Part shown: piece by piece, positions 1 through 64,000 of the stretch | How positions within the stretch are numbered: the stretch's first letter is position 1 | How the letters are laid out: the number at the start of each line of letters is the position of its first letter | NCBI RefSeq assembly: GCF_006770285.1 | Contig: NZ_CP017195.1 | Span: 1,612,001 to 1,676,000 of the forward strand | Length of the DNA: 64,000 bases | Direction of reading: 5' to 3' | From: Lactococcus paracarnosus | GTDB taxonomy: Bacteria; Bacillota; Bacilli; Lactobacillales; Streptococcaceae | Position numbers and translations under genes: made by a program | Notes under the pieces: generated by a model | The model's input: only the letters and a program-made list of their open reading frames with translations | Database searches by the model: none | Told to the model about the DNA's origin: nothing

Positions 1-1370
1 CTTGTATTATAGCCTTTATTAGTGACTGAAAACCCTTTTTTACTCTTTAGTACTGCTTCACTAATCACAGCATAGCTGATGAATGGTGCCATAACAGTTT
101 CATAAATATTTGTTAATAAGATACTTTGGGTACCCTGACTCACACGATTAAAGGCAAGCTGAGAAGCAAAAAATGAGGGTAACCAAAAAATCAAAATACC
201 AGTAAACGTCGCATTTAAACTATAAAATCCTAAAAGTACGAACCACAAGGGCGCAAGCATAAAAATCATTTTATAGATGCCCGAAAACCAATAATGAATC
301 CCATCCATATATAAAAACTTTTGAACTTTACTTAAGCCTTTAACTTTTAATGGGGACCATTTTCTTGCTACTTGAATATTCCCTCTTGACCAACGATCTC
401 TTTGTTTAATTAAATCCGCAAAGTTTTCGGGTGCCAAACCGCTTGCCAAATTTTTGTTAACGAATCTAGTTTCCCACCCCTTAGCTTGAATAAACATGCC
501 AGTAGCTAAATCTTCTGTGATGACCCCTGTCGAGAATCCCCCAATGCTGTCAATAGCTGTTCTTCGAAAAACAGCATTTGAGCCAATATACATCACTGAG
601 TTATAGATATCTTTTTGATTTTCAATACGACGCATGAAAAAATCTTGATCATTATTTAGGTTATTTTCAGAAAAGAGATTAAATTGATAGGGATCATTAT
701 TGAAAAAAGTTTGTGGTGCTTGTATAAATCCCATTTTTGGATTTTCAAAATAGCCTATCGTTTTTTCTAAAAAGTCTACCCTAGGAATCATATCCGCATC
801 CAAAGTGACGATTAACTCGCCTTTGCTTTTAGTTAACCCATGGTTTAAATTACCAGCCTTTGCATGTGCATTATCATCTCTTCTGATATAGTTAACATGT
901 AATTCCTCAGCAAGTAAAGCAATTTCTTCTCTGTCTCCATCATCAAGAATATAGACTTGCACTTTTTGCAAATCAGGATAGTTAATTTTACTTGACGCAA
1001 CAATTGTTCTTTTTAATATTTCAGCAGATTCATTATACGTCGCAATAAATATATCTACCGTCGGATAATTAGGGAAAAGTGCGGCTAATTCCTTTTCTTC
1101 CTTTGTATTTTTTTGCCAAAATAAAAAATAAAAGAGCAGTGATAAAATAAAGGAGCCTATCTCGGCTATTAACAGTGCCGCGCCTAAAATCATACTAATG
1201 ACCGAGCTATCTGGTAGCGTATAAAAAGCACGCCACAAAATGTAACTGGACATGGTTAAGATATACAAACCAATCAATATTTTTCTAAACAAAAAATATT
1301 TTTTTGAAAGAAAATAGATGATAATCAGCGCTACATTTGAAGCGACAATATAATATAAATAATTTTCCAA
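1..1370 (-). CDS. BcsA-like family 2 glycosyltransferase (partial, C-terminus outside window)
   Basis: Membrane processive glycosyltransferase of the cellulose synthase-like type, expected to polymerise a UDP-sugar and extrude the chain. About 456 residues are visible. Two to three membrane segments lie in the first 85 residues. The GT2 domain carries DDG near residue 143, DAD near 191, TED near 285 and the processive-enzyme motif QRDRW near 323, followed by further membrane segments. The start is TTG at 1370: an in-frame TAA lies just upstream and an AGGGG/GGAG ribosome binding site precedes it. It is the last gene of an EAL-GGDEF-GT unit, 68 bp after the GGDEF gene. A PilZ domain would lie beyond the left edge and cannot be checked. 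The polymer is unknown; cellulose is only one possibility. Confidence 0.88.
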   Translation of the reverse strand, partial: MENYLYYIVASNVALIIIYFLSKKYFLFRKILIGLYILTMSSYILWRAFYTLPDSSVISMILGAALLIAEIGSFILSLLFYFLFWQKNTKEEKELAALFPNYPTVDIFIATYNESAEILKRTIVASSKINYPDLQKVQVYILDDGDREEIALLAEELHVNYIRRDDNAHAKAGNLNHGLTKSKGELIVTLDADMIPRVDFLEKTIGYFENPKMGFIQAPQTFFNNDPYQFNLFSENNLNNDQDFFMRRIENQKDIYNSVMYIGSNAVFRRTAIDSIGGFSTGVITEDLATGMFIQAKGWETRFVNKNLASGLAPENFADLIKQRDRWSRGNIQVARKWSPLKVKGLSKVQKFLYMDGIHYWFSGIYKMIFMLAPLWFVLLGFYSLNATFTGILIFWLPSFFASQLAFNRVSQGTQSILLTNIYETVMAPFISYAVISEAVLKSKKGFSVTNKGYNT

Positions 1371-1438
1371 TTTTTCCCCTTACTCCTTAACTCCCTAATT
1401 ATGAAGATGATGCCTAAATCTAGTCGACTGACGTAAAC

Positions 1439-2494
1439 TTAAACACTAACCACTACTCGGTTTCTTCCGGATTCTTTTGCTTTGTATAGTGCTTCATCGG
1501 CACGCAACATAAAGTTGTCTACATTCGAAAAAGTGCTGACATGAGTTGCACCTATTGAAACAGTGACCTCTTTTATTTCTTCATTTGATAACAGTGTATT
1601 GATGTTTATTTTTTGAACTGTCTGTCTAATTTTTTCTAATTCCTTTTCGACATCACGAAACTCAGTTTGTTCAAAAGTAAAAGCAAACTCTTCTCCACCA
1701 ATGCGATAACAATTAATTTGATGTGTTTCAAAAGATAAAAAAACCTTACCTACCTCTAATAAGACTAAATCCCCGACCAGATGATTAAATGAATCATTAA
1801 ACATTTTAAAATAATCAATATCTAAAATAGCTAGAGAAAAAACTTTTTCTTTTTTCACTAACATGTCTATTTTATTTTGAAATTCACTCCGATTTTTCAT
1901 TTTTGTCAAATAATCATGACTAGATTGTTTTTGCATCCTTCGGATATCATTGATCATAAAGTAAAAGATAAAGATCATGATCGTACTGATGACATATAAA
2001 AAGCCATAAATCTGTATGTCTATCAATAAATTATGAAAGATAATAACATTCAAAAAATTACCAATAGCTAAACAACAATAATTCAAAATTAACAGTTGCA
2101 TAACGTCACTTTTTATTTTACCTACATAAATCTTTAACAACGGTAGCATAATGACTAACATTAAACTGTAGGTGATTGCTATAAAAATATGATGATCTCC
2201 CCCCCAGAGCAGTCGCACAAACATCAATGATGTTGCACTTATCACACCCACCTTGCTACCAAAATATTTCACTGTAAATGCGAGTAAGAGAAAGCGTAAA
2301 TCATATCTTGCACCATCAATCACAATCGCAAAATATAATAAAAGTGTGCCCACTATCGTCACAAAAACCGAATTAATAACTGTTTCATTCGCTTTAAAAA
2401 AAGAATGAAACTTGCCATAATTCGCATAATAACTCAAATAGCCATAAAGAGAAACTAATAAAATGCTCATATTTGCCAAAATACTAATAAACAT
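1439..2494 (-). CDS. Membrane-bound diguanylate cyclase (5TM-LYT-like sensor plus GGDEF)
   Basis: Probable c-di-GMP synthase of 351 residues. About six membrane helices fill residues 1-182; the stretch around 60-99, with DLRF and a terminal RLLWGG, resembles the 5TM-5TMR_LYT sensor domain. The GGDEF domain follows, with a metal-site DIDYF near 223 and the signature GGEEF near 266. The residues five positions before the signature are not RxxD, so the product-inhibition I-site seems absent. It sits 42 bp downstream of the EAL gene and 68 bp upstream of the BcsA-like gene on the same strand, which points to local control of polysaccharide synthesis. Activity is inferred from the conserved motif; the sensed signal is unknown. 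Confidence 0.9.
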   Translation of the reverse strand: MFISILANMSILLVSLYGYLSYYANYGKFHSFFKANETVINSVFVTIVGTLLLYFAIVIDGARYDLRFLLLAFTVKYFGSKVGVISATSLMFVRLLWGGDHHIFIAITYSLMLVIMLPLLKIYVGKIKSDVMQLLILNYCCLAIGNFLNVIIFHNLLIDIQIYGFLYVISTIMIFIFYFMINDIRRMQKQSSHDYLTKMKNRSEFQNKIDMLVKKEKVFSLAILDIDYFKMFNDSFNHLVGDLVLLEVGKVFLSFETHQINCYRIGGEEFAFTFEQTEFRDVEKELEKIRQTVQKININTLLSNEEIKEVTVSIGATHVSTFSNVDNFMLRADEALYKAKESGRNRVVVSV

Positions 2495-2536
2495 CTAACT
2501 CATCCTATCTATAAAATGATGACATCTTTTTAAAAA

Positions 2537-3253
2537 TCATTTCCCATCAGTCGGTACTAGATCACGCTTGCCTTCACCAAATAAAAAACCTTGTTGCAAG
2601 CTTATGCCTTTATCTAATAAAAGTGAAGAAAAAGGTTGACACTCAATTCCTTCAACAATAAAATCCTTGTCGAAGTCTTTTGCTAATTGAAACCAAGCAT
2701 CAATAAATAATAGTAACGTTTCTTCTTTTAATTTTTTAAAGGGTAATATGGTAAATTTTATACTGGATATCTGTTCAATATGCGCAATGACAAAGTCAAT
2801 ATCATTGACGCCATTCCCAACATCATCTATGACAAAATGATAGTCAAATCTAGCCAATTCAGTATATACTGACTCAAATCTTTGGCAAATATCATATGTC
2901 ATTGGGTCTTTATGCTCAGTTAACTCTATTTTAATCCTGTTAGAAAAAGGATTTAGCTTGTTAAAAAAAGCAAAAATCCCAGGATCTTCCCACTGTTTTG
3001 GATGGATGTTAATTGCCAAATAGATCGTTTCATTTGCGATTAATATATCATTTATTTTTTCAGCATACCAGTCCATAAACAACTTATGTTTTTCAGGTAC
3101 AACTAATAGGTCATTAAATGCCTGATTAGGAAATCGATCATTCTCATAAGATCGAAGTAATACCTCATATTCTACAATATCTACTGATTTGTCTTTTTTT
3201 ATTTCTACTATTGGCTGAAATATAAGATAAAATAATTCATTATAGTTGTCCAT
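2537..3253 (-). CDS. EAL-domain c-di-GMP phosphodiesterase, stand-alone
   Basis: A single EAL domain of 238 residues without membrane segment or extra domain, expected to hydrolyse c-di-GMP to pGpG in the cytosol. The catalytic set looks complete: EVLLR (30-34, the EAL motif), Asn near 82, ELTE near 110, DD near 143 (motif DDVGNG), Lys near 166, EGIE near 201 and QGF near 221. It may therefore be active rather than a degenerate receptor. An ATG two codons upstream abuts the GGAG of the ribosome binding site, so the second ATG at 3253, spaced 6 nt, is chosen. It is first in the unit with the GGDEF cyclase and glycosyltransferase. Confidence 0.9.
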   Translation of the reverse strand: MDNYNELFYLIFQPIVEIKKDKSVDIVEYEVLLRSYENDRFPNQAFNDLLVVPEKHKLFMDWYAEKINDILIANETIYLAINIHPKQWEDPGIFAFFNKLNPFSNRIKIELTEHKDPMTYDICQRFESVYTELARFDYHFVIDDVGNGVNDIDFVIAHIEQISSIKFTILPFKKLKEETLLLFIDAWFQLAKDFDKDFIVEGIECQPFSSLLLDKGISLQQGFLFGEGKRDLVPTDGK

Positions 3254-3364
3254 CAACATCTCCTACTTAATTTTTAATTACTTAATCACGACTGTATATT
3301 GCCAGATTGTTTTATAACAATCGAAATGATCATGCTAAGGCTATGTTGTCGTTCCTTATTATCT

Positions 3365-3370
3365 ATTATA
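3365..3370 (-). promoter_or_regulatory. Probable extended -10 of the EAL-GGDEF-GT operon
   Basis: On the minus strand TGG precedes TATAAT, a good extended -10; no convincing -35 was seen. The leader to the EAL start is about 100 nt and contains a small perfect hairpin, GATTGTT with AACAATC around a four-base loop. No c-di-GMP (GEMM) riboswitch pattern was recognised in it. Confidence 0.45.
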
Positions 3371-3491
3371 CCAATTTAATGCACAATTATATTTTATTCG
3401 TTTATAAATTTTTAGTCAATTGACCTATTTCATTGCCAGTTGCCCATTTATTCTTTTTAAGCGTCTATCATCTCAAATAAAAAAAGCTTTC

Positions 3492-3552
3492 AATAAAATA
3501 AAACACCCAACACCTGCATAGATGTGCAGTATCGGATGTCCTATTTTATTTT
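3492..3552 (-). terminator. Terminator of the bglA operon
   Basis: A long imperfect hairpin has AATAAAATA on one side and TATTTTATT on the other, with an inner CTGCA/TGCAG stem. It lies 30 bp beyond the bglA stop and can work in both directions. Confidence 0.7.
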
Positions 3553-3581
3553 GCTAGTCACAAGAGTCATAGACTATAGAC

Positions 3582-5060
<1,479 letters not shown>

Positions 5061-5150
5061 TTAAATTAACATAGCTAGCTATCCAAGAAAAAGGCAACTA
5101 GTATGTGATTTTTATCATACGCCGAATTGCTTAATAAGACTAACCATTGA

Positions 5151-5579
5151 TTAGCGTCCGTTATAGTCCCTTAAAATAGCGTTTAAAATAGCCGTCATCT
5201 GTCGTTTTTTTATCCAAGTCAGACCAATTTGCATGATCATATCATTCAAGTTTTGGAAAAAACCGTGTGAGATCATGTCTTCTGAAATCACGACTTCTGT
5301 ATGCATGTCATCAATCCGATGCATTTCCCAACGGGTCGTATAAGTATTTCTAACCGTTTTCGTTGTAAAGGCATACACACCCGGTTCTATGACCTCATCA
5401 AAGATGATTTCACCTGCTTGATTTTGCTTGGCACTAAACTTTTTCTTGTACTTAAATCCAGATAAACTAGCTGTTTTAGGCCGTTTCCCAGTATATTTTT
5501 CGATGTCATACAGACCTGACTCAAGAATTTTTTCAAAGATAAATTGGCGAGGTACAGCCAAAGTTTTTACCATTTTCAT
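5151..5579 (-). CDS. DUF3284 family protein
   Basis: A 142-residue soluble protein recognised as DUF3284, a family that keeps company with cellobiose/beta-glucoside PTS genes in Firmicutes and has no established function. There is no signal peptide or membrane helix. The sequence is mostly predicted beta strand, with a C-terminal helical region around LNDMIMQIGLTWIKKRQM. Its ATG overlaps the stop of the small membrane ORF upstream (ATGA), indicating translational coupling, and bglA follows. Confidence 0.8.
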   Translation of the reverse strand: MKMVKTLAVPRQFIFEKILESGLYDIEKYTGKRPKTASLSGFKYKKKFSAKQNQAGEIIFDEVIEPGVYAFTTKTVRNTYTTRWEMHRIDDMHTEVVISEDMISHGFFQNLNDMIMQIGLTWIKKRQMTAILNAILRDYNGR

Positions 5580-5755
5580 ATCTTAGGTTCCCCATTTCCC
5601 GCTGCTCTATCTTTTTTACTGCCCACAATAACCATCCCAAAACCAAGGATGAAAACCAAGATACTTAGGATTAAGAAGGCACCAGCACCTTGTAGCGTCG
5701 AGATAAAAATTAAAAGTGCCAGGCTAATAAAAGCCCATCCCCATTTTTGCAGCAT
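5576..5755 (-). CDS. Small two-helix membrane protein (59 aa)
   Basis: Short ORF starting MLQKWGWAFISLALL. It encodes two hydrophobic helices (about 6-20 and 26-45) joined by a Gly-rich turn, then a polar tail ending NGEPKI. Its start ATG overlaps the stop of the 68-residue ORF upstream (TAATG), and its TGA overlaps the ATG of the DUF3284 gene. The tight coupling on both sides is the main evidence that it is real. No family was recognised; in this operon it might assist or regulate the PTS permease, which is inference only. Confidence 0.7.
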   Translation of the reverse strand: MLQKWGWAFISLALLIFISTLQGAGAFLILSILVFILGFGMVIVGSKKDRAAGNGEPKI

Positions 5756-5961
5756 TATTTTACCACCTCTACATTAAAGTATAAAGCAACTCCCCAAGGT
5801 TGTGCCTTAATTAGCGCTTTAGCCTCCGTTACTTTTTCCGCCAGGTCACCGGCTGTATTAAAGTATAGGCGAATGCCTTTTTTTTCTACAAATTGAAACC
5901 CATTTGCTTCCAACACTGCAATAACATCTTGTTGCTTCATTGCCATATTCACAACTATCAT
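5755..5961 (-). CDS. Small hypothetical protein in the beta-glucoside operon (68 aa)
   Basis: A 68-residue soluble protein, not recognised. It reads as an alpha/beta mini-domain: a helix (KQQDVIAVLEANG), two strands (GFQFVEKKGIRLYF), a helix (LAEKVTEAKALIKA) and a final strand (WGVALYFNVEVV). A good AGAGG ribosome binding site lies 6 nt before the ATG. It is separated from the EIIC gene by a terminator-like hairpin and coupled to the next ORF by a one-base stop/start overlap. Function unknown. Confidence 0.65.
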   Translation of the reverse strand: MIVVNMAMKQQDVIAVLEANGFQFVEKKGIRLYFNTAGDLAEKVTEAKALIKAQPWGVALYFNVEVVK

Positions 5962-6021
5962 CAGTTACCTCTTCCTATTTTCAAGCTATTTCTATGTCCC
6001 TATTTTATCATTTTCTAATAG

Positions 6022-6047
6022 AAAAAGACGACTTCCGCCGTCTTTTT
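6022..6047 (-). terminator. Hairpin after the EIIC gene
   Basis: AAAAAGACG pairs with CGTCTTTTT around an eight-base loop. On the minus strand it ends in a T-run, so it would terminate or attenuate between the EIIC gene and the downstream small ORFs and bglA. Confidence 0.8.
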
Positions 6048-6075
6048 GAGCGTCTGCTCAACGTAGGAGGAATGA

Positions 6076-7542
6076 TTAAACTTCTTCTTCCATTGAGTTT
6101 GATGCGATAACAAATGGGAACCAGATAGCAAAGGAAGCTGCAAAGGTTACCATGGTTACAATCACTGCACGCCAGTCAAATCCTGTTGCCATGAAGGCGT
6201 TAAGTAATGGTGGGGTTACCCATGGTACTGGTAAGACAACTGGTGATACCAAGTTGGCTGCAGTTGCAAGATAAGCAATGGTTACTGATACCATTGGTGC
6301 TAATAATAGTGGAATGAAGAAGAGTGAGTTCAATACCAACGGCATACCGAACATAACAGGTTCATTGATGTTGAAGATACCAGGACCAACTGACAATTTT
6401 GCCACTGTTTTATAATCTTGACGCTTAGAGAACATTAGAATAGCAATGATCAGTGTAATCGTACCAGCAGTACCACCAAACCAAGCATAAGCATCCCAAG
6501 ACCCACGCACCCAAAGGGTTACATAGTTACCATCAATGGCATGTACCTTATCAGTTGCACCTTTCGCCGCAAGATCTTTAATACCCGCTAAACCAACTTT
6601 GTTGTAAACAGCCAAGTTGGACAAGCCAAATGGGCCCCAGATACCATCGAGTACAGGCCCCAACACGTTGGTACCATGGATACCAAAGAACCAGAAGAGG
6701 GATACAAAGAAGGTTACGATTAATACTGAAACAAGTGATTGTGACAAGGCTTGGAATGGTTCAGCAATGTATTTACCAATCAAGTAAATCAAGTCATTAC
6801 CAGTCCATACTTTGATAAAGTAGTAAATCACCGCAACCACATATACTGAAACGATTGTTGGAATGATTGCTAAGAAAGCTTTAGATACTGCTGGCGGTAC
6901 TGAGTCAGGCATTTTGATTGTAATGTCCGCAAGCATTAATTTTGCATAAATGATAACAGCTACTGCTCCCATAATCATCACTGCGAAATAGGCACCGGCA
7001 TCTAGTTGACCAACTGAGAGGGCCATTTTCCAAGTGGCAATACCTTGTGCTGCAATGTTATTGTTCACAGTCGTCATCGCTTTCTCAGAAAGACCAGCTG
7101 TTGCAACACCTAAAATATTGGGTAGGCCAGCGATTAACGCTGCAACTGAAACGATACCACCTGCAAGTTCATTAACTTTATAGGCTCTTGACAAGTTGTA
7201 ACCCCATGAAAAGGCAAAAATAAGACCAATAATTGTCAAAGTTCCTTGGCTCACGAGACCTGAGATGCCCGCAAGTTGCTCAAAAACAGGTGTTTTTGCT
7301 AGCGTCCAAGCATTGCCAGCCGCAGCTGCTGCGGCGGCTTTCGTAGGTCCTTCAACTAATTGTTGAACAGCACTTGGTACAGTACCAATCAATACAGAAA
7401 CTAATGTTGCCATAGCCCCTACCATCGTTGCTGGCAACATCCCAACAAACGAATCACGAAGGGCAACTAAATGTTTTTGTGACCCAATTTTTGCTGCGAC
7501 TGGGACGAGGTATTTCTCCATCCACTGTTGTAATGCATTCAT
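6076..7542 (-). CDS. celB: PTS cellobiose/beta-glucoside EIIC permease
   Basis: Sugar-translocating EIIC subunit of the lactose/cellobiose PTS family, 488 residues and about ten membrane helices. Recognisable stretches are the N-terminal QKHLVALRDSFVGMLP, the family motif GIHGTNVLGP and GPGIFNINEPVMFG, the conserved NEP region of substrate recognition. The start is the ATG at 7542, which follows AAGGGGAG, rather than an upstream in-frame ATG that has none. It lies 69 bp downstream of the EIIA gene. No EIIB gene is present in the cluster, so phosphotransfer needs an EIIB encoded elsewhere. The substrate is inferred from the linked 6-phospho-beta-glucosidase. Confidence 0.92.
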   Translation of the reverse strand: MNALQQWMEKYLVPVAAKIGSQKHLVALRDSFVGMLPATMVGAMATLVSVLIGTVPSAVQQLVEGPTKAAAAAAAGNAWTLAKTPVFEQLAGISGLVSQGTLTIIGLIFAFSWGYNLSRAYKVNELAGGIVSVAALIAGLPNILGVATAGLSEKAMTTVNNNIAAQGIATWKMALSVGQLDAGAYFAVMIMGAVAVIIYAKLMLADITIKMPDSVPPAVSKAFLAIIPTIVSVYVVAVIYYFIKVWTGNDLIYLIGKYIAEPFQALSQSLVSVLIVTFFVSLFWFFGIHGTNVLGPVLDGIWGPFGLSNLAVYNKVGLAGIKDLAAKGATDKVHAIDGNYVTLWVRGSWDAYAWFGGTAGTITLIIAILMFSKRQDYKTVAKLSVGPGIFNINEPVMFGMPLVLNSLFFIPLLLAPMVSVTIAYLATAANLVSPVVLPVPWVTPPLLNAFMATGFDWRAVIVTMVTFAASFAIWFPFVIASNSMEEEV

Positions 7543-7611
7543 AATTTTTCTCCCCTTTAAATAACAAACTTCTGTTTGGTTAGTTTTAACCATACACGAA
7601 GTCTTTTGTTC

Positions 7612-7926
7612 TTAAGTTTTAATCACCTTGTACAAGTCAATGATTTCTTTCGCCAAATCAACAAAAGCAATCCCTGTCATTAAATGATCTTGCGCATGTA
7701 CCATGTAAATAGATACCGGTACGTCCTCACCATTCGCCGCTTTAGTCAACAATTCAGTTTGACTATGATGCGCTTCAATAATTGATTTACTGGCTGCTTC
7801 GATCCGTTCACAAGCTTTTTCAAAATCACCCGCTTTAGCTGCGCGAATTGCTTCTACCGCTGAAGATTTTGCCTCTCCACCGTACATAATCAACGGCATA
7901 ATAACTGCCATCTGTGCGTCGTCCAT
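7612..7926 (-). CDS. PTS lactose/cellobiose-family EIIA
   Basis: Phosphocarrier EIIA of 104 residues, all helical, forming the trimer typical of the Lac family. The phosphorylated histidine lies in VHAQDHLM near residues 76-82. It receives phosphate from HPr and passes it to an EIIB that is not encoded here. It is the first gene of the operon, has a GGAG ribosome binding site, and lies behind a promoter with a cre site, so catabolite repression by CcpA is expected. Confidence 0.92.
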   Translation of the reverse strand: MDDAQMAVIMPLIMYGGEAKSSAVEAIRAAKAGDFEKACERIEAASKSIIEAHHSQTELLTKAANGEDVPVSIYMVHAQDHLMTGIAFVDLAKEIIDLYKVIKT

Positions 7927-7987
7927 ATATCTCCTTTATCTTTAAATAAGTTTTACAATAAATGCATCGATAATTCGCTCCGATAAA

Positions 7988-8046
7988 TGAAACCGTATAC
8001 AAAACTATTACATCATTATATTACCATGTGATCTCAGTTTATGCAA
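7988..8046 (-). promoter_or_regulatory. Promoter and cre site of the beta-glucoside PTS operon
   Basis: On the minus strand TTGCAT (8046-8041), a 17-nt spacer ending in TGG, and TAATAT (8023-8018) form an extended -10 promoter. At 7988-8001 TGAAACCGTATACA matches the CcpA cre consensus at 13 of 14 positions. It lies about 10-23 nt downstream of the predicted start, a position suited to repression. Confidence 0.7.
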
Positions 8047-8328
8047 GCGGTTTCCTAATATAGTTAGAGTTATATAAACGACGTCAGTAGCATTCATCCC
8101 TTTGTTATGGTATATAAAGGTTCTATGCCATTTTATTAGTCTTATGCTCTCAATTTTTTATCTTATTTTATTGTAAGTTGATTCAGTATTCAAAGAAAAA
8201 AATTGAAGAGATCAGAGTTTTTTTACTAGTATGGTAGGCATTTTTTTGGAAGGCATACTTTCATTTATCTATACTAACTTAACTTTTTATCATAAAAAAA
8301 TAAAATATTGTTTAAAAAAGATATTATT
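8047..8328. other. Gene-free AT-rich spacer
   Basis: This is the upstream part of the spacer between the divergent PTS operon and DUF2975 genes. No ORF, tRNA or clear terminator was seen, only A and T runs. Confidence 0.5.
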
Positions 8329-8380
8329 TTATCGTTAATCGATAATTTATTGTTGTTTTGTTGTTTTTTTATGTTATACT
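8329..8380 (+). promoter_or_regulatory. Promoter and possible operator of the DUF2975/HTH cluster
   Basis: TTGTTT (8353-8358), a 16-nt spacer and TATACT (8375-8380) form a promoter. Just upstream, TTATCG and CGATAA flank a five-base spacer (8329-8345), a 17-bp palindrome that could bind the HTH protein encoded in the cluster. The operator role is inference. Confidence 0.5.
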
Positions 8381-8408
8381 AAGCTTAAGAAAAAAGGAGA
8401 CACTAATT

Positions 8409-8564
8409 ATGATTAGAAAAAAAAATGCAAAGCTGTTAAACCACTTATTTCAGCTAGCATCTTACCTGATGCTATTTGGGACAATATTAGTCATATATGG
8501 AATTGTATTGTACAACTTAACTCGCAATAAGACTGATCCCCATCATAAGATACTACTCAATTAA
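8409..8564 (+). CDS. Short membrane protein, truncated duplicate of the DUF2975 N-terminus (51 aa)
   Basis: A 51-residue protein with one strong membrane helix (about 12-35), preceded by a good AAGGAG site 8-9 nt before the ATG. Its core (LLNHLFQLASYLMLFGTIL, then VLYNL) aligns without gaps to the first helix of the next gene (LLGYLFQLSSYMTLFATLL, then ILYNL), with over half the residues identical. It then diverges and stops, so it seems to be a duplicated and truncated copy. Its own promoter and ribosome binding site suggest it is expressed. It may be a decoy partner for the neighbour or simply a remnant. Confidence 0.6.
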   Translation: MIRKKNAKLLNHLFQLASYLMLFGTILVIYGIVLYNLTRNKTDPHHKILLN

Positions 8565-8600
8565 CATGATAGTTTTATGTTAATCACTAATTGGTTATTA

Positions 8601-8630
8601 CTTTATTATTTTTTATGAGATAATAAAGTT
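8601..8630. repeat. Perfect 10-bp inverted repeat before the DUF2975 gene
   Basis: ACTTTATTAT and ATAATAAAGT flank a 10-base spacer, 23 bp before the DUF2975 start. No T-run follows on the + strand, so it is more likely an operator or leader hairpin than a terminator. Confidence 0.5.
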
Positions 8631-8652
8631 AGAAAAAGGAAGTCGTTTAGTT

Positions 8653-9222
8653 ATGAATAGAGAAAAACAAATCAAAAAAATCTCAAAACTTTTAGGATAC
8701 TTATTTCAGTTGTCATCTTATATGACGCTATTTGCTACGCTATTAGCCATAATTGGTATTATACTATACAACTTATCATCCAATACAACTGCTATACCTG
8801 TGGCGTTTTTAAAAGATATGATGGCACCTGCTACTAGTGAGACTACTTTCATGAGTTTTGGTAATCCGCCAGCTGATTTAGCGATGGTAGCCTTCAATAT
8901 TGAAAGCATAACGATAGTTGCACTATGTCTAGCTTACTTTTTGCTATCTAGAAAGGCACTAAACATATTTAAAACAATCGTAAACTGTCGGACACCCTTC
9001 ACACTAACTCTTGTTAGTCAAATACGCAAAATAAGTGTTTTAATCTTAATGACATGCTTATGGATACCTATTATAAAAGGCAGTGTTTTACTCATATTCA
9101 CGCATGGCGGACAATTCACAATTGATTTAGGTGGGATTGTCCTGACACTTATCATTTATGGTATATCACTCATTTTTGAATATGGTCTTTTATTACAAAG
9201 AGAGGTAGATGAGATAGTATGA
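8653..9222 (+). CDS. DUF2975 membrane protein
   Basis: A 189-residue protein with four predicted membrane helices (about 18-41, 75-95, 121-142 and 155-178), recognised as DUF2975. In Firmicutes this family is paired with a small Cro/CI-type regulator, as here. The ribosome binding site AAAAAGGA precedes the ATG. The last four bases overlap the start of the HTH gene (ATGA), so the two are translationally coupled. The biochemical role is not established; membrane control of the regulator is a reasonable inference. Confidence 0.8.
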   Translation: MNREKQIKKISKLLGYLFQLSSYMTLFATLLAIIGIILYNLSSNTTAIPVAFLKDMMAPATSETTFMSFGNPPADLAMVAFNIESITIVALCLAYFLLSRKALNIFKTIVNCRTPFTLTLVSQIRKISVLILMTCLWIPIIKGSVLLIFTHGGQFTIDLGGIVLTLIIYGISLIFEYGLLLQREVDEIV

Positions 9223-9428
9223 GTATTGTTGTAAGATTAGATCGTGTCATGGCAGATAGAAAAATATCTTTGAATCATCTTTCAGAAAAAGTTGGTATTA
9301 CAGCTATTAATTTATCAAAGTTAAAAAATGAAAGAGTCAGTGCGATTAGATTCTCAACTTTAGATGCCATTTGTAAAGCATTAGATTGCCAACCTGGTGA
9401 TCTATTAGAATATCAAAAAGATGATTAA
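9219..9428 (+). CDS. Small Cro/CI-type HTH regulator (YozG-like)
   Basis: A 69-residue DNA-binding protein made of one HTH domain: helices around LNHLSEKVGIT and the recognition segment AINLSKLKNERV, ending with CKALDCQPGDLLEY, typical of the HTH_26/YozG type. It overlaps the DUF2975 gene by four bases, the usual arrangement of this pair. It probably regulates its own operon; the palindromes at 8329-8345 and 8601-8630 are candidate targets. Confidence 0.85.
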   Translation: MSIVVRLDRVMADRKISLNHLSEKVGITAINLSKLKNERVSAIRFSTLDAICKALDCQPGDLLEYQKDD

Positions 9429-9430
9429 CT

Positions 9431-9475
9431 AAATAAAGCCTTAACTCGACCAAACTAGAGTTAAAGCTTTATTTT
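9431..9475 (+). terminator. Bidirectional terminator between the HTH gene and the esterase operon
   Basis: AAATAAAGC and TTAACTC pair with GAGTTAA and GCTTTATTT around a ten-base loop. T-runs on both strands suit the convergent genes on either side. Confidence 0.85.
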
Positions 9476-9525
9476 GTAGTAAATTTTTTGAATGAATCTG
9501 ATATTTCTCTCTTTTGTCTGTGCTC

Positions 9526-10665
9526 TTATGTTTTTTTAGGGGCACTATCTTGAAATAGTAGAGGAGCAAAGTCTCTGGTGCACTTGCGCCACACATTCCA
9601 ATCATGACCTCCTTTATACATGTTACGCTGATCCAAAATATTTTTACTATCAAGTAAGACATTATCTGCTTCAAACTCAGCTATAAAAATATCCTGTTCG
9701 CCAATTGCTCGGAAAAAGACATCGTAGTCAGTTAAAAACCTATTGGCATCAGTTAACATCATCAAATGTGCATTGTCAGACGGATCACGTTTGACCATAT
9801 CCATGAGGGCATGACCTTGAATGAAATCGTGTAGAAAGCCACTGAACAAGCCGACTTGACTAAAATGCTCAGGATGATTAAAGGTGACGACGCTGGTTTG
9901 GATTGACCCCATCGATAATCCTGCCATCGCACGATTGTCCCGGTCACCGATTATCCGATATTTACCTTCAATCGTCGGGATAACATCTTTAAGTAAGTAG
10001 CTTTCAAATAAGGTATGATCCACAACGGTTTGACCAGACGCATCCGTGACTTGCACCATGCCATTGCTCATGACAATGATAAACGGTTTGCATGTGCCTT
10101 TAGCAAGTAAATTATCCAAAATGAAATTGACTTTTCCCTGACTGGTCCATCCAATTTCATTTTCACCATGACCATGCTGTAGATAAAGGACTGGGTAGCT
10201 TGTATCTGTCTGTGCCTCATAACTGGGCGGCGTATAAACGAGACAACGTTCCCAATTACCAGTGACCTGAGACTTAAGATACTCGTGATGAATCGTACCG
10301 TGGGGAACATCAGCTAAGTCATAAAAACTAGCCTCATCTGTATCAAGAGCCACATAATTATAAGGGCGACTATAGCCATAACCAATGGGAAGATAAGGCG
10401 TTAAAACGTCTTGCTCATCAATCCGTAACTGTACCATCGTAATCCCATCTGACATGGGATAGGCTAACCGCCAAATACCTAAGTCATTTTTCTTGAAATC
10501 ATATACTTGATCATAAATCGCTAATTGGACTGATTTTGCTTGGTCAGCCTTAACTTGAAGCCAAGTTTGTCCAGTCTCATCTGCTACTTGGGCCAACACA
10601 TTATCTTTAGGGGGTAAAATCGGACAGGCAGATAAAAACTGCGTCATAAGTGCTCTTGATACCAT
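9526..10665 (-). CDS. Two-domain serine esterase, enterochelin esterase/feruloyl esterase-like
   Basis: Intracellular esterase of 379 residues without signal peptide. Residues 1 to about 110 form an Ig/CBM48-like lead domain as in enterochelin-esterase and Est1E/XynZ-type feruloyl esterases. The esterase D-type alpha/beta-hydrolase domain follows, with the oxyanion-region LYLQHGHGENEIGW, the nucleophile elbow GLSMG and the catalytic His in GGHDW. The ATG at 10665 is preferred because GAGAGGAAG lies 4 nt before it; the upstream GTG lies inside that site. It is 17 bp behind another esterase gene and is the last gene of the operon. Feruloyl or acetyl ester substrates are inferred from the fold and neighbours. 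Confidence 0.8.
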   Translation of the reverse strand: MVSRALMTQFLSACPILPPKDNVLAQVADETGQTWLQVKADQAKSVQLAIYDQVYDFKKNDLGIWRLAYPMSDGITMVQLRIDEQDVLTPYLPIGYGYSRPYNYVALDTDEASFYDLADVPHGTIHHEYLKSQVTGNWERCLVYTPPSYEAQTDTSYPVLYLQHGHGENEIGWTSQGKVNFILDNLLAKGTCKPFIIVMSNGMVQVTDASGQTVVDHTLFESYLLKDVIPTIEGKYRIIGDRDNRAMAGLSMGSIQTSVVTFNHPEHFSQVGLFSGFLHDFIQGHALMDMVKRDPSDNAHLMMLTDANRFLTDYDVFFRAIGEQDIFIAEFEADNVLLDSKNILDQRNMYKGGHDWNVWRKCTRDFAPLLFQDSAPKKT

Positions 10666-10682
10666 AGGACTTCCTCTCACTG

Positions 10683-11483
10683 CTAAAATTTCAAAATAAG
10701 GTCAGCTTGTGTGCCAGGTTGAATGTCAGCTAGAAATGAAAATGCTGGATCCATTTGCTTTTCCCAGTAAGCATACTCATGTTTCCCTGTGCCACGTCTA
10801 TCGACAAATGGGATTCCTTCCTTTATCAAGCTGTCACGTAAATCAGTCACACCTTTTAAGACCAGGTCATCTTGTTCGCCACAAGCAATAAATAGTTCTG
10901 GTATGTCAACTTGATCAACTTCTCCATAAAATTTTGCAAGATTTGTATCCTCAGCATAATAAGTGGCTTTATCTCCAAATATCGTGGTAAACAAGGCTTC
11001 TTGAAACAACATATTGTGGTGGCAAATCAAATCATAGCAGTCTGCACTTGGTGACAAGGCAACGATTTTAGAGAACATATCACGGAAGCGCAAGCCATTT
11101 AATAAGGCACCATAGCCACCCATTGAGATACCACCAATAAATGTATCATTACGATTTTCTGACAAAGGTAAAAGTTTCCGAGTGACCTCAACAACTTCTC
11201 TGATAAAAGTCGAATAATTGGCTTGATGGTTAGCCTGCTCAACATAAAATGAATTATCTCCATCAACGACAACGATTGCAATGCCCTTGAGTTCACATTC
11301 TTTGCGAAGTCCTAAATAAGTCATCAAAGCAGTTGCGTCATTACTAAATCCTGGTAAAAAGTATACCGTTTTATAAGGTGGCACAAAAAGTGTACCACTA
11401 GTTCCATCTGATGGTAAGTACGCTTTAAGTGTTGTATATTTTGAAATTGCTTGTGATGCATATTGTAGTTCAAGATAAGCCAT
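10683..11483 (-). CDS. Esterase D-family serine esterase
   Basis: A 266-residue alpha/beta-hydrolase without signal peptide, related to lactococcal tributyrin esterase EstA. It has YFLPGFSND near the oxyanion hole, the nucleophile in GISMGGYGA, an Asp in CGEQDD and a His in GKHEY. The start follows AGGAGTAGCTA and lies 9 bp after the stop of the AraC gene. It differs considerably from the two other esterases in this operon, so the three may remove different acyl groups. The true substrate is unknown. Confidence 0.85.
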   Translation of the reverse strand: MAYLELQYASQAISKYTTLKAYLPSDGTSGTLFVPPYKTVYFLPGFSNDATALMTYLGLRKECELKGIAIVVVDGDNSFYVEQANHQANYSTFIREVVEVTRKLLPLSENRNDTFIGGISMGGYGALLNGLRFRDMFSKIVALSPSADCYDLICHHNMLFQEALFTTIFGDKATYYAEDTNLAKFYGEVDQVDIPELFIACGEQDDLVLKGVTDLRDSLIKEGIPFVDRRGTGKHEYAYWEKQMDPAFSFLADIQPGTQADLILKF

Positions 11484-11492
11484 TAGCTACTC

Positions 11493-12368
11493 CTATTCTT
11501 TTTTCAGCCACTCTGAAGGGGTACAGTCAAAGTGTTTTTTAAAGGTTTCAATAAAGGATTTGACATTTGGAAAACCATTATCCAGGGCTAGAGCCGCTAG
11601 TTGACGATCTGGATGATTTCTCATAACTGAAATACAGCTATGTAGCCGTTTGTATTGCAAGTAATCATGAAATTTCATCCCCATACGTGATTTGAAAATT
11701 CGTGATAAATAAGCGGGCGTATAGTGAAAGGCCGCCGCAACACTTGCCAACGAAACTGTTTCTTGATAATGAGCATCAATATAGTTGACAATCTCTTTTA
11801 AAGTCTCGGATGACCTAATATCGCGTTGGTGATCCAGTTTTTTTTCAACTAAACAATAGGCCTTCAAAACAGATAGCAGTTGAAAGAGAGTTGCCATTAA
11901 TTTCAACTGAATCAATTGTGTCATCGCTTCATTTTTCTCAGCTTCACCATAACTCGTGTCAACGTCACAAAGTTGACTTTTTAATTGACCAAACTTCAGT
12001 AAGACTGCAATCAACTCATCACGTTCATAAGCCTTATCCGGAACCTGAAATGATAAGCGACTGCTCAGCCACTGATCAATAAATGCTTTAGAGACCTGAA
12101 CAGTTACCCCTTCAAAATAATCTGTTGGGGCTATCCAATGATTACTATGCAGGACACCGCTATTCACAATCACAACATCACCAGGTTGATGCTCAAGTAG
12201 CTCACCATTCACCATATGTTGAATACGACCACCAGTTGTGAGGTTGAATTCGACATTTTGGTGCCAATGTGCAGGTGTAAAAATGTCTTTTCCCTCAAAA
12301 TAGTGATTAAATATACGAATCGGAATTTGATCTCTGGTAAATTCTTCAGTCTCATAGAGTTCTGGCAT
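11493..12368 (-). CDS. AraC-family regulator with N-terminal cupin
   Basis: A 291-residue transcription regulator. The cupin sensor domain lies at about 15-110 (HWHQNVEF...GDVVIVNSGVLHSNHW), and the two-helix-turn-helix AraC domain at about 190-288 (LASVAAAFHYTPAYLSRIFK and LALDNGFPNVKSFIETFKKH). The ATG at 12368 has AAAGGAG before it, unlike the ATG seven codons upstream. It is embedded between the first and second esterase genes, so it probably activates this operon in response to a sugar or aromatic derivative imported by the GPH transporter. Confidence 0.9.
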   Translation of the reverse strand: MPELYETEEFTRDQIPIRIFNHYFEGKDIFTPAHWHQNVEFNLTTGGRIQHMVNGELLEHQPGDVVIVNSGVLHSNHWIAPTDYFEGVTVQVSKAFIDQWLSSRLSFQVPDKAYERDELIAVLLKFGQLKSQLCDVDTSYGEAEKNEAMTQLIQLKLMATLFQLLSVLKAYCLVEKKLDHQRDIRSSETLKEIVNYIDAHYQETVSLASVAAAFHYTPAYLSRIFKSRMGMKFHDYLQYKRLHSCISVMRNHPDRQLAALALDNGFPNVKSFIETFKKHFDCTPSEWLKKE

Positions 12369-12449
12369 GTGCGCTCCTTTTGTTAACAATTCATCTTTTG
12401 AGTCAATTTTAACAATTTTTTATGTCACAAATCCAGTATACGCCATTTT

Positions 12450-13241
12450 TTATTCGGTTAACAGCCAATCAATTGCTTTAGGTAAATACCTATTCCAAAA
12501 TTGCCAATCATGTATTCCTGAACTTTCATGATAGTCTAGGCAAATTTGACGTGTTGTTAAGGCATCACGCATATTGTGATTTTCTTCTAATAAAAAATCC
12601 TCCGTCCCGACTGCCTGATAAACTGTTGGCACAAGACCTGAACTAATTGCTTGATCTACACAATAAAGCGGGTCCTTATCGCTACCTTTTAATTGTTTTA
12701 AATCGCCAAAAATTCTTGTGTAGTAGGCATAATCAGCAATCATGTCACGATGATCTGGCTTAATATCTGTGATATTATCAATAATAAAAGCACCGGATAA
12801 AGAAATGATTTTACTGAACGTTTTATGGTACAGCATACCTAATCTTAACGCGCCAAATCCGCCCATTGATAAGCCACCAATAAAAGTATCTTCTCGCTTG
12901 TCTGAGAGAGGAAAAGCACGGCGTGTAAAGTCAACGATTTCTTGTCCGACAAAATCACTATAATCACCACCGATACCGCCAATATTTTCATAAAAACTAT
13001 TTTCAGCAGCTGGTAAGACAATCGCTAAGTTATGCAGTTCAGCCAGGGTTCTCAAATTTGTGTAATCCAACCAATCATCTTGACTGCCACCAAACCCATG
13101 TAAAAGATAAAGTGTTTTAAACTTTTCGGGTTTGTTTGCCTCAAGTTCAGGATTGCCGTAAGACTCAATCGGCACAATGACCGTTAAATTGACGGTCCGA
13201 AACAGAGAAGCTGAAGCAAATGAAGTTCTAAATATTGACAT
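12450..13241 (-). CDS. estA: Tributyrin esterase EstA-like protein
   Basis: A 263-residue esterase D-family hydrolase without signal peptide, close in length and layout to lactococcal EstA, a short-chain acyl esterase. It shows LYLLHGFGGSQDDW near the oxyanion hole, the nucleophile in GGLSMGGFGALRLG, the acid in VGTEDF and the His in GIHDW. It follows the GPH transporter by 63 bp and precedes AraC by 81 bp. Deacylation of imported glycosides is inferred from the neighbours. Confidence 0.85.
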   Translation of the reverse strand: MSIFRTSFASASLFRTVNLTVIVPIESYGNPELEANKPEKFKTLYLLHGFGGSQDDWLDYTNLRTLAELHNLAIVLPAAENSFYENIGGIGGDYSDFVGQEIVDFTRRAFPLSDKREDTFIGGLSMGGFGALRLGMLYHKTFSKIISLSGAFIIDNITDIKPDHRDMIADYAYYTRIFGDLKQLKGSDKDPLYCVDQAISSGLVPTVYQAVGTEDFLLEENHNMRDALTTRQICLDYHESSGIHDWQFWNRYLPKAIDWLLTE

Positions 13242-13304
13242 AATGTTCTCCTTTTTAAGTTATCATCATACATGATTGTCTCACTTGACGTCACATGTCT
13301 TTTT

Positions 13305-14660
13305 TTATAAAGCTGCACGTCTAGTTTCCAAATCAGTTATGACTTGTGGGTATATTTTATCTAATTTGTAGAAATAGTTCAAGATAATAACTGCTGCGAA
13401 AAAGATAATAGGTAACCAAACATAACAGAATTCAATGGCATTAACTGCCGACGCAGTTTGAATCTTTGCTTGACCATTAAACCCACCAGAATTGAGAATG
13501 CCTGAAATTAAGAGTTGTACGATAGAATTAGCAACCTTGACTGCAAAACCGATAAAGGCCATTAGAAACCCTTGTACACGAATGCCAGTCTTCCATTCCC
13601 CATAGTCAACTGTTTCAGCACACATGACAAATACAATCCCAGTAATAAAGGCTGATCCTGCTGCTGCAAAGGCTGTACAAGCAATCACACCAGGAATACT
13701 ACCCTTGGTAAAAAGTAAGCCCATATTCCCAATAATACCCATGGCTGCACCCATCAGGACAAGTTTGTGTTTGCCGATTTTTTTAGCAATAATCGGAATA
13801 ATGAGTGTGATAGGCACACCAATAATACTTAAAATCGATAGCAAGGCAGATGAAACCCCAGGATTACCCAGTACATTAGTTGTATAATAAACCGTCGTTG
13901 ATGCTTTTACGACAACTTGGGCAATGATAAATAAGGTAATCAGCGTCACGAGTAGCCACGGCCCATTTTTAAATGATCGAAGGGTATCCTTGGCAGAAAT
14001 TTTTTGTTGACCAATTGCGGACATATTCATCCGTTCTCTTGTATTGAAACCAGCCATCATGGTTAAGGCAGCACCAATTACACCAAAGATTAGAATTACA
14101 TAGTTAAACCCCTTATAGTCTGACCCATTCCCCAAGAATGCAACCAAGCCTAAGGTCATTAAACTTGGTATCAACTGACCAAAGTTAGTGCCTAGTGAGC
14201 CAAACATATTAGTGGCTAAGCGATCATCTTGGTCATCCGTAATCGCTGCCATCAAGACGTTTTGTGGAATCAAGACTGCGGCACTAGCCAAGGTGTAAAT
14301 GATATAGGTAATGAGTGCATAAATATATTTTGTTGAGGCACTTGCATCAGGAACATGGAAAACAAAGAAACAAGCTGCTGCCATTGGAATGGCACCAAAA
14401 ATTAAATAAGGTCGACATTTTCCCCAACGTGATTTTGTATGATCAACGATCACACCCATAAAAGCATTTGAGATCGCATCAACAATGCCACCGAATAGTA
14501 AAATCGTGCCTACTTGTAAAATATTGATACCAATAACATTGGTATAGAAAAACATGGCAAATGTTGTAATGACTGTTGTACTTAGACAAATCCCCATATT
14601 ACCTGCGCCATAACTGATTTTCTCCAGCAATGGCATTTTTTGACTTACCTCATTCATCAT
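13305..14660 (-). CDS. GPH-family glycoside/cation symporter
   Basis: A 451-residue, twelve-helix transporter of the glycoside-pentoside-hexuronide family (MelB/XynP-like). The signature region reads EKISYGAGNMG, then a TNVIGI helix, and DHTKSRWGKCRPYLIFGA in the first cytoplasmic loop. The ATG at 14660 follows AGGAGG; the longer frame upstream has no ribosome binding site. It is the first gene of an operon with three esterases and AraC, and a cre site lies 42 bp upstream. The substrate is probably an acylated plant oligosaccharide or glycoside (inference); no glycosidase is in the operon itself. Confidence 0.9.
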   Translation of the reverse strand: MMNEVSQKMPLLEKISYGAGNMGICLSTTVITTFAMFFYTNVIGINILQVGTILLFGGIVDAISNAFMGVIVDHTKSRWGKCRPYLIFGAIPMAAACFFVFHVPDASASTKYIYALITYIIYTLASAAVLIPQNVLMAAITDDQDDRLATNMFGSLGTNFGQLIPSLMTLGLVAFLGNGSDYKGFNYVILIFGVIGAALTMMAGFNTRERMNMSAIGQQKISAKDTLRSFKNGPWLLVTLITLFIIAQVVVKASTTVYYTTNVLGNPGVSSALLSILSIIGVPITLIIPIIAKKIGKHKLVLMGAAMGIIGNMGLLFTKGSIPGVIACTAFAAAGSAFITGIVFVMCAETVDYGEWKTGIRVQGFLMAFIGFAVKVANSIVQLLISGILNSGGFNGQAKIQTASAVNAIEFCYVWLPIIFFAAVIILNYFYKLDKIYPQVITDLETRRAAL

Positions 14661-14701
14661 AAAACCTCCTATTAATTTTGTTATTTTTAAATCTAAGATA
14701 A

Positions 14702-14715
14702 TGATAGCGTTTTCT
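14702..14715 (-). promoter_or_regulatory. cre site upstream of the transporter-esterase operon
   Basis: TGATAGCGTTTTCT matches the CcpA cre consensus at 13 of 14 positions. No convincing -35/-10 pair could be assigned around it. Confidence 0.6.
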
Positions 14716-14784
14716 TTTAGAACTATCTTTCCTTTTCTTTTCAGAATACTTGTCATTTTTTGCACTTTTCGCTAATTTATGCCA

Positions 14785-14814
14785 TTAAAAAACCAGAGAT
14801 GTAACTCCGGTTTA
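14785..14814 (-). terminator. Terminator of the NIF3-like gene
   Basis: AAACC, GAG and CTC, GGTTT pair with a one-base mismatch. On the minus strand a run of six T follows. It separates the NIF3-like gene from the transporter operon. Confidence 0.8.
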
Positions 14815-14869
14815 GTTATGTCATGACTTTATGGCACCATAGGTATGCTTAAGGCAATGTGCATGGTAA

Positions 14870-15739
14870 TCATTGCTTAATTTGGTACTGCCAAAGATCT
14901 CCAGTTGCCACATAAGTCACAGGTACTTGCGCGTCTGTAATCTCTTTAAGCCATGCTACTGCATACTTTGCCCCTAATTCTTCCCAATTAAAATGGCCTG
15001 GATTAATACAAGCAAGATTTTTTCCCTGAGCATTAGCATCACGAATATAAGATAGCACTGTCCACTCTACCACTTCACCTGGAATGATACACTCGATGCC
15101 ATCCTGCACCATGCTTTTTATGACTTCAGTTGCATAATCTGTCCAAGTCCCATCTTCTTTTTCCTGTTGTGGGATAAAAGCATCTGGAAAAAGATGACCG
15201 ACAAAAGCAAGTTTTTTAATCCTAGCTTGGCCATTGCCAATATAGCGTAAGCCATTCATCCCAATTTTCGTCATCAACTCTTCATTAATCGCAAGAAGTG
15301 TTTTTGACTCTGGAAATTCGATGGTAAACCCAAAAGGAACAGTTTGTGTTGCCGTCAAATAAGGTAGCCACCCTAAATAGGTTAAGACACCTGTAAAAAT
15401 TTGGTCTGGTTGATGTGCATGCATATGATCATGATCTCGAAAAATCACAAGTTGATGCGCTTGAATTAAAGCTATTTTTTCATCATAAACTTGACAGTCA
15501 AAATCTGCACGCCATGTTGACCAATCAGGCGTCAGATATGATGTTGGCTCATGAACGATTAAAAGATTAGCACCTAATGAAATAGCGTGTTTGATGACCT
15601 CAACTGTTGGGACCAAAGCCGAGACAATACCTGTACAAGCTACTTGTGCATCTCCAAATTTAATACCATCACACGTTTCTGCATCACCTAAATCTGGATG
15701 GTAGGCCATCAAACGATCAATTACTTCTTGAATTTTCAT
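14870..15739 (-). CDS. NIF3/GTP cyclohydrolase I type 2-like dinuclear metal protein
   Basis: A 289-residue cytosolic protein of the NIF3 family. The metal-ligand segments are VHEPTSY and RDHDHMHAH (about 98-123) and a late CINPGHFNWEELG, with an Asp/Glu-rich start (DLGDAETCDG). The exact function of the family is unsettled. The ATG at 15739 follows AGAGG by 7 nt, so a 17-codon extension is rejected. A cre match lies in its leader, linking it to carbon control. It is a single-gene unit ended by a terminator and is not the usual sigA-linked NIF3, so it may be a paralogue for a specific metabolite. Confidence 0.8.
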   Translation of the reverse strand: MKIQEVIDRLMAYHPDLGDAETCDGIKFGDAQVACTGIVSALVPTVEVIKHAISLGANLLIVHEPTSYLTPDWSTWRADFDCQVYDEKIALIQAHQLVIFRDHDHMHAHQPDQIFTGVLTYLGWLPYLTATQTVPFGFTIEFPESKTLLAINEELMTKIGMNGLRYIGNGQARIKKLAFVGHLFPDAFIPQQEKEDGTWTDYATEVIKSMVQDGIECIIPGEVVEWTVLSYIRDANAQGKNLACINPGHFNWEELGAKYAVAWLKEITDAQVPVTYVATGDLWQYQIKQ

Positions 15740-15775
15740 TGCATTACCTCTTTCATTTACTTTGCATACTTTCAT

Positions 15776-15789
15776 TGTATCCGTTTTCA
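15776..15789 (-). promoter_or_regulatory. cre site upstream of the NIF3-like gene
   Basis: On the minus strand TGAAAACGGATACA matches the cre consensus at 13 of 14 positions, 37 bp before the start codon. Confidence 0.5.
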
Positions 15790-16115
15790 ACTATAATCTC
15801 TAGGTCATTTTTTGCTTCTTGCTTGTCAATTTTTGTGATGATCTAAAAACTGATAATCCTGCCGTATTCGTTTTTTGATAGGCAGATAAGCAGCACCTCT
15901 TAAAACATGAAAATGTAAATTTGATTGGATGCTACACTTGAGATGCCATCTGTAAGAATACTTGACTGTAACTCTGATGATCTACTCGTATAAGGTGACT
16001 TAACCGTCAACTGATAGTAAGCGTGATATAATAACCTTATCTATGACTTATCAAAAAGCATACCCTTCACTTTTTATCTCATGCTCATCGTCTTTTAGAC
16101 TAGATTGCCATATTT
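15790..16115. other. Divergent intergenic region, NIF3-like/DUF915
   Basis: No coding sequence was recognised. It holds the outer promoter region of the NIF3-like gene (a TTGACA near 15822 on the minus strand without a clear partner) and the DUF915 promoter. A weak CTGCC/GGCAG hairpin lies near 15860-15885. Confidence 0.4.
16020..16034 (+). promoter_or_regulatory. Extended -10 of the DUF915 gene
   Basis: TG-A-TATAAT sits in a 15-base segment, AGCGTGATATAATAA, that recurs exactly at 17121-17135 before the lipoprotein gene. No good -35 was seen. Confidence 0.55.
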
Positions 16116-16952
16116 ATGAAGAAATTTATCACCGTCTTATCACTCATTTTAGTCACCGGAGTAGGCTTACTCCTATTATTTAATATAAGACAAAAAACAG
16201 AGCCTATTCAAACAGACCGGACCTATCATGCGCCAACCTTGTTTGTTCATGGTTATGGTGGTAACTATGGATCAGAAAAAAATATGATTGCGGCGCTTAG
16301 TCAGCATCCAGAGTTTAAGCAGGTGCTAAACTATACGATTGCACCTGATGGGAAACTGACGACTAGTGGTACTTGGGATCCTGACATCAAGTATCCCATC
16401 ATTGCCATTGTATTTAAAGATGGTAAACCAGACGATACCCAGTTAAATCAAGTACTCATCGACTTAAAAAAAGACTATAAGATAAGCAGTTTTAATGCTG
16501 TGGGCCATTCTGCTGGTGCTAATGCTTGGGTAAATTGGGCCGTGACTGCTGACAAGGACAAAACGCCTGAATTAGTAAAGCTGGTAACACTTGCTGGTCC
16601 TTTTAATGGATTTAGGGGGATGGGTGGAAAACAGGATGGTAAGCCCCTAACGCTCGACAAAGATGGCAAGCCAAGTTTTATGGTTGATTTCTATCAAACC
16701 ATGTACGAGAATCGCGCATATTTTCCCGAGAATACACGTATCTTAAATATATTTGGTGATATAGGAGATGGCTCTGATGGGGTCGTACCTATCAACTCCT
16801 CACGCTCCTTGGACTATCTCGTTGAGAACAAGGCTAAATCTTACATGGAAAAAAAAATCACAAACAATAAGGCCCAACACAGCAAACTACATCAACGGAA
16901 CCCACTAGTTGATCAGTATCTCTATGACTTTCTAACAGGAGACTTACAGTAA
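16116..16952 (+). CDS. DUF915 alpha/beta-hydrolase, membrane anchored
   Basis: A 278-residue lipase-like hydrolase of the DUF915 type. An N-terminal membrane helix (3-23) puts the catalytic domain outside the cell. The fold markers are FVHGYGG after the first strand, the nucleophile in GHSAGANAW, an acid in GDGSDGVVPINS and a His in QHSKLHQ. No clear ribosome binding site precedes the ATG, although the N-terminus fits the family. The substrate is unknown. It is monocistronic with its own promoter and terminator. Confidence 0.85.
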   Translation: MKKFITVLSLILVTGVGLLLLFNIRQKTEPIQTDRTYHAPTLFVHGYGGNYGSEKNMIAALSQHPEFKQVLNYTIAPDGKLTTSGTWDPDIKYPIIAIVFKDGKPDDTQLNQVLIDLKKDYKISSFNAVGHSAGANAWVNWAVTADKDKTPELVKLVTLAGPFNGFRGMGGKQDGKPLTLDKDGKPSFMVDFYQTMYENRAYFPENTRILNIFGDIGDGSDGVVPINSSRSLDYLVENKAKSYMEKKITNNKAQHSKLHQRNPLVDQYLYDFLTGDLQ

Positions 16953-17009
16953 TGCTCTCATGTGAGCACAGTATCTTCACCTTAAAAGAGGCAGATTGCT
17001 TCATACAAA

Positions 17010-17048
17010 ATATAGACTATCAGATTTTATGCTGATAGCTTTTTTTGT
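17010..17048 (+). terminator. Terminator of the DUF915 gene
   Basis: CTATCAG pairs with CTGATAG around an eight-base loop, followed by a run of T; outer A-T pairing extends the stem. Confidence 0.9.
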
Positions 17049-17120
17049 ATTAAGCTACATACCATCAATCAATGTAATTTTTTTGCCATTTTTATATAAT
17101 TTTACTGATTATCGTGCATC

Positions 17121-17135
17121 AGCGTGATATAATAA
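17121..17135 (+). promoter_or_regulatory. Extended -10 of the lipoprotein gene
   Basis: TG-A-TATAAT (TATAAT at 17128-17133) lies in the same 15-base segment as at 16020-16034. The leader to the lipoprotein start is about 120 nt. Confidence 0.55.
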
Positions 17136-17261
17136 TTATATCTTTGTACTATTCTCATAGTATCCTACTCACAGATTCAGGAGTGAGTCAGGGGGCAAGA
17201 ATACTTATCTGTGATTACCTATTTCTTATACCTATAAATCAAGAATCTAAGGAGTTTTACC

Positions 17262-18407
17262 ATGAAAAAAATAATCTTCATAAGCTTTAGCTTATTATGC
17301 CTAGCAATACTTGCTTCTTGTGGCAAGAATGCAACAACTCAAACAAGTGCTGATTATAATATTAGCTCATTTGAAACTGCACTTGACAATGGTGAAGATT
17401 TAACGGATAAGACTGTCGTTTTCAACATTGAAAAAACGAGTCATAATATCCTATCTGGTAACTATAGTTTATTAGCAGGTAATGATAATAATCTAGCTTT
17501 TAAATCCAAAAAAGATCCTAAAGTTGCTAAAAATGACATCGTGATACTTAAAGTCAAAAGTACTTCGGGATCATCAGGAAAATATAACATTTCATATAGT
17601 GATTTAAGTGAAATTAAAAAAATGGACGATGTAAGTATAGTGCATAAAAAAATGGATCAAAAAAAATTAGCATTAAACATCACTGATGACCAGGTCGCAG
17701 ATGAAGATGGAAAAGTTAAAATTAAAGGTAGTACATCTTTACCAAATACTCAAGTAACTATCGGAATGGGAATTATAGGAGATTCAACAACTTCGGATTC
17801 AAAAGGTGACTTCATACTCTCATATGATATGCTCAATAGTCTAAAAACAGATAGTATTAAAGTAACTGCGTCAATTGGTGATAAAAAAGTTACCAAAACA
17901 ATCACCTTAAAACAAAATCAAAAAATTATTGAATCATACGAAGCCAGCGTTGCTAGTGCTGCTAGTAAGGAAAAAGAAAGTAAGGCTGCAAACACAACAT
18001 CTGCTACACAAGAAAAAAAAGAACCTACTCCTCCTGCCATACAAATTACATTTGCTGAGCTGATGGATAAACTAAATAGCAACCAACTAGTTGACGGTGA
18101 AATCTATACTTTCACTGCTGATGTCGTATCAAAATCTGGTAAGAGTTATCCAGTCTATAGTACTGATAATTTAAGTAATCAGTTTGTTCGATTAGCCGAC
18201 CCAAATAAAATTTCTTCAAATGCACCATTCTATGCTAATCCTACAGATGTATTGATTGCTATCAACTCGAGTTCAGTTACGCCAACATTTATCACAAAAA
18301 TTGTTAATATGACTTCTTATGATGATAATGAAGGAGCATATCCAACATTTTTAATCACATCAATCAATGGAAAAGAATTAAATACATCTGGTTTTAAAGC
18401 AAAGTAA
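17262..18407 (+). CDS. Lipoprotein with repeated beta domains, function unknown
   Basis: A 381-residue surface lipoprotein. The signal peptide ends in the lipobox LASC (Cys near 20). An N-terminal beta domain (about 28-125) is followed by an Ig-like segment (about 140-222), a low-complexity linker rich in Ala, Lys, Glu and Ser (about 230-265), and a C-terminal domain (266-381). The two end domains look like the same OB-fold type, each starting with a short helix (ISSFETALDNGEDL and ITFAELMDKLNSNQL), which suggests duplication. AAGGAG precedes the ATG. No catalytic motif was seen, so a binding or envelope role is likely. Confidence 0.8.
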   Translation: MKKIIFISFSLLCLAILASCGKNATTQTSADYNISSFETALDNGEDLTDKTVVFNIEKTSHNILSGNYSLLAGNDNNLAFKSKKDPKVAKNDIVILKVKSTSGSSGKYNISYSDLSEIKKMDDVSIVHKKMDQKKLALNITDDQVADEDGKVKIKGSTSLPNTQVTIGMGIIGDSTTSDSKGDFILSYDMLNSLKTDSIKVTASIGDKKVTKTITLKQNQKIIESYEASVASAASKEKESKAANTTSATQEKKEPTPPAIQITFAELMDKLNSNQLVDGEIYTFTADVVSKSGKSYPVYSTDNLSNQFVRLADPNKISSNAPFYANPTDVLIAINSSSVTPTFITKIVNMTSYDDNEGAYPTFLITSINGKELNTSGFKAK

Positions 18408-18484
18408 GTTAACGACTATTAATTCGGATAATTACTAGCGTATCCTCTTTAGAATAGTCCACATGATTTATTCAGAGTATCAAT

Positions 18485-18525
18485 AAGTGTTGAGCCTATT
18501 TTAAAGGGTTCAACACTTTTTTCTT
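18485..18525 (+). terminator. Terminator of the lipoprotein gene
   Basis: AAGTGTTGAGCC pairs with GGTTCAACACTT (one G-U pair), followed by TTTTCTTT. Confidence 0.9.
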
Positions 18526-18651
18526 TACAAATCTAATTAGCTATTCTTATCAAATGCCAATACCTGATAGTCCGCAAGTGTGATTTCAAACTAGCCATCA
18601 TCCTTATCTACTCTGATCAGTTAGCTTAATTATCGTGGGTAAACATAGGTG

Positions 18652-18702
18652 TTGACAAAAAAAAAGGAATCCTTTATAATAAGACTTACGAACGTTCGTA
18701 AG
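18652..18702 (+). promoter_or_regulatory. Promoter and autoregulatory operator of the TetR gene
   Basis: TTGACA (18652-18657), a 17-nt spacer and TATAAT (18675-18680) form a consensus promoter. The perfect 18-bp palindrome CTTACGAACGTTCGTAAG (18685-18702) covers the predicted transcription start, the expected place for a TetR self-repression operator. Confidence 0.9.
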
Positions 18703-18723
18703 GTAAAATAAAAGGGAGATGAT

Positions 18724-19305
18724 ATGAGAGTTGATGAAATCAAAAGAAGTGCTTTAGAGAGCTTTGTTGTAAAATCCTATGAAGCGACGACTTTAGATGA
18801 TATCGTTAAAACGATTGGTATTAAAAAGCAGTCCATCTATTCACACTTCAAAAATAAAGAAGCTATTTTTTTAAGTGTTATGACATCAGTATTGACTAAG
18901 GAGATCGCATTTATTAACGACTTCTTTTCCAGCCAAGAAGAGACCTCTCTTGATCGTACACTTTACGCTTTGTTGCTGAAATATAGAGACAGATACTTGT
19001 TGCAAGATGATGCTGAACTAAAATTTCTATTACGTATGGCATTTATGCCACCCTTTGACTTACAAGAAGAGACGATAGCCCAGTTTCACCTCTATAATGA
19101 CGCATTAGAAAAAGCATTGCTGACCTTATTTTCGAGTTATCACTTGTCTGATAAACTTGCACAAGAAGGCATGCTATCATTTCAACATTTCTTAGATGGC
19201 CTTCTGGTTGAACTCATCTATTCAGGCTCTTCGATAGATCGCATCGATAAGAGATTAGGCATTAGCTGGACGATCTACTGGGAAGGGTTCAGCAAAAGAC
19301 TATAA
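18724..19305 (+). CDS. TetR/AcrR-family regulator
   Basis: A 193-residue repressor-type regulator. The N-terminal HTH has TTLDDIVKTIGIKKQSIYSHFKNKE at about 22-46; the C-terminal ligand domain is helical and unassigned. A perfect 18-bp palindrome at the transcription start shows likely autorepression. The MoaF-like gene follows after 72 bp and is the probable co-regulated target. The inducer is unknown; an aromatic acid would fit the wider neighbourhood, but that is inference. Confidence 0.9.
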   Translation: MRVDEIKRSALESFVVKSYEATTLDDIVKTIGIKKQSIYSHFKNKEAIFLSVMTSVLTKEIAFINDFFSSQEETSLDRTLYALLLKYRDRYLLQDDAELKFLLRMAFMPPFDLQEETIAQFHLYNDALEKALLTLFSSYHLSDKLAQEGMLSFQHFLDGLLVELIYSGSSIDRIDKRLGISWTIYWEGFSKRL

Positions 19306-19377
19306 AACACACACATATTTCAATCAAAAAAAGCGACTAACTTAGGTTAACCGCTATAATGCATAAGGAGCATACAA

Positions 19378-20217
19378 ATGACAGATAACGGAAACTTTAT
19401 TACCCTAACAGAAATGGCAGATGGGTTCAGCGAACATAACTTAAAACAAACAAGTGATCTAGTAGATAAAATGATTACCGTCTATACAGAAAATGGCCAA
19501 GTCATCCAATATCAGTTTAAAGACACGCATAACTTGAGCTATGAAATAATAGAAGGAGAACACAAAGGTCTTGGTGAATCTGTAACCTATATTGCGACAC
19601 AACCACGAAAAGGCTACTTCTATCTGGGGTATGTTGATCAATTTAATCACTTTATTTCAGTCGTATTAGATTTCAAAAAAAATATTGCCAGTCTCATTTC
19701 CGGTGAATTCCCAACAGATGAAACCGATACGCTACCTATTTTTAAACGTGTGATGCATGACCTGCCACCGCATGCTTCAAAAATAACCTGTTTACATGCA
19801 AGTCTTGACACGCCATTTAATGACCAGACTGAAAAACATGAACCAAGTACAGATTTAGTTGGTCAGATGGTTTCTTATAGCTATAGCGAGAAAGATGCTT
19901 ACTTGCACATTTATCACCCAAATAACTTATTTACTTGGGCCTGTTTCTCAGGTAACGAAGCAGGATTAGCAGATACTGACTATGCGACCTTCTTAAAACT
20001 AGATGAAGATCTATATGTCATTATTTGGATTGAAAAAGTATTACATGTCATCTCAACTATTCTACTGGACTTTAAGCAAATGAGAAGTTCAGGTGCAATG
20101 GCTTCATATGCTGGCAAAGATTATGCTAGTGATATTTTAATGGTTCCTTCGGGCGCTGTCATCGAAAAAATAAAGGCACCTAATTTGACCGATTTAAAGC
20201 CTGCAAAATTAAGCTAA
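19378..20217 (+). CDS. MoaF-family protein, two tandem calycin-like domains
   Basis: A 279-residue cytosolic protein recognised as MoaF-like. The two halves are related: LVDKMITVYTENG...ISVVLDFKKNIAS (about 28-105) and LVGQMVSYSYSEK...ISTILLDFKQMRS (about 160-240), so it is an internal duplication of a calycin/lipocalin barrel. Despite the family name, no molybdopterin genes lie nearby. Phenolic acid decarboxylase shares this general fold, which is of interest next to hcr-like genes. AAGGAG precedes the ATG. It probably belongs to the TetR regulon. Confidence 0.75.
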   Translation: MTDNGNFITLTEMADGFSEHNLKQTSDLVDKMITVYTENGQVIQYQFKDTHNLSYEIIEGEHKGLGESVTYIATQPRKGYFYLGYVDQFNHFISVVLDFKKNIASLISGEFPTDETDTLPIFKRVMHDLPPHASKITCLHASLDTPFNDQTEKHEPSTDLVGQMVSYSYSEKDAYLHIYHPNNLFTWACFSGNEAGLADTDYATFLKLDEDLYVIIWIEKVLHVISTILLDFKQMRSSGAMASYAGKDYASDILMVPSGAVIEKIKAPNLTDLKPAKLS

Positions 20218-20243
20218 ACTGATTCAAATCTAGCAATAAAAAA

Positions 20244-20273
20244 TAGGCCACCATCAAATTGATGGTGGCTTAT
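20244..20273 (+). terminator. Bidirectional terminator, MoaF/MutS-like
   Basis: GCCACCATC and GATGGTGGC form a perfect nine-bp stem around AAATT, with AATA/TATT pairing outside. It separates convergent genes. Confidence 0.85.
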
Positions 20274-20283
20274 TCTGTGACTT

Positions 20284-21978
20284 TTAGCTACTTGCTACTG
20301 TTGTCTCCTGGTCTAATACTTGCCATTTTCTAGTCTTATCAAAGTTTTCAGCCATGGTAGTAGCGTTTGCTACTACTGCCTCTGGATAATGTAAGACCTC
20401 TAGTAAAGCGATGGCATTTCTTGTTTTAGCTGGTCCCACTTTACACCGATAGTCAAAGGTGACACCATTTGATTCAGTGATTTTTTCTTCAAAGTGGATA
20501 TTATCACAATCACGCGCTAAAATTTCGGTCAATTCGATATCATGTGTTGCAACCATACTTAAAACTTCTTGATAGTTGGCCAACCAATGAACCAAACTAC
20601 TAGACGCAGAAATCCGCTCAATCGTATTCGTTCCCTTTAAAATTTCATCAACAAAACAAAGGCAAGGTATCTGGTTTGCCACTAAATCCAGAATGCGTTT
20701 AACAGATTTTATTTCGGCTATAAAATAACTGTCTCCTTCAAAAATATTATCTTCGATTGCCATCGATGTCACGACATGTGCTCTAGGCAGACTAAAAGCT
20801 GTCGCATAAACCCGATTAATGGCATTCGCCAGAATACAGTTAATAGCCAGTGCCTTGACATAAGATGATTTACCTGAAGCATTTGATCCCGTGACAAGCA
20901 TATGTTTTTGCCAGTTGACAGGATTAGCGACAGCATCTTCCAAAAGGGGATGGGTCATGTCAGTAGCCGATACCTTAAACTCTGTCGTAAAAACAGGCTG
21001 GCAGATGGGGGTATCAGTTGCTACTTGTAAATTTAAAATGGCCAGTGCGACTTCAAGTTCGCCAAGTAATTGCCAGACCTTTTTGGCTTCCTGATCATGG
21101 TGCATAATTTTGGATATGACCAAATTATAGGCGATAAAAGGTAACATAACGACCGCATTCAAATAGTCAAAAAACACTTCTCCTTCTGACCCAGTTTTGA
21201 CCCGAAAAGATAAGCCAACTCTTGAAATGGCTTGAATCGGTCTTAGATTATCGACTAAGGCAGTTTGAAATGGTGTTTGAATTTTAGCAACTTTTTTGGC
21301 AATTGCGATTGTCTGTACTAAATAACTCATACTATTTAGCTCGGTTTCTAAAGCAACCTTCTTAAACTGATAGTAACAAATATTAAAGACCAGAGAGCTA
21401 ATCAGCAGCAATACCCCAAGAACGGGTTGGAAAATTGCCAGAATGAGTGACACGATGGGTAGGCAGGCACAAATTAGATAAAAGGTTAAATTTGGTAATT
21501 TTTGCGACTTGGTCTCCGATAGATACTGGGCCACAAAATTATGATCTCTCTTCCCTAAGCAGGCGAACTGATAACGCACCTGCTCACGTCTATCTGGATG
21601 CGCATCAAAAAAAAGAATGAGTTGTTCTAAGCGCGCATTATCCTCTGAAGAGAGATTATAGTGTCGTAGTCTCTGATAAAGGGCTTCAGAGCCAATACTA
21701 GACTGGGTACTATTTAGGGTTTGGAAAACACTAAATAAATCTAAATCATACCAGGTTAACTCATCGACTTGCGCATCAAATGCTGTATATTTCTGTGCCA
21801 TCTGCCAAGCTTCTTTTAAACTTGCTTCGCTATCTTTTCTAGTTCGTCTGGCAGGTCGCCCCCAGTTTCGACGGACTTCCCGTCTCAGTTTTAACCGTTC
21901 AACACAAGTTATCAAGGTTGTGTTGATAAAAAGTAGGCCTAAAATGCCTAAGAAAATCCATACATTTGTCATACTCAT
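20284..21978 (-). CDS. Membrane-anchored MutS-family ATPase
   Basis: A 564-residue protein with the MutS C-terminal ATPase but without mismatch-recognition or Smr domains. A membrane helix lies at 5-24 and a pair at about 170-205. The ATPase has Walker A GSNASGKSS, a following SMAIEDNIFEGDSYF segment, Walker B CLCFVDEIL then KGTNTIERISAS, and the His switch MVATHD. This fits the poorly studied transmembrane MutS-like proteins of Firmicutes. It is unlikely to act in canonical mismatch repair. It is transcribed alone, convergent to MoaF. Confidence 0.85.
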   Translation of the reverse strand: MSMTNVWIFLGILGLLFINTTLITCVERLKLRREVRRNWGRPARRTRKDSEASLKEAWQMAQKYTAFDAQVDELTWYDLDLFSVFQTLNSTQSSIGSEALYQRLRHYNLSSEDNARLEQLILFFDAHPDRREQVRYQFACLGKRDHNFVAQYLSETKSQKLPNLTFYLICACLPIVSLILAIFQPVLGVLLLISSLVFNICYYQFKKVALETELNSMSYLVQTIAIAKKVAKIQTPFQTALVDNLRPIQAISRVGLSFRVKTGSEGEVFFDYLNAVVMLPFIAYNLVISKIMHHDQEAKKVWQLLGELEVALAILNLQVATDTPICQPVFTTEFKVSATDMTHPLLEDAVANPVNWQKHMLVTGSNASGKSSYVKALAINCILANAINRVYATAFSLPRAHVVTSMAIEDNIFEGDSYFIAEIKSVKRILDLVANQIPCLCFVDEILKGTNTIERISASSSLVHWLANYQEVLSMVATHDIELTEILARDCDNIHFEEKITESNGVTFDYRCKVGPAKTRNAIALLEVLHYPEAVVANATTMAENFDKTRKWQVLDQETTVASS

Positions 21979-22278
21979 CTACTTCCTGCTCTATCCTTAG
22001 CCATATCATGGCGGTTATTTTACGCTTACTTGCTAAAGTTCATCTCATTAAGGAAATGGCTATTCCCTAAATTATAGCTCAAAACTGGTCTCTAAGTCCA
22101 CGGTTTACTGTGAATATCGACTATTTGGACGAGATGCTTAAGGCTATCAGAAAAATACGAATCTATTTTACATAGGTAAACTAAGTCCTTTTCCTAATGC
22201 AACAAGTTTAGCATCTGTTACTGAAAAAATGTGTTAAAATGAGACTATCAAAATCGGAGACATGATAAGGAAGCAAAA
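21979..22278. other. Divergent spacer, MutS-like/apbE
   Basis: No ORF was recognised. A TAAAAT with a preceding TGT near 22234-22242 may be an extended -10 for apbE; no convincing -35 was found. AAGGAAG precedes the apbE start. Confidence 0.4.
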
Positions 22279-23208
22279 ATGTTCACAGAAAAAAGTAGCA
22301 ACCTGATGGGGACTGTCATCAGGTGTGGTGTTGCGCATCCACAACACCAGGCATTGTTAGATGAAGCATTTAAAAGATTAAGGGATTATGAACATATATT
22401 TAGTGCAAACGATCCTAGCTCACACTTAATGCAGATTAATCGGCAAGCAGGTAGACAAGCAGTCAACGTGCCGCAAGACTTGTTCAACCTCATCAAAATC
22501 GGTAAGAGGGAAAGCCTCAAAGCAGAGGGTTTGCTCAACATTGCGATTGGTCCCTTAATCAAACTCTGGCATGTTGGGTTTAAAGACGCGCATCAGCCTA
22601 GTCAGGATAGCATTAATCGCACCTTACCTTTGGTGGATCCTAATAGCATCATATTAGATGAGGCACAGCAAACGGTCTTTTTGAAGGAAAAGGGAATGGA
22701 GATCGATTTAGGCGCCCTAGCCAAAGGTTATTTCGCTGATCAAATCATGGCTTATTTTAAAAGTGAGCAGGCAAGTGCTGGCTTTATCGACTTAGGTGGC
22801 AATGTTCTGACTTTTGGTAAGTCGCCTAGAGAAACGTCTGATGTATGGCACATTGGCATTCAAAATCCTGCTCTCCCGAGAGGCAACAATGCCATTGTCT
22901 TAAAGATAAACGACCTCTCCGTCGTGACGAGTGGCATCTATGAACGTAACTTAAAACTAGATGGCCATATTTTCCATCATATATTTGATAGTAAAACAGG
23001 TTATCCTGTCGTAAATGACCTAGCAAGCTTAACCATCATCTCAAAACAATCATTAGATGGGGAAATATGGACAACTCAGCTTTTTGGTAAACCAGCCGCT
23101 GCTATCATCACCCAAGTCAACAAAATTGATGATATCGAAGCGATTGTCATCACAAAAGATAATCAGATGGCTGCTAGCCAAAACGCGATGAAAAATCAGT
23201 TACCCTAG
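22279..23208 (+). CDS. apbE: FAD:protein FMN transferase ApbE, cytosolic type
   Basis: A 309-residue flavin transferase that attaches FMN covalently to Ser/Thr of FMN_bind domains. Typical segments are GLLNIAIGPLIKLW, the Mg/FAD-site MEIDLGALAKGYFAD, GFIDLGGN and TSGIYERN...HIFDSKTGYPV. There is no signal peptide or lipobox, unlike exported ApbE, so its target should be cytosolic. The FMN_bind domain of the flavoprotein encoded about 1.7 kb downstream is the obvious candidate. Its last nine bases overlap the convergent LysR gene. Confidence 0.93.
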   Translation: MFTEKSSNLMGTVIRCGVAHPQHQALLDEAFKRLRDYEHIFSANDPSSHLMQINRQAGRQAVNVPQDLFNLIKIGKRESLKAEGLLNIAIGPLIKLWHVGFKDAHQPSQDSINRTLPLVDPNSIILDEAQQTVFLKEKGMEIDLGALAKGYFADQIMAYFKSEQASAGFIDLGGNVLTFGKSPRETSDVWHIGIQNPALPRGNNAIVLKINDLSVVTSGIYERNLKLDGHIFHHIFDSKTGYPVVNDLASLTIISKQSLDGEIWTTQLFGKPAAAIITQVNKIDDIEAIVITKDNQMAASQNAMKNQLP

Positions 23209-24126
23209 TTTAGCACTGGCCTTTTCAAAATAAGTAAGGAATTCTTGATCGATTGGATCGAGAATTTTTTTTGTATCGTAGCTAATAAAATAGTCTAAGG
23301 ACAGCAAGGATAGTGGCAGTTTGTAGATATTAAATGCCTGATGCTGATCAACCACTTTGATACTTTCAGCAAACAAGGTCACCCCTGCATTTTCTCTAGA
23401 GAGATTAATCGCCGTATAAATGTTATTGGTCTCTAAGACAATATTAGGCTGTATCTTATACTTTTGTAGGAGATAATCCACTTGTCTGCGAATCGCAGAC
23501 CCTCTCTTAGTCAAAATTAAGGGTTCTTTTAAAAGCGTTTTGAGCGGAATATCCTGGTCTGGTATGCGATAGTGACTTGGTTGATATAGCGTAGAACATT
23601 TGGGAATCAAAGCAAAATAACCATGGTTGCCAAAATGTATCTTTTTAAGGTTCGGGGAAATTGTTTCAGGATTTTGACCGATGAAAAAATCAATCTGCCC
23701 ATTTAAAATTTTTGCTTCATTTATTTCAGGCAATGCTTCATGCAACTCTATTTTGACATCTGGAAAGGTCCGCATAAATTCTGGTAAAAATAACGGCAGT
23801 AAAAATGAGCCTAGACTGGATAAAATACCGATATGTATGACTTTTTTATCCGGATTGGTATATTGGAACAGCTGTTGCCGAAACTTTTCCTTTCTATTTT
23901 CAGCAGTCATTAAATACTGATGATAGACCTTTCCTGCTGCTGTCAGTTGCAGTGGGATAACATCTCGATTAATGATTTTTGCCCCTAGTTCAGTTTCAAT
24001 CCGTTTAATTGTTTGTGTCAGATGTGGCTGTGAGACATATAAATCTTTGGCCGCCTTGGTAAAGTTACCATGTTTTAACAAGATATCCAAGTAATGTAAG
24101 GTTTGTTGTGAATAAAGTTGTGCCAT
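23200..24126 (-). CDS. LysR-family regulator, HcrR-like
   Basis: A 308-residue LTTR. The N-terminal winged HTH reads TLHYLDILLKHGNFTKAAKD with SQPHLTQTIKRIE at about 9-44, followed by the two-lobed effector-binding domain. It is divergent from the flavin reductase/flavoprotein operon across a 149-bp region with several inverted repeats, the usual layout for an LTTR activating a neighbouring operon. The similar hcrR-hcrAB order in Lactiplantibacillus plantarum suggests a hydroxycinnamate inducer; that assignment is by analogy. Confidence 0.85.
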   Translation of the reverse strand: MAQLYSQQTLHYLDILLKHGNFTKAAKDLYVSQPHLTQTIKRIETELGAKIINRDVIPLQLTAAGKVYHQYLMTAENRKEKFRQQLFQYTNPDKKVIHIGILSSLGSFLLPLFLPEFMRTFPDVKIELHEALPEINEAKILNGQIDFFIGQNPETISPNLKKIHFGNHGYFALIPKCSTLYQPSHYRIPDQDIPLKTLLKEPLILTKRGSAIRRQVDYLLQKYKIQPNIVLETNNIYTAINLSRENAGVTLFAESIKVVDQHQAFNIYKLPLSLLSLDYFISYDTKKILDPIDQEFLTYFEKASAKLG

Positions 24127-24148
24127 GCTATGCTCCTTTTTACTTATT

Positions 24149-24257
24149 ATAACAAAATTGTTATGACCTGATAACCATAAAACTATTTTACATTTTCAGC
24201 GGATAGGATTAAACTTAAGTTAGTTAAGTCACAAACTTTGAAAGCGAATTCAAAGTT
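24149..24257 (+). promoter_or_regulatory. Promoter and inverted repeats between LysR and the hcr-like operon
   Basis: TTTACA (24187-24192), 17 nt and TAAACT (24210-24215) form the likely promoter of the flavin reductase operon. A 7+2+7 palindrome, ATAACAA-AA-TTGTTAT, lies at 24149-24164 upstream and is a candidate LysR site. In the leader, AACTTTGAA and TTCAAAGTT (24234-24257) make a perfect nine-bp hairpin with loop AGCGAA, just before the ribosome binding site, which could be an operator or an RNA control element. Confidence 0.6.
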
Positions 24258-24275
24258 ACTCAGAAAGGGAAACTC

Positions 24276-24899
24276 ATGAACCTAATCGGAATCGTCGGCA
24301 CCAATGCAGACAGCTCAACCAATCGCAAGTTGCTCCAATTTATGAAGCAACACTTTGCTAAATCAGCAACAATTACAATTTGTGAAATTGCTGATATCCC
24401 TGCTTTTAATGAACCAGATGACAAAACAGCGCCACTTGAAGTCAAATTGTTATCTGAAAAAATCACTGCTTCTGACGGTGTTATCATCGCAACGCCAGAA
24501 TACGATCACTCAATCCCTGCTGCCTTGAAGAGCGTGCTTGAGTGGCTATCGTATACAACACGTCCTTTAATCGAAAAACCAGTCATGATTGTTGGTGCCT
24601 CACACGGTTCACTTGGCACCTCTCGCGCACAAACTCATCTGCGTCAGATTCTAGATGCACCTGAGCTGAAAGCGCGAATTTTACCAGGATCAGAATTTTT
24701 CTTAGGCAGATCTCTTGAAGCCTTTGATGAGACACCTACCTTGCTTAATCAAGATAAGGTAGGTGAACTAGAGGGAGATTTCGCTGAATTCTTATCATTT
24801 GCAGATATGACGAATGAGATTAGCAAAAAAAATCCTGAGCAGGCAGCAAGTAAACGAAAATTTGCTTGGGAAAACGTAAATGGAGGTGTGGCAAAATGA
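24276..24899 (+). CDS. NAD(P)H-dependent FMN reductase, HcrA-like
   Basis: A 207-residue flavodoxin-fold reductase. The FMN phosphate loop is [10 protein letters not shown] (about 9-18) and the flavin-contact segment [20 protein letters not shown] (about 71-90). It should move electrons from NAD(P)H to FMN. Its stop overlaps the next start by four bases (ATGA), so it is coupled to the large flavoprotein, whose N-terminal domain is a close relative. This pairing matches hcrA-hcrB of Lactiplantibacillus plantarum by arrangement. The start follows AGAAAGGG. Confidence 0.85.
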
Positions 24900-27322
24900 A
24901 ATTTATCGGACTTGTAGGCACAAATGCCAAAGCATCATACAATCGCTTGTTATTGACTTTTATGAAGGATCACTTTAGTGAGCAAGCAGAAATAGAGATT
25001 CTCGAAATTAAAGATGTGCCCATGTTTAACGAATCAAAGGATGCCTCTTATTCCCCTCTCATTCAAGCATTTAATCAAAAAATAACGGATGCCGATGGTG
25101 TGATCATCGCGACCCCAGAATACAATCACTCAATCCCCTCTAGTTTAAAGAGTTTACTTGAATGGTTATCGTTTAATTTACATCCACTTGACGGCAAACC
25201 AGTCATGATCGTCGGGGCTTCATTAGATGTCCAAGGCTCATCACGCGCGCAATTACATTTGCGTCAGATTTTAGATGCGCCCGGCGTTAACGCAGCAGTC
25301 ATGCCTGGTTATGAATTCCTACTTGGACAGGCAAATCTTGCCTTCGATGCAGCTGGTCAATTAAAAGTTGAAGGCACCATTAATTTCCTTGAAAGCTGTT
25401 TCTTACGCTTCATGAGGTTCACTAAAGTTGCTAATCTGTTAAATGTGCCTGAGGATCTTGTTTTTGAACCCGGTGACTATGCTGTAACGACTGTTGGTCA
25501 TAACGGCGACCTACCAATGGTTGTCACATTTACCGAAGATAGCATTAAAACGATCAACATCGACACATCTGGTGAATCACAGGGGATAGCTGACGTTGTC
25601 TTTACTAGAATGCCAACACAAATCATTGAAGGACAAACCTTAAATGTGGATATCATTTCTGGTGCTTCAGTAACAAGTAATGGGGTGCTTGATGGTGTCG
25701 CAAAAGCAGTTAAACTAGCTGGTGCTAATCCTGATACGCTTAGAAAACGCGCAAAAGCGGCAAGCGCACAATATCATGGCGACGAAACATATGAGACTGA
25801 TGTTGTCGTTGTTGGAGCAGGTGGCGCTGGATTAGCTGCTGCTGCTACTATTTTACAGTCAGGTAAAAAAGTCATCGTCGTTGAAAAATTCCCTGCTGTA
25901 GGTGGGAATACAGTCAGAACTGGCGGCCCTATGAATGCGGCTGATCCTACTTGGCAAAATACATTTGCGGCTAATCTTGGAGAGAGCCATACCCTACAAG
26001 AAATGGCAGCTATCGATGAAAGTCAAATAGACCCAGAATATTTAGCAGATTTTAAATCTTTTAAGGCTCAAGTCACTGCCTACCTGAATGATATTGAGGG
26101 GACACAGGGTTACTTGTTTGATTCAGCCATTTTCCATAGATTACAAACCTATCTGGGTGGCAAACGGACTGACCAACTCGGCAATGTGATTTATGGTCAA
26201 TATGATCTAGTCAAAATCCTGACAGACCGCGCTTTAGAATCTGTTAAATGGCTAGAAGAGATTGGTGTTGCATTTGATCCAGATGAAGTGTCAATGCCAG
26301 TTGGTGCCCTTTGGCGTCGTGGTCATAAACCACTTAAAAGTGAAGGCTATGCCTTTGTTTCAGCACTACAAACCTTTGTTGAAGCAAATGGTGGGAAAAT
26401 CATTACGGATACCCCTGTAGAAAGCCTCATCATCAAAGATGGGCAAGTCAGCGGGATTGAAGGCACTGGTTTAGCTGGTGGGAAAGTCACTGTTCATGCC
26501 AAAGCTGTCATCTTAACAACAGGTGGATTCGGTGCCAATACTAAGATGCTAAAAGCCTATAATACCTACTGGACTGAGATTGCTGATGACATCAAAACCT
26601 CTAATTCTCCAGCGATTACAGGTGATGGCATTATCTTAGGCCAAAGTGCTGGAGCTGAGTTAACTGGCATGGGATTTTCTCAAATGATGCCCGTCTCTGA
26701 TCCTGAGACTGGTGCCTTATTTAGTGGTCTTCAAGTCCCACCACAAAACTTCGTCATGGTCAACCAATCAGGTAAACGGTTTGTCAATGAATATGGCAGT
26801 CGTGACCAGTTAACCCAAGCCGCGATTGATAATGGGTCATTGTTCTACTTGATTGCTGATGAAAACATCAAAAATACAGCCTATAATACGAGCCAGGAAA
26901 AAATAGATCGTCAAGTTGCAAACGGGACACTATTTAAAGCGGATTCTCTTGAAGCGCTAGCCGAAAAATTAGCAATTGATCCCTCTATATTTGTCACAAC
27001 AATCAACAACTATAACAGTTATGTTGATAAGGGAGAAGATCCAGAATTTGGCAAGGATGTGTTTGACTTGAAAGTTGAGCAGGCACCATTTTACGCAACA
27101 CCAAGAAAACCAGCCGTGCATCATACAATGGGTGGCTTGAAAATCGATACAAAAACGCATGTCTTAGATGCATCTAGCCAAATCATTCCAGGTCTTTACG
27201 CTGCAGGTGAGGTAGCAGGTGGTATCCATGCTGGTAACCGCTTAGGTGGTAACTCTCTAACAGACATCTTCACATTTGGTCGTATCGCAGGCAAAACTGC
27301 GATTGCAGATAAGGTTGACTAA
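24896..27322 (+). CDS. Three-domain flavoprotein reductase (flavin reductase + FMN_bind + fumarate reductase-like), HcrB-like
   Basis: An 808-residue soluble protein. Residues 1 to about 180 are an NAD(P)H:FMN reductase domain ([30 protein letters not shown]). Residues about 195-290 are FMN_bind, with the flavinylation motif DIISGAS at 252-258. Residues about 300-808 are a flavocytochrome c/fumarate reductase-type FAD domain (GAGGAG from 307, HHTMGG near 742, [11 protein letters not shown] near 778). Electrons could pass from NAD(P)H through FMN and covalent FMN to FAD and an unsaturated acid. Length and layout match hydroxycinnamate reductase HcrB; fumarate or another enoate is possible. The ATG at 24896 follows GGAGG, so a ten-codon extension is rejected. 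Confidence 0.88.
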
Positions 27323-27437
27323 ATAGAGAACTAGAGGCCGATACCTGGGGCATGTTCTTTTAATGCTCATTTAATATTATTTTAAGCTTTGTTCATTATA
27401 ATAAACTCATCCCTAAAATTTTTCATAACAACTCCTT

Positions 27438-27476
27438 AAGACGCCTAGGTTTGGATAACCTAGGCGTCTTTTTTTT
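27438..27476 (+). terminator. Terminator of the hcr-like operon
   Basis: AAGACGCCTAGGTT and AACCTAGGCGTCTT form a perfect 14-bp stem with a five-base loop and a T-run. Confidence 0.95.
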
Positions 27477-27513
27477 ATGGTCTCTTAGTCACACACCTCT
27501 CTACAAGTAAGCG

Positions 27514-27542
27514 TTTACAATTAATGCTATTCATGCTAAACT
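27514..27542 (+). promoter_or_regulatory. Promoter of the small membrane protein gene
   Basis: TTTACA, 17 nt and TAAACT, with a TGC extension, are the same hexamers and spacing as in the hcr-like promoter at 24187-24215. The predicted leader is very short, starting just before AAAGGAGG. Confidence 0.6.
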
Positions 27543-27563
27543 TATGATAAAAGGAGGTGACCT

Positions 27564-27980
27564 ATGATACATCTAAACCGTATCTCTTTATATCATTTTT
27601 TTCCGATATGTGCGATCATCAGTTTAGTCATAATCAGGTTCATCGAACTTAATTATGCTGATAGAAATCCACAAATCATTCGAACTTATTTATTCTTTAA
27701 TCTACTTTTCCCCTCAGTTTACTTTTTTCTAGTTGCTTATTTAGTGCCTTTATTTATATCACTTACCCATAAAGTTAATATGAAACGCTTGCTAAAAGTC
27801 ACCTGGGTAACCCTAGTATCACTATATCTGTTAGTTAGTATCTACGTTTGTTTGATCAAACAACAACCTGATTTATTCCCACAAAATATAGATATTAGCT
27901 TAGGTATCCTTGGTGGCTTATTACTAGGTTGTGACTTAGCTTGTCCAAAATCAAGCACTAGCATAAAGAACCCTAGTTAA
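27564..27980 (+). CDS. Four-helix membrane protein, unknown
   Basis: A 138-residue protein with four hydrophobic segments (about 10-28, 42-66, 76-98 and 108-125) and a short polar tail. A strong AAAGGAGG ribosome binding site precedes the ATG. No family was recognised. It has its own promoter and terminator between the hcr-like operon and mleR, so its link to either is uncertain, although its promoter hexamers equal those of the hcr-like operon. Confidence 0.65.
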   Translation: MIHLNRISLYHFFPICAIISLVIIRFIELNYADRNPQIIRTYLFFNLLFPSVYFFLVAYLVPLFISLTHKVNMKRLLKVTWVTLVSLYLLVSIYVCLIKQQPDLFPQNIDISLGILGGLLLGCDLACPKSSTSIKNPS

Positions 27981-28000
27981 CGACGACTGTGTATTTATAG

Positions 28001-28041
28001 TTAAAAATCCCCATAACTTCTAGCGTTATAGGGATTTTTAA
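28001..28041 (+). terminator. Bidirectional terminator, membrane protein/mleR
   Basis: TTAAAAATCCC, ATAAC and GTTAT, GGGATTTTTAA pair with one unpaired base on each side. It serves the convergent genes. Confidence 0.9.
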
Positions 28042-28114
28042 GGTGCTTAGTTATAGACAAGTCAGATATGTTTAAACCAGTAAACAAGTCAAGATATCTG
28101 CGTACAAAAGACAG

Positions 28115-29014
28115 TCACATCAAGCCATCTGCTTTAGCTAGTTTATCTAGCATCTCGACAAATGCTACTAACTCATCAGCTAGTACCGCATGTCTTAAAT
28201 AGGCATATTGAACGTAGAATAGAATTTTATCATCTACCACGAGTGGGAGTTTAACGACTCCTGCCATATCTTGAAAGGGCAAAAAATCGGTCATTAAGGT
28301 AATACCAGCATTGGCCCTCACCATCTGCCCAATCGTGTGCACATCTGAAAATCGGAATAAGACTTGCGCTTTTTTTCTATATTTATCACTCAGATTTTGA
28401 AACGCCTTGGTATGAACAAAGCCATCCTCAAGTAAAATGTATGGATAGTCCAGTGTCTCTTCAAATGTCACCTCTGTCTTTTGAGCTAATGGATTATCCT
28501 TAGCGACAAAAATATAAAACTCACGCTGATATAAGAGGTTAACGTTTAGATTAGGATGCGTCAAGGGCACAATACTACCAATTAGACTAAAGTCCAGTTG
28601 CCCTGATAATAATTTTGTCAGTAACGACTTTGAGCCACCCGAAACCAAGTCAAATTTTGAGATTAAGTCAACAGTCCCTGGCACTTCCAGTAAGCTTGAC
28701 AGTAATCTAGCCCGAATGATAGGTGGAAAACCGACATAGATTTTATGTTGCTTAGCATGCTCGATGGCACTTTCTACTACCGTAAATTCATCTAGTATAT
28801 GACTAATATGTGACTTTAAAATCTCACCTTCTTGCGTCAATACAACAAAGCGATGTGAGGGATCTTTCTGAATTAAATCGCAGTTGTAATAATCTTCTAA
28901 GCGTTTCATGGCATGGCTAATTGTTGGCTGACTCACATTGAATTGCTTGGCAACCTGAGTAAATGATAGTAATTCAGCTAAGGCATTAAAAAAATCAAAA
29001 TCTCGTAAATTCAT
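28115..29014 (-). CDS. mleR: LysR-family regulator of malolactic fermentation
   Basis: A 299-residue LTTR with N-terminal HTH (FFNALAELLSFTQVAKQF, then SQPTISHAMKRLEDYY) and an effector-binding domain. It is divergent from mleS-mleP across 157 bp containing a T-N11-A LTTR box, as expected for MleR, the malate-responsive activator. The start follows AAGGAG by 9 nt. Assignment rests on position and family. Confidence 0.88.
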   Translation of the reverse strand: MNLRDFDFFNALAELLSFTQVAKQFNVSQPTISHAMKRLEDYYNCDLIQKDPSHRFVVLTQEGEILKSHISHILDEFTVVESAIEHAKQHKIYVGFPPIIRARLLSSLLEVPGTVDLISKFDLVSGGSKSLLTKLLSGQLDFSLIGSIVPLTHPNLNVNLLYQREFYIFVAKDNPLAQKTEVTFEETLDYPYILLEDGFVHTKAFQNLSDKYRKKAQVLFRFSDVHTIGQMVRANAGITLMTDFLPFQDMAGVVKLPLVVDDKILFYVQYAYLRHAVLADELVAFVEMLDKLAKADGLM

Positions 29015-29068
29015 CTTCCACTACTCCTTTTCATTATTCTATCATATTTGAGACAATTTGTTATTCTT

Positions 29069-29145
29069 AAATCTTATCATATCTAGAAGATTTGACTATA
29101 ATAACTTATAAGTTATAGAATAAAACTTGTAAATGAGTTTTACAA
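29069..29145 (+). promoter_or_regulatory. mleS promoter with LysR box and palindromes
   Basis: AAATCTT and AAGATTT (29069-29075, 29087-29093) form an inverted repeat of exact T-N11-A type that overlaps the -35 TTGACT (29092-29097). A perfect 16-bp palindrome ATAACTTATAAGTTAT (29101-29116) lies between -35 and -10 (TATAGA or TAGAAT near 29114-29121). A third repeat, TTGTAAA and TTTACAA (29127-29145), lies in the leader. MleR binding is inferred. Confidence 0.7.
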
Positions 29146-29171
29146 CATTATATTAATTGGAGGATGTACAA

Positions 29172-30794
29172 ATGCGTGCACATGAAATTTTAAACAACCC
29201 TTTCTTAAATAAAGGGACAGCCTTTACAGAAGCCGAAAGAAAATCACTTGGTTTAGTTGGTATTTTACCCCCTTATGTTCAAACAATTGACCAACAAGCT
29301 GAACAAACTTACCAACAGTATTTGACGAAACCTAATGATCTAGAAAAACGTCATTTCTTAATGGAAATTTTCAACACAAACCGGACTTTATTTTATTATT
29401 TATTTAATCAACATATCGTTGAATTTAATCCAATCGTTTATGATCCAACGATTGCGGATACGATTGAAAACTATAGCCATCTATTTGTGGATACACAATA
29501 TGCTGCCTATCTTGATATCAACCATCCAGAAAACATTAAAGAAACACTTGAAAATGCTGCTGGAGATAGAAAAATTCGCTTAATCGTTGTTACTGATGCT
29601 GAAGGGATTCTGGGTATTGGCGACTGGGGCACACAAGGTGTTGATATTTCTGTCGGTAAACTGATGATTTATACTGCTGCCGCTGGGATTGATCCTGAAT
29701 GTGTCTTACCGATTGTGATTGATGCAGGGACAACGAGACAAGAACTCTTGAATGATCCCTTGTACTTAGGTAATCATCAAGAACGTCTATATGGTGATGA
29801 CTACTATGACTTCATTGACCAATTCGTTAACACTGCTGAGGATATGTTCCCTAAATTATATTTACACTGGGAAGACTTCGGTCGTTCAAACGCTGCGACT
29901 ATTTTGAACAAATACAAAAATATCATCCCAACTTTCAACGATGATATCCAAGGTACAGGTATCGTTGTCCTCGGTGGTATCTTCGGCTCTCTTGATATTA
30001 CGGGTGAAAAGTTAACTGATCAAGTCTACCTTTGCTATGGTGGTGGGTCTGCTGGAGCAGGGATTTCAAATCGTGTTCATGCAGAGATGGTCAGCGAAGG
30101 ACTTTCTGAGGAAGAAGCCTACAAACGCTTCTTTATGGTCGATAAACAAGGCCTATTATTTGATGATATGACTGACTTAACGCCAGCTCAAAAACCCTTT
30201 GCTAAAAAACGAAGTGACTTTGCGAATGCTGCTGAGATGACAGATTTACTGACAATTATCAAAACTGTCAAACCAACTATCTTGGTTGGGACATCTACTG
30301 ATCCAGGTGCCTTTACTAAAGAAGTCGTTGAAGCTATGTGCTCGAATACAGCACGTCCTATTATCTTCCCAATTTCAAATCCAACCAAAAAATTAGAAGC
30401 AACAGCGCAACAAGTAATTGAATGGTCTGACGGTAAAGCCTTCGTCGCAACTGGTGTACCATCAGACACCATCACTTACAAAGGGGTTGACTACCAAATC
30501 GGACAAGCTAACAACGCCCTAATCTACCCAGGATTGGGACTTGGTATGCTTGCATCAGAAGCCTCACTTTTGACTGATGAAATGATCGGTGCTGCAGCAC
30601 ATTCTCTAAGCGGTCTCGTTGACTTAACACAAGCTGGTGCACCCGTTCTGCCACCATTCCAATATGTTGCAGATGTCTCTATCAAAGTTGCCGAAGCAGT
30701 TGCTAACATGGCCAAATCACAAGGTCTAGCACAAGCTAAAGAAACAGATATGTCAAAAGCAGTAAAAAACCTCAAATGGTATCCAGAATACTAA
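29172..30794 (+). CDS. mleS: Malolactic enzyme
   Basis: A 540-residue enzyme that converts L-malate to L-lactate and CO2 with bound NAD+ and Mn2+, within the malic enzyme superfamily. Segments seen: [19 protein letters not shown], catalytic-site [18 protein letters not shown], the metal-site [10 protein letters not shown] then FNDDIQGTG, the Rossmann GGGSAGAG and the C-terminal FPISNPTKK. Length and N-terminus ([19 protein letters not shown]) match lactococcal MleS better than malic enzyme. The ATG at 29172 follows GGAGG. mleP follows after 13 bp. Confidence 0.93.
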
Positions 30795-30807
30795 GAGGAC
30801 TCAAAAA

Positions 30808-32088
30808 ATGAAAAAAATATCCGCAATAAAAATATCTGGAATTAGTCTCCCACTCTATGCCTTCGTTATGATTATCCTTGCCATCGTCATCAGCTTAGGC
30901 AAACTCCCACTCAACATGGTTGGGATCACTTTACTATTAGTTGCCCTAGGACATCTGCTCTACTATATTGGTGAGAAGTTACCTATTATGAATGCCTATC
31001 TTGGTGGGGGATCTGTATTTACCCTGATAGGGGCAACACTTCTGTCAACTTTTCACTTGATTCCGACACATGTTATTGGTGCTGTTGGTAAATTTATGGG
31101 CGGTCAATTCGGCTTTCTGGACTTCTATATCGCCGCACTTATCTGTGGCTCTATTTTAGGGATGAATCGCAAACTTTTGATCAAGGCATCAACTAAATTT
31201 ATCCCCGTTGCTTTGGTCACGATGGTCGTTGGTTTCTTTGCAGTAGGTTTCATGGGCATGTTACTTGGTAAGGGCTTTGCTCACTCTGTTATGTATGTAT
31301 CGATGCCGATGATGGCTGGTGGTATGGGCGCAGGCATCACCCCGCTCTCTCAAATCTACGCATCTGGCTTATTTCATGGCAATCAAACTGCGATTTTCTC
31401 TCAATTAGCACCAGCAGTTACTTTCGGGAATATTATCGCCATCATCGGCGCATTATCTATCTCAAAAGTGTTTGCCAAAACGAAATATAATGGCCATGGT
31501 ACGCTGATTACAGCGACTAAGGAAGAATTAGCTAAACCAAAAATAGTTTTAGATGCCCAACAAATCGGTGTCGGACTCTTGTTTTCCTTCTCTCTTCTCA
31601 TGGTTGGTAACATCCTCAATAACTTTTTCCCAAAAGTGCATGAGTATGCCTTCATGATTATTATCGTCTTCATCATCAAAGCAACTGATACTGTGCCTAA
31701 AAAATTAGAAGATGCTGTGGTAATGTTCAATCAAGTCATCATGACAAATTTGACCCATGCTGTATTAGCTGGTATCGGGTTGGCTTTGATTGACTTAAGA
31801 ACACTGGCTTCTGCTTTTACTTGGCAATTTGTCGTCCTTTGTTTGACAAGTGTCATCGCAATGGGGCTTACCAGCTGGTTCCTAGGTCTAGCCCTTGGTA
31901 TGTACCCCGTCGAGACCGCAATCGGCGCTGGTATGATTAACAACTCCATGGGTGGTACAGGTAATATCGCAGTTTTATCTGCTGCAGATCGTATGGAAAT
32001 GATTGCTTTTGCACAGATGGCAAATCGGCTATGTGGTGCAATCGTCCTCATCATGGGTGGTATTCTCATCCGATTCTTCTACCACTAA
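30808..32088 (+). CDS. mleP: 2-hydroxycarboxylate transporter family malate permease
   Basis: A 426-residue, roughly eleven-helix carrier of the 2-HCT family. The two Gly-rich reentrant loops appear as PMMAGGMGAGITPLS (about 170-184) and NNSMGGTGNIAVLS (about 378-391). MleP exchanges malate for lactate and generates membrane potential. It lies 13 bp behind mleS with its own ribosome binding site. Citrate transport by the same family is possible, but the context favours malate. Confidence 0.92.
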   Translation: MKKISAIKISGISLPLYAFVMIILAIVISLGKLPLNMVGITLLLVALGHLLYYIGEKLPIMNAYLGGGSVFTLIGATLLSTFHLIPTHVIGAVGKFMGGQFGFLDFYIAALICGSILGMNRKLLIKASTKFIPVALVTMVVGFFAVGFMGMLLGKGFAHSVMYVSMPMMAGGMGAGITPLSQIYASGLFHGNQTAIFSQLAPAVTFGNIIAIIGALSISKVFAKTKYNGHGTLITATKEELAKPKIVLDAQQIGVGLLFSFSLLMVGNILNNFFPKVHEYAFMIIIVFIIKATDTVPKKLEDAVVMFNQVIMTNLTHAVLAGIGLALIDLRTLASAFTWQFVVLCLTSVIAMGLTSWFLGLALGMYPVETAIGAGMINNSMGGTGNIAVLSAADRMEMIAFAQMANRLCGAIVLIMGGILIRFFYH

Positions 32089-32123
32089 GCCATATGCACC
32101 TGAAGATCGGAGCTAGCAACATG

Positions 32124-32170
32124 AAAAAGCAATACCTATCTATGTAATATCTGATAGGTATTGCTTTTTT
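32124..32170 (+). terminator. Terminator of mleS-mleP
   Basis: AAAAAGCAATACCTATC and GATAGGTATTGCTTTTTT pair around a 12-base loop. Confidence 0.95.
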
Positions 32171-32222
32171 ATATCCTTCTTGACATACACCTGATTCGGG
32201 CAATCAAGTTGATACTTTTATA

Positions 32223-32251
32223 TTGCTTAATTCTATAACATGTGCTAGAAT
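32223..32251 (+). promoter_or_regulatory. kup promoter
   Basis: TTGCTT (32223-32228), 17 nt ending TGC, and TAGAAT (32246-32251) form an extended -10 promoter. The predicted start lies just before the aptamer-like RNA. Confidence 0.7.
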
Positions 32252-32261
32252 AAGCATACTT

Positions 32262-32406
32262 TGTTAGTTTATGGGGAGTAGCAGCAGTCTTTATGACTGG
32301 AATGAATCAACATTTACCCGTGTGCTTCACAGCATACTGGTTCATTCTTAATTTGCCAGACCAAGAGAATACGTCTAGTTTCAAGGCTTTATTTTCTTGG
32401 TTTTTT
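32262..32406 (+). ncRNA. Probable yybP-ykoY-like riboswitch with intrinsic terminator upstream of kup
   Basis: The leader carries GGGGAGTAGC (32273-32282) and GCCAGACC (32355-32362), the two hallmark strands of the yybP-ykoY (Mn2+) aptamer. A hairpin GCAGTC/GACTGG corresponds to P2. A P3-like stem AATGAATC/GGTTCATT encloses an internal loop and an upper hairpin GTGTGC/GCATAC. ACCAAGAGAA at the aptamer 3' strand can instead pair with TTTTCTTGGT (32393-32402), followed by six T, forming a terminator. Ligand-stabilised P1 would prevent it (ON switch). P1 is weak and the P4 helix seems missing, so the ligand class is uncertain; the terminator switch itself is well supported. Confidence 0.6.
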
Positions 32407-32431
32407 ACTAGCAAAAATTTTGGAGGAAAAC

Positions 32432-34441
32432 ATGTCTAAAGGAAATCTTAAATCAAAAGCAACACTCGGCGGTGTACTAGTTGCGACAGGCATTGTGTAT
32501 GGCGATATTGGTACCAGTCCGCTATACGTTATGAAATCAATTGTCAGCGGGCAGGGTGGGCTACATAATATTTCAGAATCATTCTTAATCGGATCGGTTT
32601 CATTAATTCTTTGGACGCTCACCTTATTAACAACTTTCAAGTATGTCCTTATTGCCTTACAAGCAGATAATCATGGTGAAGGTGGTATTTTTTCACTTTT
32701 TACCCTAGTACGTAAGCAGGCAAAATTTCTGACGATCGTGGCGATGATCGGGGGTGCAGCATTACTTGCTGATGGGGTCCTGACGCCAGCCATGACCGTG
32801 ACGACCGCCATAGAGGGTTTAAAAGAAATCCCCGCCTTTACATCGGTATTCGGTAATAGTCAAACTGTCATCGTCATTATTACTTTAGCAATCATTACCC
32901 TACTATTTTTCATACAACGCTTTGGCACGGATAAAATCGGCAAAGTCTTTGGCCCGATCATGTTTCTATGGTTCACTTTTATCGGCCTTATTGGCCTGGC
33001 GAATATGATGTCAAACTTAAACGTCTTGCGTGCCATCAATCCTTACTACGCCTTTCATGTCCTCTTTAGTGCCGACAACAAGGCTGGATTATTAATCTTA
33101 GGTAGTGTATTTCTTGCTACGACAGGGGCAGAGGCCCTGTATTCAGATTTAGGACATGTGGGTAAATATAATATTTATGCAAGCTGGCCTTATATCAAAA
33201 TCAGCTTATTACTCAGCTACTTTGGACAGGCAGCATTCCTATTAAGAGCCAAGGAATTACCAAACTATCACTTAATGGATGATTTCAATCCCTTTTTCAA
33301 TATGATTCCAGATAGCTTAATGCTGGTTGGCGTTATTTTTGCCAGTGTTGCTGCTATTATCGCATCACAAGCCCTTATCACTGGTGCTTTTACACTCGTT
33401 TCAGAAGCTATGAAACTCCGTCTACTCCCTAAATTAAAGATTCTCTACCCTGGTAATACACGTGGACAAATGTATCTGCCCTTAGTGAATGCCTTATTAT
33501 GGATCCTAACCAGTTTAGTCGTACTGATTTTTAAAACAAGTCACAAAATGGAATCAGCCTACGGCCTAGCCATCACAGTTACCATGCTAATGACGACCAT
33601 TTTATTACATTATTTCTTAAAGATAAATCGCTGGAACAAAATCGTTTCCAACATCACAATTCTCTTATTCTTAACGATTGAAACAATCTTTTTCATGTCA
33701 AGTCTAGCTAAATTTTTCAATGGTGGTTATATTGCTATTTTAATTGCCATCGCCATATTGAGTGTCATGTATATCTGGGAAAAGGGCAATATCATTCAAG
33801 AAAATATGTTGAAAACCCTAGATTTGACTGATTATGTCGACCAAATGAGACAGTTAAAATATGATCGAAACTATGACTTATATCAAACAAACTTGGTCTA
33901 TCTGACAACCCATATGAAGGGAGATAGGATTGAGGAAGGTATCATCTATTCCATTTTAGATAAACATCCTAAACGGGCATCCGTCTACTGGTTTGTCAAT
34001 ATTGAAGTGACAGATGAACCTTACACGAAAGAATATACTGTAGACATGATGGATACTGATTTTATCGTCATCATAAAACTATATTTAGGCTTCCGAGTAA
34101 AACAAGATATTAATATTTATATCAATCATATCGTAAAATCACTCATTGCTGATGGTGATTTACAAGCTCAGTATCAAAAATATTCGATTAAACCAGGTCG
34201 TAACATCGGTGACTTCCAGTATGTGTTGATTCAAGAAAGGCTGTCAAATCACCTAGACATGTCTAAATTTGATAGACAAATCATGCAAGCTAAACTCTTT
34301 ATCAAACGCTTTACCACGACACCTGATAAATGGTTCGGCCTTGAATTTAGTGATACAACTTACGAAGTCGTCCCCTTAATGATTGGTAAAGATCCTGAAA
34401 TCCAATTAACAAAACGGCAACCTGAACCTCTTCAGCCTTAA
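32432..34441 (+). CDS. kup: Kup-family potassium uptake protein
   Basis: A 669-residue K+/H+ symporter of the KUP/HAK/KT family. The first helix carries the family signature GIVYGDIGTSPLYV (about 20-33). About twelve helices fill residues 15-450, and a cytosolic C-terminal domain follows (about 460-669). Lactococcal KupA/KupB are inhibited by c-di-AMP, and the c-di-AMP synthase operon lies convergent next door. The ATG at 32432 follows GGAGG; the four-codon extension is rejected. Expression seems to be controlled by the leader RNA upstream. Confidence 0.95.
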   Translation: MSKGNLKSKATLGGVLVATGIVYGDIGTSPLYVMKSIVSGQGGLHNISESFLIGSVSLILWTLTLLTTFKYVLIALQADNHGEGGIFSLFTLVRKQAKFLTIVAMIGGAALLADGVLTPAMTVTTAIEGLKEIPAFTSVFGNSQTVIVIITLAIITLLFFIQRFGTDKIGKVFGPIMFLWFTFIGLIGLANMMSNLNVLRAINPYYAFHVLFSADNKAGLLILGSVFLATTGAEALYSDLGHVGKYNIYASWPYIKISLLLSYFGQAAFLLRAKELPNYHLMDDFNPFFNMIPDSLMLVGVIFASVAAIIASQALITGAFTLVSEAMKLRLLPKLKILYPGNTRGQMYLPLVNALLWILTSLVVLIFKTSHKMESAYGLAITVTMLMTTILLHYFLKINRWNKIVSNITILLFLTIETIFFMSSLAKFFNGGYIAILIAIAILSVMYIWEKGNIIQENMLKTLDLTDYVDQMRQLKYDRNYDLYQTNLVYLTTHMKGDRIEEGIIYSILDKHPKRASVYWFVNIEVTDEPYTKEYTVDMMDTDFIVIIKLYLGFRVKQDINIYINHIVKSLIADGDLQAQYQKYSIKPGRNIGDFQYVLIQERLSNHLDMSKFDRQIMQAKLFIKRFTTTPDKWFGLEFSDTTYEVVPLMIGKDPEIQLTKRQPEPLQP

Positions 34442-34458
34442 AAAAATAACTTTGATCG

Positions 34459-34511
34459 CATAAAACCGCACGATGTAGACCTCTAAGAGCCCTATATCGT
34501 GCGGTTTTATG
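34459..34511 (+). terminator. Bidirectional terminator, kup/glmM
   Basis: CATAAAACCGCACGAT and ATCGTGCGGTTTTATG form a perfect 16-bp stem around a 21-base loop between convergent genes. Confidence 0.9.
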
Positions 34512-34540
34512 TGTTGCGCAAAGCATCAATTGATTCCTTA

Positions 34541-35899
34541 TTAATCTATACCGATTTCGTCACTTACAACTGCTACGATGGTGTCGACATAATCGTTCAC
34601 TTCCCCATCAGTTGGTGCTTCGGCCATCACACGTAAGAGTGGCTCTGTACCACTTGGGCGAACAAGAATCCGGCCATTTCCGGCCATCTTCTCTTCCATT
34701 TCTCCAATGACAGCTGCGATAGCCGGTACTTCCATGGCCTTAGCTTTCATGCTATTTTCAACACGAACATTGACTAATTTTTGCGGATAAATCTTGACTT
34801 CACTAGCTAATTCAGATAATTTTTTACCCGTTTCACGCATCACTTTAACCAATAATATCGCGGATGCTTGACCATCTCCAGTTGTATTATTATCCAGATA
34901 GATAATATGCCCTGACTGTTCGCCACCAAAATTATAGCCATTTTGCTTCATTTCTTCAACAACATAACGATCACCAACACCAGTAATCACAGTATTGATG
35001 TTAGCTGTTTCTAATGCTTTATGGAAACCTAAATTAGACATAACAGTTGTGACGATGGTATCTTTGCTTAATAATCCCTTATCTTGTAAATATTTACCAA
35101 TGATAAACATGATCTTGTCACCATCAACAATGGCACCCATTTCATCTACTGCGATTAAGCGATCGCCATCCCCATCGAAAGCCAAGCCTAAATCAGAATG
35201 CGTTGCAAGTACTTCTTTAGCTAGATTTTCTGGGTGAGTTGAACCAACACCTAAATTAATATTCAAGCCATCAGGTGCTTCCCCAATCACATGGATATCT
35301 GCAGATAAGTCACTAAATACAGTTCTTGCACTCGTACAGGTTGCACCATTAGCCGTGTCTAAGGTGATTTTGAAGCCTTCAAAACTACCTTCAGCAGTCG
35401 CTTTTAGAAATTCATCGTATTTTCGAACAGCCTCAGCATAATCATGCAAGACACCTAAACCTTGAGCTGAAGGCCTAGGCAATGCATCAACTTCAGCATC
35501 AAGCAAGGCTTCAATTTCAAGCTCTTGGCTATCTGCTAATTTAAAGCCGTCTCCACCGAAAAACTTAATGCCATTATCTAAAGCAGGATTATGACTAGCA
35601 GAAATCATAACACCAGCAGAAACTGAATCTTTTTTCACTAGATAAGCAACACCAGGTGTTGCAATAACACCTAAGTCAAATACTTCTATACCAACACTTA
35701 ACAGTCCTGAAATCAAAGAAGTGCCTAACATCTGTCCTGAAATCCTTGTGTCCCTTGCAACATATACTTTTGGTGTCTCAACCTCATGCTGAGACAGCAC
35801 ATAGCCGCCAAAACGACCAAGTTTAAAAGCCATTTCTGGTGTTAACTCAACATTTGCTTCTCCACGAACACCATCAGTTCCAAAATACTTACCCATCAT
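34541..35899 (-). CDS. glmM: Phosphoglucosamine mutase
   Basis: A 452-residue enzyme that interconverts glucosamine-6-P and glucosamine-1-P for UDP-GlcNAc and cell wall synthesis. The phosphoserine loop is [17 protein letters not shown] (about 100-116), the metal loop DGDGDR (about 240-245), the sugar loop GGEQSGHI and the phosphate-binding loop [14 protein letters not shown] near the end. It is last in the cdaA-cdaR-glmM operon; GlmM is known to bind and inhibit CdaA. Two adjacent ATG codons share one AGAGATA site. Confidence 0.97.
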
Positions 35900-35940
35900 T
35901 ATCTCTTTTCAATTGTTTAGTTGATTCGGGTTAAACAAGA

Positions 35941-35967
35941 AAAATTAGTGCAAATAAACTGCACTAG
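35941..35967 (-). terminator. Weak attenuator between cdaR and glmM
   Basis: On the minus strand TAGTGCA and TGCACTA pair around a seven-base loop, followed by ATTTTT. The 158-bp gap suggests partial uncoupling of glmM from cdaAR. Confidence 0.55.
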
Positions 35968-36057
35968 TTTCTTTATAGCCCTAACTATCTGATATTGATC
36001 CCACTTGCTAGTGTTTAACTCAATTATCAGATTTTTTTTCATTTAATCTATTATAAC

Positions 36058-37017
36058 TTATTTTTTAGTTGGTGTCACTGTCACCTCAATTTGATTCGGT
36101 GTTGTTGTGACATTGTCTATAGAAAGCGGCACCTTAATCACCGTTTCTTTTGTAATATCAGTCACGTCAATGTTTGCTGTAATATTTGAAATATTATCAA
36201 TATATTTTTGTTCACCAGCAATATTGACAGTATCTTTTGCTAATTTAAAGGCATAATCTTTTATAGAACTGTCTTTCTTACCTGTAATCTGACCAACAAC
36301 AGGGACATTTTTATTTGGTAACCCAACCTCAACTTGCATCTTAACAGATGTTGGTGATAACTTAGTTGGTAGCACCTTACCTGAACTATCTACTGCTCTC
36401 AAAAAGACTTTACCAGAAAAATTATTGTCAAGAATAACATCACTAGGCAACACTGCTTCTACTCTAGCAATTTGTGTAATAATAGAAGCACCTGAAGTCA
36501 CTGTTACCGTTTTTTTATCTGTACTAATACTTGTTAATTTATAACCTAATGGTAATTGTTTCTCAGAAACAACTGGTGTAATATCGAATGTTTTACTTGC
36601 TTTCTTTTCTATGGTAACTGAAATGTTGCCTGGATCGACCTGTGCATTCACACCCGTTGCTAATTCAACAACTCTAATCGGCACCTCAACTGTCCCTTCT
36701 TTGGCTTTGCTCAAGTCTGCTACTAGATGGAAGCTTCTTGTATCTGGTGTTTTTTCAGCTGTCAGCCGAACTTGATTATAAGATGTTAGATAAACATTAG
36801 CAGTGCCATCATATCCTGAAACAAAGTAGCGATCATTATCATATTTCAAATCGATCGGCATGTCATAAATTGTTGTAGAATGTGTTTCTGATGTATTGGT
36901 TCGCTCGCTTGAATTCTTCAATAGAACAGCATTTGCATTAAAGAATAAAATAACCGCAAAGAATACACTGATTAAAATATAAATAATTTTGGAGGATAAA
37001 AAATCTTTATTTTTCAT
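36058..37017 (-). CDS. cdaR: CdaA regulatory protein with YbbR domains
   Basis: A 319-residue protein with one N-terminal membrane helix (about 8-29) and an extracellular part of three to four YbbR repeats, each with paired strands and motifs like VTIEKKASKTFDITPVV. CdaR binds CdaA and modulates c-di-AMP synthesis. Its start overlaps the end of cdaA by 11 bp, so the two are coupled. Confidence 0.95.
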   Translation of the reverse strand: MKNKDFLSSKIIYILISVFFAVILFFNANAVLLKNSSERTNTSETHSTTIYDMPIDLKYDNDRYFVSGYDGTANVYLTSYNQVRLTAEKTPDTRSFHLVADLSKAKEGTVEVPIRVVELATGVNAQVDPGNISVTIEKKASKTFDITPVVSEKQLPLGYKLTSISTDKKTVTVTSGASIITQIARVEAVLPSDVILDNNFSGKVFLRAVDSSGKVLPTKLSPTSVKMQVEVGLPNKNVPVVGQITGKKDSSIKDYAFKLAKDTVNIAGEQKYIDNISNITANIDVTDITKETVIKVPLSIDNVTTTPNQIEVTVTPTKK

Positions 37018-37894
37018 TTTCTTTTCCTCTCTTTGCTAATAATTTAGTCAGAAGATTTGGCGTTTTATCAGCTATGCCTGTATCCTCTACATGCTTAATC
37101 AAAAAATCATGAAACTCACTTTTCGAAAGGTCTGAATAAAATTCACCATTTTCTGTAATCGACATACCACCCGTTTCCTCAGAAACGATCAAGGTGATCG
37201 CATCAGAAACCTCAGATATACCAATGGCAGCCCTATGTCGTGTCCCAAATTCTTTAGAAATCTTACCATCTTCTGTTAAAGGAAGATAGGCTGATGTGAC
37301 AGCAATTTTATCGCCTTGAACAATCACTGCTCCATCATGGAGCGGTGTATTCGGAATAAAAATATTAATCAAGAGCTCAGCCGTAATATCTGCATCCAGT
37401 TTAATACCTGTCGATACAAATTCTTCTAATGTCTGTGATTGCTCTATCACGATTAAAGCGCCTATTTTACGTTCGCTCATATAATAAAATGCTTTTTCAT
37501 ATGCTTTAATATAGCTGGTTCTTTTAACATTTCGATCTGATATGCCAAAGTTTAGAAGATTAGTAGTTCGACCTAGACTTTCAAGACCACGGCGAATCTC
37601 GGGTTGAAAGATGATGACTGCAGCAATCACGCCATAGGTAACAACTTGATTGAGTAGCCACTCAAAAGTCCCTAACCCTAGCCAACCACTGACAACTTTA
37701 AGCATGATAAATAAGAGGACACCACGCACTAATGTCATCATTTTGGTGCCTTGGACACTCCTTAAGGACTTATAAATTAAGAAAGTAATTAAGGAAATAT
37801 CCGCAACAGCGATAAATAGTCGCCAAGGCGTTAGATTTAACTGGATTATTTCCCGCCAATACTGCAAATTAAAAATCTGATTGAAATCATTCAT
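37007..37894 (-). CDS. cdaA: Diadenylate cyclase CdaA
   Basis: A 295-residue membrane enzyme that makes c-di-AMP from two ATP. Three membrane helices fill about 25-95, followed by the DisA_N catalytic domain with HDGAVIVQ (about 167-174) and GTRHRAAIG (about 199-207), the two active-site motifs. c-di-AMP controls K+ and osmolyte import. The kup gene, which encodes a likely target, is convergent to this operon. The upstream region ends at an IS element, so its promoter must lie in 37895-38048 or inside the IS end. Confidence 0.97.
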   Translation of the reverse strand: MNDFNQIFNLQYWREIIQLNLTPWRLFIAVADISLITFLIYKSLRSVQGTKMMTLVRGVLLFIMLKVVSGWLGLGTFEWLLNQVVTYGVIAAVIIFQPEIRRGLESLGRTTNLLNFGISDRNVKRTSYIKAYEKAFYYMSERKIGALIVIEQSQTLEEFVSTGIKLDADITAELLINIFIPNTPLHDGAVIVQGDKIAVTSAYLPLTEDGKISKEFGTRHRAAIGISEVSDAITLIVSEETGGMSITENGEFYSDLSKSEFHDFLIKHVEDTGIADKTPNLLTKLLAKRGKENEK

Positions 37895-38028
37895 ATTTTT
37901 ATTCTACCATTTTTGCCACTTTTTATCAGGGGAGAATACTGATAATTTTTCTAATGTTTTTGATATCTACCTATCTATTTAGACTAAAAATCAGGTATAT
38001 ACAAGCGAGTGAACATCCTTAGATAATC

Positions 38029-38048
38029 AAAAAAACATTGGTGACGAC
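38029..38048 (-). terminator. Left half of the nifJ terminator split by the IS
   Basis: AAAAAAACATTGGTGAC pairs with GTTACCAATGTTTTTTT, which now lies beyond the IS at 39524-39540. With the IS and one GAC removed, the hairpin has a 17-bp stem (one G-U) and the loop GACT. Confidence 0.85.
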
Positions 38049-38077
38049 TGATGTGACCCCCAAAATATAAACTTTTG

Positions 38078-38103
38078 AAATCAAGCATTTACTGCTTGAT
38101 TTT
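38078..38103 (-). terminator. Terminator carried by the IS end, copy 1
   Basis: AAATCAAGCA and TGCTTGATTT form a perfect ten-bp stem around TTTAC, just beyond the orfB stop. It can terminate in both directions. Confidence 0.85.
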
Positions 38104-38106
38104 TTG

Positions 38107-38988
38107 TTAGTTTGATAACGCCATCCGATATTGGGTTGGCGACATCCAGTTCAATTTCTTCTTAATTCGTTTCGTGTTGTAGTAATGAATCCAATCTACT
38201 ATTGTTCGTTCAAGTGCTTCAAATGATTGAAAGACGCGACCATAATAAACTTCTTGCTTGAGCAGTCCGAAAAAGTTCTCCATAACTGAATTATCATGAC
38301 AGTTCCCTTTACGACTCATGGATTGAAAAATACGATGTGCCTTAAGTTTATCCGTGTATTGGCGCATCTGATAAGCCCAACCCTGGTCGGAGTGAAAAGT
38401 ACGGCGATAAGGACAATCAGAAGTAATTATCAACGCCTGTTTGAGAGCAATAGAGATTGCTTCATAAGTTGGGCGTTTAGAAATTTCAAAGCTGATAATC
38501 TCATTGTTAAACAAGTCAAGATAAGGATTGAGATATGCTTTCTTTTGTACACCTTGGTCATAATATTTGAACTCTGTCGTATCTGTTGTTAATTTTTGAT
38601 GTGGCACAGACGTGTTAAAACGTCGATGAAGCTTGTTTTTAGCTACTTGACCAACTGATCCTTTGTAGGAGTTATACTTGCGTGATTTCCGCCAGTATGA
38701 AGTTACACAAAGCCCAAGTTTTTTCATCAATCGCTGTACTCTCTTGTGATTAGCATGGATGCCTTTTTGTTTGAGGAGTTCTACCATGGGGCGGTAACCT
38801 GCATTTGGATGTTCTGCACGTATTTCACGCATTTTTTTCTCAATTGCGTCATCTTTGTTAGCACGTTTAAAACGTTTGACCCAATAGTAATAAGTTGCTT
38901 TTGGTAGTCCTGTTATACTTAAGATTTCTTTGAGTGGGAACTTGAATTCTCCTTCGCTTGTCGTTCCATTCGCAGCCTCCTCAGCCCT
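38107..38988 (-). CDS. IS3-family transposase catalytic part, OrfB, copy 1
   Basis: The DDE integrase domain, read as a -1 frameshift extension of OrfA rather than from its internal ATG at 38832. In the fused frame it runs for 293 codons from the slip site. Before that ATG lies FPLKEILSITGLPKATYYYW, a typical OrfB beginning. Catalytic residues are Asp in TDTTEF, Asp in FHSDQGW and Glu in MENFFGLLKQE (D-D-35-E). The HTH_21 segment EHPNAGYRPMVELLK is also present. The fusion OrfAB of about 454 residues would be the active transposase. Confidence 0.92.
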   Translation of the reverse strand, partial: RAEEAANGTTSEGEFKFPLKEILSITGLPKATYYYWVKRFKRANKDDAIEKKMREIRAEHPNAGYRPMVELLKQKGIHANHKRVQRLMKKLGLCVTSYWRKSRKYNSYKGSVGQVAKNKLHRRFNTSVPHQKLTTDTTEFKYYDQGVQKKAYLNPYLDLFNNEIISFEISKRPTYEAISIALKQALIITSDCPYRRTFHSDQGWAYQMRQYTDKLKAHRIFQSMSRKGNCHDNSVMENFFGLLKQEVYYGRVFQSFEALERTIVDWIHYYNTKRIKKKLNWMSPTQYRMALSN

Positions 38989-39470
38989 TTTAAATATTCA
39001 TTCTCAATTCTTAGTTTGAGGTTCTCATTTTGAAGCTGAGCGAGTTTTTGTTCAGTCTCACTCAAATCAGACGGTTGCTTTGAAGACTTTTGTTTTGACA
39101 TGTCAGGCTCTTTTCTAGGTCTCCCACGAGAATTAGAAAAGGCAAACTCACCCTTCTCACGGTAATCAAGCACCCAACGCGCGAGTAAGGATCTGTTAGT
39201 CATGCCTAATTGCATAGTTATTTCTCGATAAGATTTTTCACTTGTTAAGTACAAGTTTACCGCATTGAGCTTAAATTGTGTATCATAAACTGTATTTTTC
39301 CGTTTACGCTGAAGACCTGTACTTCCAAAAGTTTGATACATATCAACCCAGTCCTTGATTCGACCTGACGTCTCAACATGGTATTTATCAGCTATAAATT
39401 GATAGCTACCTAATCCTTGTTCATAGTCTATAACTGCTTTTAGTTTCAAATCAAATGAATATTTTGCCAT
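38919..39470 (-). CDS. IS3-family OrfA DNA-binding protein, copy 1
   Basis: A 183-residue protein with two helix-turn-helix domains (about 5-50 and 62-105), a basic linker (NSRGRPRKEPD) and a C-terminal Leu-rich coiled coil (LSETEQKLAQLQNENLKLRI) used for multimerisation. It binds the IS ends and, alone, usually inhibits transposition. GGAAGG lies 9 nt before its ATG, inside a hairpin. Confidence 0.93.
   Translation of the reverse strand: MAKYSFDLKLKAVIDYEQGLGSYQFIADKYHVETSGRIKDWVDMYQTFGSTGLQRKRKNTVYDTQFKLNAVNLYLTSEKSYREITMQLGMTNRSLLARWVLDYREKGEFAFSNSRGRPRKEPDMSKQKSSKQPSDLSETEQKLAQLQNENLKLRIENEYLKGLRRLRMERQAKENSSSHSKKS
38988..38994 (-). promoter_or_regulatory. Programmed -1 frameshift site, copy 1
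   Basis: The minus strand reads T TTA AAA in the OrfA frame, a canonical X XXY YYZ slippery heptamer. A TGA closes the -1 frame just upstream and the OrfB frame is open from there. AGGAGG follows within 15 nt. Confidence 0.85.
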
Positions 39471-39477
39471 TAGAAAA

Positions 39478-39498
39478 GACCTTCCTTTTTGGAAAGTC
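39478..39498 (-). promoter_or_regulatory. Hairpin hiding the orfA ribosome binding site, copy 1
   Basis: GACTTTCC and GGAAGGTC pair (one G-U) around AAAAA. The 3' arm contains the GGAAGG ribosome binding site of orfA, so transcripts entering from nifJ should be poorly translated. Confidence 0.6.
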
Positions 39499-39549
39499 TA
39501 TATTCTGGGGTTCACATCAGACTGTTACCAATGTTTTTTTATCGTTTAT

Positions 39550-42500
39550 TTATTTCAGCTCACGTTTTGCGGCACGTTCTGCTCGTCTAGCAGCACGTCT
39601 AGCTTCTGCCTCAGGATCTTTTTCTCGCTTGGGTCGTTCTGATTTGACAGTCTCAACTGTAACAAGCTCTTCACCTTTAGCCTTGGCTTCCTTGGCTAAA
39701 AATTTATCTAAATCTCCAGAAATTCTAGCATAGCGAACAAATTTCCGACGTGCATCAGCGGTTGTTTTATCAAACAAGGCTTGTGCAGCATCTGGTTTAA
39801 CTCGTTTTAGACTAGCAAATCGGACCTGTTGGGTCATAAAGTCAGTCATCTTATCAAAATCTGGTTTTTTATAATCCAGCGTTAATGGATTTTTACCGAT
39901 ATCTTCTAAATTAGGATTATAGCGGTATAACTGCCAATATCCTGACTCAACTGCTTCCTTGGCCTCGCGCAATGTCTCTGACATACCACCACGTAATCCA
40001 TGTGAAATACAGGGTGTATAGGCGATGATAATAGAGGGGCCATTATGACGTTCTGCTTCTTCAAATGCTTTGATTGTTTGCATTTTATTGGCACCTGATG
40101 CAATCTGTGCCACATAAACATTACCGTAGGTCATGGCCATGAAGCCTAGATCTTTCTTAGCAGCTGTTTTACCTGCTGCTGAGAATTTTTCAATCGCTGA
40201 TCGTGGTGTTCCTTTAGAGACCTGACCACCGGTGTTTGCATAGACTTCATTATCCATGACAAGCATATTAACATCGGCACCACTTGCGATTACATGGTCG
40301 ATCCCGCCAAAACCAATATCATAGGCCCAACCATCTCCACCAATCATCCATTGAGTTGGTTTAACAAATTGGTCTTGTCGTGCTCGGATACTGTCAAAGT
40401 CTGGACCAAGTTCTGACAGAACATGCTTGAGCTTTTCTGCACGTTGTCGTGTGCCATCAGACATATCTTTATGGTCGATCCAGTCTTGGATCAAGGCTGC
40501 TATTTCTGCAGGCACTACTGTATCAGACAGCAAGGTTGTCAAATCTTTGGCTAACTTATTACGGCGTGCCTGAGACGCTAGCCACATGCCATAGCCAAAC
40601 TCTGCATTATCTTCTAGTAGTGAGTTTGACCAGGCTGGACCTTGTCCTGCATCATTGGTCGTATAAGGACTAACTGGTGCAGCGCCTCCCCAGATAGATG
40701 AACAGCCAGTCGCATTAGCAATCATCATCCGATCACCAAACATCTGTGTCAATAGCTTAACATAAGGCGTTTCACCACAGCCCGAACAAGCACCTGAAAA
40801 CTCAAGTAATGGTGTATTAAACTGTGAGCCGATGACTGAATTCGCTTTGGCAGGATTGGCCTTAGTCTTCAAGGTCATAGAGAAAGCCCAGTTTGCTGCC
40901 TCAGCCCTGACTTCTTCATAGGGTTTCATCTCTAGCGCCTTCCCTTTTGCTGGACAAGCTTCAACACAAAGACCACACCCTGTACAGTCCTCAACAGACA
41001 CTTGAATCCGATACATGAGCCCATCAGTACCCCTGTAATCTTTAACAAGGTAACCTTCTGGTGCCTCATTCATTTCATCTTCATCTAAAAGGAAAGGGCG
41101 AATGGCTGCATGTGGACAGACAAAACTACACTCATTACACATGGTACATTTGTCCACATCCCAAATAGGGACTTCTAGGGCAACCCCTCGTTTTTCATAG
41201 GCTGTCGTCCCGAGCGGCATACGGCCATCTGTCATCTCATTTGCCATCAAATCACCAACTGATAGACCATCGCCTTCTTGAGCATTGACATTGTTGACGA
41301 TTTCAAATACATATTTAGTCGTCGGTTTTCCGTCCACTTTTACAGCTTCTGGATCTTTGGCCGTCGCCCAATTCTCTGGTACAATCACTTGATGCAAGCC
41401 ATCAACTGCCAAGTCCATAGCCTGCCAGTTTTGCTCAACGATTTTCATCGATTTTCTGGCATAACTGTCATGAGCATCCTTTTTCAGAATACTAAATACA
41501 TCGTCAAATGGCATGATGGCTGATAACTTAAAGAAGCCTACTTGCATAGCAGTGTTGATCCTACGACCAAGTCCTGCTTTACCTGCTATTTCTACAGCGT
41601 TCATCGTGTAAAACTGAATGTCATTTTCTGCGATATAGCGTTTCACACGGCTTGGCAGGTGATGACCGAGTTGTTCATCAGTCCAGACTGTATTTAATAA
41701 GAAAGTCCCACCTTTTTTCAGGCCTTTAAGCACATCATACTGGTGGACATAACTTGCGGTAGATAGACTAACAAAATCAGCATGTTGAATCATATAGGTT
41801 GATTTGATTGGTGTATCACCAAAACGCAGATGACTCACTGTCAGCCCACCAGATTTTTTAGAATCATAGGAAAAAGCGCCTTGTACGTATTTTTCAGTAT
41901 GATTACCAATAATTTTGATGGCAGATTTATTGGCGCCAACTGTCCCATCAGACCCAAATCCCCAGAATTTAGCTTGGAAAGTTGAACTTGGTGTTAAATC
42001 AAGCGAGTGACCAGGATCTAGTGACAGATTAGTTACATCATCCGTAATCCCAATCGTAAACTGCTTTTTAGGTGTTGGCTTAAGCAACTCATCAAACACT
42101 GATACAATCTGGTTGGGTGTCGTGTCTTTAGAACCGATACCGTAGCGCCCACCGATGACTGTCAACTCCCTTGCTTGGTCAAAAAGCACAGATTTGACAT
42201 CTAGATAAAGCGGTTCTCCATCAGCACCAGGTTCTTTAGTCCGATCCAATACAGCGATTTTCGTCGCACTTTTAGGTAGCTTATCCAGAAAATTTTGGCT
42301 AGGAAATGGGCGATATAAGTGAATATTTAAGAAGCCAACTTTGCGGCCTTGCGCGTTTAAATAGTCAACAGTTTGCTCAATTGTTTCGCCAACAGATCCG
42401 ATAGAGACGATAACTTCACTAGCATCTGCTGCACCATAATAATTAACTAAATCATAATCAGTCCCACGCAAGTCATTAATCTTACCCATATATTTTTGAA

Positions 42501-43218
42501 CGATGGCTGGGACTTTTTCATAGTAACTATTTGTCGTCTCACGTTGTTGAAAGTGAATATCTGCATTTTGATTCGTACCTGAAACAGTCGGATGATCAGG
42601 ATTCATCGCCCGATCTCGAAAATCTTGCAATTTTTCTTGGTTGATCATTGGCCCTAAATCAGCATAGTCCAAAACCTCTATTTTTTGCAGTTCATGAGAC
42701 GTTCTAAAGCCATCAAAAAAGTTCATAAATGGCACAGATGCTTCTATCGTCGCAAGGTGGGCCACAGCAGATAAATCCATGACTTCTTGAACTGAAGACT
42801 CTGCTAACATGACATAACCAGTCGCTCTAGCAGTCATGACATCTGATTGGTCACCAAAGATATTTAGCGCATTAGTAGAGATGGCACGCGCTGCGACATG
42901 AATCACACTGGGTAAAAGTTCACCAGCGATTTTATACATGTTTGGTAGCATCAATAAAAGCCCTTGCGAGGCAGTATAAGTCGTCGCTAGAGCACCAGCT
43001 TTGAGCGCACCATGAATCGCTCCCGCAGCGCCTGCTTCAGATTGCATTTCACTGATAGAGACGGTATCTCCCCAGATATTTTTTCGACCATTTGCCTGCC
43101 ACTCATCCGTGTATTCAGCCATAGGACTTGATGGGGTGATCGGATAGATAGATGCAACTTCGGTGAACGCATAAGCAACGTGTGCTGCTGCCATATTCCC
43201 GTCCATTGTTTTGCGCAT
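39550..43218 (-). CDS. nifJ: Pyruvate:ferredoxin/flavodoxin oxidoreductase
   Basis: A 1222-residue homodimeric-type PFOR that converts pyruvate and CoA to acetyl-CoA, CO2 and reduced ferredoxin/flavodoxin. The N-terminal YPITPSSPMAEYTDEW region and the central gamma/delta parts are present. Two 4Fe-4S motifs (CTMCNECSFVCP and CTGCGLCVEACP) and the proximal-cluster CSGCGETPY precede the TPP domain (GGDGWAYDIGFGG). It is slightly longer than usual because of a charged tail of about 35 residues rich in Arg, Lys, Glu and Ala. The ATG at 43218 follows AAAGAGG. Its terminator has been split by the IS. Confidence 0.96.
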   Translation of the reverse strand: MRKTMDGNMAAAHVAYAFTEVASIYPITPSSPMAEYTDEWQANGRKNIWGDTVSISEMQSEAGAAGAIHGALKAGALATTYTASQGLLLMLPNMYKIAGELLPSVIHVAARAISTNALNIFGDQSDVMTARATGYVMLAESSVQEVMDLSAVAHLATIEASVPFMNFFDGFRTSHELQKIEVLDYADLGPMINQEKLQDFRDRAMNPDHPTVSGTNQNADIHFQQRETTNSYYEKVPAIVQKYMGKINDLRGTDYDLVNYYGAADASEVIVSIGSVGETIEQTVDYLNAQGRKVGFLNIHLYRPFPSQNFLDKLPKSATKIAVLDRTKEPGADGEPLYLDVKSVLFDQARELTVIGGRYGIGSKDTTPNQIVSVFDELLKPTPKKQFTIGITDDVTNLSLDPGHSLDLTPSSTFQAKFWGFGSDGTVGANKSAIKIIGNHTEKYVQGAFSYDSKKSGGLTVSHLRFGDTPIKSTYMIQHADFVSLSTASYVHQYDVLKGLKKGGTFLLNTVWTDEQLGHHLPSRVKRYIAENDIQFYTMNAVEIAGKAGLGRRINTAMQVGFFKLSAIMPFDDVFSILKKDAHDSYARKSMKIVEQNWQAMDLAVDGLHQVIVPENWATAKDPEAVKVDGKPTTKYVFEIVNNVNAQEGDGLSVGDLMANEMTDGRMPLGTTAYEKRGVALEVPIWDVDKCTMCNECSFVCPHAAIRPFLLDEDEMNEAPEGYLVKDYRGTDGLMYRIQVSVEDCTGCGLCVEACPAKGKALEMKPYEEVRAEAANWAFSMTLKTKANPAKANSVIGSQFNTPLLEFSGACSGCGETPYVKLLTQMFGDRMMIANATGCSSIWGGAAPVSPYTTNDAGQGPAWSNSLLEDNAEFGYGMWLASQARRNKLAKDLTTLLSDTVVPAEIAALIQDWIDHKDMSDGTRQRAEKLKHVLSELGPDFDSIRARQDQFVKPTQWMIGGDGWAYDIGFGGIDHVIASGADVNMLVMDNEVYANTGGQVSKGTPRSAIEKFSAAGKTAAKKDLGFMAMTYGNVYVAQIASGANKMQTIKAFEEAERHNGPSIIIAYTPCISHGLRGGMSETLREAKEAVESGYWQLYRYNPNLEDIGKNPLTLDYKKPDFDKMTDFMTQQVRFASLKRVKPDAAQALFDKTTADARRKFVRYARISGDLDKFLAKEAKAKGEELVTVETVKSERPKREKDPEAEARRAARRAERAAKRELK

Positions 43219-43352
43219 GTTAACCTCTTTCTTTTGTTTAATCGTCATCGTAAGTAGTGATCAGATATAATCACCGAATATTTTTATTTTTTCAACACTA
43301 ATAGCTCATTTAAGACACACTTATCTTGCACTGTACTTGCTAGTTTTTACCT

Positions 43353-43425
43353 AAAAATCCAGTTGAAACCTGGCTTTTTATTCTGGGTAGGTTACTAGTC
43401 TATAAAATGATATAGCTTAATTCTA
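43353..43425 (-). promoter_or_regulatory. nifJ promoter region with hairpin in the leader
   Basis: On the minus strand TGG-TAGAAT (-10 at 43425-43420) is an extended -10. About 30 nt after the predicted start, AAAAAGCCAG and CTGGATTTTT form a terminator-like hairpin (43353-43382), then about 135 nt run to the nifJ ATG. It could attenuate nifJ or be a second terminator for uvrA. Confidence 0.45.
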
Positions 43426-43493
43426 CCACTTTTATGCATATTTTAAATAGAAAATCAACAATTTCGTCTCGCTATTTTACCGAATTCAAGCGA

Positions 43494-43526
43494 AATAAAA
43501 AGCAATGTAAAAGGCTATTTACATTA
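43494..43526 (-). terminator. Terminator of uvrA
   Basis: AATGTAAA and TTTACATT pair around six bases, followed on the minus strand by GCTTTTTATTT. Confidence 0.85.
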
Positions 43527-43546
43527 CTATTATCGACTATCAACAA

Positions 43547-46372
43547 TTAATTCAGTTTTTCTTTTAAATAGCTACCTGTATAAGAATCAGCCACTTGAGC
43601 AACTGCTTCTGGCGTGCCAACAGCTAAGATTGTACCACCACCGATACCACCTTCTGGACCCAAATCAATAATATGATCTGCTGTTTTGATGACATCTAAA
43701 TTATGCTCGATGACAACAATCGTATTGCCTTGTTCAACAAGGCGATTTAAAACACCTAGTAAGGTTGCGATGTCCTCAGTATGTAAGCCCGTTGTTGGCT
43801 CATCCAAGATATAGAACGACTTACCAGTTGACCGTTTTTGGAGTTCGCTAGCTAGTTTCATCCGCTGTGCTTCGCCACCTGAAAGTGTCGTCGCTGGCTG
43901 ACCTAATGTGACATAGCCTAGACCGACATCAACGATAGTCTGAAGTTTGCGCTCAATTTTTGGAATATGCTTAAAGTAGTTAACCGCATCTGATACACGC
44001 ATCTCTAGCACTTCTGAGATATTTTTTTCTTTATAGTGAACTTCCAGTGTTTCCGAGTTATAGCGTCTGCCACGACACACTTCACAAGGGACATAGACAT
44101 CTGGTAAGAAATGCATCTCAATTTTGATAATCCCATCACCAGAACAGGCCTCACATCTACCACCCTTGACATTAAAAGAGAATCGACCTTTTTTATAGCC
44201 ACGAATTTTAGCTTCATTGGTATTGGCAAACAAATCCCGAATATCATCAAAAACTGAGGTATAGGTTGCTGGATTGGAACGTGGTGTTCGGCCAATCGGA
44301 CTCTGATCGATATCTATCAAGCGTTCAATGCCTTCATACCCAGAAATAGACTTATATTTACCAGGTTTCTCACTATTGCGATTGAGTTTCTGAGCAAGTG
44401 CTTTTTTAAGAATGCTATTAACCAAAGTTGACTTACCAGATCCTGATACGCCTGTAACGGCTGTCATGATACCTAAAGGAAAATCAACAGTCAAGTTTTG
44501 CAAATTATTTTCAGATGCACCTGTAATCTTGACAGTTTTTTCTGCATCTACTGCTCTGCGACTAGTCGGTACTGGGATTTTCTTCTTACCTGATAGGTAT
44601 TGACCAGTGATCGATTTTCTGTTTTTAGCGACTTGCTTAGGTGTACCCGCTGCGATAATTTCGCCACCTAAATCACCTGCTCCAGGGCCGATGTCAATCA
44701 GATAATCAGCTGCCATCATCGTATCTTCATCATGCTCGACAACAATCAGGGTATTGCCTAAATCCCGCATTTTTTTCAAGGATTCAATCAAGCGGTCATT
44801 ATCTCGTTGGTGAAGGCCGATAGACGGCTCATCCAAAATGTAGAGGACACCTGACAAGTTAGACCCAATTTGTGTGGCTAAGCGAATACGCTGACTCTCA
44901 CCACCTGACAAGGTACCTGAATTACGTGACAAGGTCAGATAATCTAAGCCGACATTCTTCAAGAAGCTCAGGCGATCGCCTACTTCCTTAATAATCGGCC
45001 GTGCAATCATCTCTTCATTTTCTGTTAAGGTCAATGACTGAATCAAGGCGAGATGTTCACCGATTGGTAAGGCTGACAAATCAGCGATATCATAGCCTGC
45101 TTCGCCATTCATTTTAACTGATAGGGCTTGACCATTTAACCGTTTACCGTGACAAGTTTGACAAGGCAACTCATTCATATAGGCACGCATTTGTGTCTTC
45201 GTCCCATCAGACCCTGTTTCATATCGTCTGAAAATATTTGGGATGACACCGACAAAGGCCATATCTAGATCACGCAAGCCAAAATCACCCTCGTGATAAA
45301 AATGAAACAGCCGGTCGCCAGATCCATCAAAAATCAGCGTTTTATCTGCTTCAGATAAGCTGTCAAATGGCGTATCTAGATCAACACCAAATGCAGTCAT
45401 TGCTTGCTCTAAAATAGCAGGATAGTAAGTCGATGTCCCAGAGTACCAAGGAACGACTGCACCTTCACGGATTGTTTTACTACCATCAGGAACAACTAAG
45501 TCAAGGTCAACTTCTAGTCGCATGCCCAGACCATCACAGTCTGAACAGGCCCCTTGTGGTGCATTAAATGAGAACAAGCGTGGTTCAAGTTCGGGAACAG
45601 AAAAGCCACAGATTGGGCAGGCATAATACTCACTAAAAAGTAATTCATTGCCATCCATTGTATCAATCTTGACATAACCATCACCTTGACGTAAGGCAGC
45701 CTCAACAGAGTCAAAGAGCCTACCTCGAATACCGTCTTTTAGGACAATCCTATCGATGACAACGTCAATATCATGCTTTTTATTTTTATCAAGCTCCGGT
45801 GCATCAGATACATCATAGACATCTCCATCTACCCGGACACGGACATAGCCATCTTTTTGGATTTTCTCAAAAATTTTCTTATGCTGGCCTTTTTTTGCTC
45901 GGACGATTGGTGCTAAGATTTGTAGGCGTTGCTTTTCGGGTAGACCAAGGACACTATCGACGATTTCTTCGACAGATTGTGCCGTAATTTTACCGTGACC
46001 ATTGATACAAAAAGGTGTGCCAACTCGGGCATAGAGGAGGCGCAGATAATCATGAATTTCTGTCACTGTACCAACTGTCGAACGTGGATTTTTAGAGGTC
46101 GTCTTTTGGTCGATTGAAATAGCAGGTGATAAGCCATCGATACTATCAACATCTGGTTTATCCATGTTGCCTAAAAACTGTCTGGCATAGGCTGACAGAC
46201 TTTCAACATAACGGCGTTGTCCTTCTGCATAAAGGGTATCAAATGCAAGTGATGATTTTCCAGAGCCTGACAGTCCTGTCATGACCACCAATTTATCTCT
46301 GGGAATGGTGACATCTATATTTTTAAGATTATGGGCGCGAGCGCCGTGTATTACAATATTTTCCTGTGCCAA
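43547..46372 (-). CDS. uvrA: Excinuclease ABC subunit A
   Basis: A 941-residue damage-recognition ATPase of nucleotide excision repair. It has two ABC modules (GLSGSGKSS near 32; GVSGSGKST near 640), two LSGGE signatures, and zinc-finger cysteines in [10 protein letters not shown]...CSDCDGLG and CEACSGDG...CEVCRGRRY. The start is TTG at 46372, which gives the conserved [18 protein letters not shown] beginning and follows AAAGAGG. Monocistronic. Confidence 0.98.
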
Positions 46373-46496
46373 TTTTGCCTCTTTCGCTCATTTTGTTTTA
46401 TCTGAATTGCTTTTATTCAACTGTTTCAATTATACCATTTACACAGGTCTTTATCATAAATTTTACTTTGTTTTGTATGATATCCCCACTTGTTTC

Positions 46497-47906
46497 TCAT
46501 ACGATTATCTGACGTAAGGTCTCAGATAAATAATCAATTTCAGAGAAAGTCAATCTGGCAATATTTAACCGAATAGCTGGAGCTTTATCCCCAAAAACAA
46601 AGCTGGGTAAGCATAAGATACCTGCTGCCATTAGCTGATCTAATTGCTTGGCCAAGTTTTTTTCTGGACTTAAGCTCACCCATACATAAAAACCACCCAA
46701 GGGTCTACGGCATGTAAGGCCATCCCCTATTCTATCAAAGAAATAAGCTTGTCGATCCCTTATTTGCTGACGTAACCCCTTTATTTTATCTGGAAAACTC
46801 GCATCAGAAAGGGCATCCTTAGCAAGGACTTGCGGAAAAATGCTTAGGGTCAAGTCTAAGTCTTGACGTGCAGTAGATAGTTTATCTAGCACAGCAAGTG
46901 GTGCAGAAATCCAACCAATTTTCGTTGTTGAGCCCAAAAATTTGGATAGGGAGCCGATATAGATGACATTTTGTGGGTCTAATTGCTTAAGCGGTGGGAC
47001 GATATTTTTCTGATCAAAGTGCAGGAGACCAAAGGCATCATCTTCGATAATGGGAATCTGATAGCTCCTACATAGCTTGACGATTGCCTGACGTCTGGCT
47101 AAGGACATGGTGATGCCAGTTGGATTTTGAAAGGTTGGATTTAGAATAACCAGCTTAATCCGATGTTTTAAAATTTCATCTTCCAGACTTGATACGCACA
47201 TGCCCTCACTGTCCATTTCAATCCCAAATAAGCGAATCCCTGCTGTCTGAAATAAGGGTAAGGCATATAAAAAGGAAGGCATGCAAATACCAATTGCATC
47301 CCCACTACTTAATAAGGTTTGGATGATCAGAAAAATCGCCTGATGCCCACCAGAGGTAATCATCATCTGTTCAACTGGTAGCGACATCTGATAGTCTGCT
47401 TGGACCATGTCTGATATCGCTTGTCGTAAGGGGACATAGCCAAATGCATCTTGTTTTTTATCTGCCTCAATAAAGTCACGCCAATTGGTTTTGGGTAGCT
47501 CAAAAGCTGGTACTAAATCAATCGGCAGCTCACCTGTATAGGCATCAATTACAAGCTCATCTTGTAATTTCGCTTGTAGGCGTGCCATAAATACCTGCTG
47601 TGGATCTGATTGATCCGCTTGTATCAACTGATGCCAACTGACGACAGGCTCATTTAGCATCCCCCATTTCCCATCATTAATGATCGTCCCACTACCTTGT
47701 TTGCGCTTAACAATACCTTTTGCTTCAAGCTCTGTCATGACACGGACAATGGTCGAGCGATTCACACCAATCAGGTCTGCAAGTCGCCGTTCAGATGGTA
47801 GTTTCTCACCTGGTAAGAGTTGTCCAGATTGAATCTCTTGCATGATATATTTCATGATCACTTGATAAAGGGGTGTCTTATTTTCCCTAATAATTTGCCA
47901 ATCCAT
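46497..47906 (-). CDS. pdxR: MocR-family regulator, PdxR-like
   Basis: A 469-residue GntR-type winged HTH (about 1-75; [20 protein letters not shown]) fused to a fold-type I aminotransferase domain. The PLP lysine lies in [17 protein letters not shown]. MocR proteins of the PdxR type sense PLP and control vitamin B6 synthesis or salvage. It is divergent from a PdxK-like kinase and an ECF S component, and the shared region holds a perfect inverted repeat. The symbol is by analogy. Confidence 0.85.
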
Positions 47907-47922
47907 TTGCCTCTCCTCTTTA

Positions 47923-47984
47923 CAATTGGATGGTGATAAAACAATCCAATTGGCTCTTTTATTTACTATAGCAAATGCTAGAAT
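47923..47984 (+). promoter_or_regulatory. Operator and promoter of the B6 salvage genes
   Basis: CAATTGGAT and ATCCAATTG (47923-47931, 47944-47952) form a perfect nine-bp inverted repeat with a 12-base spacer. A related CCAATCCAT sits over the start codon of the MocR gene (47898-47906). A TGC-TAGAAT extended -10 lies at 47976-47984. PdxR binding is inferred. Confidence 0.6.
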
Positions 47985-48036
47985 AGATTACAAGCTTCAT
48001 AGACAAGTCGTTAGGCTAAATGAAAGAGGATGTAGG

Positions 48037-48852
48037 ATGAAAAAAACACTTACCATTGCAGGAAGTGATTCAACAGGTGGTGCGGGATTACAGGCCGATT
48101 TAAAGACCTTTCAAGAATTTAGCACCTTTGGTATGAGTGCTATCACCTCTATCGTCACGATGGATAGCACACGTAACTGGTCACATGAGATCGATACAAT
48201 CGAGCCATATATTGTCAAAAAACAACTCGAGACCATTTTTTCAGCCGGTAATCCTGCTGCGCTTAAAACTGGGATGTTAGGAGATATCAGAACGATTTCA
48301 GTCGTTAGGGAGCTACTTGATCACTATCAACCAAGAAATATCGTGATTGATCCAGTCCTTGCCTGTAAAGGAACTGCTGGTATCTTACTTTCTGAAAATA
48401 CGGAGACGATACGTACACAGCTATTGCCCATTGCTGATATCACCACACCCAACCTGATAGAAGCCGGTATCTTATCCGGTCTTGGTGACTTAAGCAGTCT
48501 CAGTGAGATCGAGCATGCTGCAAAAATTATCCATGAATTTGGTGCCAAACATGTTGTCATTAAAGGGGGGAGACGCTTTGATGACCGTGAAGCACTTGAT
48601 GTCTTTTATGATGGTAAGTCTTTTGACTATTTAAAAAGTCCCATCATCCATACCGATAATAACCACGGTGCAGGCTGTACCTTTGCTGCTGCGATTACAG
48701 CTGGTCTAGCAAATGGTCACACGACTTTAGACGCTGTAAAAACGGCTAAGGCATTTGTTCACCAAGCGATTATGGCAGGTGCCCCATTTAATGCCTATCT
48801 TGGGCATATCTGGCATGGTGCCTACCGTGATAATGGCAATCGCTTAACTTAA
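48037..48852 (+). CDS. pdxK: Pyridoxine kinase / HMP kinase, ThiD-like
   Basis: A 271-residue ribokinase-superfamily kinase. The start IAGSDSTGGAGLQADLKTF and the anion-hole motif NNHGAGCTFAAAI are typical of ThiD and of ThiD-like PdxK. In Firmicutes such proteins can phosphorylate pyridoxine/pyridoxal as well as hydroxymethylpyrimidine. The MocR gene and the S component beside it favour B6 salvage. The ATG at 48037 follows AGAGGATGTAGG; the 37-codon extension runs through the promoter and is rejected. Confidence 0.85.
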   Translation: MKKTLTIAGSDSTGGAGLQADLKTFQEFSTFGMSAITSIVTMDSTRNWSHEIDTIEPYIVKKQLETIFSAGNPAALKTGMLGDIRTISVVRELLDHYQPRNIVIDPVLACKGTAGILLSENTETIRTQLLPIADITTPNLIEAGILSGLGDLSSLSEIEHAAKIIHEFGAKHVVIKGGRRFDDREALDVFYDGKSFDYLKSPIIHTDNNHGAGCTFAAAITAGLANGHTTLDAVKTAKAFVHQAIMAGAPFNAYLGHIWHGAYRDNGNRLT

Positions 48853-48867
48853 AAAGAAAGTACAGAT

Positions 48868-49458
48868 ATGACACATAAAAAAACAGCGCGCATAGAGCCA
48901 TCCTACGGCTTAACACAGAATAAAACAAAGCAGGTCATTTTAGCTGCCCTTTTCGCCGCACTAGCCTATGTCTCAATCCAGTCACTACATGTCAGTATCT
49001 TTGCACCGATTGGTGCACCTTTTTTCCATGTTGGTAATGCAGTGGTTGCCTTGGCTGCTCTCTATCTCGGCATTGGTTACGGTACCTTTGCAGGTGCGAT
49101 TGGCCTTGCCATGTTTGATGTCATGAACGGCTATGCCGTGGAGATGCCCATTGTCTTTATCGGAAATGTGCTAGTCGCCTTAGCAATTCAGCTAGTCTAC
49201 AGGCAATTATATCCCCGTTTTTCAGATAAACTCTGGCTCATTACCCTTGCCGTCTCATCTGGCGTGGTTGTCAAACTATTAACCGATTTTATAAAAGGGG
49301 TGATTCGAGCGCTAGTTACGGGCGTCTCGTTGCAGCCAGCCATTGCCATCTCCTTTACCTCGCTATTAGCTACTGCTGTTAATGGTATCGGGACAATTAT
49401 CCTAGTCACTCTTTTATATGCACCAGTCAAGCGTATTTTGGTCAAATTGATCAAATGA
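48868..49458 (+). CDS. pdxU: ECF transporter S component, probably for pyridoxine
   Basis: A 196-residue, six-helix substrate-binding subunit of an energy-coupling factor transporter. Recognisable are the N-terminal ILAALFAALAYVS helix (bearing the Ala-rich motif that docks EcfT), GAPFFHVGNAVVALAALYLG and the conserved GNVLVALA region. It lies 15 bp after the kinase gene and uses shared EcfAA'T encoded elsewhere. Pyridoxine specificity comes only from context, since S components are hard to assign by sequence. Confidence 0.8.
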   Translation: MTHKKTARIEPSYGLTQNKTKQVILAALFAALAYVSIQSLHVSIFAPIGAPFFHVGNAVVALAALYLGIGYGTFAGAIGLAMFDVMNGYAVEMPIVFIGNVLVALAIQLVYRQLYPRFSDKLWLITLAVSSGVVVKLLTDFIKGVIRALVTGVSLQPAIAISFTSLLATAVNGIGTIILVTLLYAPVKRILVKLIK

Positions 49459-49484
49459 CTCTGCTAATGCCTTTTCAAACCATC

Positions 49485-49512
49485 AAAAAAAACGTCCAAA
49501 GACGTTTTTTTA
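49485..49512 (+). terminator. Bidirectional terminator, S component/ridA
   Basis: AAAAAACGTC and GACGTTTTTT form a ten-bp stem with a four-base loop between convergent genes. Confidence 0.9.
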
Positions 49513-49896
49513 TTTACCTAAATAAGCAACAATTTCAACTTCTACTAACACATCCTTAGGCAGACGTGCCACTTCGACAGCTGAACGTGCTGGAAATGAG
49601 GTGCCAAAAGCCTTAGCATAGGCGGTATTAAATGGCACAAAGTTTTCCATGTCACTTAAGAAACAGGTTGTCTTGATCACGTGTGCAAAATCTGTCTCTG
49701 CCGCAGCAAGTAGACCACTGATATTTTTCATCACTTGATCTGTTTGCTCTGTGATTGTTTTGCCGACAATCTCACCCGTTGCGGGGTCCAAGGGAATTTG
49801 ACCAGATGCAAACAAGAAATCTCCTGCTATGTTACCTTGTACATAAGGGCCGATAGCACCTGGTGCTTTATCTGTTACAATTGTTTTAATCGTCAT
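49510..49896 (-). CDS. ridA: RidA-family enamine/imine deaminase
   Basis: A 128-residue trimeric protein that hydrolyses reactive enamines/imines released by PLP enzymes. The family marks are APGAIGPYVQG, FASGQIPLDPATGEIV and the C-terminal PARSAVEVARLPKDVLVEVE, with the catalytic Arg in PARSAVEVA. The ATG at 49896 follows AAGGAG, so the ten-codon extension is rejected. It lies beside the B6 locus but on the opposite strand. Confidence 0.95.
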   Translation of the reverse strand: MTIKTIVTDKAPGAIGPYVQGNIAGDFLFASGQIPLDPATGEIVGKTITEQTDQVMKNISGLLAAAETDFAHVIKTTCFLSDMENFVPFNTAYAKAFGTSFPARSAVEVARLPKDVLVEVEIVAYLGK

Positions 49897-49997
49897 ATCT
49901 ATTCTCCTTCTTATTGCCTCAGTCAAATCAGCTCAAGGCCGAACCAAGTCACGCGACATATTACTGACCCTGCGACACCTATACAGCTATTACTACT

Positions 49998-50906
49998 TTA
50001 CTGATTGCCAATTAAGGTCATAAAACTTGTTTCCGTTTGCCCATAGGCCATGCGCACCCGATTAAGTGACAACAAGCCATCTGTACTACTTGCTAAACCA
50101 GGATGCGTTGTTAGGCCAAGTTTATAACCAGCAGCAGTGGCTAAAGCGGGGGTCTGTTCATTATAGCGACCAGATGGGTAACAAATCACAGAGGTATCTT
50201 GTTGTAATAAACTATCTAAATATTGCTTCGACTCCACCAATTCTTTTGTTGCTACATCTTGCGTCGCATACTGCAAATCTAGATGATTGACCGTATGACT
50301 ACCAAGCGACATGAGCGGATTCGACTTAATCGCTAATAAGCCGCTATCAGCCATCTTATCCTCATTACCGATCATACCAGTAATGATGAAAAAGCTACCC
50401 TTCATACCAAGTTCAGTCAAAATCGGTACTGCTGTTTCCTGTGCATTCTTGTAGCCATCATCAAAGGTTACCCAGACTATTTTGTCTGCTGGCTTTTCAT
50501 TTGTTGTCAAGACACGGTATGCTTCATCTGGGCTCAAAGTGTAGTAGCCTGCATTTTTAAGCGCCGTCATCTCCATCTTAAACTCATTGGCAGGTACAAA
50601 TAGGGTGTTGCCATTTACGACATCTGCGATATGATGATACATCAAGATTGGAAACTTGATTGGCGTATCAGATTTCGTCCACTTAGGCTCAGTTTTTTGC
50701 TTGTCCTCAGGTGCTAAGGCTTGTGATGTGGCGTCTTTTTTGCTTGTGTCGCTGCTTTTTGCCACCACTTTGTTAGTCGTCTGACTACTCAGTTTTATGG
50801 GACGATTAACCGACTGACCAGTTTTACTCGCAAAAACCTGAAAAATCAACACACTGGCTAGAGCTGCTAACAGAATGAAAAATGAGATCCCTAATACTTT
50901 TTTCAT
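49998..50906 (-). CDS. Extracytoplasmic polysaccharide deacetylase
   Basis: A 302-residue NodB-domain protein with an N-terminal membrane anchor (about 5-26) and a Ser/Thr/Lys-rich linker (about 30-75). Catalytic motifs are TFDDG (about 147-151), SHTVNH (about 202-207) and YPSGRYNE (about 242-249). It probably deacetylates peptidoglycan or a surface glycan. It begins 17 bp after the asnS stop with AGGGGAG and may be co-transcribed with it. Confidence 0.9.
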   Translation of the reverse strand: MKKVLGISFFILLAALASVLIFQVFASKTGQSVNRPIKLSSQTTNKVVAKSSDTSKKDATSQALAPEDKQKTEPKWTKSDTPIKFPILMYHHIADVVNGNTLFVPANEFKMEMTALKNAGYYTLSPDEAYRVLTTNEKPADKIVWVTFDDGYKNAQETAVPILTELGMKGSFFIITGMIGNEDKMADSGLLAIKSNPLMSLGSHTVNHLDLQYATQDVATKELVESKQYLDSLLQQDTSVICYPSGRYNEQTPALATAAGYKLGLTTHPGLASSTDGLLSLNRVRMAYGQTETSFMTLIGNQ

Positions 50907-50923
50907 AACTCCCCTTTATCTGA

Positions 50924-52261
50924 TTAAGGTTTCAATCTATGCAAAAGACGTGGGAATGGGATTGCTTCTCTGATGTGTTCATTTCCTGTAATCCATGTCA
51001 CAGCACGCTCTAGTCCTAAACCAAAACCTGAATGAGGCACGCTACCGTATCTTCTCAAATCAAGGTACCAAGCATACTCTTCTTCAGATAAACCAAATTC
51101 GACTAATTTCGTTTTGAGATATTCATAATCAGTCGCACGTTCAGATCCGCCGATAATTTCGCCATAGCCTTCTGGTGCTAGTAAATCAGCACAGATAACC
51201 ACATCATCACGTGTTGGGTGTGGTTTCATATAAAAGGCTTTAATCGCTTTAGGATAGTTAATGATAAAAGTGGGTAAGCCAAAATGATTTGAAATCCAAG
51301 TCTCATGGGGTGATCCGAAATCATCTCCCCATGTAATCTCTTCATAGTCATTCTCAGCTTGATTGTCTTGTAACAAACTCACTGCATCATCATAAGTAAT
51401 CTTTTTAAATGGTGTGTTCACGTACTTTTCAAGTACCGAAATATCACGTTCCAACTCATTTAAAGCATAGGTTTGATTGTCAATGACAGATTTGATGAGA
51501 TGTTTGACATAGGCTTCTTGCACTTCAAGAGACGCTTCATGTGTTGTGAATGCCATCTCAGGCTCAATCATCCAAAACTCCGTCAAATGACGACGGGTTT
51601 TAGATTTTTCTGCACGAAAAGTCGGTCCGAAAGTAAAGACTTTACCAAAAGCCATAGCCCCTGCTTCAGCATAGAGTTGACCAGTTTGTGATAAGAAAGC
51701 AGGTTGACCAAAGTAGTCAGTCTCAAATAATTCAGTTGTGCCTTCAGGCGCAGAACCAGTTAAGATGGGGCTATCAATCTTGATAAAGCCGCGATCATTA
51801 AAGAACTCATAAGTCGCACGGATCAGTTCATTTCTGACTAACATGATGGCATGCTGTTTACGACTACGTAACCAAAGATGGCGATTATCCATCAGGAAAT
51901 CAGTCCCATGTTCTTTGGGTGTAATCGGATAGTCAACTGACTCACCAATTACTTCAATATCAGTCATATCTAGTTCATACCCAAATTTACTACGATCATC
52001 GGCTTTGACAATCCCTGTAATTTTGACAGAAGTTTCTTGAGATAAATGTTTGATGACATCAAATTTCTCAAGACCAGCATCTTCACCAAATTTCTCGATA
52101 AAATTTGGTTTGAAAGCCACTGCTTGGAAGTAGGCTGTGCCATCTCGTAATTGTAAGAAGGCAATTTTACCTTTGCCTGATTTATTGGCAACCCAGGCAC
52201 CGATTGTAATTTCTTGATCTACATAATTTTTCACATCAATGATTGATACGACGTTTTCCAT
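50924..52261 (-). CDS. asnS: Asparaginyl-tRNA synthetase
   Basis: A 445-residue class IIb synthetase that charges tRNA-Asn. It has an N-terminal OB anticodon-binding domain ([24 protein letters not shown] split by conserved turns), motif 2 [19 protein letters not shown] and motif 3 [14 protein letters not shown] free-standing AsnRS means Asn-tRNA need not come from transamidation. It is in the conserved order dinG-tseB-aspC-asnS. Confidence 0.97.
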
Positions 52262-52357
52262 TTTTTCTTTATTCCTATTCTTTTCGTTGACACGTGTCTC
52301 AGGTCAAACACTTTAGTCGTGTTACTTTTTTCATGTTACTAGCAGGCTTATGCTGTC

Positions 52358-53536
52358 TTACTTTTCCATGTAGGCCTTGAGGCGTTTAACTGCTGCTAAC
52401 AGTGTCTCGATATCAGTTGCATAACTCAGTCTCAAGTTTTCAGGTGCGCCAAATCCTGCACCTGTGACAACGGCAACACCAGTTTCCTCTAAAATATCAT
52501 CACAAAAGGCAGTGATATCTGAAAATCCCTTCATCTCCATCGCCTTGGCAACTTTAGGAAACAGATAAAATGCCCCTTGTGGTTTGATTGCTTCAAACCC
52601 TGGTACCTCATTAATCAGTGGCAAGATGGTATTTAGACGTTTTTCAAATGCAAGTCGCATCGTCTCAACCGTTGATTGGTCACCAGTCAAGGCTTCAATC
52701 GCTGCATATTGGGCTACTGCTGAAGGATTTGAGGTCGTTTGGCTCGCAATTTTACTCATGGCACCGATAATTTCAGGGTCACCAACTGCAAACCCAATCC
52801 GCCAGCCTGTCATAGCATACGTTTTAGAGATACCATTAATAATAATCGTTTGCGCCTTAATTGCTTCAGATAATGTCGAGATTGGCGTGAAGTCATTGCC
52901 GTTATAGACAAGACGACCGTAGATATCATCAGCTAAAATCAAGACATCATGCGCAACCGCCCAATTCCCAATCTCAGTCAATTCTGCTGCCGTATAAATC
53001 ATACCAGTCGGATTAGACGGTGAATTCAGGAGCAGGACACGTGTCTTGTCCGTTTTTAGGGCATTTAGTTGGGCTACTGTCACTTTGAAATCTGTTTCTT
53101 GTGTCCCAACTGAAAAAACTGGACGACCGCCTACCATCTTGACTTGGTCGGCATAACTTACCCAATAAGGTGTCGGAATGATGACTTCATCATCCTGATT
53201 TAAGACACTGGCAAAAAAGGCATACAGCGCAAATTTAGCACCAACTGTCACCACCACCTCATTTTGTGCTAGACCATAGCCATAAAACGATTCAAAATAA
53301 CTGCTAACTGCCGCTTTGAGTTCTGGCAGTCCACCAGCTTGTGTATAAAAGCTCGTTTTACCTGATGCGATAGCTGCCGTCGCTGCTGCTGCAATATTCT
53401 CGGGTGTCTTAAAATCAGGCTCGCCAAGTGTTAGCATCAGGATATCACGTCCTTGAGCTTTTAAAGTTTTAGCACGTGCTGAAGCTGCCAGTGTCACTGA
53501 CTCTTCTAGTTGATTGACTAGGTTCGATAAGACCAT
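52358..53536 (-). CDS. aspC: Aspartate aminotransferase, class I
   Basis: A 392-residue PLP enzyme of the aspartate aminotransferase I-gamma type. The N-terminal LTLGEPDFKTPENI, the NSPSNPTGMIY cofactor region, the PLP Lys in NGISKTYAMTGWRIG and the late LRLSYA Arg are present. It makes aspartate from oxaloacetate, feeding asparagine and asnS next to it. Its position matches aspB of Bacillus. Confidence 0.95.
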   Translation of the reverse strand: MVLSNLVNQLEESVTLAASARAKTLKAQGRDILMLTLGEPDFKTPENIAAAATAAIASGKTSFYTQAGGLPELKAAVSSYFESFYGYGLAQNEVVVTVGAKFALYAFFASVLNQDDEVIIPTPYWVSYADQVKMVGGRPVFSVGTQETDFKVTVAQLNALKTDKTRVLLLNSPSNPTGMIYTAAELTEIGNWAVAHDVLILADDIYGRLVYNGNDFTPISTLSEAIKAQTIIINGISKTYAMTGWRIGFAVGDPEIIGAMSKIASQTTSNPSAVAQYAAIEALTGDQSTVETMRLAFEKRLNTILPLINEVPGFEAIKPQGAFYLFPKVAKAMEMKGFSDITAFCDDILEETGVAVVTGAGFGAPENLRLSYATDIETLLAAVKRLKAYMEK

Positions 53537-53644
53537 TGTTCGTGTTCTCCCTCATTCAGTTAAAATAGACGTCACCAATAGCAATTACTTAAAATTATAT
53601 CAAAAACTGACTAAAAAATCAGTGTTCTTATAGCTTTCATCCTA

Positions 53645-54067
53645 CTATTTTTTAACTTGATCACCTGTTTTGAAGTCATAGCATGACCCGTCTGCTGCCA
53701 CCCAAACAACATTACCGTCATTTAAGCCTAATTTAGCTGTTTTTTCATTCAGCTTACTCTTATTATCTGACATGGCAACGACTGTGATCTCGCCGCCTTT
53801 TTCAGGGATAAGTACACCCAGCTTTTTATCCTGCTTATCCAAGCCAATCACACTATAGGTTGTAGATTGCGTGGTGACCATATCAAAATACGTCGCTTTC
53901 TTAATTGACGCTTTATCTTTAGCTAGACCAATGGCATCTGCTTTTGCCTGTGTGAAGGGACGCATAGCCTGTGTATAAAAGAATAGGATGCCGATGAGGA
54001 CGGCAAGTATAACCAGTAGCACACCTATCCAAATTTGTTTTGTCTTCGTTAATCGCTTTCTTTTCAT
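53645..54067 (-). CDS. TseB/YpmB-like membrane-anchored protein
   Basis: A 140-residue protein with one N-terminal helix (about 10-30) and an extracellular alpha/beta domain (DUF5590/PepSY-like). It matches YpmB of Bacillus (TseB, cell wall elongation) by position between dinG and aspB/aspC and by layout. It starts 13 bp after the dinG stop. Function is by analogy. Confidence 0.8.
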   Translation of the reverse strand: MKRKRLTKTKQIWIGVLLVILAVLIGILFFYTQAMRPFTQAKADAIGLAKDKASIKKATYFDMVTTQSTTYSVIGLDKQDKKLGVLIPEKGGEITVVAMSDNKSKLNEKTAKLGLNDGNVVWVAADGSCYDFKTGDQVKK

Positions 54068-54079
54068 CGCTGTCCTTTC

Positions 54080-56437
54080 TTATCCTAAAAATAGGTTAGT
54101 TTGATCCATTATCTCGTCAAATGGTAAAAAATCAACCTCATATGTTTGCCCTAGTTTAGAAACCATCTTCTTAGCATAGGTTTTACCAGCAAGTCGTTTA
54201 TCAAAAACAATCACACTTGATTGCTGCTGTTTGCGTCTATTGACACGGCCAAAGGCTTGCTTGAGTTGCAACGTTGCTAGGGGGACTGAAAAATCATAGA
54301 AGGGATTTTTAAAGCGCTTGGCATACTTTCTAATCAAAATATCATCCGGGACTGAAAATGGTAATCTCGTAATCACGAGAAGTAGCTCATCTTGCTTGTC
54401 AAAGTCGACACCCTCCCAAAATCTTTTACTGCCTAGCAGAATGCCATTATGCTGTTCATCAAATTTTTTCTTGACGCGACTGGCATCTCCCATCTCATCA
54501 GCATGTAAAAAATTAACATGAGCGTCAGATAAAGCTTGTGCAGTCAAGGCTAAACTCGCATGACTGGTAAACAAGACAAGCATCGGTTTGCCAAGTTTTT
54601 TCAATTCCTGTATCTTCTCAGACAAGAAATCGGCATACTCTTGTGGCGAGAGCGTCGTAATATCCGGACTGTCTGTTGCAACAAAAACCTTTTGGTTGGT
54701 GATTTTATCAGCGGCTACTGTATCAAACGTATAGTCTGAAAAGCCAAGTAACTCTGGAAAGACTGCTTTTGTTTCAGACATGGCAAGCGTCGCCCCAATC
54801 AAATAGACTTTGGTGGCTTTAGGCATCATGGCCGAAAAATTCAAGAAGTCTGTCGGACTAGATTTTAGCACATGATCTTGCATCCAGATAAAATCGTCCG
54901 GGTTAGCCAAAACATCTGTGATCGCGTCTAAGCCTAGTTCTGAGGCATCCAACCTAATTTTTTCGACGTCTAATTGTCTTAGTGATAATTGATAAGTCAA
55001 ACGCTCCACTAACCGTTTACGTAATTGGGAAGTATGTGAGACGACCTTGACGAGTTCATCTAAAATTTTGACGGATTTTTGCTGAGCATTTTCTAGAACA
55101 GAAAACAACTGTTGTGCCTCGTCAACTAACAGCACTTTATGTTCAAACATCTCTGTTTGGTCAACAATTCTTTCTGCCAAATAAGCATGGTTGATGACAA
55201 TGACTTGTGCATTTTTTGATTTCTGTTGGGTTAACTGCCAAAAATCTTGTTCATAATGGAGTTGCCCTTGTCGCACATCTCCTGTGTGTCGAACACTGTC
55301 AAGATAGGTGTGACTGGTCATGGTTGAACTCACCTCATCCAGTTCGCCCGTTTTTGTTTCTGTCAGCCAGACCAAGATCTTCATCTTGAAGATTTCAAAA
55401 TTTTTACCATCATCACAGGTATGCAGTAGCTTGCTAAATTTTTCTAGGGAGATATAATTTCGCGTTCCGAGAATTTTGGCAAAGTTAACACCGAATTTCG
55501 CCTTGAAAATCGGCGCCAAATCTTCCATCAACTGGTCTTGTAACACCTTGGTTGGGACAGAAACAATCACTTGCTTGCCTTGACCTAGTAAGGTTAGTAA
55601 ATAAGCATAGGTTTTACCAATACCAGTTGGCGCTTCAATAAAGGATGCTGCTGAATCTGTTAATCGCTCACGCACAATCTCAGCAAATGCCTTTTGCTTA
55701 GTACGCTCATCCAACTTCAGTAATTTCAAATTGGCACGAAAGTTTTTTTTCACTAAATTTTTATTTTCGGAAAAATAAGGTTTCAAAGTTGCAATATGAT
55801 TGACCTTTAGCATATCTGCATGCTTACGATTGGCTACTTTGAGCTGTTCTGAAATCACACAAGGCGTTTCATAGACCAAATTATCGTTTGCATGATGCAA
55901 AATTTCAGACAGGACATTTTTGGGTAGATTTGCCATTTTATCTTGCATTTTGATTAACAAATTAGCCGTTGCATAGGCATCCGATAATGCCTCATGCGGT
56001 CTATCATGCTGTAAATTCAAGACATGTGAAAGTGATTCTAGACCATACTTTTTCAGACTGGGAAAGAAAATCCTTGCCAGCTCGATGGTATCCACCCTAG
56101 GCATGTCTAAACTAGCCCCATGCTGTTCAAAGGTACGAGCAAGTAAATTATAGTCGAACTTAACATTATGCGCGACAAAAATACAGTCCTGTAACATATC
56201 AGTAACTGCTGACATAATCTCTTTAAAATCTGGCGCACATTCTACCTGTGCGGTGGTAATTCCTGTTAAAGCTGTAATATGAAAGTCTAATGCCTCATGG
56301 GGGTTCACATCAGTCTGATAGGTCTTTGTAATCTTCCCATCTTCAACTATTGCGATCCCAATTTGGATAATTTTACTCGTGTGGCTAGCGCTGGTCGCCT
56401 CTAAATCCACTACTGCATATTTGGTCATAATCGTCAT
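54080..56437 (-). CDS. dinG: DinG-type exonuclease-helicase
   Basis: A 785-residue fusion of a DEDDh 3'-5' exonuclease (about 5-170; VDLEATSAS, FVAHNVKFDYNLL, HEALSDAYAT) and a superfamily 2 XPD-like helicase (Walker A EAPTGIGKTYAYL near 270, box II VDEAQQLF, motif VI QAFGRVNRRKQQQ). No iron-sulphur cysteine cluster like that of E. coli DinG is evident, as in Gram-positive DinG. Neither of two nearby ATG starts has a clear ribosome binding site, so the start is uncertain by three codons. Confidence 0.93.
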   Translation of the reverse strand: MTIMTKYAVVDLEATSASHTSKIIQIGIAIVEDGKITKTYQTDVNPHEALDFHITALTGITTAQVECAPDFKEIMSAVTDMLQDCIFVAHNVKFDYNLLARTFEQHGASLDMPRVDTIELARIFFPSLKKYGLESLSHVLNLQHDRPHEALSDAYATANLLIKMQDKMANLPKNVLSEILHHANDNLVYETPCVISEQLKVANRKHADMLKVNHIATLKPYFSENKNLVKKNFRANLKLLKLDERTKQKAFAEIVRERLTDSAASFIEAPTGIGKTYAYLLTLLGQGKQVIVSVPTKVLQDQLMEDLAPIFKAKFGVNFAKILGTRNYISLEKFSKLLHTCDDGKNFEIFKMKILVWLTETKTGELDEVSSTMTSHTYLDSVRHTGDVRQGQLHYEQDFWQLTQQKSKNAQVIVINHAYLAERIVDQTEMFEHKVLLVDEAQQLFSVLENAQQKSVKILDELVKVVSHTSQLRKRLVERLTYQLSLRQLDVEKIRLDASELGLDAITDVLANPDDFIWMQDHVLKSSPTDFLNFSAMMPKATKVYLIGATLAMSETKAVFPELLGFSDYTFDTVAADKITNQKVFVATDSPDITTLSPQEYADFLSEKIQELKKLGKPMLVLFTSHASLALTAQALSDAHVNFLHADEMGDASRVKKKFDEQHNGILLGSKRFWEGVDFDKQDELLLVITRLPFSVPDDILIRKYAKRFKNPFYDFSVPLATLQLKQAFGRVNRRKQQQSSVIVFDKRLAGKTYAKKMVSKLGQTYEVDFLPFDEIMDQTNLFLG

Positions 56438-56520
56438 TTCTATGTAAAAGATAAGTTAACCTATTATAACATATTATCAGGTTGCCTCTGGGTTAGCATA
56501 TTCTTTAATATCCTAATGCA

Positions 56521-56560
56521 TAACTAAAAAAAGCGATCCTCAGACAGCTTTTTATAGTTA
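56521..56560 (-). terminator. Terminator of the 102-residue hypothetical gene
   Basis: TAACTA, AAAAAAGC and GCTTTTTATAGTTA pair with one mismatch; on the minus strand GCTTTTTTT follows the loop. Confidence 0.75.
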
Positions 56561-56577
56561 GCTTTAGTTTGTTTTAC

Positions 56578-56886
56578 TCAGTTTTTGAACGTATACTCAG
56601 AAAGGAATTTTTTCTTAGAGACGACCCTACCATTGGTTGCATCAAAAAAATCTCCTATTTCACCCATTTTATAGCCTCCGCCATAATGTCCCTCAAGATT
56701 GGCAAGTAATCCGAGCTTGAGATTTCTTCTCGGCTCAGGATTTATAGCTTGAACTAAGATTTTTAGACGATCATCATACCAGGTAAGATGGTTAGTGTCG
56801 AACAACGCTTGTACCCATTCTGGATAAACATCTTTTTTGTTGATTTGCCATACAGTAACTTTTTTTCCTTTGTAACTTACTTCCAT
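56578..56886 (-). CDS. Hypothetical protein (102 aa)
   Basis: A soluble 102-residue protein, not recognised. It begins with a short beta unit (MEVSYKGKKVTVWQI), has a Trp/Tyr-rich middle and ends GRVVSKKKFLSEYTF, a pattern seen in small phage-type proteins, though no phage gene is nearby. The best ribosome binding site, GAGAGG, is about 15 nt upstream, which is long. It has its own terminator. Expression is plausible but not certain. Confidence 0.55.
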   Translation of the reverse strand: MEVSYKGKKVTVWQINKKDVYPEWVQALFDTNHLTWYDDRLKILVQAINPEPRRNLKLGLLANLEGHYGGGYKMGEIGDFFDATNGRVVSKKKFLSEYTFKN

Positions 56887-57166
56887 TTTATTACGTAATT
56901 CCTCTCTACTCTATTGTAATGTTTAAAATAGCTTATCTGCTTTTATGATTTAAATCATATCGTACTTGGTTTCATTGCAAAGCCAAAAATAAAATCACAG
57001 TTGCTAATAGTTTAGTTATACTAAATAGCGTCGTATTAATCAACTAAAAACAAATGTCACTTATCTCATCAAGTCACAAAAATAGATAAGTTTGTTGGCT
57101 AGCTAATCTTTGATACCTTAACACATACTACACTGGCTATTTGTGTCACAATCTCCTTATTTCTGA

Positions 57167-57172
57167 TATAAT
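57167..57172 (+). promoter_or_regulatory. Extended -10 giving a leaderless transcript
   Basis: TG-A-TATAAT ends seven bases before the ATG at 57179, so transcription should begin at or next to the start codon. No ribosome binding site is present. Confidence 0.65.
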
Positions 57173-57178
57173 GAAGCT

Positions 57179-57817
57179 ATGAAAATTCAAATGATTCGAA
57201 ACAGCATTGCTGCTGAAAACACCTATTTTTTAACCAATGACACGGCTACGATTGTCATCGACCCAGGAAACGAAACGGACCAGATTCTGACAGTCATTCG
57301 TGACCTTGCTAAACCTGTCGTGGCTATTTTGCTGACACATGCGCATTATGATCATATCATGAGTGTTGAAGCAGTGCGTAAGGAAACAGGTGCACCTGTT
57401 TATATCAGCGCGCTTGAAGCTGACTGGCTCTATACGCCTGTGCTAAATCTTTCGGGTTTGCCACGTCATGACAAGGATCTACCAAATGTCATCGTCAATG
57501 CTGCAGAGTATACCTTTGAAAACAACACCCCTTATAACTTATCTGGCTTTTCATTTACTGTCCTTGAGACACCTGGTCACTCACAAGGTGGTGTCTCTTT
57601 CGTCTTTGAAGATGAAAAAGTCGTCTTCACAGGAGATGCCCTATTCGCAGGGACGATTGGCCGGACTGACCTAAATACCGGTGATTTAGAAACCCTAAAA
57701 ACATCAATCCAAACCCAACTCTTCCCACTTGCGAGTAGCTATCAGGTATTTCCAGGTCATGGCCCACAAACAACGATCGGCGCTGAACGAAACTTCAACC
57801 CTTTTTTCAATGCTTAA
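57179..57817 (+). CDS. Metallo-beta-lactamase-fold hydrolase, glyoxalase II-like
   Basis: A 212-residue cytosolic hydrolase with the full zinc set: THAHYDH (about 57-63), GHSQGG, TGDALFAG and the C-terminal PGHGP. It is of the YqgX/GloB-like type that may cleave thioesters such as lactoylglutathione or lactoyl-bacillithiol; the true substrate is unknown. The N-terminus MKIQMIRNSIAAENTYFL fits the family from the first ATG, which appears leaderless. Downstream, its terminator is split by IS copy 2. Confidence 0.9.
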   Translation: MKIQMIRNSIAAENTYFLTNDTATIVIDPGNETDQILTVIRDLAKPVVAILLTHAHYDHIMSVEAVRKETGAPVYISALEADWLYTPVLNLSGLPRHDKDLPNVIVNAAEYTFENNTPYNLSGFSFTVLETPGHSQGGVSFVFEDEKVVFTGDALFAGTIGRTDLNTGDLETLKTSIQTQLFPLASSYQVFPGHGPQTTIGAERNFNPFFNA

Positions 57818-57829
57818 TCCGTGATATAA

Positions 57830-57849
57830 AAAAGACAAAGGTCGTTCCT
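57830..57849. terminator. Left half of a terminator split by IS copy 2
   Basis: AAAGACAAAGGTCGTT pairs with AACGACCCTTGTCTTT beyond the IS (59324-59339), with one mismatch. The loop of the intact hairpin would be exactly CCT, the target duplication. It served the convergent hydrolase and thrS genes. Confidence 0.85.
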
Positions 57850-57878
57850 TGATGTGACCCCCAAAATATAAACTTTTG

Positions 57879-57904
57879 AAATCAAGCATTTACTGCTTGA
57901 TTTT
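57879..57904 (-). terminator. Terminator carried by the IS end, copy 2
   Basis: Same ten-bp hairpin as in copy 1, directly beyond orfB. Confidence 0.85.
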
Positions 57905-57907
57905 TTG

Positions 57908-58789
57908 TTAGTTTGATAACGCCATCCGATATTGGGTTGGCGACATCCAGTTCAATTTCTTCTTAATTCGTTTCGTGTTGTAGTAATGAATCCAATCTAC
58001 TATTGTTCGTTCAAGTGCTTCAAATGATTGAAAGACGCGACCATAATAAACTTCTTGCTTGAGCAGTCCGAAAAAGTTCTCCATAACTGAATTATCATGA
58101 CAGTTCCCTTTACGACTCATGGATTGAAAAATACGATGTGCCTTAAGTTTATCCGTGTATTGGCGCATCTGATAAGCCCAACCCTGGTCGGAGTGAAAAG
58201 TACGGCGATAAGGACAATCAGAAGTAATTATCAACGCCTGTTTGAGAGCAATAGAGATTGCTTCATAAGTTGGGCGTTTAGAAATTTCAAAGCTGATAAT
58301 CTCATTGTTAAACAAGTCAAGATAAGGATTGAGATATGCTTTCTTTTGTACACCTTGGTCATAATATTTGAACTCTGTCGTATCTGTTGTTAATTTTTGA
58401 TGTGGCACAGACGTGTTAAAACGTCGATGAAGCTTGTTTTTAGCTACTTGACCAACTGATCCTTTGTAGGAGTTATACTTGCGTGATTTCCGCCAGTATG
58501 AAGTTACACAAAGCCCAAGTTTTTTCATCAATCGCTGTACTCTCTTGTGATTAGCATGGATGCCTTTTTGTTTGAGGAGTTCTACCATGGGGCGGTAACC
58601 TGCATTTGGATGTTCTGCACGTATTTCACGCATTTTTTTCTCAATTGCGTCATCTTTGTTAGCACGTTTAAAACGTTTGACCCAATAGTAATAAGTTGCT
58701 TTTGGTAGTCCTGTTATACTTAAGATTTCTTTGAGTGGGAACTTGAATTCTCCTTCGCTTGTCGTTCCATTCGCAGCCTCCTCAGCCCT
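57908..58789 (-). CDS. IS3-family transposase catalytic part, OrfB, copy 2
   Basis: The protein from its internal ATG (58633) is identical to that of copy 1, with the same D, D and E residues and no stop or frameshift damage beyond the programmed shift. It should be a functional source of transposase with OrfA of copy 2. Confidence 0.92.
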   Translation of the reverse strand, partial: RAEEAANGTTSEGEFKFPLKEILSITGLPKATYYYWVKRFKRANKDDAIEKKMREIRAEHPNAGYRPMVELLKQKGIHANHKRVQRLMKKLGLCVTSYWRKSRKYNSYKGSVGQVAKNKLHRRFNTSVPHQKLTTDTTEFKYYDQGVQKKAYLNPYLDLFNNEIISFEISKRPTYEAISIALKQALIITSDCPYRRTFHSDQGWAYQMRQYTDKLKAHRIFQSMSRKGNCHDNSVMENFFGLLKQEVYYGRVFQSFEALERTIVDWIHYYNTKRIKKKLNWMSPTQYRMALSN

Positions 58790-59271
58790 TTTAAATATTC
58801 ATTCTCAATTCTTAGTTTGAGGTTCTCATTTTGAAGCTGATCGAGTTTTTGTTCAGTCTCACTCAAATCAGACGGTTGCTTTGAAGACTTTTGTTTTGAC
58901 ATGTCAGGCTCTTTTCTAGGTCTCCCACGAGAATTAGAAAAGGCAAACTCACCCTTCTCACGGTAATCAAGCACCCAACGCGCGAGTAAGGATCTGTTAG
59001 TCATGCCTAATTGCATAGTTATTTCTCGATAAGATTTTTCACTTGTTAAGTACAAGTTTACCGCATTGAGCTTAAATTGTGTATCATAAACTGTATTTTT
59101 CCGTTTACGCTGAAGACCTGTACTTCCAAAAGTTTGATACATATCAACCCAGTCCTTGATTCGACCTGACGTCTCAACATGGTATTTATCAGCTATAAAT
59201 TGATAGCTACCTAATCCTTGTTCATAGTCTATAACTGCTTTTAGTTTCAAATCAAATGAATATTTTGCCAT
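58720..59271 (-). CDS. IS3-family OrfA DNA-binding protein, copy 2
   Basis: A 183-residue protein like copy 1, except that the coiled coil reads KLDQLQNENL instead of KLAQLQNENL. The Ala/Asp difference lies in the leucine-zipper region, where it could slightly change multimerisation. Confidence 0.93.
   Translation of the reverse strand: MAKYSFDLKLKAVIDYEQGLGSYQFIADKYHVETSGRIKDWVDMYQTFGSTGLQRKRKNTVYDTQFKLNAVNLYLTSEKSYREITMQLGMTNRSLLARWVLDYREKGEFAFSNSRGRPRKEPDMSKQKSSKQPSDLSETEQKLDQLQNENLKLRIENEYLKGLRRLRMERQAKENSSSHSKKS
58789..58795 (-). promoter_or_regulatory. Programmed -1 frameshift site, copy 2
   Basis: Same slippery heptamer T TTA AAA in the OrfA frame as in copy 1. Confidence 0.85.
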
Positions 59272-59278
59272 TAGAAAA

Positions 59279-59299
59279 GACCTTCCTTTTTGGAAAGTC
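59279..59299 (-). promoter_or_regulatory. Hairpin hiding the orfA ribosome binding site, copy 2
   Basis: Same GACTTTCC/GGAAGGTC stem as in copy 1; here the transcript entering from outside would come from thrS. Confidence 0.6.
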
Positions 59300-59354
59300 T
59301 ATATTCTGGGGTTCACATCACCTAACGACCCTTGTCTTTTTTTGCAGCTCTCGC

Positions 59355-61298
59355 TTATTTAGCGACGCGTGAGTAATTGGCAACATCTTTTAAGATGGCC
59401 GCTACAAATGCTGTCAAACTTGCTTCTTCTGTTGCCTTGCTACCGTAACGGCGAACATTGACAGAGTTATCAGCTTGTTCTTTATCCCCAACAATAATTT
59501 GGTAAGGAATTTTATTGGTTTGCGATTGACGAATCTTATATTGCATTTTTTCATTTCGCTCATCGACATTAACACGGATACCCGCATTTTTAAGGGCATC
59601 AGCAACTTGCCAAGCATAATCAACATGGACATCATTTGATACAGGGATGACTGTCACTTGTGTTGGGGCAAGCCAAGTTGGGAAGGCACCTTTATAGACT
59701 TCAGTCAAGTAGGCAACAAATCGTTCCATAGTAGAGACGATACCACGGTGAACCATGACCGGACGGTGGCCTTCGCCATCAGCACCAATGTATTCTAATT
59801 CAAAGCGTTCTGGTAATAAGAAATCCAACTGAATCGTTGATAGTGTTTCTTCATTACCCAGTGCTGTTTTCACTTGGACATCTAGTTTTGGTCCATAGAA
59901 AGCTGCTTCGCCTTCTGCTTCAAAGTAGTCTAGCTCCAGTTCATCCATCGCTTCTTTAAGCATGACTTGGGCATTATCCCACATCTCGGCATTATCAGAA
60001 TACTTTTCAGTATCTTTAGGATCACGGTAGCTGAGACGGAAACGATAATCAGTGACATTAAAGTCTTCATAGACATCTGTCATCAACTCTAAAGCACGCT
60101 TGAACTCATCTTTGATTTGATCATGACGGACAAAAATGTGACCATCATTCAGTGTCATTTCACGGACACGTTGGAGACCTGAAAGGGCACCTGATTTTTC
60201 ATAACGGTGCATCATACCAAGCTCAGCTATCCTGATCGGTAATTCACGATAAGAATGCACGTCGTTTTTGTAGACTTCAATATGATGTGGGCAGTTCATC
60301 GGACGTAAGACAAGTTGTTCACCTTCACCCATATCCATCGGTGGGAACATATCTTCATGATAATGATCCCAGTGACCAGAAGTTTTATAAAACTCAACAC
60401 TTGCCATGATTGGTGTATAAACATGTTGGTAACCGCGCGCGATTTCTTTATCAACGATATAACGTTCGATAGTACGGCGAATGGTTGCACCATTTGGCAA
60501 CCAAAATGGTAGGCCAGAGCCGACTTCAGGATTCACCATGAAGAGATCCAGTTCACGACCAAGTTTACGGTGGTCACGTTCTTTGGCTTCTTCACGCATT
60601 GTCAGATAGGCTTTGAGGTCCTTTTTATCAAACCAAGCTGTCCCATAAATCCGTTGCATCATGGCATTGTCACTATTACCACGCCAATAAGCGCCCGCAA
60701 CGTTTAGCAATTTGAAAATTTGAATTCGACCTGTTGTTGGCACATGAGGCCCACGACATAGGTCAGTATATTCTCCTTGACTATAGATTGTCAAGCCACC
60801 TTCATCTTCATTATGCTCTTCGATGAGTTCTAGTTTGTAAGGATCATTAGCAAAAATATCTTGCGCTTCGGCTTTACTCACTTCACGACGAATAGAAGGT
60901 AGATTTTCTTTGACGATTTTCATCATCTCTTCTTCAATCCTTGATAAATCATCATTTGAAATCTGACCAGCAGCATTATCGGTATCATAATAGAAGCCGT
61001 CTTGGATTGATGGGCCTACGCCAAGATGAATATCTGGGAATAGACGGCGTGCCGCTTGAGCAAATAGATGAGCAGCTGAATGACGTAATAATGGCAAGGC
61101 ATCTTCATGATCAGCAGTCACGATTTCAATCGTGCCATCTTCAGTAATCTCGCGTGTTGTATCAATCAGTTTACCGTTAAATTTACCGGCAAGCGCCTTT
61201 TTAGATAAAGACTTGCTGATAGCTGCAGCAACCTCAACAGTTGTCACACCACTGTCAAAAGTTTTTACAGCGCCATCTGGGAATGTAATGTTAATCAT
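59355..61298 (-). CDS. thrS: Threonyl-tRNA synthetase
   Basis: A 647-residue class II synthetase. N-terminal TGS domain ([17 protein letters not shown]), editing domain with [11 protein letters not shown], catalytic core with the zinc Cys in [13 protein letters not shown], motif 2 MHRYEKSG and the C-terminal anticodon domain ([15 protein letters not shown]). The ATG at 61298 follows AAGGAG; the longer upstream frame runs through the T-box leader and is rejected. Expression is controlled by uncharged tRNA-Thr. Confidence 0.98.
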
Positions 61299-61309
61299 GC
61301 TAGTTTCTC

Positions 61310-61592
61310 CTTTTTTAATCAAAAAAGCCCTATGTTCGTTATGAACACAGGACGTTAAACACGTGGTACCACCTGAATTTATCCGACCTAAAAGGGGGAC
61401 ATCTCTCCAGCTGTAACGTAGCCAAACGTGATATTTTTCAAAATCAATTTTAGATAAAGTAGTATTGATATCTCGATTTTGCAGTGCTCTCACCATCCAC
61501 TGCTCGCTTGTTCAAACGCTTTTACTTAGAAAATTAGTTTCCTGAGTCACCTATCGTTCGAAAAAATCAGCCAATATTAACGTGTCTTTATG
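61310..61592 (-). ncRNA. T-box leader of thrS
   Basis: A tRNA-responsive riboswitch. The T-box sequence AGGTGGTACCACG lies at 61374-61362. The terminator GTCCTGTGTTC/GAACATAGGGC followed by six T lies at 61353-61321. The Stem I apex contains GGATGGTGAGAGC, the usual AG-bulge region. ACTACT in the following segment can serve as the Thr specifier. Uncharged tRNA-Thr would favour the antiterminator and switch thrS on. Confidence 0.95.
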
Positions 61593-61598
61593 TTATTC

Positions 61599-61627
61599 AT
61601 TATAATGCTTTATTTGATATTTGTCAA
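61599..61627 (-). promoter_or_regulatory. thrS promoter
   Basis: On the minus strand TTGACA (61627-61622), 17 nt and TATAAT (61604-61599) match the housekeeping consensus fully. Confidence 0.92.
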
Positions 61628-61640
61628 AAACATTTTAGGC

Positions 61641-62579
61641 CTATTTTCCTTTAAGCCCTTGATAAATCTTATCCAGGTTCCATTGCATCATATCATAGTA
61701 AGTATCACCAGGCTCACCAGGTTTAGCAAGGGAGTCTGTAAAAATGGTTGATTTAATCGTTAAGCCAGTTTCCTTAGCGACCTGCGTCATCGATTTTTTT
61801 GAGACAGACGTTTCGACAAATAGCCCTTTTACGTCTGATACCTTAATTTTTTCAAGGACTTGGGACAGTTGTTCGGGGGTGCCTTGTGATTCTGTATTGA
61901 TCTCCCAAATATAAGCTGGTGTCACATGATAGGCTTGTGAAAAGTATTTAAAGGCCCCTTCTGATGTCACGAGTAGTCGTTGCTTTTCTGGGATATCTAA
62001 GAATTTTTCTTTAGCAGTCACATCTAATGTTTCAAGTTTTTTGACATAGGCATCTGAGCGTTTTTGATAGTAGTCTTCATGTTTAGGATCCTTGCTTTTT
62101 AATACCTCAGTTATGGTCAGGACATACTTAATCCCATTGCCCAAATCAAGCCAGGCATGTGGATCGGTTTCTGAGGTATTGGTGCTCAGATACATCGGTG
62201 TGACGGCCTGACTTGCTGTAAAAACCTGCTCCCCTTCGGTTTTATGCGCTGTTTTGATTAGTTTTGTGAACCAACCGCTACCACCTGTCTCTAGGTTTAA
62301 GCCATTATGGAAGAGAACATCAGCTTGTGTTGCTGCCGAAATATCAGCAGGTTTTGGGTCATATTCATGCGGATCAACACCCCGACTTACGATACTGTGG
62401 AGCGATACTTTATCTCCAGCAACCTGCCTAACCATATCCTCTAAAATCGAATTGGTTGTGACAACCCTTAACTTGTTGCCAGTTGCTTGTTTGGCTACCT
62501 CTTGATGGCTTGTAAAATAGAGTACCCCAGCCAAGAGAAGCGCTAGCGGGATAAGGGTCATGATGAGTTTTTTTAACAT
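61641..62579 (-). CDS. Mn/Zn ABC transporter substrate-binding protein without lipobox
   Basis: A 312-residue cluster 9 metal-binding protein (PsaA/MtsA-like). The metal residues are visible: His in DPHEYDPKP, His in DPHAWLDL, Glu in WEINTESQG and Asp in FTDSLAKPG; Asp at the last site is common to Mn and Zn/Fe members. The N-terminal hydrophobic segment (about 5-22) has no Cys, so the usual lipoprotein anchor is missing and the protein may be held by an uncleaved helix. It is last in the operon, 20 bp after the permease. Confidence 0.9.
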   Translation of the reverse strand: MLKKLIMTLIPLALLLAGVLYFTSHQEVAKQATGNKLRVVTTNSILEDMVRQVAGDKVSLHSIVSRGVDPHEYDPKPADISAATQADVLFHNGLNLETGGSGWFTKLIKTAHKTEGEQVFTASQAVTPMYLSTNTSETDPHAWLDLGNGIKYVLTITEVLKSKDPKHEDYYQKRSDAYVKKLETLDVTAKEKFLDIPEKQRLLVTSEGAFKYFSQAYHVTPAYIWEINTESQGTPEQLSQVLEKIKVSDVKGLFVETSVSKKSMTQVAKETGLTIKSTIFTDSLAKPGEPGDTYYDMMQWNLDKIYQGLKGK

Positions 62580-62599
62580 CCAATTCTCTTTTTCTAATC

Positions 62600-63454
62600 C
62601 TAATGATGATTTGACAAGTTCACTTTAAACAAGATACCTTGCTTAGGTGACACTAAAAATGAAAAACCAAACAGGATAGCTGCGACAAGGACAATAGCCG
62701 GTCCCGATGCTAAGTTAAAGGTGTAGCTGATAAATAGACCAACAAGCGCAGCAACAGCGCCAAACACACCTGAATAAACCAGCATGACATGTAATTTATC
62801 TGTCCATAAAAAGGCAGTAGCTGCTGGCGTGATGAGCATAGCAACAACAAGGATTATCCCAACTGTTTGCAGCGAAGACACCGTTACCAAAGTCAGCATC
62901 AGCATCAAGGCATAGTGGATGGCTTGTGTTTTCAAACCATAAGTCTGTGCAAACGTCGTATCAAACGACGTGATCAGTAATTCTTTATAAAACAAGACGA
63001 TAAATAAGATGACGACAATTAACACACAGGTGGTCGTGATCAAATCTGCATCACTGACAGCTAAGACATTACCAAATAAAATATGGTGTAAGTTACTTGC
63101 ACTTTCTGCCAGAGAAATCAAGATGAAGCCTAGCGCATAGAAGGCACTAAAGACGATGCCAATCGCTGTATCATTTTTAAGTTTACTATGGCTAGCTACA
63201 TATCCAATGAGCATAGCCGCTAAGATACCAAAGACTGATGCACCGAAAAGCAGGTTGAGCCCTAGCATGTAGGCAACTGCTACACCTGGTAAGACCGCAT
63301 GCGATATGGCATCTCCCATCAGAGACATGCCCCTTAAAATGATGAAGCTACCAATGATACCACTCATGACCCCAACCAATATAGACGTAATCAGGGCTGT
63401 CTGTAGAAAATTATACTGGGACAAAGCCGAGATAAATTGGCTAATACTCGTCAT
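62600..63454 (-). CDS. Mn/Zn ABC transporter permease
   Basis: A 284-residue membrane subunit of the ABC-3 family with about eight helices. FIILRGMSLMGDAISHAVLPGVA is the conserved region with coupling-helix and metal-path His residues. The ATG at 63454 follows GGGAGG and overlaps the ATPase gene by 14 bp, so the 34-codon extension is rejected. Confidence 0.93.
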   Translation of the reverse strand: MTSISQFISALSQYNFLQTALITSILVGVMSGIIGSFIILRGMSLMGDAISHAVLPGVAVAYMLGLNLLFGASVFGILAAMLIGYVASHSKLKNDTAIGIVFSAFYALGFILISLAESASNLHHILFGNVLAVSDADLITTTCVLIVVILFIVLFYKELLITSFDTTFAQTYGLKTQAIHYALMLMLTLVTVSSLQTVGIILVVAMLITPAATAFLWTDKLHVMLVYSGVFGAVAALVGLFISYTFNLASGPAIVLVAAILFGFSFLVSPKQGILFKVNLSNHH

Positions 63455-64000
63455 GGACACCTCCCTCTTGAACTTGATGGTCATCCTTTTCAAATAAGAG
63501 ATCACCAAAATCCGGACTAAAGGCCTTTTGAATATTTGCCTTAGTATAAGTCTCACCTACTGGACCATTCGCCACGATACCACGGTTCATGATGATCAGA
63601 TCATCAAAATACTGTGTGACCTTATTCAAATCATGATTGACCACGATGATCGTCTTACCTTTAGCACACCATCTTTTTAAAATCGACATGATACTTTGCT
63701 CACTGGCCATATCAATGCCGACAAATGGTTCATCTAAGATGACTACCTCCGCATCCTGGACGATGGCACGCGCAACAAAGACACGTTGCAATTGACCACC
63801 TGATAAGCTACCAATCTGCCGGTCTTTAAAGGCAATCAAGTCCACTTTCCCAAGCGCAGCAAGTGTGGCTTGTTTCTCAGCCATCCCTGGACTTTTGAAG
63901 AGACCTAGCTTAGGATAGGTGCCTGTCAATACCACGTCAAACACACTGATTGGAAAGGTTAAATCAACAGCAGCACGCTGCTCAACATAGGCAATCTTAT
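63441..64000 (-). CDS. Mn/Zn ABC transporter ATP-binding protein (partial)
   Basis: The C-terminal 186 residues of the ATPase; the Walker A part lies beyond the right edge. Visible are the Q-loop KIAYVEQRAAVDLTFP, the signature LSGGQLQRVFVARA, Walker B VVILDEPFVGID and the switch His in VVNHDLN. It is the first known gene of the operon followed by permease and binding protein, typical of mts/psa manganese systems. Confidence 0.94.
   Translation of the reverse strand, partial: KIAYVEQRAAVDLTFPISVFDVVLTGTYPKLGLFKSPGMAEKQATLAALGKVDLIAFKDRQIGSLSGGQLQRVFVARAIVQDAEVVILDEPFVGIDMASEQSIMSILKRWCAKGKTIIVVNHDLNKVTQYFDDLIIMNRGIVANGPVGETYTKANIQKAFSPDFGDLLFEKDDHQVQEGGVHDEY

Follow-up and report, generated by a model that had tools for sequence, protein, structure and literature searches.

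The kup locus and its leader

The window analysed here is a stretch of 64 kb from a genome that consists of a single contig of 2.27 Mb. It carries kup, whose product matches PF02705 with 486 bits and is the sole match to that family in the genome at E ≤ 0.001 (Table 1). Convergent to kup, on the reverse strand at 34541–37894, lie genes that we take, as recognised from their sequence, to be glmM, a cdaR-like gene and a cdaA-like (diadenylate cyclase) gene. On the other side, a strong hairpin (32118–32175) separates the kup promoter from the carrier gene that lies upstream; this hairpin is likely the terminator of the carrier gene, and its match to the Rfam family Plastid-psbA-4, found on both strands below the cut-off (E 5.5e-5 and 0.0011), is probably that of a generic hairpin.

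The putative kup promoter was placed by eye. A promoter/terminator consensus scan of 32050–32500 gave no promoter-like site and left the kup terminator unreported, the latter probably because structure inside the hairpin goes beyond the loop limit of the scan. Six relatives in the genus have a divergent kup: in four of them TTGACA -17 nt- TAAAAT/TAGAAT lies directly 5′ of the aptamer, and in the remaining two the promoter is found some tens of bases farther upstream (both by eye).

Table 1. Features of the kup leader and gene, in window coordinates.
Feature	Position	Strand	Basis
Putative kup promoter, TTGCTT -17 nt- TAGAAT, TG before the -10	32223–32251	+	by eye
Aptamer	about 32268–32367
P1 switch helix, 5′ strand	32268–32274	+	alignment and pair counts
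GGGGAGTAGC = GGGGAGUAGC, L1 metal-docking strand and P1.2	32273–32282	+
P2 hairpin, CAGUC/GACUG	32285–32299	+	MFE folds
P3 with one-sided L3 loop	32300–32347
P3a 5′ strand GAAUGAAUCA, partner 32338–32347	32300–32309	+	MFE fold, pair counts
L3 loop ACAUUUACCC	32310–32319	+	alignment with yoaB-type leaders
P3b hairpin, GUGUGC-UUCACA-GCAUAC	32320–32337	+	MFE folds
P3a 3′ strand UGGUUCAUUC	32338–32347	+	MFE fold, pair counts
7-nt linker replacing P4	32348–32354	+	alignment with P4-bearing Lactococcus-type leaders
GCCAGACC, 3′ strand of P1.2, L1 and start of P1	32355–32362	+	alignment, position
Intrinsic terminator, 11-bp outer stem CCAAGAGAAUA/UAUUUUCUUGG then UUUUUU	32361–32406	+	-14.2 kcal/mol, z -4.2
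Terminator stem; T-run TTTTTT	32361–32400; 32401–32406
Shine-Dalgarno GGAGG	32422–32426	+	sequence
kup, KUP/HAK/KT K+ transporter, ATG start, 669 aa	32432–34441	+	ORF

The initial annotation had described a yybP-ykoY-like leader with the expected motifs at both ends, a P2-like hairpin and a P3-like stem with an internal loop, and all of these parts are present. The consensus L1 GGGGAGUAG and its partner strand GCNAGACC are both found in the window, at 32273–32282 and 32355–32362, with P1.2 formed by the pairs G32281-C32356 and C32282-G32355. P1 is indeed weak, consisting of G32274-C32361, G32273-C32362 and U32272-A32363 followed by an A32271/A32364 mismatch and weak pairs, and P4 is missing as had been suspected, a short linker standing in its place. 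The 5′ arm of the terminator begins with the CC(A) that closes P1, i.e., with the P1 3′ strand, which bears out the overlap of terminator and aptamer claimed earlier. P2, for which differing sequences are able to pair in the relatives (by eye), was left out of the counted structure.

The L. lactis yoaB element (RF00080; PDB 4Y1I) is alike in its L1 GGGGAGUAGC, in P1/P2/P3, in an asymmetric L3 with the coordinating adenosine third, in a weak P1 switch helix whose 3′ strand doubles as the 5′ arm of the terminator, and in its ON polarity, which for kup we infer. In contrast to that element the kup leader has no P4, and therefore a three-way rather than a four-way junction; it scores below the gathering cut-off of RF00080, and its target is a K+ importer. 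A streptococcal Mn-sensing riboswitch reportedly stands before an Mn2+/Ca2+ ATPase (Martin et al. 2019). A candidate for this streptococcal element, the ATPase leader at L013 from the same family as the window, shares with the kup leader the 7-nt linker in place of P4, L1 and its 3′ strand, and the overlapping terminator, and differs from it in the target gene and in L3 (UCACUAC versus ACAUUUACCC). The X. oryzae yybP-ykoY element has an L3 that starts with ACAU as in the window (PMC6754395), whereas its junction is four-way and its target another one. Since the gathering score and P4 are both missed, we file the kup leader as a P4-less yybP-ykoY variant with a new target.

Class membership and distribution

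Within a 381-base stretch RF00080 matches the kup leader of the window with 28.8 bits (E 3e-6), and searched over the 2.27 Mb of the genome it has E 4.2e-6, with no other RF00080 match reaching E ≤ 1. The covariance search proposed in the initial annotation yields a match, but one under the Rfam gathering cut-off of 45 bits, and for this reason a gathering-threshold Rfam scan of the window is empty. The leader as a whole folds with z -4.4, none of 200 shuffles being as stable; the aptamer on its own does not stand out (z -1.8, 11/200 shuffles as stable). The strength of the case for a riboswitch is comparative.

In an alignment of 11 kup leaders P1 pairs vary as GC/AU and as AU/UA, and three of five covariation measures exceed all shuffles; the other two are at shuffle level (pairs changing on both sides, 5 vs. 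4.4 shuffled; further pair types, 6 vs. 8.0), because few lineages are represented. Alignment A3, comprising 64 elements (33 kup leaders and 31 ATPase leaders), has 94.2% of its cells paired, changes on both sides in 13 of 18 pairs, and a covariation score of 0.510 vs. 0.178 ± 0.010 shuffled and at most 0.113 for slid versions; these figures lean high, as the sequences are related to one another and were aligned to fit the structure. The covariation of P1 and P3, weaker on the first 11 sequences, is borne out on A3, and the stems of the kup leaders do covary across relatives.

Conservation in the 33 kup leaders of A3 is higher in L1 and the first two L3 residues, which are invariant, than in the stems. 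All 33 have the L1 GGAGUAGC and the GC.AGAC 3′ strand, departures being confined to kup leaders collected later, in E. quebecensis (GGAGCAAC) and at L252 (GAGAGUAGC). P1.2 is GC/GC in 33/33 kup leaders and has A-U as its first pair in 29/31 ATPase leaders, a compensated difference, while the outermost counted P1 pair forms in 15 of the 33 kup leaders.

Of 20 loci scanned with RF00080 at E ≤ 0.001, the Lactococcus-type leader alone was recovered, the kup loci included in the scan being missed, and we therefore built models of our own, R1 and R2. R1, trained on 11 kup leaders from two genera, gave hits at 55 places, spread over 52 of 395 Lactobacillales genomes: 23 before kup (the window and 22 others), 30 before P-type cation ATPases, and two spurious ones (L082 and L083), which have neither the L1 motif nor a kup or ATPase signature. 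Targets were assigned by the protein signatures GDIGTSP and D[KR]TGTLT, which we take to mark KUP and P-type ATPases, respectively. Eight P4-bearing Lactococcus-type ATPase leaders were not recovered by R1 (64/72 sources aligned). The broader R2 has a match at E ≤ 0.01 in 344 of the 395 genomes of the order, part of the places being listed and few contexts read. In 299 genomes of the class, 28 have an R2 match at E ≤ 1e-4, two of these outside the order; this search added 29 new loci (L315–L343), and the 26 parsed (L323, L324, and L340 were left out) comprise 24 before an ATPase, one before kup, and one, L341 outside the order, before neither. RF00080 itself gave 14 matches in the 147 genomes of the family, five before kup and nine before P-type ATPases.

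Within the genus of the window a protein search finds kup in 9 of 12 genomes, and all nine genes have the leader; they fall into a group of three that includes the window (98–100% identity) and a group of six only 58–60% identical to the product in the window. In the order kup is present in 178 of 395 genomes, and among the best 150 kup matches, which do not include that of the window, the element lies upstream in 43, 24 of them known earlier (20 from the R2 listing, four from R1) and 19 found by applying R2 to the upstream DNA. Named species with the element include Enterococcus sulfureus, Vagococcus fessus, and Enterococcus quebecensis, in the last of which L1 is degenerate. Three of 80 named kup loci carry it, each leader being identical to one in the whole-genome set; these three are no rate, as many of the 80 are from Bacteroidota, Actinobacteria, and others. 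A plasmid search with leader and kup matched 39 records, the 20 matches listed covering the kup coding sequence alone, without the leader. Many of the elements, those of Enterococcus type, are near-identical, so the counts given here are not independent events. At L065 the leader is kept although the kup reading frame is broken after about 200 codons (by eye).

Metal site, polarity and alternatives

The residues that hold Mn2+ in the L. lactis element are G9, U39, C40, A41 (through N7), U44, and C45 (PMC9190785). The X. oryzae L3 is ACA48UACU, where A48U abolishes the Mn2+-stabilised state; known members that carry A48U/A41U no longer respond to Mn2+ (PMC6754395). The window keeps the coordinating adenosine in its L3 ACAUUUACCC as A32312, which aligns with A41 of L. 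lactis and A48 of X. oryzae (residue roles from PMC9190785 and PMC6754395), and A is found at the A41-equivalent position in 27/33 kup leaders of A3, window included. Among all collected kup leaders the third L3 base is A in 48/55 and U in 7/55; among the ATPase leaders it is A in 50/51, the remaining one (L040) showing C at that place in the alignment, but A once it is shifted by one base (by eye). Duplicates were left out of these counts (the L016 repeat, L281, L084, L087, L088, and L314), as was a 13-bit R2 match (L287), and L3 was read by eye in three leaders of genus g35 (L171, L172, and L174) that the model misaligned via a long insert.

The seven exceptions (L026, L027, L032, L046, L049, L065, and L185) belong to genera g33, g43, and g35 in two families and have ACUA in place of ACA. 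As all seven read ACUA, insertion of a U that displaces the A would explain them as well as a substitution does. On sequence grounds, U at or before the Mn2+ adenosine is a lead towards altered specificity, and an altered ligand is possible in this minority of other kup leaders. For the window, the suggestion in the initial annotation that a weak P1 and a missing P4 might signal another ligand is not supported: the Mn2+ adenosine is kept, and the absence of P4 is no argument because it is shared by all 31 ATPase leaders of A3 (by eye), P4 being present in eight Lactococcus-type leaders.

In 51/55 kup leaders a segment followed by a T-run can pair with the P1 3′ strand, which thus overlaps the terminator. 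In the other four, all of genus g20, the P1 3′ strand CCUAAGUU could instead pair with AACUUAGGAGG in the Shine-Dalgarno region (by eye); these leaders (L272, L274, L275, and L284) have no terminator and apparently represent a translational version of the switch. Of 51 ATPase leaders, eight failed the automatic terminator test through misparsed motifs, and all eight have a terminator by eye. As the P1 3′ strand serves as terminator 5′ arm or, in g20, could serve as Shine-Dalgarno mask, a ligand that stabilises P1 should turn kup ON. In the window leader the terminated fold is predicted at -51.8 kcal/mol vs. -40.4 kcal/mol with P1 forced, in a model that includes neither tertiary contacts nor metals, and this preference of ~11 kcal/mol for an OFF-by-default fold is as expected for an ON switch. 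In L. lactis, antitermination is reported to proceed through a Mn2+-stabilised P1.1 (PMC11087558).

The resemblance to the class, the covariation, the residues of the metal site, the terminator overlap and the association with kup and ATPase genes are seen directly; together with the RF00080 match below gathering and the retrieval of both kup and ATPase leaders by one kup-trained model, they support what had been proposed at the outset, a yybP-ykoY-like riboswitch before kup. We give a probability of about 0.72 to the reading that the kup leader is a P4-less riboswitch of the yybP-ykoY (Mn2+) type acting as a genetic ON switch, and we infer that Mn2+ is the ligand in the window.

The ligand might instead have drifted, to Mg2+, K+, pH or another ion, in at least some lineages of a yybP-ykoY subclass formed by the kup leaders. 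This would fit the ACUA at the metal-coordinating position, seen in 7/55 kup leaders vs. 0/51 ATPase leaders (one re-registered by eye), the A retained by the paired ATPase leader in all six ACUA genomes of g33 and g43, and the loss of the Mn2+ response that A48U/A41U causes in known members (PMC6754395). However, 48 kup leaders, that of the window among them, have kept the A, the ACUA leaders may carry an extra U that moves the A by one position, and the Enterococcus-type kup L3 ACAGCAA is close to ACAGUAA of the ATPase element (two genomes), so that we regard drift as unlikely. A bolder version, in which the kup leaders are a distinct yybP-ykoY branch leaving Mn2+ sensing, with the ACUA lineages reading another ion and the switch re-tuned for K+ homeostasis, seems to us slightly less likely again.

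It is very unlikely, in our judgement, that the leader and terminator are conserved without any ligand and respond, for example, to temperature, NusA or the rate of transcription. The L. lactis P1.1 helix is indeed acted on by NusA and by pausing of RNA polymerase (PMC11087558), but the invariance of L1 and the first two L3 residues in 33 kup leaders goes beyond that of the stems, and the same aptamer is joined to a second apparent expression platform, the masked Shine-Dalgarno. That kup is a K+ gene, with cdaA-like, cdaR-like and glmM genes 3′ of it, could point to the c-di-AMP (ydaO-yuaA) class or to some other K+-related riboswitch class; we find this barely credible, as ydaO-yuaA is absent among the Rfam matches to E 10 in the kup leader, where the sole other riboswitch family is PreQ1, on the opposite strand and far below its cut-off (E 2.9).

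ATPase leaders and proposed mechanism

The genome of the window has a second element at C1:130477–130577 (R2, 44.2 bits), ~150 bases 5′ of the reading frame of a yoaB-like P-type cation ATPase, which is the best match in that genome (45%) to the ATPase of a lactococcus-like relative. The element is absent from the RF00080 matches and has a match to RF02617 (SSRC10) below the cut-off. A kup element and an ATPase element occur within one genome in 15 cases (G000, G156, G182, G196, G215, G223, G224, G255, G257, G331, G340, G348, G364, G444, and G468). From the presence of the second element before a yoaB-like ATPase in the same genome, kup and a manganese-type exporter seem to belong to one regulon.

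If the kup leader works as a Mn2+ ON switch, Mn2+ at high cytoplasmic concentration would bind between L1 and L3, with N7 of A32312 as a soft ligand. Binding would stabilise the weak P1 helix and withhold its 3′ strand (CCA...) from the terminator 5′ arm, so that RNA polymerase would read through into kup, while without ligand the terminator would form. An excess of Mn2+ would in this way induce the cation exporter and K+ import together, which suggests that lactic acid bacteria may raise K+ uptake at high manganese.

To our knowledge there is no established physiological reason for placing a K+ importer under Mn2+. Speculatively, its purpose could be the restoration of K+ uptake under Mn2+ excess, via c-di-AMP compensation and/or proton entry. 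Diadenylate cyclases are Mn2+-dependent. Kup of E. faecalis is a high-affinity K+ transporter inhibited by c-di-AMP (PMC9945522), and with cyclases of that kind an excess of Mn2+ might depress K+ uptake in a way that more Kup would offset. In E. coli, the cytoplasm becomes alkaline under Mn2+ stress, and the mntP riboswitch binds Mn2+ more tightly at alkaline pH (PMC9603457); KUP transporters co-transport H+ with K+ (PMC6994465), so that kup might also, or instead, belong to a Mn2+ regulon because Kup admits H+ with K+ under such stress. Against the pH idea, the abundance of L. lactis KupB is unchanged at pH 8 (PMC13379511). KupB may itself be without the element, as all eight RF00080 matches of the lactococcus-like genus g9 lie before ATPases.

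Read in this way, the kup leaders would add a K+ importer to the apparent Mn2+ regulon of several families of lactic acid bacteria and of enterococci, through elements that the Rfam model scored below cut-off or missed. They would tie manganese to potassium, and so possibly to c-di-AMP, pH and turgor, a link that is directly testable, and they offer naturally occurring variation at, or next to, the base on which Mn2+ specificity depends. A literature search found no report tying a yybP-ykoY/Mn2+ riboswitch to kup; Dambach 2015, Martin 2019 and a 2025 paper on E. faecalis Kup/KimA were outside its scope.

Finally, RF02617 (SSRC10, “Streptococcus sRNA 10”) covers both the aptamer and the terminator of ATPase leaders at L013:1496–1611 and L164:1508–1619, with scores of 109.7 and 46.2 bits, respectively (cut-off 56). 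This family is probably a Mn2+-type riboswitch leader rather than a separate sRNA.
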